The position numbers were made by a program, and so were the translations under genes. 36,157 nt of DNA from Azoarcus sp. (lineage in GTDB: Bacteria; Pseudomonadota; Gammaproteobacteria; Burkholderiales; Rhodocyclaceae): assembly GCA_031277415.1 (NCBI GenBank), contig JAITMK010000011.1:1-36157 (forward strand), read 5' to 3'. Positions 1-36,157 of the stretch are shown here, one piece after another (positions within the stretch are counted from its first letter, which is position 1; each line of letters starts with the position of its first letter). The notes under the pieces are model-generated. The model made no database searches, was not told the DNA's origin, and saw only the letters and a list, made by a program, of their open reading frames with translations.

Positions 1-460
1 TTTTGTATTCCGGATAGCGTTTCGTGAGCAGAGGAATACCACAATCATGAAACAGCCCGAAGGTATAGGCGGTATCCGGATCGAGCTTGCCGACGATGGA
101 AGCCAGCCGTTTTCCGGCGATGGCGGTATAGCGCGAATTGTCCCAGAAACGGTCGAGTGAGGCATTGCTATCGTTGATTGAGCCTTGCAGAAGGGCTTCC
201 CGCACCAGATTGACCAGGGAACCGAAGCCGAGTATCTTGATTGCGTCCGCAATGGAGTTGATGCGGCGACCACAGCCGAGGAGCGGAGAGTTGGCCGTGC
301 GAATGACGACAGCGGAAATTCCCGCATCCTGACTGACGAGTCCTGCAATCCTTTTGCTGTTGGTTTGCTGGCTATTCAATTCGTCCATCAACTGGGTGAG
401 AATCGCCGGGCAAGCCGGGATGGTGACACCGCGTAGTGCTCTGTTATCGGCGATATCCAT
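1..460 (-). CDS. HDOD-domain protein (3' end off the left edge)
   Basis: Manual translation of the minus strand from ATG at 460: MDIADNRALRGVTIPACPAILTQLMDELNSQQTNSKRIAGLVSQDAGISAVVIRTANSPLLG...IADAIKILGFGSLVNLVREALL...FWDNSRYTAIAGKRLA...AYTFGLFHDCGIPLL, an HDOD pattern. Open to the window edge, so absent from the ORF track. Confidence 0.85.
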   Translation of the reverse strand, partial: MDIADNRALRGVTIPACPAILTQLMDELNSQQTNSKRIAGLVSQDAGISAVVIRTANSPLLGCGRRINSIADAIKILGFGSLVNLVREALLQGSINDSNASLDRFWDNSRYTAIAGKRLASIVGKLDPDTAYTFGLFHDCGIPLLTKRYPEYK

Positions 461-630
461 GATGTGATCTTTACCCTGTTTTCGACAGATACCTTCGCGA
501 AGCCTATCGTGTATTCGTCACGCATGCCGCGTACAATGCCGCAATACGCGGAAGAAATGCTTATGACGACGCATGGAACGGCCTAAAATCTCCCCATTCA
601 CTCTCATCGTTCGTATGGAGGCGTTGGATC

Positions 631-1722
631 ATGGAATGGTTTGAAAAATGGCTGGAGAGGCTTGCCGGTGGGGATCCGATGACACTGTTTTCCCTGCACA
701 CGCTGTTGATCGTGCTTGCCATCGTGATTTTCAACTACGTGTTGCAGCGTGTGTTGACCCGATTCGGCAGGACAACCGCGGATACATTCTGGGAATCGGT
801 ACTGGCAGCATCCGCCCGGCGTCCGCTGTCCGTATTGGTCTGGGTGGTGGGTATCTCGTTCGTCGGGCAGATGGCACAGGCACAAACGAAAGCCTCCATT
901 CTTGCAATTGTCCATCCCGTGCGCGTCATCGGGGTCATCGTTTGCCTGGGCTGGTTCCTGACAGGGTTCATCAGTAATGCAAAAGAGGCAATCATCCGGC
1001 GGCAGATCGCTCGCGGCGTGGAAGTCGACAGAACGACGATTGATGCCATCGGCCAGCTTCTGCGAATTGCGGTGTGGGTCACGATATTTCTGGTCGGCCT
1101 GCAAAGTTTGGGGTTTTCAATTCAAGGAGTGTTGGCTTTCGGGGGTATTGGCGGGATTGCCATCGGCTTTGCAGCCAAGGATTTGCTGGCCAATTTCTTC
1201 GGCAGCCTGATGATCTATTTTGACCGTCCGTTTGCCGTCGGTGACTGGATACGTTCGCCGGAGAAGCAGATTGAAGGCACGGTCGAAGACATCGGTTGGC
1301 GTCTGACCCGCATTCGCACCCTGGACAAGCGCCCCCTGTACGTGCCCAATTCGGTATTCACGACCATCACGGTCGAAAATCCATCGCGGATGAGCCACCG
1401 GCGCATCGACGAAACCATCGGCCTGCGCTACGACGACATTGGCAAGGTTGCTGCCATTGTCGAAGACATTCAGGCCCTGATGCGCGCGCATCCGGGAATC
1501 GACCAGAATCAGGCCGCGGTCGTCAATTTCGACAAGTTCAACGATTGCTCGCTCGACATCGTGGTGCGTGCGCACAGCCATGTGACGGCAGGCACCGAGT
1601 TCCAGCAGATCAAGCAGGACATCCTGTTGAAGATTGCCGACATCATCGACAGTCATGGCGCGGAAATCGCGTTTCCGACGCACGTCAATCTCACCCGCGC
1701 CTTGCCGCCCCAGGACGCATGA
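631..1722 (+). CDS. MscS-family mechanosensitive ion channel
   Basis: 363 aa; N-terminal TM helices, then GVLAFGGIGGIAIGFAAKDLLANFFGSLMIYFDRPFAVGDWI and VPNSVFTTITVENPSR, typical of the MscS pore and beta domain. Confidence 0.93.
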   Translation: MEWFEKWLERLAGGDPMTLFSLHTLLIVLAIVIFNYVLQRVLTRFGRTTADTFWESVLAASARRPLSVLVWVVGISFVGQMAQAQTKASILAIVHPVRVIGVIVCLGWFLTGFISNAKEAIIRRQIARGVEVDRTTIDAIGQLLRIAVWVTIFLVGLQSLGFSIQGVLAFGGIGGIAIGFAAKDLLANFFGSLMIYFDRPFAVGDWIRSPEKQIEGTVEDIGWRLTRIRTLDKRPLYVPNSVFTTITVENPSRMSHRRIDETIGLRYDDIGKVAAIVEDIQALMRAHPGIDQNQAAVVNFDKFNDCSLDIVVRAHSHVTAGTEFQQIKQDILLKIADIIDSHGAEIAFPTHVNLTRALPPQDA

Positions 1723-2105
1723 ACGCAGCGATATTCGTGGCAATCGGTCTGGGTGGAGCCTGCGGGGCGTGGCTGCGCTGGGCGCTCGGAGCGTGGCTCA
1801 ATCCTTCGGGTTTCGTGCTGCCGCTGGGAACCCTGGCGGCCAACCTGGGCGGCTGCTTTCTGATGGGTATGACTCTGGCAGTAATACAAAACTGGCCCGG
1901 CCTGTCGCCCGTGCTGAGACTGGGCATTACGACGGGCCTGCTTGGCGGGTTGACTACCTTTTCAACCTTCTCGGCGGAAGCTTTTCACCTTGCCCAGCGC
2001 GGCGAATGGGGCTGGATGGCGGCGCATACGCTGTCGCATGTTGTGGGTTCGATCCTGTTGACCTGCCTTGGTTACGGCCTGGTGCAGGCGCAATGGAAGG
2101 GGTGA
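1719..2105 (+). CDS. crcB: CrcB/Fluc-family fluoride channel
   Basis: From ATG 1719 (ATGA overlap with the MscS stop): GGACGAWLRWALG...PLGTLAANLGGCFLMG...GITTGLLGGLTTFSTFSAEAF. Confidence 0.92.
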   Translation: MNAAIFVAIGLGGACGAWLRWALGAWLNPSGFVLPLGTLAANLGGCFLMGMTLAVIQNWPGLSPVLRLGITTGLLGGLTTFSTFSAEAFHLAQRGEWGWMAAHTLSHVVGSILLTCLGYGLVQAQWKG

Positions 2106-2142
2106 ATTGCGTGAATGAATGTGCAACATATCGGGCGACCAC
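2102..2142 (-). repeat. Interspersed repeat copy (truncated), same family as 2791-2850, 3606-3666 and 21064-21141
   Basis: gtgaattgcgtgaatgaatgtgcaacatatcgggcgaccac recurs almost identically at the other loci; the crcB stop codon lies inside it. Confidence 0.85.
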
Positions 2143-2761
2143 TTGTTCGAGATGACCATCTTCATGGTTTCGGTGTTGGAGTCCTGGGTGTCATATGGGG
2201 AGTGTTTTTGTTGTCAGTTTGAACGTGCGCTGGGGACTTCCGCAACAAAATCCTCGTGTCAATTTGAACGTGCACTGGGGACTTCTGCAACAAAACATTC
2301 TGCGCGCCGCGAAGCGAAGTCGCAGAATCCGGACCAGAAATTTGCACCGGTCTTCCTTTGCCAAATACTGTCCCGGATCCTGCGCCTTGGTGCTGGATGA
2401 CAGGTGATGGGTAGGGTAAGGGTGATGCAAAGATTCCTTTATTGGGGCTGGGAACATTGCATTTTTCGGCGCCTTCACTGATGGCGTTCGCAAGCTGCCT
2501 CATGGTGTTGTCTTCGTTGACCGAGGGACACTTGTTTAGAAATTTGCGACGGTCTTTTACCGTGTCCGACCATTTCTTGCGCGAAATACTGAAATACCTT
2601 TGGATTGAGGGGGCGCACCCGTTCGGGCGTTGGCCGGTTGATAGACACAGGATTGCCTCACATGCCAGTTTTGTGTCCCCCGTCAGCATTCCTCCGTGGT
2701 TTTGCGCGTTTGCCGTGAAACAGGCCCCGAAGATCATCAGGGCGAATAGGCTTTTTTTCAT
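2143..2761 (-). pseudogene. TrbM-like gene copy 1, disrupted (chimeric C-terminus)
   Basis: MKKSLFALMIFGACFTANAQNHGGMLTGDTKLACEAILCLSTGQRPNGCAPSIQRYFSISRKKWSDTVKDRRKFLNKCPSVNEDNTMRQLANAISEGAEKC matches copies 2 and 3, then diverges. A TrbM fragment reappears at 2143-2190 before the repeat element. ORF 2162..2761 remains open. Confidence 0.75.
2215..2304. repeat. Two tandem copies of a 45-bp unit
   Basis: cagtttgaacgtgcgctggggacttccgcaacaaaa... at 2215 repeated as caatttgaacgtgcactggggacttctgcaacaaaa at 2260, inside the sequence interrupting TrbM copy 1. Confidence 0.85.
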
Positions 2762-2790
2762 GATCACTCCCCTTTGAAAAATGACTGTGC

Positions 2791-2850
2791 TCGCCCGGCG
2801 AATTGCGTGAATGAATGTGCAACATATCGGGCGACCACAGGTCGCCCCTA
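2791..2850 (-). repeat. Interspersed repeat copy between TrbM-like genes
   Basis: tcgcccggcgaattgcgtgaatgaatgtgcaacatatcgggcgaccacaggtcgcccctac; ends in the GTAGGGGCG inverted-repeat core. Confidence 0.85.
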
Positions 2851-2900
2851 CCGCGTCAGTTGAAAACATTCCTTCGCGTGATTGCTGCGTTTTCCTGAGC

Positions 2901-3184
2901 AATCCGGGCGTTATATTTCTCTAATGCCTGCTGGTACTGCGCAGGTTCTACCCAAAACCCTCCGCGCGCCGGGTCACCTACATAAACCGGCACGGTCTCA
3001 TCCAGGTCTGTATATGCGTGGTTCCAGTAAGCGCCGCAATATAATCCGGGCGTTATATTTCTCTAATGCCTGCTGGTACTGCGCAGGTTCTACCCAAAAC
3101 CCTCCGCGCGCCGGGTCACCTACATAAACCGGCGCGGTCGCATCCAGGTCTGTATACGCGTGGTTCCAGTAAGCGCCGCAATAG
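2901..3184. repeat. 142-bp tandem duplication (2901-3042 / 3043-3184) of the TrbM 3' module
   Basis: Both units begin aatccgggcgttatatttctctaatgcctgctggtactgcgcagg and differ at only a few positions; period 142 bp (not a multiple of 3). Confidence 0.92.
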
Positions 3185-3576
3185 CTGGGCATCCTGTTCG
3201 AGATGACCATCTTCGTGGTTTCGGTATTGGGGTCCCAGGCGTATGAACGCAAATTATTGAAGCTGGCAACATCGCATCTTCCGGCGCCTTCACTGATGGC
3301 GTTCACAAGCTGCCTCATGGTGTTGTCTTCGGTCTTGACCGAGGGACACTTGTTCAGAAATTTGCGACGGTCTTTTACCGTGTCCGACCATTTCTTGTGC
3401 GAAATACTGAAATACCTTTGGAGCGAGGGGGTGCACTCGTTCGGGCGTTGGCCGGTTGATAGACACAGGATTGCCTCACATGCCAGTTTTGTGTCCCCCG
3501 TCAGCATTCCGTGGTTTTGCGCGTTTGTCGTGAAACAGGCCCCGAAGATCATCAGGGCGAACAGGCTTTTTTTCAT
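2998..3576 (-). CDS. TrbM-like protein copy 2 (C-terminus frameshifted by the 142-bp duplication)
   Basis: MKKSLFALMIFGACFTTNAQNHGMLTGDTKLACEAILCLSTGQRPNECTPSLQRYFSISHKKWSDTVKDRRKFLNKCPSV...; the tail NARI-ILRRLLEPRIYRPG replaces NARIAQENAAATRKNIFN of copy 3. Confidence 0.8.
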   Translation of the reverse strand: MKKSLFALMIFGACFTTNAQNHGMLTGDTKLACEAILCLSTGQRPNECTPSLQRYFSISHKKWSDTVKDRRKFLNKCPSVKTEDNTMRQLVNAISEGAGRCDVASFNNLRSYAWDPNTETTKMVISNRMPSYCGAYWNHAYTDLDATAPVYVGDPARGGFWVEPAQYQQALEKYNARIILRRLLEPRIYRPG

Positions 3577-3605
3577 GATCACTCCCCTTTGAAAAATGAC
3601 TGCGC

Positions 3606-3666
3606 TCGCCCGGTGAATTGCGTGAATGAATGTGCAACATATCGGGTGACCACAGGTCGCCCCTAC
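3606..3666 (-). repeat. Interspersed repeat copy between TrbM-like genes 2 and 3
   Basis: tcgcccggtgaattgcgtgaatgaatgtgcaacatatcgggtgaccacaggtcgcccctac. Confidence 0.85.
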
Positions 3667-3670
3667 CGCG

Positions 3671-4246
3671 TCAGTTGAAAATATTCTTTCGCGTGGCTGC
3701 TGCGTTTTCCTGAGCAATCCGGGCGTTATATTTCTCTAATGCCTGCTGGTACTGCGCAGGTTCTACCCAAAACCCTCCGCGCGCCGGGTCACCTACATAA
3801 ACCGGCACGGTCGCATCCAGGTCTGTATACGCGTGGTTCCAGTAAGCGCCGCAATAGTTGGGCATCTTGTTCGAGATGATCATCTTCGTGGTTTCGGTAT
3901 TGGGGTCCCAGGCGTATGAACGCAAATTATTGAGGTTGGCAACATCGCATTTTCCGGCGCCTTCACTGACAGCGTTTGCAAGCTGCTTCATGGTGTTGTC
4001 TTCGTTGACCGAGGGACACTTGTCCAGAAATTTGCGGCGGTCTTTCACCGTGTCCGACCATTTTTTGCGCGAAATACTGAAATACTTTTTGATCGAGGGG
4101 GCGCACTCGTCCGGGCGTTGGCCGGTTGATAGACACAGGACCGCCTCACATGCCAGTTTTTTGTCACCCGTCAGCATTCCGTGGTTTTGCGCGTTTGCCG
4201 TGAAACCGGTCCCGAAGATCGCCAGGGCGAATAGGCTTTTTTTCAT
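3671..4246 (-). CDS. TrbM-like conjugal transfer protein, apparently intact copy 3
   Basis: From ATG 4246: signal peptide MKKSLFALAIFGTGFTANAQ, then LTGDKKLACEAVLCLSTGQRPDECAPSIKKYFSISRKKWSDTVKDRRKFLDKCPSV, the TrbM-family core. Confidence 0.82.
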   Translation of the reverse strand: MKKSLFALAIFGTGFTANAQNHGMLTGDKKLACEAVLCLSTGQRPDECAPSIKKYFSISRKKWSDTVKDRRKFLDKCPSVNEDNTMKQLANAVSEGAGKCDVANLNNLRSYAWDPNTETTKMIISNKMPNYCGAYWNHAYTDLDATVPVYVGDPARGGFWVEPAQYQQALEKYNARIAQENAAATRKNIFN

Positions 4247-4274
4247 GATCACTTCCCTTTGAAAAATGATTGAG

Positions 4275-6560
4275 TCAAAGAGACAACTCAGGTTCTTTAC
4301 GCTGAGACTCTTCGTGCACATGCGTAGCGTTTTCCTGCGCGTTGGAATCCGACTGTTCCAACTGCTCCAGGAAATCAGGGTTTTCCGCAGCCTTGTCATA
4401 TTTGGAAATAGCCTCGGTCTGAGCATTCTCTGGTTCGAGCTTTGTCATTTCCTGCACGATGCCACGCCAGTACGCAAGCTTTTCAAGGGCTTCCGGTGTC
4501 CTGTCGGCCAGCGCCGGGTTTTTCTTGAGTTCTTCAAGATTTGCAGTGACGCTGGACGTGGCTACAGTGTGTAATTGCGGCTGGTTCTTGTTCAGATCGT
4601 GGCGCGGGGCGTACTCGGATTTATCTTGTTGCTCCGCGTAATCGGCCTGCCGTTCGCTCACTGGCTGGATATTGTTTGTCGCCCGCTCCTGCCGCAGCAC
4701 TTCGAGCGCGACAAGATCGGCCTTTTTGGGTGAGTAGCCAGTGGTTTTAAGTCCCTGGCTTTCTGCTTCGAGCCACGCTTCCCGGCGAAATTCCTTGGAG
4801 CCCGATAATTTGAGAGTGTTCCATTGCTTGGCCTTTGCCACAGCAATCATGTCACTAACAACCCCACTGTCCGCGCCCGACATTTTTAGCTTGTTGCCGA
4901 GGTCTTCAAAGGCTACGCGCGGCTGCCTTTCCTTCGTGTAAAACTTGCCGTCGACTTCAAGATACCTTTGCGCGACAGAATGCGGCAGGACGAATTCATT
5001 GGCGCCAAGCTCCTTACCGGTTGGCTCGTTCAGATCGATCATGTGCTCCCGCTGCTCTCGTCCCATCTTTGCTTTGAGGATGGACTCGATTTCAGCATTT
5101 CGCACGGCTTGCCCCTCTTCCTCATGGCGCACGCGCCCACCGGCTCCGGGCAATTCGGAGCGTGAGTCCCCGGGCGTCCCGATTTCTGCGCTACTACGCA
5201 GATCTCCAGGCTCTACTGCACCAGACGGGTAATTGGATTCGCGTCCACGCAAATCAAGATCATCGATGGCAAGCAGTTCCGAGCGCGAGTCCTCGGGTGA
5301 TTCAAGCACATCGGCTTCGCTGCGTGCCCTGGCACCGAGCCGATCGAGCGACTCGGCTTCGTCGTTAGCGCTTTTCGGACGATCACTGTGAAGACTGATG
5401 ATGCGCTCTTCACCAAGCACGGCGGCAAACGTTCCGTTTTCGTTAAATCCGTTTTTACTTTCCACGAAAAGCTGAGGCGATACCTTATCGAGAGCGTTTC
5501 GGTAATGCTCGTTCGCCTGAGCGCAAGCCGCCATCTCTTTGAGTTGCCTGTCACGGGCTTGTTCATCATCAAGCAGATCGAGGCGCACCATATCGGCATC
5601 AACCTGTTTAGCGACTTCATCGAGGGGCATGCTTTTTACATGGCCGACTTTCTCAGCCAGGGTTCGTGCGTCGATTTCGGCGAGTATCGACGGGGCAATC
5701 TCTGCAATTTCTTTGCGATAGTACGGATTTGCGGTGGCTTTCTGACCGATTGTGGCTAGCGCCTGTTCTCGTTCTTCTGCGTTGAGCGCGTCAAAGCGAT
5801 CAATGTCCGCATCAGCGGCATCCGTTGCCTCTTGTTTCAACATGTCCTGCACTGTGCGGGCGTTTTTAGCCGTAGCTTCCTCAATGCGGTTATTCATACT
5901 GTATCCTCTGCTTTCCCGCACTTCTTCCTGGTACGGGAAGTGTTGCTGCGTTCGGGTTTGGTCGTGCAGTCCTTGCGCAACCATCCGGGTGATGTTTTCG
6001 AGGTCTGCGGAGGTCATCCGCCGGGGCTGTTCGGCGGTGCACGTTTCATAAAACGATTGCGAGCCCTCCTGACGAATTTGCACTGCTTCCTGTTCGTTGC
6101 CGGGTGCGGAAATCTTTTCGGTGAAGGTTGCATAGACCTCTTCGGCCCTTTCACGCACATCGACGTCCGGATACACCACGTCGACGTGGTTCCATAACCC
6201 GAGAAGCCCACGCTGCTGTCGCGCGGCAATCAGGGCATCGAGGAGGGCATCCTTTTCTTGCGTGGTAAATGTGTTGATACCGTAGTGACCAAGGATTTCA
6301 TGACGCAGGGATTCATTGGCGTCATGTATGTCATTGGTATTGCCTGCAATCAAATTCACCTGACCATGAAATGCCCGTCCATCGCGGCTCACGAACGGTT
6401 TTGGGCTGATCGTGGCCTTGAGGTTCGAAAGGTCGCCGTCGTAATCCGGATAGATATCTTGCGGTTTCTCGCCGATTTTGTAATAAAGGTGGCGAGCCAC
6501 CGGATACTGTTCACAGAAATCCCGGACAACCTGCTGATAGTCGTCAGCGGAGATGGGCAT
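4275..6560 (-). CDS. Large polyvalent protein: N-terminal HExxxH (HEILGHYG) putative metallopeptidase-like domain, C-terminal LPD7-like domain
   Basis: 761 aa; ESLRHEILGHYGINTF and downstream RAEEVYATFTE; C-terminal NEFVLPHSVAQRYLEVDGKFYTKERQPRVAFEDLGNKLKM...MIAVAKAKQWNTLKLSGSKEFRREAWLEAESQGLKTTGYSPKKAD, an LPD7 pattern common next to conjugation genes. Confidence 0.75.
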   Translation of the reverse strand: MPISADDYQQVVRDFCEQYPVARHLYYKIGEKPQDIYPDYDGDLSNLKATISPKPFVSRDGRAFHGQVNLIAGNTNDIHDANESLRHEILGHYGINTFTTQEKDALLDALIAARQQRGLLGLWNHVDVVYPDVDVRERAEEVYATFTEKISAPGNEQEAVQIRQEGSQSFYETCTAEQPRRMTSADLENITRMVAQGLHDQTRTQQHFPYQEEVRESRGYSMNNRIEEATAKNARTVQDMLKQEATDAADADIDRFDALNAEEREQALATIGQKATANPYYRKEIAEIAPSILAEIDARTLAEKVGHVKSMPLDEVAKQVDADMVRLDLLDDEQARDRQLKEMAACAQANEHYRNALDKVSPQLFVESKNGFNENGTFAAVLGEERIISLHSDRPKSANDEAESLDRLGARARSEADVLESPEDSRSELLAIDDLDLRGRESNYPSGAVEPGDLRSSAEIGTPGDSRSELPGAGGRVRHEEEGQAVRNAEIESILKAKMGREQREHMIDLNEPTGKELGANEFVLPHSVAQRYLEVDGKFYTKERQPRVAFEDLGNKLKMSGADSGVVSDMIAVAKAKQWNTLKLSGSKEFRREAWLEAESQGLKTTGYSPKKADLVALEVLRQERATNNIQPVSERQADYAEQQDKSEYAPRHDLNKNQPQLHTVATSSVTANLEELKKNPALADRTPEALEKLAYWRGIVQEMTKLEPENAQTEAISKYDKAAENPDFLEQLEQSDSNAQENATHVHEESQRKEPELSL

Positions 6561-6748
6561 CAGTCTTCACCGCCATCACCCATCAAAGCGGCATCAACCT
6601 CTTCGGCTGGCGCGCCAGGGGGGAGGCCAAGCATTTCACGCAGAGATTTCGTGCGGATGTGCGTGGGCGGCGGCAATGGTTCACCGCTTGTCACATCATC
6701 GTCAAAGCACGGGCCGGCGGGAGGGGGGGAGCATTTTTCATCTGACAT
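6560..6748 (-). CDS. Small conserved-context protein, unknown function
   Basis: 62 aa, its stop overlaps the ATG of the 761-aa gene; lies between the coupling-protein gene and that gene on the same strand. Confidence 0.5.
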   Translation of the reverse strand: MSDEKCSPPPAGPCFDDDVTSGEPLPPPTHIRTKSLREMLGLPPGAPAEEVDAALMGDGGED

Positions 6749-6758
6749 TGTTCATTCC

Positions 6759-9053
6759 TCAAATTCTAAATTTGCGCAGCACGGCGAGACCCTTGTCCAC
6801 CGCCATGATCTGCTCGGGCGTCACCGGCGGCTCACTGGTCAGTCGTAACCATTCCGTCCGGTAGACTTCGGCCAGTTCGGGCGTGTTACGAAGCACGATC
6901 GCGGTTTCAGCATTTCGGTTGTCCGCGCTGGACGTATAGTTGAAGCTGCCAAGCTGGACGTGCTTCTTGTCGGCAACCATGAATTTATGATGCATGGCCG
7001 TATAGTTCGCGCACTTGATGACTGGCACGTTTTTCGAGACCAGGAAATCAACGGCCTTGTAATCCGTCTGGTCATCGTTGTTTTGTGCCCTGTCGACAAC
7101 GATACGCACGTCGACCCCTCGGGCCTTGGCTTCGCCCAGGGCGAGCGCGATTGGGCGCGAGGTTAAGGAATAGGCGGCCACGTACAACTCATGCTGTGCC
7201 GATAAAATCAGGGACATCACTGCCTCCAGGGCGTTTCTTCGAGGCGAAAATCCAACCTCGAAACTCACGCCGCTCCCGAGCGACTGGTCGCGGATTGCCC
7301 CGGAGAAATGCAGCGTCTCGGAAACGTCCGGTTCGATGGTGTTTTCCGGTTGTTCCGTGCTGCTCTGATCGGGGGCAGGGGGCAGGGGCATGTTTGCCCG
7401 GCGCATGAATACCGGCTCTTTGTACCACCTGATTTTGTCCACGAGGGCCGGAACCATGTTTTCCAGGCTGATGATTTCTTTTTCGATGCCAATTGCCTTG
7501 ACTTCCTGCGGCAGCAGCACCGCGCGGCGCTGGTCGCTCTCGGACTCACTCTGGCCGCCGTTCTTGCTCAAACCAAGCTGGCGAGACTTCGACGTGGATT
7601 TCTCGGTCATGTAACCGATCATTTCGCTGTAGTCCTTCGCGTCCTGATCGTCGCGCGGCGCATAACAGACTTGCAGCGCCATGTTTGTGAGCATGGTTTG
7701 CGCGCCGGTCTTGTCATAGAGCTTGCGATCCTCGACCTGCGACTTGCTCTGGAAAATCAGCAACAGGCGCATGTTGTAGCCTGCCATGTACGCGCAGGCC
7801 TTTTCGATAATGGCAACCCTTCCCATTGCCGGGAATTCATCGAGCAGCAAGAGGCACTGGTATTTCAGTTCCGGGTTTTCCTCGGGCAATTCATCCATGT
7901 TCAGTACCAGCAACTGCTGGAAGAACAGGTTCAGAAATTGGCCGAACTTGTCGATGTTTGCTGGCCGGATAACAACGTAGATCGACATCCGGCGCTTGCG
8001 CACATCGCGCAGGTCAAACGTGCTTTTGCTCGTGGCCTGCGCCGTGATCGGATCTGAAAAGATGCCCAGGGGCTTGTCAAACGAAATGTCGATGGACGAA
8101 CGCATCTTTTCGACCGTTTTCGCGTAGGCGAGTAGATGCTGAATACAATCGGCGCTCAACGGCTCATAGCTTTTGCGTGATTCGACATAGGCCAGAAACG
8201 TTTTTTCGTCGGCCAGGAAAGACAGGGAGGTCTTGTACTTCTTGATCGTGGCAATGTTGAGGTTGTCGCGTTCCTTTGCCGTGTCGAGAATGTAAAGCGC
8301 AAGGCCGAGGAAAAGACTCTCCGCCGTGCTGTTCCATACGTCATCGCTGGGCGGATAAAGGATGTTGGTGATGCTCATCAAATCTTTTATCCGAAGCATC
8401 GGGTCATGCCGGACATAATCCAGCGGGTTCCAGCAATCCGTTTTAAATTTTTCGTCATCCGGGGCGAACCTGTAGACTTCCTGGCCGCAAGCCGCGCGGA
8501 ATCCGGCGGTGACCTTGTAGTTTTCCTCTTTCACATCGAGGACGACCACCGAATCCCGGTAATGCAAAAGATTCGGAATAACAATGCCGACACCCTTGCC
8601 GGAACGGGTCGGCGCGGACAAAAACATGAACTGCTGACCACGAAAAAGCAAAAATTGCTTTCCTGCTTTGCCTACGACCAGCGACGGGTACTTGTCATCA
8701 TTTTTGTCTGGTTGAAGCAAGCCGGATTTCCGGAGATCGGCGGTGCTGGCCAACTTTGCCGATCCGTGTAGTTCCCGGTGCTTCGGCAGAAAAACGGCAA
8801 TACCCACTCCGCCGAACAGGAGTACCGGCAACCCGAAACTGACGATAAGCGCCAGAATGCCAAAGCCCTTGATCTTTTTGTTCTGGCTGTACTTCACTAC
8901 GTTGATCGGCAGCGACATCGAGGGCGTGACTCCGGTTTTGCCGGAAAGCATCCGGCCAGAAACCGAGAGCAGAGCAAGCGAAGTGCCGAGCGCCATGAAC
9001 ACGAGAAACGCAACGGCAATAGCGATTTTCTGCGGCTTCAGGGAGGAGTTCAT
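6759..9053 (-). CDS. virD4: VirD4/TraG-type coupling ATPase fused to a C-terminal phospholipase-D (Nuc-type) nuclease domain
   Basis: 764 aa; Walker A FLSAPTRSGKGVGIVIPNLL, Walker B CLLLLDEFPAMGRV, IFQSKSQVED. C-terminal EVGFSPRRNALEAVMSLILSAQHELYVAAYSLTSRPIALALGEAKARGVDVRIVVD...MHHKFMVADKKHVQLGSFNYTSSADNRNAE (HxKxxxxD, HKD motif). Confidence 0.92.
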   Translation of the reverse strand: MNSSLKPQKIAIAVAFLVFMALGTSLALLSVSGRMLSGKTGVTPSMSLPINVVKYSQNKKIKGFGILALIVSFGLPVLLFGGVGIAVFLPKHRELHGSAKLASTADLRKSGLLQPDKNDDKYPSLVVGKAGKQFLLFRGQQFMFLSAPTRSGKGVGIVIPNLLHYRDSVVVLDVKEENYKVTAGFRAACGQEVYRFAPDDEKFKTDCWNPLDYVRHDPMLRIKDLMSITNILYPPSDDVWNSTAESLFLGLALYILDTAKERDNLNIATIKKYKTSLSFLADEKTFLAYVESRKSYEPLSADCIQHLLAYAKTVEKMRSSIDISFDKPLGIFSDPITAQATSKSTFDLRDVRKRRMSIYVVIRPANIDKFGQFLNLFFQQLLVLNMDELPEENPELKYQCLLLLDEFPAMGRVAIIEKACAYMAGYNMRLLLIFQSKSQVEDRKLYDKTGAQTMLTNMALQVCYAPRDDQDAKDYSEMIGYMTEKSTSKSRQLGLSKNGGQSESESDQRRAVLLPQEVKAIGIEKEIISLENMVPALVDKIRWYKEPVFMRRANMPLPPAPDQSSTEQPENTIEPDVSETLHFSGAIRDQSLGSGVSFEVGFSPRRNALEAVMSLILSAQHELYVAAYSLTSRPIALALGEAKARGVDVRIVVDRAQNNDDQTDYKAVDFLVSKNVPVIKCANYTAMHHKFMVADKKHVQLGSFNYTSSADNRNAETAIVLRNTPELAEVYRTEWLRLTSEPPVTPEQIMAVDKGLAVLRKFRI

Positions 9054-10090
9054 AGGGCGGATATCTCCCCACGAAGGAGTTTCAATTTGCGCATGGGGTC
9101 GTAGTAAAGCTCGGAGATGTACGTTTTATCGAAGTACGCAACAACATCGATAGTGGTCATGACCTCTTGCATGATGTAAGTGAAATCGAGCGTTTGCCCG
9201 ACGGCACTTTGCTTGATGTAACTGCCGATCTTGTAGAGTGCGCCCCGGCAATCATTGGCGTGGATCGAAGTCACAGAACCCGTGTGGCCGGACTTCAAGG
9301 CCATGAGGTAATCCCAGGCTTCATCCCCTCGTAATTCGGCAAGAAAAATGTGGTCTGGCTTCATCCGCATACAGGAGGCCAGAATCTCCTTTGCGCCGAT
9401 CAATGGTGAAAAGAACAACGGCACCGAATTGGGGTGATACGGCATCGTGAGTTCACGCGCGTCCTCTATAGTGAACATTCGCCGGTGAAACGGATAAAGG
9501 TCTATCAGGCACTTGGAAAACGTGGTTTTTCCGGAACCCGTGCCGCCGACGGTGACAATGTTCAGCTTCTGCTCGACGGCAATTTCAAAGAACCGTTTGA
9601 ACTGGCTTGCCTGAGACAAGTCGAGCATTTCTTGTTCCCAGGGCAACAGCGCGTCGGTGATCGAGGTCAGCCTTGGCTTGAGGCGACCTGATTTCTCATA
9701 GTCATCGAGCGTAAAACGGCTTGTTGACGGTTTGCGGATGGTAATGACCGCCCTGCCGTCTTCTGTTGCAGGGGGTAGAACGATCTGGCAGCGTTCGCCA
9801 TCCGGCAGCGTCAGACTGGCAATGGGGTTATCCCGGCTGAGTGGCTTCTTGCAGTAAATCGCAGCAGCGTTGGCCAGGCCGTTCAACGCCTGGAGGGTAA
9901 GGGTTGAATTCTCGAACCGTTGCCAACCGGCGGCGCTTTCCGTCCAATGCTCACCGGGTTTGTTGATGGCAAACTCGGTTATATCGCCCTCCAAAGTAGC
10001 GGTAACGCCCATAGACTTGAGCATCTCCCGGACGGTGAGGGCGTTATCGACGCGTGACACCCTCGACAACGGATTATTTGACGAGGTCAT
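9050..10090 (-). CDS. virB11: VirB11 T4SS ATPase
   Basis: From ATG 10090 (MTSSNNPLSRV...); NIVTVGGTGSGKTTFSKCLIDLYPFHRRMFTIEDARELTMP...PDHIFLAELRGDEAWDYLMALKSGHTGSVTSIHAND. Confidence 0.95.
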   Translation of the reverse strand: MTSSNNPLSRVSRVDNALTVREMLKSMGVTATLEGDITEFAINKPGEHWTESAAGWQRFENSTLTLQALNGLANAAAIYCKKPLSRDNPIASLTLPDGERCQIVLPPATEDGRAVITIRKPSTSRFTLDDYEKSGRLKPRLTSITDALLPWEQEMLDLSQASQFKRFFEIAVEQKLNIVTVGGTGSGKTTFSKCLIDLYPFHRRMFTIEDARELTMPYHPNSVPLFFSPLIGAKEILASCMRMKPDHIFLAELRGDEAWDYLMALKSGHTGSVTSIHANDCRGALYKIGSYIKQSAVGQTLDFTYIMQEVMTTIDVVAYFDKTYISELYYDPMRKLKLLRGEISAL

Positions 10091-11432
10091 AGACTCCCTC
10101 GAAAGACACGTCACGAGCGGCAAGGATGTAGATGACTGTTCCCGGCTTGACGATAAGCGTAGTGGGGATATTGATGCTCTCATCGAGCGTCTTTTCGGCG
10201 ATCGAGACGGCAGACTCGGCAGAGGAACTGCCAACGGTGACCCGGTTGCCGTTCCGGTTGGCGATTTTCTGCGCGGCGGCCTTGGCGAAATCGTCAATGA
10301 TCGATATCAGGATTGCGCCGCCAAAACGCTCCATCAAATGACGATCAACGACACCAGGAATACCGCTATAGCCGAGGCTATCAACGCCAGGTGAGTCGAG
10401 ATCGAAAGTGACGCCATTCGGGTTGTCGCCACGCGACCAGGCAACGAATGTGCGGAACTGCCCGCGCGAGAGTGCGGTGGTTTGTTCGCCAAAGAACGTT
10501 GCACCGCGTTCAACCAGCAATGTTTTGTTATTGGCGCTATAAACGTCCTTGATGGTGCGGCAAAGGGTGAATCCGGAAAGCTGTGTATCAATACCCGTTA
10601 CCAGAGCGCACGGTATGACCGTTCCTTTTTTGAGGATGAAATCCAGATTTCCGAGCCTGTCGGCAGACACCGCAGTCAGACGCGCGGTACGAAGACGCGA
10701 GGCAACGCCTCCTCCTGCACCCGCAGCGGCACCCAACATGCCTCCGCCGTCGAAGGCGCCGCCCATATCATTGGAGATCAGCCCTGCGGCTTTCATTCGG
10801 CGCGCGATTTCATTCTCTTTCCAGGACTCTCTGTCAGCATCGGAGGTGGGGAAACCCACTGGACCCACATACCCGTCATTGCCCCCGGCCTGCCCTAAGG
10901 ATTGCGTGTCGTTACCGGCTACCGGGTTGTATACACCACCCGAGGTCGGCACCAGAACGCCTGCGCGGAGGCGGCGCTGAACAGCGTCATCCGGGGTGGC
11001 CTCCTGCCCTTCACCAGTGTCCCCGGCCTGCGGCGGTTCCAGCCCTGCGAGGAAGCGCGCGCGCTTCTCCGCCTCTTCTCTCTCGGCAGCCTCTCTCTCG
11101 GCAGCCTCCAGCGCGACCTGGCGGGCTTCCTCGGCCTTGCGAATACGCTCTTTTTGATCTCCGATGGATTCGTTGTCGATTGCGGCGTTCTTGATTTCGT
11201 AGGTCGCTTTCTGGAGTGTCGCCGGGGTAGCAGCAGGGGCCGTCGTTGTCTTTGATCTGCCAAAAAACATGAGACCGGCCAACATGACGATGATGCCGAG
11301 CAGGAGCATGGCCAGCAGCTTCACCTTGGCCACATTGGTTTTCGACTTCGTTTCGGATGTGGGCGTCGAGAATTCTTCATTCAGGTGCGGGAGTGCGCCA
11401 TCACCGCCGGAAACAACCGTTGAATTACTCAT
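10074..11432 (-). CDS. virB10: VirB10/TrbI T4SS protein
   Basis: Single N-terminal TM, Pro/Glu-rich linker, then LDFILKKGTVIPCALVTGIDTQLSGFTLCRTIKDVYSANNKTLLVERGATFFGEQ...VDRHLMERFGGAILISIIDD. Confidence 0.95.
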   Translation of the reverse strand: MSNSTVVSGGDGALPHLNEEFSTPTSETKSKTNVAKVKLLAMLLLGIIVMLAGLMFFGRSKTTTAPAATPATLQKATYEIKNAAIDNESIGDQKERIRKAEEARQVALEAAEREAAEREEAEKRARFLAGLEPPQAGDTGEGQEATPDDAVQRRLRAGVLVPTSGGVYNPVAGNDTQSLGQAGGNDGYVGPVGFPTSDADRESWKENEIARRMKAAGLISNDMGGAFDGGGMLGAAAGAGGGVASRLRTARLTAVSADRLGNLDFILKKGTVIPCALVTGIDTQLSGFTLCRTIKDVYSANNKTLLVERGATFFGEQTTALSRGQFRTFVAWSRGDNPNGVTFDLDSPGVDSLGYSGIPGVVDRHLMERFGGAILISIIDDFAKAAAQKIANRNGNRVTVGSSSAESAVSIAEKTLDESINIPTTLIVKPGTVIYILAARDVSFEGVYDLVK

Positions 11433-12231
11433 TTTTACTCCCCTCGGTGCGCACTGCACCGTACTCGCCAGCGTTGGTACGATTTACGGCGGGCTGTTTG
11501 TAATTGCGGTTGTGAATTTCAATGACCTGGTTGTTCAGACGCGCACGCACGACGCGGATAACTTCCTGCAGGACGATGGTCTCCTTTGCCTTGTCATCAA
11601 CGTTGTAGTTGACCAGGGCCTCGGAGCCGTCAGGCAGCACCTTGTAGAAAACAGGTAACTCCCCGGCATGGTTGTATTCCAGCCGGGTGAACCGGCCATC
11701 ATCCCATGCGGCAGTCGGCGCGAGCAGAACATCCGATCCGTTGCCTTTCCAGATGTAGTTTGTGTTGATTGTGCGCTTCTCGGCACGGGACGAGGTTGTC
11801 AGGCCAAGCCGCCGACGCACGGCGGCAATCTCGGCGGCCTGGTTTTCAGGGTAAATGAACCGGAAAATGTAGGTAGGCGGATTGGCTTTTGTGGCGGGAC
11901 GAAGGTCAAAGGCGTATGTGCGCTTGTTCGTTACCAGTACGATGTTTGAACCATTCTCCAAAGCGGCAGGCTTCAGGCTGACGCTGTTGCCTTTTGCTCC
12001 AACGTGCCATGCACCGGCATCACCCATTCCGAGCAGGGATTTTGGCGTTTGTAGCGTTTCATCCGGGGCGAACTGAATAAGGCTTGCGAAACCAACGCTT
12101 GTATAAATGACATAAACCTTGTTCGGGTCATACACGACTTCACGGATACGCGAGTCTTTGGCGGCAGCAGGCGTGGTAAGGCCAAAAGTCAGACATAGCG
12201 CCGAGAACCAGAGAATTTTGCTGAATTTCAT
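11425..12231 (-). CDS. virB9: VirB9/TrbG T4SS protein
   Basis: Signal peptide; REVVYDPNKVYVIYTSVGFASLIQFAPDETLQ...NYIWKGNGSDVLLAPTAAWDDGRFTRLEY. Confidence 0.93.
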   Translation of the reverse strand: MKFSKILWFSALCLTFGLTTPAAAKDSRIREVVYDPNKVYVIYTSVGFASLIQFAPDETLQTPKSLLGMGDAGAWHVGAKGNSVSLKPAALENGSNIVLVTNKRTYAFDLRPATKANPPTYIFRFIYPENQAAEIAAVRRRLGLTTSSRAEKRTINTNYIWKGNGSDVLLAPTAAWDDGRFTRLEYNHAGELPVFYKVLPDGSEALVNYNVDDKAKETIVLQEVIRVVRARLNNQVIEIHNRNYKQPAVNRTNAGEYGAVRTEGSKNE

Positions 12232-12677
12232 GGGGTTTCGCCTTTGTAAAAACGAATGAGGGCTGCCACACCGGAGGCGGGATGGGGTTTGTTGTCCTGT
12301 GACCGGTAGAAATCATTGACAATGCGGGTTAATTCAGAAAACGTAATAACGCCTTCCGTTTCCAGGTGTCTGCCCAGTTCAACTTTTATTTCCGTGTCGA
12401 TGTCTCTGCTCGATGCGATGTTCAACAAAAGGTCATCAGGAATCGCGGCGTTTCCAATAAAAACGGCCCCTGTCAAATAGAGGATGAACCAGCTTCCAAA
12501 AAGGATGGAAATCAAAATTGCTCCCGAGAGGGCGGCAATAGTTGTACCCAGAAATTGAACGCTCAGAATGGTGCCGAGTGTCACGCCTATAACCGCCACT
12601 ACTAACGCGCGGCGAGTATTATTTGCCCGTTTTTCGGCGTTACGTCTTTCGATCATTCTGAAAATTTCTGTATTCAT
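12228..12677 (-). CDS. 149-aa membrane protein of unknown function between virB8 and virB9
   Basis: Two hydrophobic segments (ALVVAVIGVTLGTILSVQFLGTTIAALSGAILISILFGSWFILYLTGAVFIG); 4-bp overlap with virB9. Confidence 0.75.
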   Translation of the reverse strand: MNTEIFRMIERRNAEKRANNTRRALVVAVIGVTLGTILSVQFLGTTIAALSGAILISILFGSWFILYLTGAVFIGNAAIPDDLLLNIASSRDIDTEIKVELGRHLETEGVITFSELTRIVNDFYRSQDNKPHPASGVAALIRFYKGETP

Positions 12678-12680
12678 CTC

Positions 12681-13466
12681 CTATTCTCTCCCTATCGCTT
12701 CGGGGTTCACCTGATAGGAAAGGACTTTGAATCCGAGCGGATTGACCATCCGTTGCTGGTCTGTCATCAAACCCGCATCAAATTCAAAAACGACTGTAGC
12801 AATCCAACGCTGAAGGGGTGAGCCGTCGGGGTTTTCGCCTGCGGCGGTTAGTTTCTGCGAAGTAAATCGTACCGATGCGGTATTGGAATCAAGGAAGGAA
12901 ACAGAAACAATACGAACATCGATCCGGCCTTTGTCCTTGAGCATTTCAAGCGGGGCATTTTTGGCCTTGACTTTATTGCTGTGAGCGGTAAAAACGTCGC
13001 TTGAACTGAAAAGCTCGCAAGAATCAAAGTCAACACCGATTGAATACCAGTCGTACCGCTCGCACGTTTTTACGTAATTCGCTACCCAATACCTGTTAAC
13101 AACTTCGTCGTAGCTATTGTTGGCATCCTTGATCGAGGTGAGTACGTCGATATTCCCCGTGGTGTTGTCAAGACGCAGGATGGTGGGCTGCGGCTCACGG
13201 TGGAGAGCAAACGACATCAGGATACCTACGACGCAAACGAAGGCGAACGCAATGGCACCGGCTATTCCTTTCACCAGCAGCTTGTTGGTGCGCTGAAGGG
13301 TCTCGTTCTTCGACCTTTCGAAGTCGAGCGCGGCATCAACAAAGGTTTGAGGAAGCCGCTTCGGAGACACGGTCTGAACGGCCCGACCGCTTTTAACGGG
13401 CGTCGCCACCTCATCCGCCGGGGCCGGAGGTTGTTGTTTTGACTTGGGGAAAAATGGAAATCTCAT
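12681..13466 (-). CDS. virB8: VirB8 T4SS inner-membrane protein
   Basis: FERSKNETLQRTNKLLVKGIAGAIAFAFVCVVGILM...NSYDEVVNRYWVANYVKTCERYDWYSIGVDFDSCELFSS; position in the operon. Confidence 0.9.
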   Translation of the reverse strand: MRFPFFPKSKQQPPAPADEVATPVKSGRAVQTVSPKRLPQTFVDAALDFERSKNETLQRTNKLLVKGIAGAIAFAFVCVVGILMSFALHREPQPTILRLDNTTGNIDVLTSIKDANNSYDEVVNRYWVANYVKTCERYDWYSIGVDFDSCELFSSSDVFTAHSNKVKAKNAPLEMLKDKGRIDVRIVSVSFLDSNTASVRFTSQKLTAAGENPDGSPLQRWIATVVFEFDAGLMTDQQRMVNPLGFKVLSYQVNPEAIGRE

Positions 13467-13469
13467 GGC

Positions 13470-14507
13470 TTATCCTGGCTTTACGCCGTTTGAACCTTTA
13501 AGTAAATTCATGACGGCGGAACCAAGACGTCCTGCACCGCCAAGCGCTTTTCCACCCGTCCACTTGCCTGCGGCTGCCGCTCCTGCAGCTCCCTTTCCGG
13601 CGAGTTTCGCCGCGCCCCTGCCTGCCCGAGAAGCTACACCGCCGCCGCCTACCGTGCCTGGATTGATGCCGCCTGCGCTGAGGGAGGAGGCGAGGGCTTT
13701 ACAGGTTAACAATAGAAAAATCAGCAACCAATTCACAAGTGAGGCCTTAACACATGTAGTAAAAGACATATCTTCGAATGTCGTACCGTTGAAACCAAAG
13801 ATTGTCTTTGAAATTTCGATACCGAACAAACCGACAATAGCAACCAAAACAGGTAACAACGCATACGAGACGACACTATTCATCCATGACGAAAAGTATT
13901 GGCGTGTTGCAGGGAACATAAGACATGCAAAAAAGATAGGGCCAACAGCAGCCACTAACATTGTGCCAACCTTCGCAATAATAAGAAGAACGCCCGCAGC
14001 AACCAAGAAGGGGATAAGACCAATATAAATAACAAGTGATTTGAAAAACCAAAGAAGAGGCTGAGTAACATTATCTGATCCATCCCAAAACCCCAGGCCT
14101 TGAATGCGATCATAATCAGTATCTATAATCTTCATATAATGCGCCACAAGGTCATCAAGTCCCGCCGCCGGACTCGGTGATCCGCTTATAGCTGATGAAA
14201 GATCATTGCCGAGGCTTTGTATCATAGGAATTACAAGGTTTTGGTAATTGTTTATATTAAGGCCAAGGCCAATTACAATAGAGAACGCAACCCAGCGCAT
14301 CCAAACGTCCCACACAGGATTGGATGAATTACCACGCATCATGTCTACAACAACCAAAATGATGTAGATGCCAAAACAGATAGCAACGAGCGGCATGATA
14401 ACGGTGGCGATCCCGTGCGAGGCCGAGATCGCCGTGTTAGCAATTTCCGTGTCGACTATGCTAATAAGAGACGCTACGGGTTTGGCTGTGTCAAAGGAGA
14501 ACGACAT
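13470..14507 (-). CDS. virB6: VirB6/TrbL T4SS membrane protein
   Basis: 345 aa polytopic protein; VAAVGPIFFACLMFPATRQYFSSWMNSVVSYALLPVL, Gly/Ala-rich C-terminus. Confidence 0.88.
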   Translation of the reverse strand: MSFSFDTAKPVASLISIVDTEIANTAISASHGIATVIMPLVAICFGIYIILVVVDMMRGNSSNPVWDVWMRWVAFSIVIGLGLNINNYQNLVIPMIQSLGNDLSSAISGSPSPAAGLDDLVAHYMKIIDTDYDRIQGLGFWDGSDNVTQPLLWFFKSLVIYIGLIPFLVAAGVLLIIAKVGTMLVAAVGPIFFACLMFPATRQYFSSWMNSVVSYALLPVLVAIVGLFGIEISKTIFGFNGTTFEDMSFTTCVKASLVNWLLIFLLLTCKALASSLSAGGINPGTVGGGGVASRAGRGAAKLAGKGAAGAAAAGKWTGGKALGGAGRLGSAVMNLLKGSNGVKPG

Positions 14508-14509
14508 GA

Positions 14510-14902
14510 CTACTTGCTCCGCGTGTATCCCTTTGAATCAAGGCATGCATGATCTGTATGTGCAGTGTCAACGTATTTCGTAATTACACTGCCTGATTCA
14601 TCATGCGGCCAGCATTTCGTCGGAAGTACCATTCTTCTCGCCTTTTTCGGTAGTTGCACTTTTGCAAAAAGATCCGGGGTTGGTTCCCCGAGCTCTCCAC
14701 GGTCGGCAGCAGCAGAGGCGGCCATCGCCGCATCGATGTCATGCAGCCAATCGCCCAACTTCCATGTGTTGAGCCTGTCCATATGCACCTTTGCTTCTGG
14801 TGACAAATTTGCGCTTTCTTTGTCCTCAAAGCAGCCGCTCAATGTGACTGCCAAAAGAACCCCGATTAACAGTCGGGTCTGTTGAATTGTTGACATGACC
14901 AT
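14510..14902 (-). CDS. Lipoprotein paralog 1, candidate entry-exclusion (EexN-like)
   Basis: Lipobox LSGC; LSPEAKVHMDRLNTWKLGDWLHDIDAAMAASAAADRGELGEPTPDL; lies between virB5 and virB6, where pKM101 carries eex. A start at 14896 is also possible. Confidence 0.75.
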   Translation of the reverse strand: MVMSTIQQTRLLIGVLLAVTLSGCFEDKESANLSPEAKVHMDRLNTWKLGDWLHDIDAAMAASAAADRGELGEPTPDLFAKVQLPKKARRMVLPTKCWPHDESGSVITKYVDTAHTDHACLDSKGYTRSK

Positions 14903-15546
14903 TCCCTCCTTGCTTCCTGTGCTGCTTGTTTGATTTCTTCCTGGCTGATCTTCTCGTAGGCTTGCATGGCCTGCATGTTTGCCTGAACCGTTGCCTGCTC
15001 GACGGCCAGCCTGTTAGCCAGGTCGAGCTTGTCGCCGGGGTCTTTTGCGCTATTGATTCGGGTCATCAGGTTGCCGATGTTCTCAATGCGCGCATTCGTC
15101 TGGTCGTACATGCTTTTGAACGCTGCCCGCTGACCGGCCATCTCGTCGTACATCTTGTTGAGCTTCGGCGCACCTTCAAGCGTTGGAAGTTTTCCGCGTT
15201 CAATTTTGTAGCCTGCAAGACTCTTGGCGTTCGAGACGGCCTTCTGCATTTCAGCGGGAATCTGGTTTTTCGGAATCGCGTCGTAAATTTGGCCGAGATT
15301 GCTTGCGCCCTTGAGAGCGTTGTAGGTTTTCTGGGCCTGTTGAAATTGCTGCACCAGTTGGTTGTACTGTTGGGTCATTCCCTGAACTTGTTGCCCCCAC
15401 TGCGCCAGGGTTTCAACCTGCTCCGTAATGGACTGGCCCAATTCGGCGGCGGAAATAACCGGGATGCCCCCGGCGCTTGCCACTGGCATTACCCCGGCCA
15501 TAGCGGTTGTCATACCCGCAACCAGGACGGTTTTCTTAAGGTTCAT
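14866..15546 (-). CDS. virB5: VirB5-family T4SS minor pilus protein
   Basis: Signal peptide; QVETLAQWGQQVQGMTQQYNQLVQQFQQAQKTYNALKGASNLGQIYDAIP; order virB4-virB5-eex-virB6. Confidence 0.9.
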   Translation of the reverse strand: MNLKKTVLVAGMTTAMAGVMPVASAGGIPVISAAELGQSITEQVETLAQWGQQVQGMTQQYNQLVQQFQQAQKTYNALKGASNLGQIYDAIPKNQIPAEMQKAVSNAKSLAGYKIERGKLPTLEGAPKLNKMYDEMAGQRAAFKSMYDQTNARIENIGNLMTRINSAKDPGDKLDLANRLAVEQATVQANMQAMQAYEKISQEEIKQAAQEARREWSCQQFNRPDC

Positions 15547-15588
15547 GGTTCCTCCTTTCTGGGTGGTTTCAGCGGGATTGCCGCTGTT

Positions 15589-15656
15589 GTCAGAGTCGTG
15601 CTGCTACAGCCGTCTCGGTTTGCTGGGGGGGCTCTGTTTTTTAGCATGTTTGCGTA
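15589..15656 (-). pseudogene. Fossil of the virB4 3' end
   Basis: tgtcagagtcgtgctgctacagccgtctcggtttgctgggggggctctgttttttagcatgtttgcgtaa parallels the true virB4 3' end at about 17190-17266. Confidence 0.8.
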
Positions 15657-15731
15657 ATCTCCGTTTCGATTGTCCCTGTTACAGAAGAATCCGGCGCGTC
15701 TGGATTAAAAGAAAACGCCATGATGGGTTTC

Positions 15732-16127
15732 CTACTTTCCTCGTTTGTATCCGGCAGCATCCAAACACGCATGATCCGTGTGTGCGGTGTCTATCATCGT
15801 CTTGGTAGTGGGATCGCCCTGTTTCCATCGTGGCCAGCAGTCTGCCACTGAACCACTGGAAGACATGTTGTCAGCGCGCCATGCCAGTTCAAGCTTGCCA
15901 GCCAGGTCCGGGGATAGCGTGCCAAGGTCTCCACGTCTTTCGGCCTCCAAAACGGCTTTGGCGGCATCAATATCATGGAGCCAGTCAACCAGCTTCCATT
16001 TGTTGAGTCTCTGGATATGCACTTTCGCCTCTGGCGACAGGTCGTCATCCTGACAACCACACAACATGACGGCTGCCGCAAGGCCACAAATCAACATCCG
16101 GGTTTTTTGAACTGCATACATTCCCAT
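15732..16127 (-). CDS. Lipoprotein paralog 2 (divergent), candidate exclusion lipoprotein
   Basis: MLCGC lipobox; LSPEAKVHIQRLNKWKLVDWLHDIDAAKAVLEAERRGDLGTLSPDLAGKLELA...HTDHACLDAAGYKRGK. Confidence 0.75.
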   Translation of the reverse strand: MGMYAVQKTRMLICGLAAAVMLCGCQDDDLSPEAKVHIQRLNKWKLVDWLHDIDAAKAVLEAERRGDLGTLSPDLAGKLELAWRADNMSSSGSVADCWPRWKQGDPTTKTMIDTAHTDHACLDAAGYKRGK

Positions 16128-16178
16128 TCTCTCCTTGCTTCCTGACTTGCCTGCTGACTTCTTTGCAGGCTTGCATGA

Positions 16179-16565
16179 TTACTTGCTCCGCTTATAGCCC
16201 TGCGCATCGAGACACGCATGATCTGTATGTGCAGTGTCAACGTATTTCGAAATTACACTGCCTAATGCATCATGCGGCCAACATTTCGTCGGGAGTACCA
16301 TTCTTATCGCCTTTTTCGGTAGTTGCACTTTTGCAAGAAGATCCGGGGTTGGTTCCCCGAGGTCTCCACGGTCGGCAGCAGCAGAGGCGGCCATCGCCGC
16401 ATCGATGTCATGCAGCCAATCGCCCAACTTCCATGTGTTGAGCCTGTCCATGTGCACCTTTGCCTCGGGAGACAAATTTGCCGTCTCGCTGTCTCCGCAG
16501 CCGCCAATCAGAACGGCGGCAGAGAAAACGCCGATTAACAGCCGGTTTCGTCGAATTGCGTACAT
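16179..16565 (-). CDS. Lipoprotein paralog 3 (near-identical to paralog 1)
   Basis: LIGGC lipobox; LSPEAKVHMDRLNTWKLGDWLHDIDAAMAASAAADRGDLGEPTPDLLAKVQLPKKAIRMVLPTKCWPHDALGSVISKYVDTAHTDHACLDAQGYKRSK. Confidence 0.78.
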   Translation of the reverse strand: MYAIRRNRLLIGVFSAAVLIGGCGDSETANLSPEAKVHMDRLNTWKLGDWLHDIDAAMAASAAADRGDLGEPTPDLLAKVQLPKKAIRMVLPTKCWPHDALGSVISKYVDTAHTDHACLDAQGYKRSK

Positions 16566-16622
16566 CCCCGTTCTCTCCTTGCTTCCTGACCTGCCTGCTG
16601 ACTTCTTTGCAGGCTTGCATGA

Positions 16623-17021
16623 TTACTTGCTGCGTTTGTATCCGGCCGCATCCAGACACGCATGATTTGTGTTGGCGGTCGTGGATCTTCCACTTTCTGG
16701 CCAGCAATATATGACCGAAGATGTTTTCTCGTCATAAATGCCTCTGGGGCCAGCCAATTTTGTGGCTTGTCGTGCAAATTCCAGTTTTGCGACAAGGTCA
16801 GGGGTTGGGTGTCCGAAGTCGCCATTATTTGCCGCCTGCATGACAACCCTGGCGGTATCTACATCGTGTAGCCAATCTCCCAATTTAAGGGTTTCAACTT
16901 TTTTCCAAAGCGCTGCCGCCTCGGGAGACAAATTTGCCGTCTCGTTGTCTCCGCAGCCGCCAATCAGAACGGCGGCAGAGAAAACGCCGATCAACAGGCG
17001 GTTTCGTCGAATTGCATACAT
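16623..17021 (-). CDS. Lipoprotein paralog 4 (divergent central region)
   Basis: From ATG 17021: MYAIRRNRLLIGVFSAAVLIGGCGDNETANLSPEAAALWKKVETLKLGDWLHDVDTARVVMQAANNGDFGHPTPDLVAKLEFARQATKLAGPRGIYDEKTSSVIYCWP...NHACLDAAGYKRSK. Confidence 0.78.
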   Translation of the reverse strand: MYAIRRNRLLIGVFSAAVLIGGCGDNETANLSPEAAALWKKVETLKLGDWLHDVDTARVVMQAANNGDFGHPTPDLVAKLEFARQATKLAGPRGIYDEKTSSVIYCWPESGRSTTANTNHACLDAAGYKRSK

Positions 17022-17176
17022 TTCCGCTCTCTCCTTGCTTCCTGACTTGGCTCGCTGATTTCCTTGCAGGCTTGCACGGCCTGCATGTTTGCCCGAACCG
17101 TTGTCTGCCCGATGGCAAGGCGGTTTGACAGACCGGGTTTGCGGCCGGGGTCTTGGGCGCTGTTGATGCGGGTCAT
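16991..17176 (-). pseudogene. Fossil of the virB5 3' end
   Basis: MTRINSAQDPGRKPGLSNRLAIGQTTVRANMQAVQACKEISEPSQEARRERKCMQF parallels VirB5 MTRINSAKDPGDKLDLANRLAVEQATVQANMQAMQAYEKISQEEIKQAAQEARREWSCQQF. Confidence 0.88.
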
Positions 17177-17197
17177 CAGGTTGTCGCGGTGTCAGAG

Positions 17198-19642
17198 TCA
17201 TGCTGCTACGGCCTCTTCTGTTTTGGTTTGCTGGGGAGGTTTCTGTTTTTTAGCTTGTTTGCGTAAGGCGTGGTAGGCCGGTATCCAGTCGTCCGGATGA
17301 TCTCCGGCCTGCGCTTTTGCCGCTTCCAACAAGGGAAATTCTTCTGCGGCCATTGCAAACACTGCGATGTATTCGCCCAGGCCGTCCAGGTTCATTTTTG
17401 CCATTGCCGACTGGCTTCCTTGTTTGACCATGAACATCCGGCTCTGAAGCCCAAGTTTTTTGATTTTCTTGAACTCTTTGAGAGTGATGCCGAACCGCGA
17501 ATAGCCTCCGCCATCCGGGGTTTTGAATTCGGCGTCGGGGTTTGGCAGATAGATTTTTGTCGGAGTTTGCTGCATGACAGCGGGAAGCAGCGGACTCTTG
17601 AGTATGTCTTCCGGCGATTGCGTGACCAACAAAATGAACTCATCGCGACGGCGGCCTGTCTTGAGGCTGTCCAGGATTTGTGCTGCCGTTGTGGGATATG
17701 CCATAGGCAGCCAGCATTCTTCGACGATGGTTGCCAGGAGACCGCCCCTTTCACGCTGCATAAGGGTTTTCAGGTGAAACAAGTATGAAAGAAGCGGCTC
17801 GGTGGCTGGATGATTCGGCACCAGGAAGTCCGAAACGTCAAATCCGACACGTTGAAAATCGCGCCAGTCAAAAGCGTTTGTTTCATTATCCAGGGCGTAG
17901 GCGTAGCGGCCATCGCCGTCCTCGGTGTAGCACCATTGCTCCAGACGGCGGCGCAGACAGTTTTCGCCCCGGTCAGGAATGGACTGGAGCAGAACGCCGA
18001 ACCGCCTCAGGTGGAAGGGGATGTTTGTAAGCAGGTTGTCGACCGCCTTTTTGATGTCGGCAATATCTTCTGCGTTCTCTTCGTCGGCAGGCCGTCCAAA
18101 CCGGCCACAAGCTCCAACAAGGTCGTTCAGAAACGAGCGATTGAAGGACGTATCCGGCAGTTGGAACGGGTTCAATCCTGTAGGCTCGCCGCTACGCAGG
18201 GTGAAGTACGTACCGCCGACGGCTTCGATGAAACCGCGCATCGAGCCATCCTTGTCGACAGCAAAGAGTTTGCAGGACCACCTGACAAGGAACGCCAGGA
18301 GAGATGTTTGAAGCGTTGTTTTTCCCGCGCCGGTTGCGCCGCAGATAAAGGTGTGACCAGCGCGCTTTTCGCCGTGGCTGTCCAACTCCAGCAGGGAGTA
18401 ATGGAAATTGAAATGGAGCACTCCGCCTACGGTAGTCTGTACCGGAACAACGGCGGAACCGTCCCCGATGGGGTTGCCCGTGGCCTTGCCCGAACTATAG
18501 GTATTCAGGCTGAACATGCTGAAGAGGTTGCGCGTTGTCTTCGGCATTGGCCGAGGCCTGCGCCTGGTGTTTCCAGGAAACATACTGAAGAACGTTTCCG
18601 GGGCGGAAAGCATGGCCGGAATGAAGAGCGCCCCGCATGAACCTGACAGAGTTGTGCGCGCCGTCGCGCCCCGGTCTTCGGCTTGCCGGGCAGACGTGCC
18701 GTGCACCATGAGCGCGCCGTGCAGTTCTCCAAAGTAGATCGTTCCGTCTTGAATCTTGCCCTTGGCAACCTCCATTTCAGCCATTTCTTCCACGGCTTCG
18801 TCCCCGGCGCTTTCCATCTTGTTCAACGCCTGGTTAATCATCTGAATCGCGGACGCGGCAGTGATAAAGGTGAATGAGAACGCCATGAGAAACGGAAACC
18901 GGAGTTCGAGCATGGGGTTCAATCGGCCACGAGTCGACCTCTTCGGGAAGTCTTTGAGGTCGTAGAAGGTCGTGAAGCGATGGCCGCCGTCGGGGAACCT
19001 GGTTTCCATCACCCGGTAGCCGTGGTGATGGATGCTGGTTTCGACCGCCTGGTAGAGCGGCAGGGATGTGACGGGGACGCGCTCCCAAAACCCGTTGTAC
19101 AGGTAAGCGATGAATTCGTAGACCTCGGAAAAATCGAGACCGTTGTGCTGATACATTGAAAGGACTTCACACTCGTAGAGACGCAGCCCTTGCACGGTCA
19201 TTTGCTGGATTTCTTCGAGTTCCCGGACGGCTTCCTGGAGGGTGTCGTTGCTGCCCGGTTTAAGGATGATGGCAATGTAGAAATCGTTTTCAAACACATC
19301 GGCGGTCAGGAACCGCTTCATGTACTGGTCTGAGAATTGTTGCAGCCATTTGTAATCGAACTTGTAGTCTGTGCTGAACTCGGTCTTGTAATGATCGAGG
19401 ATGCACCACACGGCCAGCCGCCCGCCAACTGTCTTGGCAAGACTCATGAAAACGTCATTCAGCGCGTCATACTGATTTTCCAGCATGGCGTCACTGATGA
19501 CTTCAAACGGAACACCTCTCAGTCGCAGGAAAAAGGCCACGCGCCCATCTTCGAGCGATACTACCGTGTCGCTGACATGGTAGTTGTACCGTGGAAGTTG
19601 TTCCTCACCGGCGAACTGCCGCTTTAATAGCTGACTCAACAT
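17198..19642 (-). CDS. virB4: VirB4 T4SS ATPase
   Basis: 814 aa; Walker A HTFICGATGAGKTTLQTSLLAFLVRW; LVTQSPEDILKSPLLPAVMQQTPTKIYLPNPDA. Confidence 0.96.
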   Translation of the reverse strand: MLSQLLKRQFAGEEQLPRYNYHVSDTVVSLEDGRVAFFLRLRGVPFEVISDAMLENQYDALNDVFMSLAKTVGGRLAVWCILDHYKTEFSTDYKFDYKWLQQFSDQYMKRFLTADVFENDFYIAIILKPGSNDTLQEAVRELEEIQQMTVQGLRLYECEVLSMYQHNGLDFSEVYEFIAYLYNGFWERVPVTSLPLYQAVETSIHHHGYRVMETRFPDGGHRFTTFYDLKDFPKRSTRGRLNPMLELRFPFLMAFSFTFITAASAIQMINQALNKMESAGDEAVEEMAEMEVAKGKIQDGTIYFGELHGALMVHGTSARQAEDRGATARTTLSGSCGALFIPAMLSAPETFFSMFPGNTRRRPRPMPKTTRNLFSMFSLNTYSSGKATGNPIGDGSAVVPVQTTVGGVLHFNFHYSLLELDSHGEKRAGHTFICGATGAGKTTLQTSLLAFLVRWSCKLFAVDKDGSMRGFIEAVGGTYFTLRSGEPTGLNPFQLPDTSFNRSFLNDLVGACGRFGRPADEENAEDIADIKKAVDNLLTNIPFHLRRFGVLLQSIPDRGENCLRRRLEQWCYTEDGDGRYAYALDNETNAFDWRDFQRVGFDVSDFLVPNHPATEPLLSYLFHLKTLMQRERGGLLATIVEECWLPMAYPTTAAQILDSLKTGRRRDEFILLVTQSPEDILKSPLLPAVMQQTPTKIYLPNPDAEFKTPDGGGYSRFGITLKEFKKIKKLGLQSRMFMVKQGSQSAMAKMNLDGLGEYIAVFAMAAEEFPLLEAAKAQAGDHPDDWIPAYHALRKQAKKQKPPQQTKTEEAVAA

Positions 19643-19994
19643 TTCTGAGCTTCCTTGTGTATGACGTTGGCGCTATCGTGAATGTGCCTCCAAAAATTCC
19701 TGCGTTACCGCTCATCCATTTTATGAGCGCCCATTTCACTTCCTTTGCAATCTTAGTTAGTGCCCTGTCATCCGTTTCGCACTGGATGCGCGCGAAAATC
19801 AGGAGGGGTACGGCCGATACGGCAAAGAACCACCCATAGGGGCTGACGAAAACGCCAAGCATCATGGACGGCAACAAACAAGCGCACACGATGCCAAGAC
19901 CGGCCATGAACGGGACGCCCCAAACCATCGGCGCCCGTCCAAGGCCGTTGTAGCTCAGATATTCGATCGGTTCTTGATCGTCGATATCGGACAT
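19605..19994 (-). CDS. virB3: VirB3 T4SS protein
   Basis: From ATG 19994: YNGLGRAPMVWGVPFMAGLGIVCACLLPSMMLGVFVSPYGWFFAVSAVPLLIFARIQCETDDRAL; overlaps the virB4 start. Confidence 0.9.
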   Translation of the reverse strand: MSDIDDQEPIEYLSYNGLGRAPMVWGVPFMAGLGIVCACLLPSMMLGVFVSPYGWFFAVSAVPLLIFARIQCETDDRALTKIAKEVKWALIKWMSGNAGIFGGTFTIAPTSYTRKLRNVESAIKAAVRR

Positions 19995-20007
19995 GGCTAC
20001 CAGTCCA

Positions 20008-20295
20008 TCAAGTGAACGCCGACCATGCCCAGGTTGCAAGAGCAGTGACGCCGCCAGCAATACAGACATACACAACGCCCCACCCAAAATCAGCCCATGT
20101 TTTCTTTTCGGTGAAGGCCATGAACGCCAGGTAGATCAGGTAAATAGTCGCGCCTACGCCGAGCAGCGCATACAGGCCGGTCTTGATTTCTTCACCCAGG
20201 CTCTTGGCTTTGTCCAGTCCGCCAACAGAGGCGGCAAACGCCGGGGAAGCCATCAAGGACATCAAAGCAAGTGAGAGATTGCGGATGAGTTGCAT
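20008..20295 (-). CDS. virB2: VirB2/TrbC major pilin
   Basis: 95 aa; signal peptide plus two hydrophobic helices (LYALLGVGATIYLIYLAFMAF, WGVVYVCIAGGVTALATWAW). Confidence 0.9.
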   Translation of the reverse strand: MQLIRNLSLALMSLMASPAFAASVGGLDKAKSLGEEIKTGLYALLGVGATIYLIYLAFMAFTEKKTWADFGWGVVYVCIAGGVTALATWAWSAFT

Positions 20296-20301
20296 AATTA
20301 T

Positions 20302-20781
20302 TTATTCCCTTGGGAAGTCACGAAAAATGTCCCATTCCTGATACTGTTTTTCAGAGGAAGGAACGGTTTTAGAGGCGGAATTTTCAGCCGTTGCCGACTG
20401 CGTTTCGTCGTCAAAAAACGTCTCGTAAACGGGCGCGTTTTTGGCAACAGAAATTTCAGATTCAAGTGATGCGAGGGTGCGTGTCAGTTGATCGACCTCA
20501 GCCTGATCGACCGGGTTTTTTTCATGCGCGGCTTTGAGGCGGTGCTGAACTTCCTGGTGTTCACCAATCAGGATGGCAAGCCGACCGGCTTGCCGCTGCT
20601 CGCCTTGTGTATTTGGGGTTGAGGTGGTGCGCGGCTGTCCGGCGGGCGCTTGAGCCAGCAGCATACGGGAGACCTTCAAAGCGGAATGCAACAGGCTCTC
20701 CGAGGCCTGCGCAGGCAGGCTGCCAGCCACAAGGCTGCATAACAAGGCGCCTGACAGAAACGACCGTTTGCAAAAGATCAT
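20302..20781 (-). CDS. Exported protein of unknown function in the T4SS operon
   Basis: From ATG 20781: MIFCKRSFLSGALLCSLVAGSLPAQASESLLHSALKVSRMLLAQ..., coiled-coil-like central region; overlaps the stop of the upstream small lipoprotein. Confidence 0.7.
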   Translation of the reverse strand: MIFCKRSFLSGALLCSLVAGSLPAQASESLLHSALKVSRMLLAQAPAGQPRTTSTPNTQGEQRQAGRLAILIGEHQEVQHRLKAAHEKNPVDQAEVDQLTRTLASLESEISVAKNAPVYETFFDDETQSATAENSASKTVPSSEKQYQEWDIFRDFPRE

Positions 20782-20936
20782 CTGGAATTCTCTTCTATAA
20801 GCCGTTTGGATTGCTCTGGCGTGTTTATCTGGTGTTCTTCCGCAAGGCTGCTGACTTGCGTCAGTTCGGTGCTGGCGCATCCGGCGAGGCATGCAGTCAG
20901 GATTAAAAATACCACAAATTGTGATGATTTTTTCAT
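20778..20936 (-). CDS. 52-aa lipoprotein, VirB7-like in size and type
   Basis: Manual translation: MKKSSQFVVFLILTACLAGCASTELTQVSSLAEEHQINTPEQSKRLIEENSR*; lipobox LAGC; preceded by aaaaaggagcaaggca. Below the ORF-track cutoff. Confidence 0.75.
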   Translation of the reverse strand: MKKSSQFVVFLILTACLAGCASTELTQVSSLAEEHQINTPEQSKRLIEENSR

Positions 20937-21063
20937 TGCCTTGCTCCTTTTTCATACATGTTTTCGTTACTCTAATACCATTTTAATTCGTTGGAAATAT
21001 CTTTTTAGGGATTTTTTGTGTAGCACCCACTTTTCGTTACAATACATTAGCATATTTAAAGAG

Positions 21064-21141
21064 GTAGGGCCGGCCTGTAGTCGCCCGATATGTTGCATAT
21101 TCATTCACGCAATTCACCGGGCGACAGGATGGCGCCCCTAC
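21064..21141 (+). repeat. Full-length-looking MITE-like interspersed repeat with terminal inverted repeats
   Basis: gtagggccggcctgtagtcgcccgatatgttgcatattcattcacgcaattcaccgggcgacaggatggcgcccctac; ends imperfectly inverted (GTAGGG[C/G]CG... / ...CGCCCCTAC); inverse orientation to the copies at 2102, 2791 and 3606. Confidence 0.8.
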
Positions 21142-21425
21142 GAGAGCGGTTTCGGGTAATGCAGCCCGTAGCCCGTAGGTTGGGACGAGTGTAGGGGCGT
21201 TGCGTGCAACGCCCTTGTCAGAGATACCCCATATTTCCTGCCATCCCCGCGTGTTTCCCCCGTCATTTCCGTAAGTTTCTATTCGTCGTTGCGAGGCGCG
21301 AAGCGCCGTGGCAATCCAGGCGAAGCAATCCATTTCCGGTCCGATGAAGGACAATGCACGGGAACAAAAATGTTCGGCGACTCAAAAAAAGTGATATATC
21401 ATCATGAAAAAAGGAGCACATCATC

Positions 21426-21995
21426 ATGGCACAAACACCCGCACCCGATTCAGCAACGCGCTACGAGGCAGCAATAGACGCCATCGACCAGGAGGTGGCA
21501 AGGATAACCGCAGAGCATGTCCGGGAGACAAGGCGGGAGACGAATGGGGAGCCTTCAAGCCGTGCTATTTCGGAATACCTCGAGTCCTGTGTATCGTCGC
21601 TCATTTTGCTGAAGCAATACCTGGGCCGCAGGGACACGGCAGCCATTGACGCCATTCTGGACGGGTCTCTCATTTTGAAAGAGGCCCCGAAAATGCCCAA
21701 TACAAAGGAAGGCGTCACCACGCCCCCCGCATTCGATCCGGCGGCCAAAGCCGATCCGGTGATGCGTTACGTCCTGGCACTGGAAGACATCAATATGGCG
21801 TCGGCAAGAATGTCAACAAAGTGTTTCCACGAGGAGGACCGGGAGAACCCGAGCCCTGCCATTCTGGCATACCTCAATTCCCGTACGCCGTCGCTTTATT
21901 TGTTAGAACAGCACTTGAGGCACGAAGACACGGTTGCCATAGACGCGATCCTGAAAGGGTTTCTCTTCCCGATAGAAGGCCCCCGCAATGCCTGA
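21426..21995 (+). CDS. Putative partner (antitoxin candidate) of the zeta toxin, internally duplicated
   Basis: 189 aa, good RBS (aaaaaaggagcacatcatc); two repeats: AISEYLESCVSSLILLKQYLGRRDTAAIDAILDGSLILKEAPK and AILAYLNSRTPSLYLLEQHLRHEDTVAIDAILKGFLFPIEGPR; overlaps the toxin start. Confidence 0.75.
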   Translation: MAQTPAPDSATRYEAAIDAIDQEVARITAEHVRETRRETNGEPSSRAISEYLESCVSSLILLKQYLGRRDTAAIDAILDGSLILKEAPKMPNTKEGVTTPPAFDPAAKADPVMRYVLALEDINMASARMSTKCFHEEDRENPSPAILAYLNSRTPSLYLLEQHLRHEDTVAIDAILKGFLFPIEGPRNA

Positions 21996-23130
21996 TTATA
22001 TTCCGCTGACCGATAAAGAAATCGCGCAGCTCGCGCGGAGGCATTATCGTAATGACATTGCGCCTTTTACCAGGGCTCAAGAGAGTCCCACGATGATGCT
22101 TGTCGGCGGCCAGCCGGGGGCGGGTAAATCGTATGCGACAGAAACCGCAAAGGCTGAACGGCATCAAACGGGCGGGGTCGCTCATATCGATGCCGACAAA
22201 TTCCATCCACGAATAAATGACTTCAAAAAAGAAACATTTACAGCCTCTCAAGCACACGACGACTGCAAAAAAATAGCCCTGCTGGTGCGTGATCATGCGT
22301 TTGAAGGCAAGCGGAATATCCTGGAAGAAGGGCTTTTCAGGCGCCCCGATGCGTTGTCGAGCCTTGCCGAACGCGCCCATCGGTCTGGCTATAAATGTGA
22401 AATCATTGCCATTGCCGTATCGCGCGAACAAAGCCGGTTGAGCGTACTGGAGCGGCGCGAGGTTTTTCGCGATACCCGTGGACTCGCGCGCGATGTCCCC
22501 GAAAGCAAACAAGACGCTGCCTATAAAGGCTTCACAGAAACCCTGCTGAAAGACGCGGACAAATTCGACCGTGTGCGTGTGATGGGTCGCTCGGGTGAGT
22601 TGTACTACGACAGTAAAGGGGGCGGGCTGTGCCAGAGCGTTTATGAAGGGCTGGAAAAAGGGCGCAGCCTTTCCAGCAAACAGGTGGCTGCGCTCACCCG
22701 GCAATGGGAAGTGCTGCGCGAGAGTTGCGTCGATAAAGGCATTCCTGCCGAAGAACTTGCCCGCGTCGACGAGGGCATCCAGTGTTTCAATGCATTCAAG
22801 AGCGCCGAGGAATACCGTCACGGCATGCGGTGCCTGGAAGAGAATTACCGTTTGCTCGTAAAGGATCCGCATTACGCCGACCACAGCGAGGCAGAACGGC
22901 TCAAGGCGGCGTTCTATTGGGGCGCCATTGAAAAGAAAGATGCCATCGAAGGCCATCCAACCGATTTATATGCCATTGACTCGATGTTATCCCACCGTGA
23001 AACCCTCCAGCGCCTGCCCGATGTTGCCGAGATAGAGGGTTTGGCGCCGCCCAGCAGGGAAAATGCCGAAAGCAGAGAAAATGCCGAAAAAGGGCAGGAC
23101 CGGTCGAATGAAGACGGTTTGGAGTTGTGA
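21988..23130 (+). CDS. Zeta-toxin-family kinase
   Basis: MMLVGGQPGAGKSYATETAK, HIDADKFHP, EEGLFRRPDALSSLAERAHRSGYKCEIIAIAVSREQSRLSVLER; additional ~190-aa C-terminal region. Confidence 0.88.
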   Translation: MPDYIPLTDKEIAQLARRHYRNDIAPFTRAQESPTMMLVGGQPGAGKSYATETAKAERHQTGGVAHIDADKFHPRINDFKKETFTASQAHDDCKKIALLVRDHAFEGKRNILEEGLFRRPDALSSLAERAHRSGYKCEIIAIAVSREQSRLSVLERREVFRDTRGLARDVPESKQDAAYKGFTETLLKDADKFDRVRVMGRSGELYYDSKGGGLCQSVYEGLEKGRSLSSKQVAALTRQWEVLRESCVDKGIPAEELARVDEGIQCFNAFKSAEEYRHGMRCLEENYRLLVKDPHYADHSEAERLKAAFYWGAIEKKDAIEGHPTDLYAIDSMLSHRETLQRLPDVAEIEGLAPPSRENAESRENAEKGQDRSNEDGLEL

Positions 23131-23330
23131 TCAAAACACAAAACCGTTCCATTTCTCCGCCTCGCAATGACGTCATTCTAATTTGCATTAGAAACAGAAA
23201 TAATGACTCGTTTCTACTCAATGACAAGCTGAATAATGCTTAATGCATTATTTATGTTTTTATTGCGAAATGGAATCACATGAACCTGCTTGCCCGGATT
23301 TTCTGGCCCCCGCTTAACAAGGAAACGACG

Positions 23331-23370
23331 CATTGTCGATGGGCGAATAATTATTCGCCCATCGACAATG
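23331..23370. repeat. Perfect 40-bp palindrome
   Basis: cattgtcgatgggcgaataattattcgcccatcgacaatg equals its own reverse complement. Confidence 0.97.
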
Positions 23371-23379
23371 CTGCGGCAA

Positions 23380-23399
23380 GGGCGAATAATCATTCGCCC
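23380..23399. repeat. Near-palindrome of the GGGCGAATAATTATTCGCCC family
   Basis: gggcgaataatcattcgccc, 9 bp downstream of the 40-bp palindrome. Confidence 0.85.
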
Positions 23400-23533
23400 C
23401 TACATCCTTTGGGTGTCGCCTGCCGCCTGAATGACCGGCACCGTGGTACAGCGATGCGGCTTACACAACATCAATTAAGTCCGCGTAGGTTGGGATGAGC
23501 AAAGCGAATCCCAACATCCAACTAATCCAACAT

Positions 23534-24517
23534 TCAATGTGGCAGCGACAGAATTTTCTCCCTGGAAAGCCCTGTCAGCGCCATGATGTCCTCGATGGGC
23601 AGGTTCTTTTTCAAGGCGGCAATGGCAACGGAGAGAAGTCCTTTTTCGATCCCCTGCTCAATCCCTTCTTCTCGGCCCTTCTCAAGACCTTCTTCGCGAC
23701 CTTTCTCAAGACCTTTCTCAAGACCTTTCTCAAGACCTTCTTTACGGCCTTTTTCAAGGCCTTCTTCGCGACCCTTCTCAAGCCCTTTCTGAAGCCCTTC
23801 TTCGTGCCCTTTCTTGATCCCATGCTCGCGTATCGCCTGCATGTCCCACTCCCACTTCTCGCGGGATTCGGCCAGTAGCCGTTCGCGTTCGTCTTCCGTG
23901 AGTTCTTGTAGTCGGCCTACCGCCTTGGCGATCTGGGGGTTTTTCTCTGCGAGCATCTTCAGTTCCTCCTCTTGTCGGGCCGCCAGAAACTTTAGCCAGT
24001 CCCATAGTGCGCTTCCGTCCGTATTGTGCGGCAATTTGGGGAGTTCGAGGGTGTTGACTTCCACGATGTCGGTAAATTCCGAGCCGGTTTTGGGGTCGTA
24101 GAGCCGGTAACGGTTGTGGTAGCAGGTGTTTTCCGGGATCTGGATGTAGTCGGTGATCAGAATACAGATGGAACGCTCGATTTTTCGGTGATCTTCCCCC
24201 CGGCTGACCTGCTCGGTAATCATGCGGGAGAGGTAAAAGACGATGCGTTCACGCATCTGGGGGCGTTCGGCGACCTGGATTTCGATGTCGACCAATTTTC
24301 CGGTGGCGGTTTTGACCTTGACGTCGAGGATACCCTGTTTGTCGTCGGGCTTTTTGCCACGCAGGTGCGGGTCGACGAGCACGATGTCCAGAAGATCTTC
24401 GGCAGGCAGATCAAGCGTGGCCTTGAGGAAATCGGTCAGCGGGCCGGTGTTTTGGGCATCGCCGAAAATCAGCGTGAAGACCTGGTCATTGCGGGGCGAG
24501 AGGAAGGGTTGGGACAT
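23534..24517 (-). CDS. Rpn/PD-(D/E)XK nuclease-family transposase-like protein with a repetitive C-terminus
   Basis: FLSPRNDQVFTLIFGD...GILDVKVKTATGKLVDIEIQVAERPQMRERIVFYLSRMI...; C-terminal (GLEKGREE)n repeats. Confidence 0.88.
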   Translation of the reverse strand: MSQPFLSPRNDQVFTLIFGDAQNTGPLTDFLKATLDLPAEDLLDIVLVDPHLRGKKPDDKQGILDVKVKTATGKLVDIEIQVAERPQMRERIVFYLSRMITEQVSRGEDHRKIERSICILITDYIQIPENTCYHNRYRLYDPKTGSEFTDIVEVNTLELPKLPHNTDGSALWDWLKFLAARQEEELKMLAEKNPQIAKAVGRLQELTEDERERLLAESREKWEWDMQAIREHGIKKGHEEGLQKGLEKGREEGLEKGRKEGLEKGLEKGLEKGREEGLEKGREEGIEQGIEKGLLSVAIAALKKNLPIEDIMALTGLSREKILSLPH

Positions 24518-24630
24518 ACCGAGGTCTCCGGGTTGTTTCATACAGCATATGCTATATGGAACGATAACTCAAGATGCTGTTGTGTTTTTTGTAAGAAGCC
24601 CAGGAAAATCAAATCTTCCAGAAAACCGGT

Positions 24631-24698
24631 AGTGTCTCAGTTTGCCCCCTCTCCCGCCCCTTTGGGGCACCCTCTCCCGCTGTTCAAACTGAGACACT
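24631..24698. repeat. 14-bp perfect inverted repeat with a 40-bp loop containing a direct repeat
   Basis: agtgtctcagtttg ... caaactgagacact; the loop carries cccctctcccgcccctttggggcaccctctcccgc. Confidence 0.85.
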
Positions 24699-24711
24699 GC
24701 CACTCCCTCCC

Positions 24712-24730
24712 CTGTCACCGTTCTGTCACA
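24712..24730 (+). promoter_or_regulatory. Pho box (PhoB site) upstream of pstC
   Basis: ctgtcaccgttctgtcaca: two CTGTCAC heptamers 11 bp apart, matching the Pho-box organisation. Confidence 0.88.
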
Positions 24731-24773
24731 AATCTGCCCTAGACTGCCGGAAGTTTTTTCGACTTCCGACCGA

Positions 24774-25727
24774 ATGCGCCCGAATCTAAAAATTTCCAAC
24801 GCCCTTGCCGACCGCCTGTTCGGGTTCGCGGCACGCGGCGCGGCGCTGCTTACGCTGGCTTTGCTGTCGGGCATCATCATCTCTCTCGTCATGGGAGCCT
24901 GGCCTGCAATCCGTGAATTCGGAATCGGTTTTCTGACGCATAACGCCTGGGATCCTGTGCGGGAGGATTTCGGCGGGCTGGCGATGATTTGCGGCACGCT
25001 GGCAACTTCGTTCATCGCGCTGCTGATTGCGGTTCCGGTGAGTTTTGGCATTGCGCTTTTTCTGACGGAACTCGCGCCGGCCTGGCTGAAGCGTCCGCTC
25101 GGCACGGCCATTGAATTGCTGGCCGCCGTGCCTTCCATCGTATACGGCATGTGGGGTTTGATGGTGTTCGGCCCGGTGCTGGGGCGCTACGTGCAACAGC
25201 CGTTACAGTCCCTTCTGGGCGACGTGCCTTTTCTGGGGGCGCTGGTGAGCGGCCCGCCGGTGGGCATCGGCATTCTGTCCGCAAGCATCATCCTTTCGAT
25301 CATGATCATCCCTTTCATCGCCTCGGTGATGCGCGACGTGTTCGAGGTGACGCCGCCGCTGCTGAAGGAGTCGGCCTACGGGCTGGGGGCAACGACATGG
25401 GAAGTGGTCTGGCATGTGGTGCTGCCCTACACGAAGACCGGGGTGCTCGGCGGCATCATGCTGGGGCTTGGTCGCGCGCTGGGCGAGACGATGGCCGTGA
25501 CGTTTGTCATCGGCAACATGAATCAGCTCAATTCGATATCGCTGTTCGACCCCGCCAACACCATCACCTCGACTCTCGCCAATGAATTTGCCGAGGCCGC
25601 GCCGGGGCTGCATCAGGCGTCCCTGATCTATCTGGGGCTTGTCCTGTTCCTGATTACCTTCATGGTGCTCATCTGCTCCAGGCTTCTGCTCATGCGTCTG
25701 AAAAAGAATGAAGGAAAGCGCGTATGA
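24774..25727 (+). CDS. pstC: Phosphate ABC transporter permease PstC
   Basis: [24 protein letters not shown]...[52 protein letters not shown]. Confidence 0.96.
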
Positions 25728-26596
25728 AGGGGGATCGCAAAACAACCCGGAACGCGCGCTTTGCCCGCCGCAAGCAGTTCAACCGGATCGCCATCGCGCT
25801 TTCCATGTGCGCGATGCTGTTCGGCATGTTCTGGCTGGCGTGGATACTGTGGGAAACGATCTCCATCGGCGTATCCAGCCTCTCCCTATCGTTACTGACG
25901 GAGAACACTCCGCCGCCCGACGACGCCATCGGAGCGGGCGGGCTGTCCAATGCAATAAAGGGGTCTTTTCTGATGGTGGCGCTGGCAACGTTCGTCGGCA
26001 CGCCCATCGGTATTCTCACCGGAGTTTATCTGGCCGAATACGATCCGCGGGGCAAGCTCTCCGGCACGGTACGTTTCATCAACGATCTCCTGCTCTCCGC
26101 GCCTTCCATCATCATCGGCCTTTTCGTGTACGCGGTCATCGTGGTGCGGTTCAAGGAGTTTTCGGGATGGGCGGGCGCTGCGGCGCTGGCGCTCATCGTC
26201 GTTCCCATCGTGATTCGCACGACCGAAAACATGCTGGCGCTGGTTCCTGCTGGTCTGCGCGAGGCAGCCTATGCGCTGGGCGCGCCGAAATGGAAGGTCA
26301 TCACCCGGGTCACGCTGGTTGCCGCGCGCGCCGGGGTTCTGACCGGCATCCTGCTCGCCGTGGCACGCATCTCCGGCGAGACCGCGCCGCTGCTCTTTAC
26401 CGCGCTGAACAACCAGTTCTGGAATGCGAGTCTGTCCGGCCCGCTCGCCAATCTGCCGGTGACGATTCTGCAATTCGCCATGAGCCCCTACGAAAACTGG
26501 CAACAACTGGCCTGGGGCGGCGTATTCCTGATTACGTTCGCCGTGCTCGGACTCAACATCCTGGCCCGGATGCTGTCCCGTGAGAAACTGAAATGA
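25724..26596 (+). CDS. pstA: Phosphate ABC transporter permease PstA
   Basis: [22 protein letters not shown]...[51 protein letters not shown]. Confidence 0.96.
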
Positions 26597-27375
26597 ACAT
26601 CCCTGAACCCTCCCCTGCCGCGCCTACCAAGATCGTCGTGCGGGATCTGAATTTCTATTACGGCAAATTCCAGGCGCTCAAGTCGATCAACCTCGACATT
26701 CCGGAACGCCATGTAACGGCTTTCATCGGCCCTTCCGGCTGCGGCAAATCGACGCTCCTGCGCACCTTCAACCGGATGTTCGAGCTATACCCGGAACAAC
26801 GCGCAGAAGGCAGCATTCTGCTCGACGGTGAAAACCTGCTTACCTCCAAACAGGACGTGGCGCTGATCCGCGCCCGCATCGGCATGCTGTTCCAGAAACC
26901 CACGCCGTTTCCGATGTCGATCTTCGACAACATCGCCTTCGGGGTGAAACTGTTCGAGAACCTCTCCCGCATCGATCTTGAAGAACGCGTGGAATGGGCG
27001 CTCCGGAAAGCGGCGCTCTGGGACGAAGTAAAAGATAAACTCTCCCAGAACGGAACCAGCCTTTCGGGTGGTCAGCAGCAACGCCTGTGCATCGCGCGCG
27101 GCATTGCGATCAAGCCGGAACTGCTGCTGCTCGATGAACCCTGCTCCGCGCTCGACCCCATCTCCACCGCGCGCATCGAAGAATTAATCGCAGAGTTGAA
27201 AAAGGACTATACGGTGATTATCGTTACGCACAACATGCAGCAGGCGGCCCGGGTGAGCGACCATACCGCCTACATGTATCTTGGCGAACTCATAGAATTC
27301 GGTGAAACCGAGCAAATGTTCCTGAAACCCGCCCGGCGCGAAACCGAGGATTACATCACCGGGCGATTCGGCTGA
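26593..27375 (+). CDS. pstB: Phosphate ABC transporter ATP-binding protein PstB
   Basis: [53 protein letters not shown]. Confidence 0.97.
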
Positions 27376-27399
27376 AACCTGATCCCGCAAGAGACCGAC

Positions 27400-28122
27400 A
27401 TGACCGCAAAACATCTTTCCTCCCAGTTCGACAGCGACCTGAACAACGTTTCCTCGCAACTCATGGAAATGGGCGGGCTGGTGGAGGCGCAGGTCAAGCG
27501 CGCAATCGACTCGCTGACCCACTTCTCTCTGGCTGAAATCAACTGCGTCCTCGACACGGAGGTCCGGGTCGACCAGATGGAAGTCGAAATCGACCGGGCA
27601 TTGACCACTGTCGTTGCGCGCCGACAACCCGCCGCCCGCGACCTGCGTCTGTTGCTGGCCATCTCCAAGATCACCACCAACCTGGAACGCGCCGGAGACG
27701 AAGCCCACAAAATAGGCAAACGAGCGAAGTCCCTCGTGGAAAGCGGCGAAGTGCGCCAGATGCCGATCGGCGATCTGCGCGTAGCCGCCGACCTGGCCGC
27801 CAGCCTCATCCACCGCGCGCTGGATGCCTTTGCCCGGCTGGACGTGGCCGCAGCCATCGACATCTACAGGGAAGACGACCAGATCGACCGCGAATTCAAG
27901 GGTTTCGTCCGCAAACTCATCACCTACATGATGGAAGACCCGCGCACCATCAGCAGCAGCCTGGATCTGTTGTTCATCGCCAAGGCCATCGAACGCATCG
28001 GCGACCATGCCAAGAACATTTCCGAATACATCATCTACATCGTCCACGGCACGGACGTTCGCCACAGCAAGCTCAAGGGGATCGAAAACATCGTTCAGGA
28101 AAAGCAAACTCCGCCTTTATGA
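27400..28122 (+). CDS. phoU: Phosphate signalling regulator PhoU
   Basis: HLSSQFDSDLNNVSSQLMEMGGLVEAQVKRAIDSL...AKAIERIGDHAKNISEYIIYIVHG. Confidence 0.96.
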   Translation: MTAKHLSSQFDSDLNNVSSQLMEMGGLVEAQVKRAIDSLTHFSLAEINCVLDTEVRVDQMEVEIDRALTTVVARRQPAARDLRLLLAISKITTNLERAGDEAHKIGKRAKSLVESGEVRQMPIGDLRVAADLAASLIHRALDAFARLDVAAAIDIYREDDQIDREFKGFVRKLITYMMEDPRTISSSLDLLFIAKAIERIGDHAKNISEYIIYIVHGTDVRHSKLKGIENIVQEKQTPPL

Positions 28123-28829
28123 ACGTCACCCATGCTCCCAAACCGCGCGTGCTGGTCGTTGAAGATCAGCACGATATTGCCGAACTCATCCTCATTCACC
28201 TGCGGCACGAAGGTTTCGAGGCTGTCGCGGCGGAAAATGGAGTCGCCGCCCAACGGGAACTGGACGCCGTGCTACCGGATCTCGTCCTGCTCGACTGGAT
28301 GCTGCCCGGCGGGCAGAGCGGCCTCGACCTTGCGCGTAAATGGCGAGCCGCATCGCGCACGAAAAACATCCCCATCATTCTTCTCACTGCCCGTGGGGAA
28401 GAAGCCGACAAAATTGCCGGGCTGGACAGCGGCGGGGACGACTACATCACCAAACCCTTCTCTCCCGCCGAACTCATGGCCCGCATCCGCGCCCTGCTGC
28501 GCCGCCGCGCGCCCGAACAGATCGCCGACACCGTGACCGTTGGAGAGCTTTCGCTCGACGCTGCCGCCTTGCGCGTCTGCTTCCGGAGCCGGAAACTCCC
28601 GGTCGGCCCGACCGAATTCCGCCTGTTGCACTACCTGCTGAAACACCCGGATCGCATCCACTCCCGCACCGCCCTGCTCGACAAAGTATGGGGCGACCAC
28701 ATATTCATCGAAGAACGCACTGTCGATGTCCACATCAAACGCTTGCGCGCCTCTCTCCAGGAAGCCGGAATCATGATCGAAACCGTGCGCGGCGCGGGTT
28801 ATCGCCTCAGTTCAAAACAGGACGCCTGA
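28119..28829 (+). CDS. phoB: Response regulator PhoB
   Basis: RVLVVEDQHDIAELILIHLRHEGFE...DLVLLDWMLPGGQSGLDLARKWR...DKVWGDHIFIEERTVDVHIKRLRASL. Confidence 0.95.
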   Translation: MNVTHAPKPRVLVVEDQHDIAELILIHLRHEGFEAVAAENGVAAQRELDAVLPDLVLLDWMLPGGQSGLDLARKWRAASRTKNIPIILLTARGEEADKIAGLDSGGDDYITKPFSPAELMARIRALLRRRAPEQIADTVTVGELSLDAAALRVCFRSRKLPVGPTEFRLLHYLLKHPDRIHSRTALLDKVWGDHIFIEERTVDVHIKRLRASLQEAGIMIETVRGAGYRLSSKQDA

Positions 28830-28834
28830 ATCTC

Positions 28835-30205
28835 ATGCCTGCCCTGTTTTCCCGGATGATGTCTCTGTTGATCCTCATGGCAGGCGGCGCGGCGCTTGCC
28901 TCTCTGGCCGGAGCGGAAACCACGGGCACAGTGTTGGGCATCGTTGCAGGCGCACTGATCTGGCTGATCGGAGACAACTGGCTCGCGCGGGCTTTTGCCG
29001 ACTGGCTGCACCATGTACCGGATGAGCAGCCGGGCACGTCACCGCCCCGGCTCGATAGCGCGCGCAGGGAAGCCGCCGAACGCATTCAGCGACTTCTTCG
29101 CAGGCAGCGCCTCGATGCGGAAGAACTCGAAAACCGCCTGCACAACATTCAATCCGCGCTGCAAGCCTCGCCCAACGGAGTCATCATCCTGAACGAACAG
29201 GAATGCATCGAATGGTGCAACCGCACGGCCTGCGAACACTTCGGACTGGACAGCCTCCGCGATCTCTCTCAACGGATCACACACCTGTTGCGCGCTCCCG
29301 TGTTGGTCAAAAGCCTTGCCATGCGCGATTTCGGCGAAGCTCTCACCCTGGAAAGCCCGCTGTCCACGGCTGCTCGCCCCCTGCGGCTTGAAGTGCGGAT
29401 CTTCCCCTACGGACATGGCCGTCTGTTCATGCTCTCACGGGATATCACCGCCATCGAACAGGCCGAAGCCATGAAGCGCGACTTCGTTGCCAACGTTTCC
29501 CACGAAATCCGCACCCCGCTCACCGTGCTGGCGGGCTTCATCGAAACCCTGCAAACACTGCCGCTCGAAGAAGAAGAACGCACCGACATGCTTTGCCGCA
29601 TGGCGCAACAATCAGACAGAATGAAAAGCCTGGTGGACGACCTCCTCACCCTCTCCCGACTGGAAGGCAGCGCCCCGCCCGGAATAAAGGAATGGACTCC
29701 CGTCCGCGCCCTGCTGGAACAACTCGGCGCCGACGCCCGCGCCCTGTCCGCCCTCCTTGCCGGGCAGAACGCTCCCGAACATGAACTCATCATCGAAGGC
29801 ATGGACACCTCCGGCGAAATCGCCGGTTCCGCATCCGAATTGCAAAGCGCCTTTTTCAACCTCGTGAACAACGCCATCCGCTACACCCCGCCCGGCGGCA
29901 AAATCGTCGTCCGCTGGCAGGCGCAACCCAACGCAGGCGCGTGTTTTTCCGTGCAGGACAGCGGCCCCGGCATCGCCCCCGAACACATCCCGCGCCTGAC
30001 GGAGCGTTTCTACCGGGTCGACTCCGACCGCTCCCGCGCCAGCGGCGGAACCGGACTGGGGCTTTCCATCGTCAAACACGTGCTGCAACGCCACGATGCC
30101 ACGCTCGCCATCGACAGCGCCCCGTCGAAGGGCGCGTGCTTTACCGCGACGTTTCCGGCAGTGCGGATACGGGCGGGCGGACAGAAAGATATCGGAAGCG
30201 ATTGA
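28835..30205 (+). CDS. phoR: Phosphate sensor histidine kinase PhoR
   Basis: From ATG 28835; TM N-terminus, PAS-like region, FVANVSHEIRTPLTVLAGFIETLQTL (H box), FSVQDSGPGIAPEHIPRLTERFYRVDSDRSRASGGTGLGLSIVKHV. Confidence 0.95.
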   Translation: MPALFSRMMSLLILMAGGAALASLAGAETTGTVLGIVAGALIWLIGDNWLARAFADWLHHVPDEQPGTSPPRLDSARREAAERIQRLLRRQRLDAEELENRLHNIQSALQASPNGVIILNEQECIEWCNRTACEHFGLDSLRDLSQRITHLLRAPVLVKSLAMRDFGEALTLESPLSTAARPLRLEVRIFPYGHGRLFMLSRDITAIEQAEAMKRDFVANVSHEIRTPLTVLAGFIETLQTLPLEEEERTDMLCRMAQQSDRMKSLVDDLLTLSRLEGSAPPGIKEWTPVRALLEQLGADARALSALLAGQNAPEHELIIEGMDTSGEIAGSASELQSAFFNLVNNAIRYTPPGGKIVVRWQAQPNAGACFSVQDSGPGIAPEHIPRLTERFYRVDSDRSRASGGTGLGLSIVKHVLQRHDATLAIDSAPSKGACFTATFPAVRIRAGGQKDIGSD

Positions 30206-30223
30206 AGCAAGAAGATCAATTAC

Positions 30224-30253
30224 TGTAGGGGCGAATAATTATTCGCCCCTACA
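30224..30253. repeat. Perfect 30-bp palindrome, GGGGCGAATAATTATTCGCCCC family
   Basis: tgtaggggcgaataattattcgcccctaca equals its own reverse complement. Confidence 0.97.
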
Positions 30254-30386
30254 ACACACCAGGCGGCTTATTGCGTAGGAGTGACAGCCTGTTGTCCATG
30301 GGTTTGTACACACACGATCTGTGCACGATTAAACGAAAAACGCTCTAAAATCGTTCCCCCATCATCCTTCTCCGCCACGATTCCCC

Positions 30387-30692
30387 ATGTTTCTTGCCAT
30401 GAACCGCTTCAAGATCGTGCGCGGCCACGAACAGGTCTTTCTCGACCACTGGCGCGCGCGTACCAGCTACCTCGGCGAAGCGCCGGGGTTCATCCGCTTC
30501 AACCTGCTGCAAGGGTTGCAGACCGAGGAATACACGCTGTTCGCCTCTCATACCGAATGGGAAACCGAAGCGGATTTCGAGGCGTGGACGCACTCCGAAG
30601 CCTTCCGCAAGGCTCACGCCAACGCCGCCAGAACCCCGCGCGAAATCTACCTCGGCCCACCGGAACTGGAATTGTTCGACTTCGTTCTTTGA
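30387..30692 (+). CDS. Antibiotic biosynthesis monooxygenase (ABM)-domain protein
   Basis: MNRFKIVRGHEQVFLDHWRARTSYLGEAPGFIRFNLLQG...YTLFASHTEWETEADFEAWTHSEAFRKAH. Confidence 0.9.
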   Translation: MFLAMNRFKIVRGHEQVFLDHWRARTSYLGEAPGFIRFNLLQGLQTEEYTLFASHTEWETEADFEAWTHSEAFRKAHANAARTPREIYLGPPELELFDFVL

Positions 30693-31819
30693 TGAGCGAG
30701 ACTGCGGCCTCACCGAATTTCCTGCCGTCCATGCCCGGCTTCTCCACCCGCCTGATTGGCTGGCAGCGTACCCATGGCCGACATGGCCTGCCGTGGCAAG
30801 GCACGCGCGATCCTTACCGGATATGGCTCTCCGAGATCATGTTGCAGCAAACGCAGGTCGCCACCGTGATCCCGTATTACGCGCGCTTTCTCGAACGCTT
30901 CCCCAACATCGAGGCGCTGGCCGCCGCGCCGGTGGAAGAGGTCATGGCGCTCTGGAGCGGTCTGGGCTATTACGCCCGCGCCCGCAATCTGCACCGCGCC
31001 GCGTGCGCGGTGATGGAAGAACACGGCGGGCACTTTCCCGTCACGGCAGCGGCATTGGCCGGACTGCCCGGCGTCGGGCGCTCGACGGCAGCGGCCATCG
31101 CCGCATTCGCAAGCAACGAACGCGCGGCCATTCTGGATGGCAACGTCAAACGGGTGTTGTGTCGCGTCTTCGGAATCGAAGGGTTTCCCGGCGAACGCGC
31201 GACAGAGGAACGATTATGGGCGCTGGCCGAATCCCTGCTGCCGGAAAACGCCGGGGACATCGGCATCTACATTCAGGCGCAAATGGATTTGGGAGCCACC
31301 GTGTGCACACGCACCCGCCCTGCCTGCGAAGCCTGCCCGCTCGCGGCGCAATGCGCGGCCCTCGCAACGGGACGGGTAGCGGAACTGCCCGCCGCGCGCG
31401 CCCGGAAAACGCCGCCGCGCCGCACAGTCCAAGTGGCAGTGGTCATACTGAACGGCAATATCCTGCTGGAACGCCGCCCGCCTGCCGGAATCTGGGGCGG
31501 CCTGTTGGCCCTGCCCGAAATTCCGGAAGGCACCCAGGTTGAAACCTGGGCCATGCACAATCTCGGCACCGATCAGGCCGACGCGCGAGCCTTGCCGACG
31601 CTCGTCCACGCCTTCACGCATTTCACGCTGGAAATCGCGCCCTGGCGCATCGATCTCCCCACCGCTCCCCGGATACTTGCCGAACCGACCTGGCAATGGC
31701 TGGCACCCGGTCAAATCGAATCTGCCGCCTTGCCTGCTCCGGTACGTAAACTCATTCACGTAGCATTGGATGCACTCAAATCAGGACAATCTTTCAATCC
31801 GGCATTGCATGAAGGTTAA
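30692..31819 (+). CDS. mutY: A/G-specific adenine glycosylase MutY
   Basis: From ATG 30692 (TGATG overlap with the ABM gene): LPWQGTRDPYRIWLSEIMLQQTQVATVIPYYARF..., LPGVGRSTAAAIAAFA, Fe-S cysteines CTRTRPACEACPLAAQC. Confidence 0.95.
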   Translation: MSETAASPNFLPSMPGFSTRLIGWQRTHGRHGLPWQGTRDPYRIWLSEIMLQQTQVATVIPYYARFLERFPNIEALAAAPVEEVMALWSGLGYYARARNLHRAACAVMEEHGGHFPVTAAALAGLPGVGRSTAAAIAAFASNERAAILDGNVKRVLCRVFGIEGFPGERATEERLWALAESLLPENAGDIGIYIQAQMDLGATVCTRTRPACEACPLAAQCAALATGRVAELPAARARKTPPRRTVQVAVVILNGNILLERRPPAGIWGGLLALPEIPEGTQVETWAMHNLGTDQADARALPTLVHAFTHFTLEIAPWRIDLPTAPRILAEPTWQWLAPGQIESAALPAPVRKLIHVALDALKSGQSFNPALHEG

Positions 31820-31842
31820 CACTGAGTACAGGCGCAAACACA

Positions 31843-33453
31843 TCATGGCAGCGGCGGCAAGCCCAGTTCTTCCAGAAATTTGTTATGCCGCCCAGTGACT
31901 GCCCTGATTTTTTGGTCCAGCGAAACCAGTTCTGCATGGACTGCCTTGAGGTCGATTTCCTCTTCGCCCTTTGCAGTACTGACATAACGGGAGATGTTCA
32001 GGTTGAAATCGTTCTTTTCGATTTCTTCCATGTCCACCCGCCGCGAATAGCGTATCTCTTCCTTGCGGAACTGATAGGTTAAGACGATTTTCTCGATGTG
32101 CTCATCCAGCAGTTGATTTTGCCGCTTGCCTTTCTCAAAGTGTTCGGCGGCATTGATGAAGAGTACATCGTCCGGCTTCTTGCACTTCTTCAGCACCAGG
32201 ATACACACCGGAATGCCGGTGGAGAAAAACAGGTTGGCGGGTAGCCCGATCACCGTGTCGATATGACCGTCCTTGAGCAGCTTGGTGCGGATGCGTTCTT
32301 CAGCGCCGCCACGGAACAGCACGCCATGCGGCAAGATGATCGCCATCACACCGTCGGGCTTGAGGAAATGGAATCCGTGCAGCAGAAAGGCGAAATCGGC
32401 GGCGGACTTCGGCGCCAGCCCGTAATTCTTGAAACGCACATCCTCACCAAACGCCTCGCTCGGCTCCCAGCGGTAGCTGAATGGCGGATTGGCAACCACC
32501 GCATCAAACTTCGGCACTTTGGCCGGATTGGTTTCGCAGAGCATGTCCCAATCATTGGTCAGCGTGTCACCGTGGAAGATATCGAACTCCGAATCCTTCA
32601 CGCCATGCAGCAGCATGTTCATGCGTGCCAGGTTGTAGGTGGTGACGTTCTTTTCCTGCCCGTAAATCTTGCCAATGCCGTGCGGCCCCATGCGGTGGCG
32701 CACGTTCAACAGCAGCGAGCCGGAACCGCAAGCAAAATCCAGCACGCTGTCCAGATGCGAGCATTTCCCCGTTGCCGGTTCCTGCCCGTCCAGCGTGACG
32801 ATGGCTGACAGGATGCTGGAAATCGGTTGCGGCGTATAGAATTCGCCCGCCTTCTTGCCGGAACCTGCCGCGAATTGGCCGATCAGGTATTCGTAGGCAT
32901 CGCCCAGCGTATCGCTGTCGGTGGAAAACTGGGTCAAGCCCTTGGCGATCTCGCTGATGATCTTGCACAAGCGGGCATTTCGCTCGGCGTAGACTTTGCC
33001 CAGCTTGTCGGAAGCCAGATTAATTTCAGAGAACAGCCCTCGGAAGGTGCTGACAAAAGATTCCTCTTCGATGTATTTGAACCCGGCTTGCAGCGTATTA
33101 AGCAGTTCATTGTTTTGTGTGCGCGCCATCTCTACGATGCTGTCCCAGAGGTAGTCCGGATCAATCACATAGTGCACTTTGCGGCGCATTTGCTTCTCGA
33201 ACTCGGGTACATCCTCAAGATTCTCCTCGTACCAGATCGCTAATGGGGTGCGCTTATCCTCCTCATTAACCGGCTTTGGGTAGTCCGTCCCCAACTCCTT
33301 TTTTGCGGCCGCCTCATAGTTGTCCGACAGATAGCGCAGGAACAGGAAGGCCAGCATGTAATCACGAAAATCATCCGCGTTCATCGCCCCGCGCAACTGG
33401 TCGGCAATGGCCCAGAGAGTTTTACCGAGTTTCTGTTTTTCGTCTTGAGTCAC
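31843..33453 (-). CDS. hsdM: Type I restriction-modification methyltransferase subunit HsdM
   Basis: ADQLRGAMNADDFRDYMLAFLFLRYLSDNYE...GSGKKAGEFYTPQPISSILSAIV...VLDFACGSGSLLLNV...FDAVVANPPFSYRW. Confidence 0.96.
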   Translation of the reverse strand: MTQDEKQKLGKTLWAIADQLRGAMNADDFRDYMLAFLFLRYLSDNYEAAAKKELGTDYPKPVNEEDKRTPLAIWYEENLEDVPEFEKQMRRKVHYVIDPDYLWDSIVEMARTQNNELLNTLQAGFKYIEEESFVSTFRGLFSEINLASDKLGKVYAERNARLCKIISEIAKGLTQFSTDSDTLGDAYEYLIGQFAAGSGKKAGEFYTPQPISSILSAIVTLDGQEPATGKCSHLDSVLDFACGSGSLLLNVRHRMGPHGIGKIYGQEKNVTTYNLARMNMLLHGVKDSEFDIFHGDTLTNDWDMLCETNPAKVPKFDAVVANPPFSYRWEPSEAFGEDVRFKNYGLAPKSAADFAFLLHGFHFLKPDGVMAIILPHGVLFRGGAEERIRTKLLKDGHIDTVIGLPANLFFSTGIPVCILVLKKCKKPDDVLFINAAEHFEKGKRQNQLLDEHIEKIVLTYQFRKEEIRYSRRVDMEEIEKNDFNLNISRYVSTAKGEEEIDLKAVHAELVSLDQKIRAVTGRHNKFLEELGLPPLP

Positions 33454-33464
33454 AACTCGCTTTC

Positions 33465-34604
33465 CTATTGTCCCTGAAACAGTGCTGTGCTAAATGGGTG
33501 GGTTTTGATGAACTGCCGCAACACCCTGCCAAAGTGTTCCTTGTTTTCCTGCATCATCTCCCTCGGCTCGTACAGCGAGTAATCGCCATGACTCATCAAA
33601 TCGATAACCCGTTTGTAAATGATCTGATTCGGATCATCGCTTTCAGGCGTGATGCACTCATCCCACTTGGCATACCCGAAGAAGCAAGCGGTCTGCTCCA
33701 TCACGCGACGCATCATATTGAAGTGGTGCGTATACAGTGCGCCCGATTTCTCCGCCTCATGCAACTCCACCAGCGATGCAAGGTGATAAAGAAATGGCGT
33801 ACTATCGGTCTCATGTATGATAAAACCCTCTGAGAGCGGCCCTTTGTTCAAAAAATACTTGCGCGGCTTTTTCAGCGTGTTGCACAGTACGTTGAAGAAC
33901 AGCACATGATGCGTGGAAACAACCATCTTTTGCTGTCCGGATGAACTCATCAGCAATTGCGCCAGATGGTGCGCGACCATCACCGCATTATTGTCATCCA
34001 GAGATGATACCGGGTCGTCGATATAGATATACTTGACCCATTTGTATGCTTCAGCGCCATCCAGCGCAAGTTGCACAATGGCGAGGAAGAAGCACCAGAT
34101 GAAGATATTCTCTTCTCCGCGGGAAATTTTTATGTTTTCTTCCCGTTTTGTCTCGTATTCATCGCTTTCTTTCTTTTGCCTGATTTCTCGCGCAAAACTT
34201 ATCTCCCATTCGTTCGCATCGATTTCAAACTCAAAATCAGCATAACGATTAAGCAAAGGACGGATTCGATTGTCCATTTCCAATTCGCCAAGCCCGGCGA
34301 AAAAACGGGAATCCCGGTTGATTTTCAGTACCCGTTCACGGTCGTTCCTGAAATCATTGTCCCAATGGAACAGGTCTTCGGTAAAAGCATTGAAGTAGAG
34401 TGTATCGCGCTGCGTCGTTTCGCCGTCCTCATTGACTTTTCTGCCCAGGTCCCTGAATGCGTTCGACAGCCGGGTTTTGCCTGTACCGTTATAGGCATAG
34501 AGCAGGACGGTTTTTTTATCCTCCAATTCGCTTCGCAAATGATTCGCCAACATAGGCAAGTCGGCAAATGACAGCGGCTGAACTGGAGTGCTGGCTTGTC
34601 TCAT
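33465..34604 (-). CDS. PrrC/RloC-like AAA ATPase, candidate anticodon nuclease
   Basis: Walker A YAYNGTGKTRLSNAFRDLG, ABC-like signature ISRGEENIFIWCFFLAI, Walker B YIYIDDPVSSLDDNNAVMVAHHL; C-terminal NMMRRVMEQ (RxxxE) and LMSHGD. Start at 34604 gives an ATGA overlap with the upstream gene (the longest ORF starts at 34631). Confidence 0.78.
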   Translation of the reverse strand: MRQASTPVQPLSFADLPMLANHLRSELEDKKTVLLYAYNGTGKTRLSNAFRDLGRKVNEDGETTQRDTLYFNAFTEDLFHWDNDFRNDRERVLKINRDSRFFAGLGELEMDNRIRPLLNRYADFEFEIDANEWEISFAREIRQKKESDEYETKREENIKISRGEENIFIWCFFLAIVQLALDGAEAYKWVKYIYIDDPVSSLDDNNAVMVAHHLAQLLMSSSGQQKMVVSTHHVLFFNVLCNTLKKPRKYFLNKGPLSEGFIIHETDSTPFLYHLASLVELHEAEKSGALYTHHFNMMRRVMEQTACFFGYAKWDECITPESDDPNQIIYKRVIDLMSHGDYSLYEPREMMQENKEHFGRVLRQFIKTHPFSTALFQGQ

Positions 34605-36157
34605 CACTCCAGTCCATCCATAATCCGCCACGCTTTACGGTAAGTGCCTCCGGCGGCACCGAGCGCCGCGTTCCAATCTTGTTCCGACAAATGCTCAAGA
34701 CGCTGGCGAATAGACGGAAGAGAATCACTAGACTTTAGGCCCAATGCCTGCGCTAGACGCGGAGCCGCCCGACGGGGAACACCTAGCAGGCGCAGGGAAA
34801 CCGCCTCATCCGTGGATACTCCATAGAACACCTGTGAGGGGAGATTGGCTAGTTGACTACGCTTATTATCGTCAAGATCAGACGCAGTGATCGCCAGAAG
34901 AGCGTTCAACCCCCAGGAAGAGGTATGTGCAAGTTTTCCGAATAGATTCTGCCCACATTTGGTTAGTGCAGTAATCTCATCGGAACCTTCTCGACTGAAG
35001 TATCTCTCGGCGATGGTGGTTAGTTCTTCCCCATTCACCCAGTCTTTAAGAATGAGTGCGAGTTTGTCGCCATCTGGCGCTCTGCCACCCAGAACCGAGT
35101 TCAGATTTTCACGCAGCTCGGGGACTCGCAGCAGTACCCCCATCATGTCTTGCAAATTGCGGTCTCCATCACGGAATAACCGTTCCCGATTCCAAGAGTC
35201 AGGCCCGATGTTGCCCTTGTGTGTCAGAACTGTTTTGATGCTTTGCAGTGAAAAACCCGTGCTATCCACTAACGTAAGCGGCTGCCCCGGCCTAATCATG
35301 TCGGCAATGTATGTGTCAATGCCCCCCAGCAAATTGCGCGCAATCTGACTGTTTGATGCCCGCAGCTTCTCAAATCCCAATGTTCCGCGCAAAACCTGTT
35401 CAATTTGGGCTGCAAAGTTAGATGGCTTGCCCATTTGCTGATAAGTGTGCACTAGATACTGCAGGAAACTCGACCATTCCGGCTTGCTGTAAACGATCAC
35501 CCCAAGATTGTCCAAGGCATCGCCCGCAGCCTGCGCCAGTTGAATTAACGCAGAACTCAGGTCTCCGGTATTTCGATTGATGAATTTGCGGCGCAGCGAT
35601 ACTTCATTTGCATCTTTGGCGACCAAGGCTACCACGCCGAGTTGCCCTTGAGATACACGTCCCGCCCGTCCAGCGATATTCCAGAAATCCTCTGGCGGCA
35701 TCTCCTGCCCATAGGGGTACTGAGTGGCGGCCATCACCACGCCACTCACAGGAAAGTTCACACCCTGTGCGAGTGTTGTCGTCGCCGCCAGCACATCGAG
35801 ATGGCCTTTTTCAAACAACCACTCCATCAACATTCGCACTTCTTCCGGCAAGCCGCCGTGATGCACGCCGATGCGACGAGAAAGCAAATCTACCAAGGGG
35901 AATTGCTCCCCCATCTCTGCCTTCACATAGTCCTGCACGAAACGCACATCCGCAGGCAGCGGATCAGCGCGTTCGGCTTTCAGCTTTTCAGCCAGCTTCC
36001 AAACGAAATCCGGGCGACTGTGCATGGCGATCACCGGCCCACGTTCCTTCAGCTTCCGTGCGGTGATCGCAGCCAGTATGCCTATATCCTTCGCCTGCGA
36101 CAGAGAAGACGCTAAAGCTTCTTCTTTCCCCAAAGAGAACGCTTCATCCAGCGTAAT
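34604..36157 (-). CDS. Ski2-like superfamily 2 helicase, C-terminal part (5' end off the right edge)
   Basis: GVHHGGLPEEVRMLMEWLFEKGHLDVLAATTTLAQGVNFPVSGVVMAATQYPYGQEMPPEDFWNIAGRAGRVSQGQLG; the reading frame continues to the window edge (ITLDEAFSLGKEE...). Confidence 0.88.
   Translation of the reverse strand: MTLDEAFSLGKEEALASSLSQAKDIGILAAITARKLKERGPVIAMHSRPDFVWKLAEKLKAERADPLPADVRFVQDYVKAEMGEQFPLVDLLSRRIGVHHGGLPEEVRMLMEWLFEKGHLDVLAATTTLAQGVNFPVSGVVMAATQYPYGQEMPPEDFWNIAGRAGRVSQGQLGVVALVAKDANEVSLRRKFINRNTGDLSSALIQLAQAAGDALDNLGVIVYSKPEWSSFLQYLVHTYQQMGKPSNFAAQIEQVLRGTLGFEKLRASNSQIARNLLGGIDTYIADMIRPGQPLTLVDSTGFSLQSIKTVLTHKGNIGPDSWNRERLFRDGDRNLQDMMGVLLRVPELRENLNSVLGGRAPDGDKLALILKDWVNGEELTTIAERYFSREGSDEITALTKCGQNLFGKLAHTSSWGLNALLAITASDLDDNKRSQLANLPSQVFYGVSTDEAVSLRLLGVPRRAAPRLAQALGLKSSDSLPSIRQRLEHLSEQDWNAALGAAGGTYRKAWRIMDGLE

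Follow-up and report, generated by a model that had tools for sequence, protein, structure and literature searches.

What do four lipoprotein genes do side by side in one transfer operon, and how did they come to be there? In the window, the whole stretch of 36,157 nucleotides from Azoarcus sp. analyzed here, an MPF_T (VirB-type) transfer operon has four intact paralogous lipoprotein genes in the interval from virB4 to virB6; these genes and the other parts of the array detailed below are on the minus strand. As claimed by the first-pass annotation, the four ORFs are present at 14510–14902 (copy 1), 15732–16127 (copy 2), 16179–16565 (copy 3) and 16623–17021 (copy 4, 132 aa), and the amino-acid identity of the copies to copy 3 is 57–81%. 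The homologous start of copy 1 is at 14896 and that of copy 2 at 16121, so that the two genes span 14510–14896 and 15732–16121, respectively. Intact virB4 (17198–19642; TIGR00929, E = 1.6e-136; 72% identity to VirB4 of pVEIS01), virB5 (14866–15546; PF07996 T4SS, E = 3.6e-23; TIGR02791, E = 9.4e-21) and virB6 (13470–14507; PF04610 TrbL/VirB6, E = 6.5e-38) are all present. Its gene content is that of a conjugative operon: profile matches were obtained for VirD4 and TrbM, and the adjacent genes are also represented in conjugative plasmids. Exact repeats within the array are at most 89 bp long; therefore, chimeric assembly is unlikely as its source.

Copy 1 is located exactly between virB5 and virB6, which is the putative ancestral position, and overlaps the end of virB5 by 31 nt; the eex-type position suggested by the first-pass annotation is thereby supported. 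Copies 2–4 are located between virB4 and virB5, a position that block duplication would explain. The traces of this duplication lie between the copies, and self-alignment recovered the virB5 and virB4 fossils and the virB5-tail scraps where they had been reported. Upstream of copy 4, one truncated 3′ end of a second virB5 (17028–17186, from about codon 157) adjoins the virB4 3′ flank. Aligned with virB5 at 15076–14903, it gives a score of 182, compared to 61 for the best of 500 dinucleotide shuffles. Copies 3 and 2 are each preceded by one 57-nt scrap of the virB5 tail that supplies the ribosome-binding site (16566–16622 and 16122–16178, respectively). The copy-3 scrap is 82% identical to the virB5 remnant, and the copy-2 scrap is 95% identical to the copy-3 scrap; taken as a pair, they are 82–84% identical to the remnant and 74% identical to intact virB5. 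The two scraps have the novel joint TCATGCAAGCC in common, and their gap is 16 nt in size, versus 15 nt in the virB5 remnant. Upstream of intact virB5, the virB4 3′ remnant (15588–15657) is 80% identical to virB4 over 69 columns, with a score of 83 against 43 for the best of 300 shuffles.

One further fossil had been overlooked in the first-pass annotation. Directly after copy 2, one ATG-started remnant of the virB6 5′ end (15658–15721, the first ∼22–25 codons; MAFSFNPDAPDSSVTGTIETEI versus MSFSFDTAKPVASLISIVDTEI) aligns without gaps with virB6 codons 1–22, at 41 of 66 nt. In the ungapped register test, which was picked after the ATG and the similar start had been noticed, it is the best of the 72,182 66-mers of the window besides virB6 itself, and the next best reaches 34. 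When gaps were allowed and the complete virB6 gene was searched locally, the match lacked significance (66 of 1000 shuffles scored as high); therefore, the support for this remnant is positional. The virB6 and virB4 remnants meet at 15658/15657 in one virB6′::virB4′ novel joint, with intact virB4 and virB6 outside, as a tandem duplication leaves them. The first-pass annotation had explained the array by duplication of a block running from the virB4 end through virB5 to the lipoprotein gene. Our analysis agrees that a segment was duplicated, that the additional virB5 was lost and that the lipoprotein gene was amplified later; the limits of the block differ, since the start of virB6 was also included.

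Recombination has also reshaped one member of the array. Copy 3 is a hybrid of the signal peptide of copy 4 and the core of copy 1: codons 1–35 are copy 4-like and the core is copy 1-like, with a maximum chi-square of 97 (permutation p = 0.0002) and the break near codon 35. From these sequence comparisons, we infer the following order of events. In the ancestral state, a single lipoprotein gene would have overlapped the virB5 end and been followed by virB6. Given the virB6 5′ fossil, the original tandem duplication would have been ∼1.2 kb in size, comprising the virB4 3′ end, virB5, the lipoprotein gene and the virB6 5′ end, and would have produced a second set. Most of the extra virB5 would then have been lost by deletion, apparently between short CGGCAAYC repeats. 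The unit of virB5 tail with ribosome-binding site plus lipoprotein gene was probably duplicated again via another novel joint, at CATG microhomology, giving copies 4, 3 and 2; copies 2 and 3 are best read as derived from the copy-4 unit. The core of copy 3 may later have been replaced by that of copy 1 through ectopic recombination. The virB5 remnant is 79% identical to virB5 over 165 sites, whereas virB5 is 71% identical to that of the same-genus locus G014; the duplication therefore looks younger than the split from G014.

The virB4, virB5 and virB6 remnants have decayed, while all four lipoprotein frames stay open. Copies 2–4 could be neutral leftovers of the duplication, with copy 1 being the only one that matters; the clear virB4, virB5 and virB6 fossils within the block and the unusual lipobox of copy 2 (LCGC, whereas pattern scan found typical lipoboxes in copies 1, 3 and 4, IGGC in copy 4) agree with such a history. 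However, all four copies keep an intact frame, the ribosome-binding site and the WLHDxDxA and HACLD motifs, despite near-saturated silent sites between most pairs, and we consider it improbable that they are relics. Copies 1 and 3 contain terminator-like hairpins no more often than shuffled sequences do.

The first-pass annotation had proposed to compare copy number with relatives. Verminephrobacter pVEIS01 and Xylella taiwanensis pPLS206, the nearest complete relatives, and two same-genus loci carry one copy each. Like the window operon, pVEIS01 and pPLS206 have the same gene order, with VirB4 72% and 70% identical, respectively; their lipoprotein gene overlaps virB5 by the same 31 nt, and the WLHD/YLHD and DHACLD motifs are common to all. 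Different from the window copies, the lipoprotein of either plasmid is single, 97–105 aa in length, and accompanied by no remnants. No further array was found among 398 order-level genomes (query A1; one weak match, E = 7e-4) or 369 class-level genomes (query A2), no relatives were found in the genome-contig collection (queries A1 and VirB4) or the viral-contig collection (query A1), and no described eex array was found in the few open-access papers retrieved on eex duplication and tandem or paralogous exclusion genes. In plasmids, the EexN query matched at 904 places spread over 893 records; a plasmid therefore rarely carries a second copy.

To which family do the lipoproteins belong? Searches of the four copies against Pfam, NCBIfam, PHROGs and PADLOC gave nothing convincing, and AlphaFold2 gave no confident fold (pLDDT 53.7). 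The similarity to EexN expected from the first-pass annotation holds in part. The four copies have no direct EexN match, either by profile search, where none matches NF033894 (curated cut-off 33 bits), or by hhalign of the window set. The single-copy pVEIS01 orthologue does match NF033894 (E = 2.4e-7), at 30.6 bits just under the cut-off, and the pPLS206 orthologue matches with E = 5e-4. Mature parts of the two proteins gave an hhalign score of 34 against the EexN alignment, where 200 column shuffles reached no more than 15.8, and the window set matches the pVEIS01/pPLS206 pair with E = 4e-14. Since the pVEIS01 orthologue matches EexN, the members of the family can be regarded, by transitivity only, as extended proteins distantly related to IncN Eex.

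IncN plasmids have eex flanked by virB5- and virB6-like genes (PMC8923210); copy 1 resembles the EexN/Eex gene of IncN pKM101 in that it encodes a small lipoprotein and has virB5 and virB6 homologues on either side, and distant sequence similarity runs via the pVEIS01 and pPLS206 orthologues. Different from EexN, which is ∼75 aa in length, the window copies are nearly twice that size (∼130 aa), are four in number, possess an extra conserved C-terminal tail (CW...TDHACLDxxGYKR) and lack a direct profile match. TrbK of RP4 and pKPC_UVA01 is also encoded by a lipoprotein gene between trbJ (VirB5-type) and trbL (VirB6-type), and that of pKPC_UVA01 is large too (151 aa) (PMC8923210). Between TrbK_RP4 and the pVEIS01 orthologue, we observed a trace match only (E = 0.019). 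TrbK carries Asp at position +2, whereas the residues after the lipid cysteine are F, Q, G and G in the window proteins. Asp after the lipid cysteine is thought to hold TrbK in the inner membrane.

This absence of the inner-membrane retention Asp would suit an outer-membrane lipoprotein of VirB7 type. VirB7 of MPF_T is likewise a small T4SS lipoprotein, and in none of the window, pVEIS01 and pPLS206 does a lipoprotein gene separate virB6 from virB8. Lipobox scan of the three operons found only the family of the array in a sensible place, although it does recover the small VirB7-like lipoprotein of Advenella. As this operon type yielded no other VirB7 candidate, the lipoproteins may have a structural role, alone or together with exclusion, and the array would then multiply a core-complex subunit; large VirB7 subunits are known in Xanthomonadales-like T4SSs (PMC6759196). 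However, position, length and the absence of any Pfam or NCBIfam VirB7 match set the family apart from VirB7: the gene precedes virB6, as it does in IncN, rather than following it, the orthologues resemble EexN, and four diverged, recombining copies have no known reason in VirB7. We regard this assignment as unlikely. In the killing T4SS of Xanthomonadales, the X-Tfi proteins, which confer immunity to injected toxins, include predicted periplasmic lipoproteins (PMC6759196), and arrays of immunity genes would be easily understood. Against such a role are the conjugative make-up of the operon (VirD4, TrbM and the neighbouring genes), the lack of any effector gene adjoining the lipoproteins, and the position and EexN link, which suit exclusion; immunity is very improbable here.

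Taken together, the array is probably, with moderate confidence, a locus of entry-exclusion lipoproteins that has been amplified and recombines, carried by a conjugative MPF_T element. From the sequences, we infer export, exclusion activity, its partner and a benefit of copy number as follows. The lipoproteins would be exported and lipid-anchored in the periplasm of cells carrying the element, where they would bind or block one component of a related transfer apparatus on its way in, the mode of action suggested for Eex proteins, and redundant entry would be prevented. The extra copies may increase the dose or broaden the set of donors that are excluded.

If dose were all, the extra copies would just supply more of a single exclusion activity and their divergence would be drift. 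TrbK/Eex of pKPC_UVA01 acts in the recipient in a dose-dependent manner (PMC8923210), the cores of copies 1 and 3 are 93% identical at the nucleotide level, and whole-gene dN/dS is 0.15–0.37 where computable, with synonymous sites near saturation for diverged pairs and dS saturated or uncomputable for several. However, ∼40% of residues set copies 2 and 4 apart from copies 1/3, indels occur in the stretches on either side of the CW motif, and pure dosage would more readily retain near-identical copies; dose as the sole benefit is a serious possibility that still falls short of even. Several lipoproteins with different recognition cores, reshuffled between copies in one operon, may instead exclude several donor types, a suggestion that we hold as tentative and rather doubtful. 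Whole-gene dN/dS of the computable pairs gave no support for positive selection on the copies. The diversification of exclusion specificities proposed in the first-pass annotation would be tentative at most, with dN/dS below 1 for the computable pairs. A separate specificity for each of the four copies is doubtful: copies 1 and 3 have the same core, and no more than three different cores are present.

Descriptions of exclusion loci usually feature a single gene, or one entry and one surface factor. The array defines an uncharacterized extended relative of EexN in the T4SS lineage of pVEIS01 and pPLS206, where the protein is annotated only as hypothetical. If the exclusion function is true, the locus would be a natural case of evolution by gene amplification and core swapping, with readable fossils and one chimeric member, and it illustrates how the range of exclusion could be broadened.

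The source genome of the window is 2.63 Mb in size. The minus strand of the window carries one VirB-type (MPF_T-like) conjugation operon, transcribed in the order virB4 (19642–17198), lipoprotein copy 4 (17021–16623), copy 3 (16565–16179), copy 2 (16127–15732), virB5 (15546–14866), copy 1 (14902–14510) and virB6 (14507–13470). As the first-pass annotation had claimed, the four lipoprotein genes are paralogous; they encode 128–132 residues each and are 57–81% identical to copy 3. All four are preceded by an AAGGAG-type ribosome-binding site; by alignment, the homologous starts are MYA/MST, at 14896 in copy 1 and 16121 in copy 2. A pattern scan, used in place of a signal-peptide predictor, finds a typical lipobox in every copy except copy 2, whose lipobox is the unusual LCGC.

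Past the virB4 stop and ahead of copy 4 lies a truncated virB5 3′ end (17186–17028, minus; alignment score 182, maximum 61 in 500 shuffles), and one virB4 3′ remnant (15657–15588, minus) precedes virB5 (score 83, maximum 43 in 300 shuffles). A 57-nt scrap of the virB5 tail also stands before each of copies 3 and 2. These scraps are closer to the virB5 remnant (82–84% identity) than to intact virB5 (74%), and a 15-nt gap in the remnant corresponds to one of 16 nt in the scraps, indicating that they derive from the copy-4 unit. The annotation had recognized all these virB4 and virB5 fossils, but overlooked a virB6 5′ remnant after copy 2. The ATG directly after the copy-2 stop opens MAFSFNPDAPDSSVTGTIETEI, and virB6 starts with MSFSFDTAKPVASLISIVDTEI; ungapped, the stretch matches the virB6 start at 41 of 66 nt, and of the window's 72,182 66-mers none but virB6 itself scores higher (next best 34). 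A gapped search against the whole virB6 gene was not significant, so the remnant is identified by its register and position. With it, the pattern expected of a tandem duplication is complete: an intact virB4 and an intact virB6 flank the region, and a virB6′::virB4′ joint lies between the two sets.

From the sequences, we infer the following order of events. One block of ∼1.2 kb, from the virB4 3′ end to the virB6 5′ end, would have been duplicated in tandem. Most of the first virB5 would then have been deleted; the joint is at the short repeat CGGCAAYC, which virB5 shares with the sequence downstream of the virB4 remnant. Further duplication of the virB5 tail plus lipoprotein unit would have followed. 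Segmental duplication, virB5 loss and later lipoprotein duplication had all been proposed, although with a block stopping short of virB6. The copy 4/copy 3 and copy 3/copy 2 joints are identical, AAGTAATCATGCAAGCC, and suggest that the lipoprotein/virB6 border crossed over with virB5 at CATG. No duplicate would work without the virB5 tail, because virB5 contains the ribosome-binding site. Finally, recombination would have turned copy 3 into a hybrid: codons 1–35 match copy 4 (90–96% in windows), and the rest matches copy 1 (84–100%, mostly above 90%; maximum chi-square 97, permutation p = 0.0002). Because the virB5 remnant and virB5 are 79% identical, versus 71% for virB5 and its counterpart in the same-genus genome G014, the duplication seems to postdate the divergence from G014. 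The longest exact repeat within the array is only 89 bp, which makes chimeric assembly an unlikely, if conceivable, source of the array.

The nearest complete transfer regions are those of Verminephrobacter eiseniae pVEIS01 (VirB4 72%) and Xylella taiwanensis pPLS206 (VirB4 70%). In the copy-number comparison that the annotation had proposed, both carry a single lipoprotein gene at the ancestral place, different from the four of the window; annotated as 'hypothetical', it overlaps the virB5 end by 31 nt, like window copy 1. Searches of 100 relatives and of 398 order-level and 369 class-level genomes turned up no second lipoprotein array. At a contig end of G014, a truncated virB5 is accompanied by an intact lipoprotein gene and the beginning of the next gene, by eye probably virB6; the lipoprotein comes after an iscX-like gene (by-eye resemblance). 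In G008, of the same genus, the lipoprotein gene is broken and is accompanied by a virB5 tail. Neither genome has a VirB4 of the window's subtype: G008 gave none, and G014 only a 31% homologue. In these two same-genus genomes (loci L014 6204–6830 and L015 5802–5363), a virB5 tail and one lipoprotein of the window's family are thus kept without matching VirB4.

The window has other features. TrbM/KikA-type genes form a tandem triplication (2162–4426, minus; units ∼815 bp, 91–95% identical, longest exact repeat 115 bp), with the copy at 2162–2902 truncated. In the VirD4 coupling protein (6759–9053, minus), a domain of phospholipase-D type is fused to the C-terminal end (PLDc_2, E = 3.9e-22); pVEIS01 and pPLS206 share this fusion (E about 5e-20), which marks it as characteristic of this T4SS lineage. 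One 149-residue membrane protein of no assigned family (12228–12677, minus) sits between virB8 and virB9, and is missing there in both plasmids. The window region 21426–23130 (plus) has a gene of the zeta-toxin family (E = 1.7e-36) and, before it, a 189-residue ORF of no known family that may be the antitoxin; both plasmids also carry a zeta-toxin gene.

Copies 1–4 gave no convincing model match in Pfam, NCBIfam, PHROGs or PADLOC. NF033894, the NCBIfam model of the exclusion lipoprotein EexN, does not detect them, although at another site of the genome it does detect a genuine EexN gene. That gene (L016 4067–4228, contig C148, 75 bits), an orphan exclusion gene, adjoins ruvC-like and yebC-like genes and has no recognisable T4SS genes nearby. 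The EexN similarity expected of a profile search was absent from the copies themselves, but present in the pVEIS01 orthologue (E = 2.4e-7, 30.6 bits; cut-off 33 bits); the pPLS206 orthologue matched weakly (5e-4). With signal peptides removed, the pVEIS01/pPLS206 pair aligned to EexN with an hhalign score of 34 (≤15.8 in 200 column shuffles, 12.4 for the reversed profile), and the window set matched the pair at E = 4e-14. Through this pair, profile comparison places the window family as a distant EexN relative, below the curated cut-off for membership. Different from EexN, it has an extended conserved tail, CW...TDHACLDxxGYKR.

IncN eex and IncP trbK are positioned between virB5 and virB6. TrbK/Eex of pKPC_UVA01 reduces entry dose-dependently (PMC8923210). 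Based on this position and dose dependence, entry exclusion is most likely the function of the window lipoproteins. A role like that of VirB7 is a serious alternative: in the operons of the window, pVEIS01 and pPLS206, the lipobox scan yields no further plausible lipoprotein, while in Advenella it detects one that resembles VirB7.

Regarding the predicted exclusion function, the annotation had proposed diversified specificities and a dN/dS comparison. All four frames are open, with motifs conserved at near-saturated silent sites; whole-gene dN/dS is 0.15–0.37 where computable, and for the core shared by copies 1 and 3 it is 0.57, but nine codon differences are too small a sample for a verdict. 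All four copies thus appear constrained, which supports their use and does not back adaptive diversification; with a common core in copies 1 and 3, there would be at most three recognition types. EexN queries matched 893 plasmid records at 904 places, which makes a second such lipoprotein on one plasmid a rarity, and we saw no eex array described in the open-access papers found. Taken together, the array presents an unusual, well-preserved duplication history in a locus of known type and predicted exclusion function; what is new is that the lipoprotein is amplified and chimeric.
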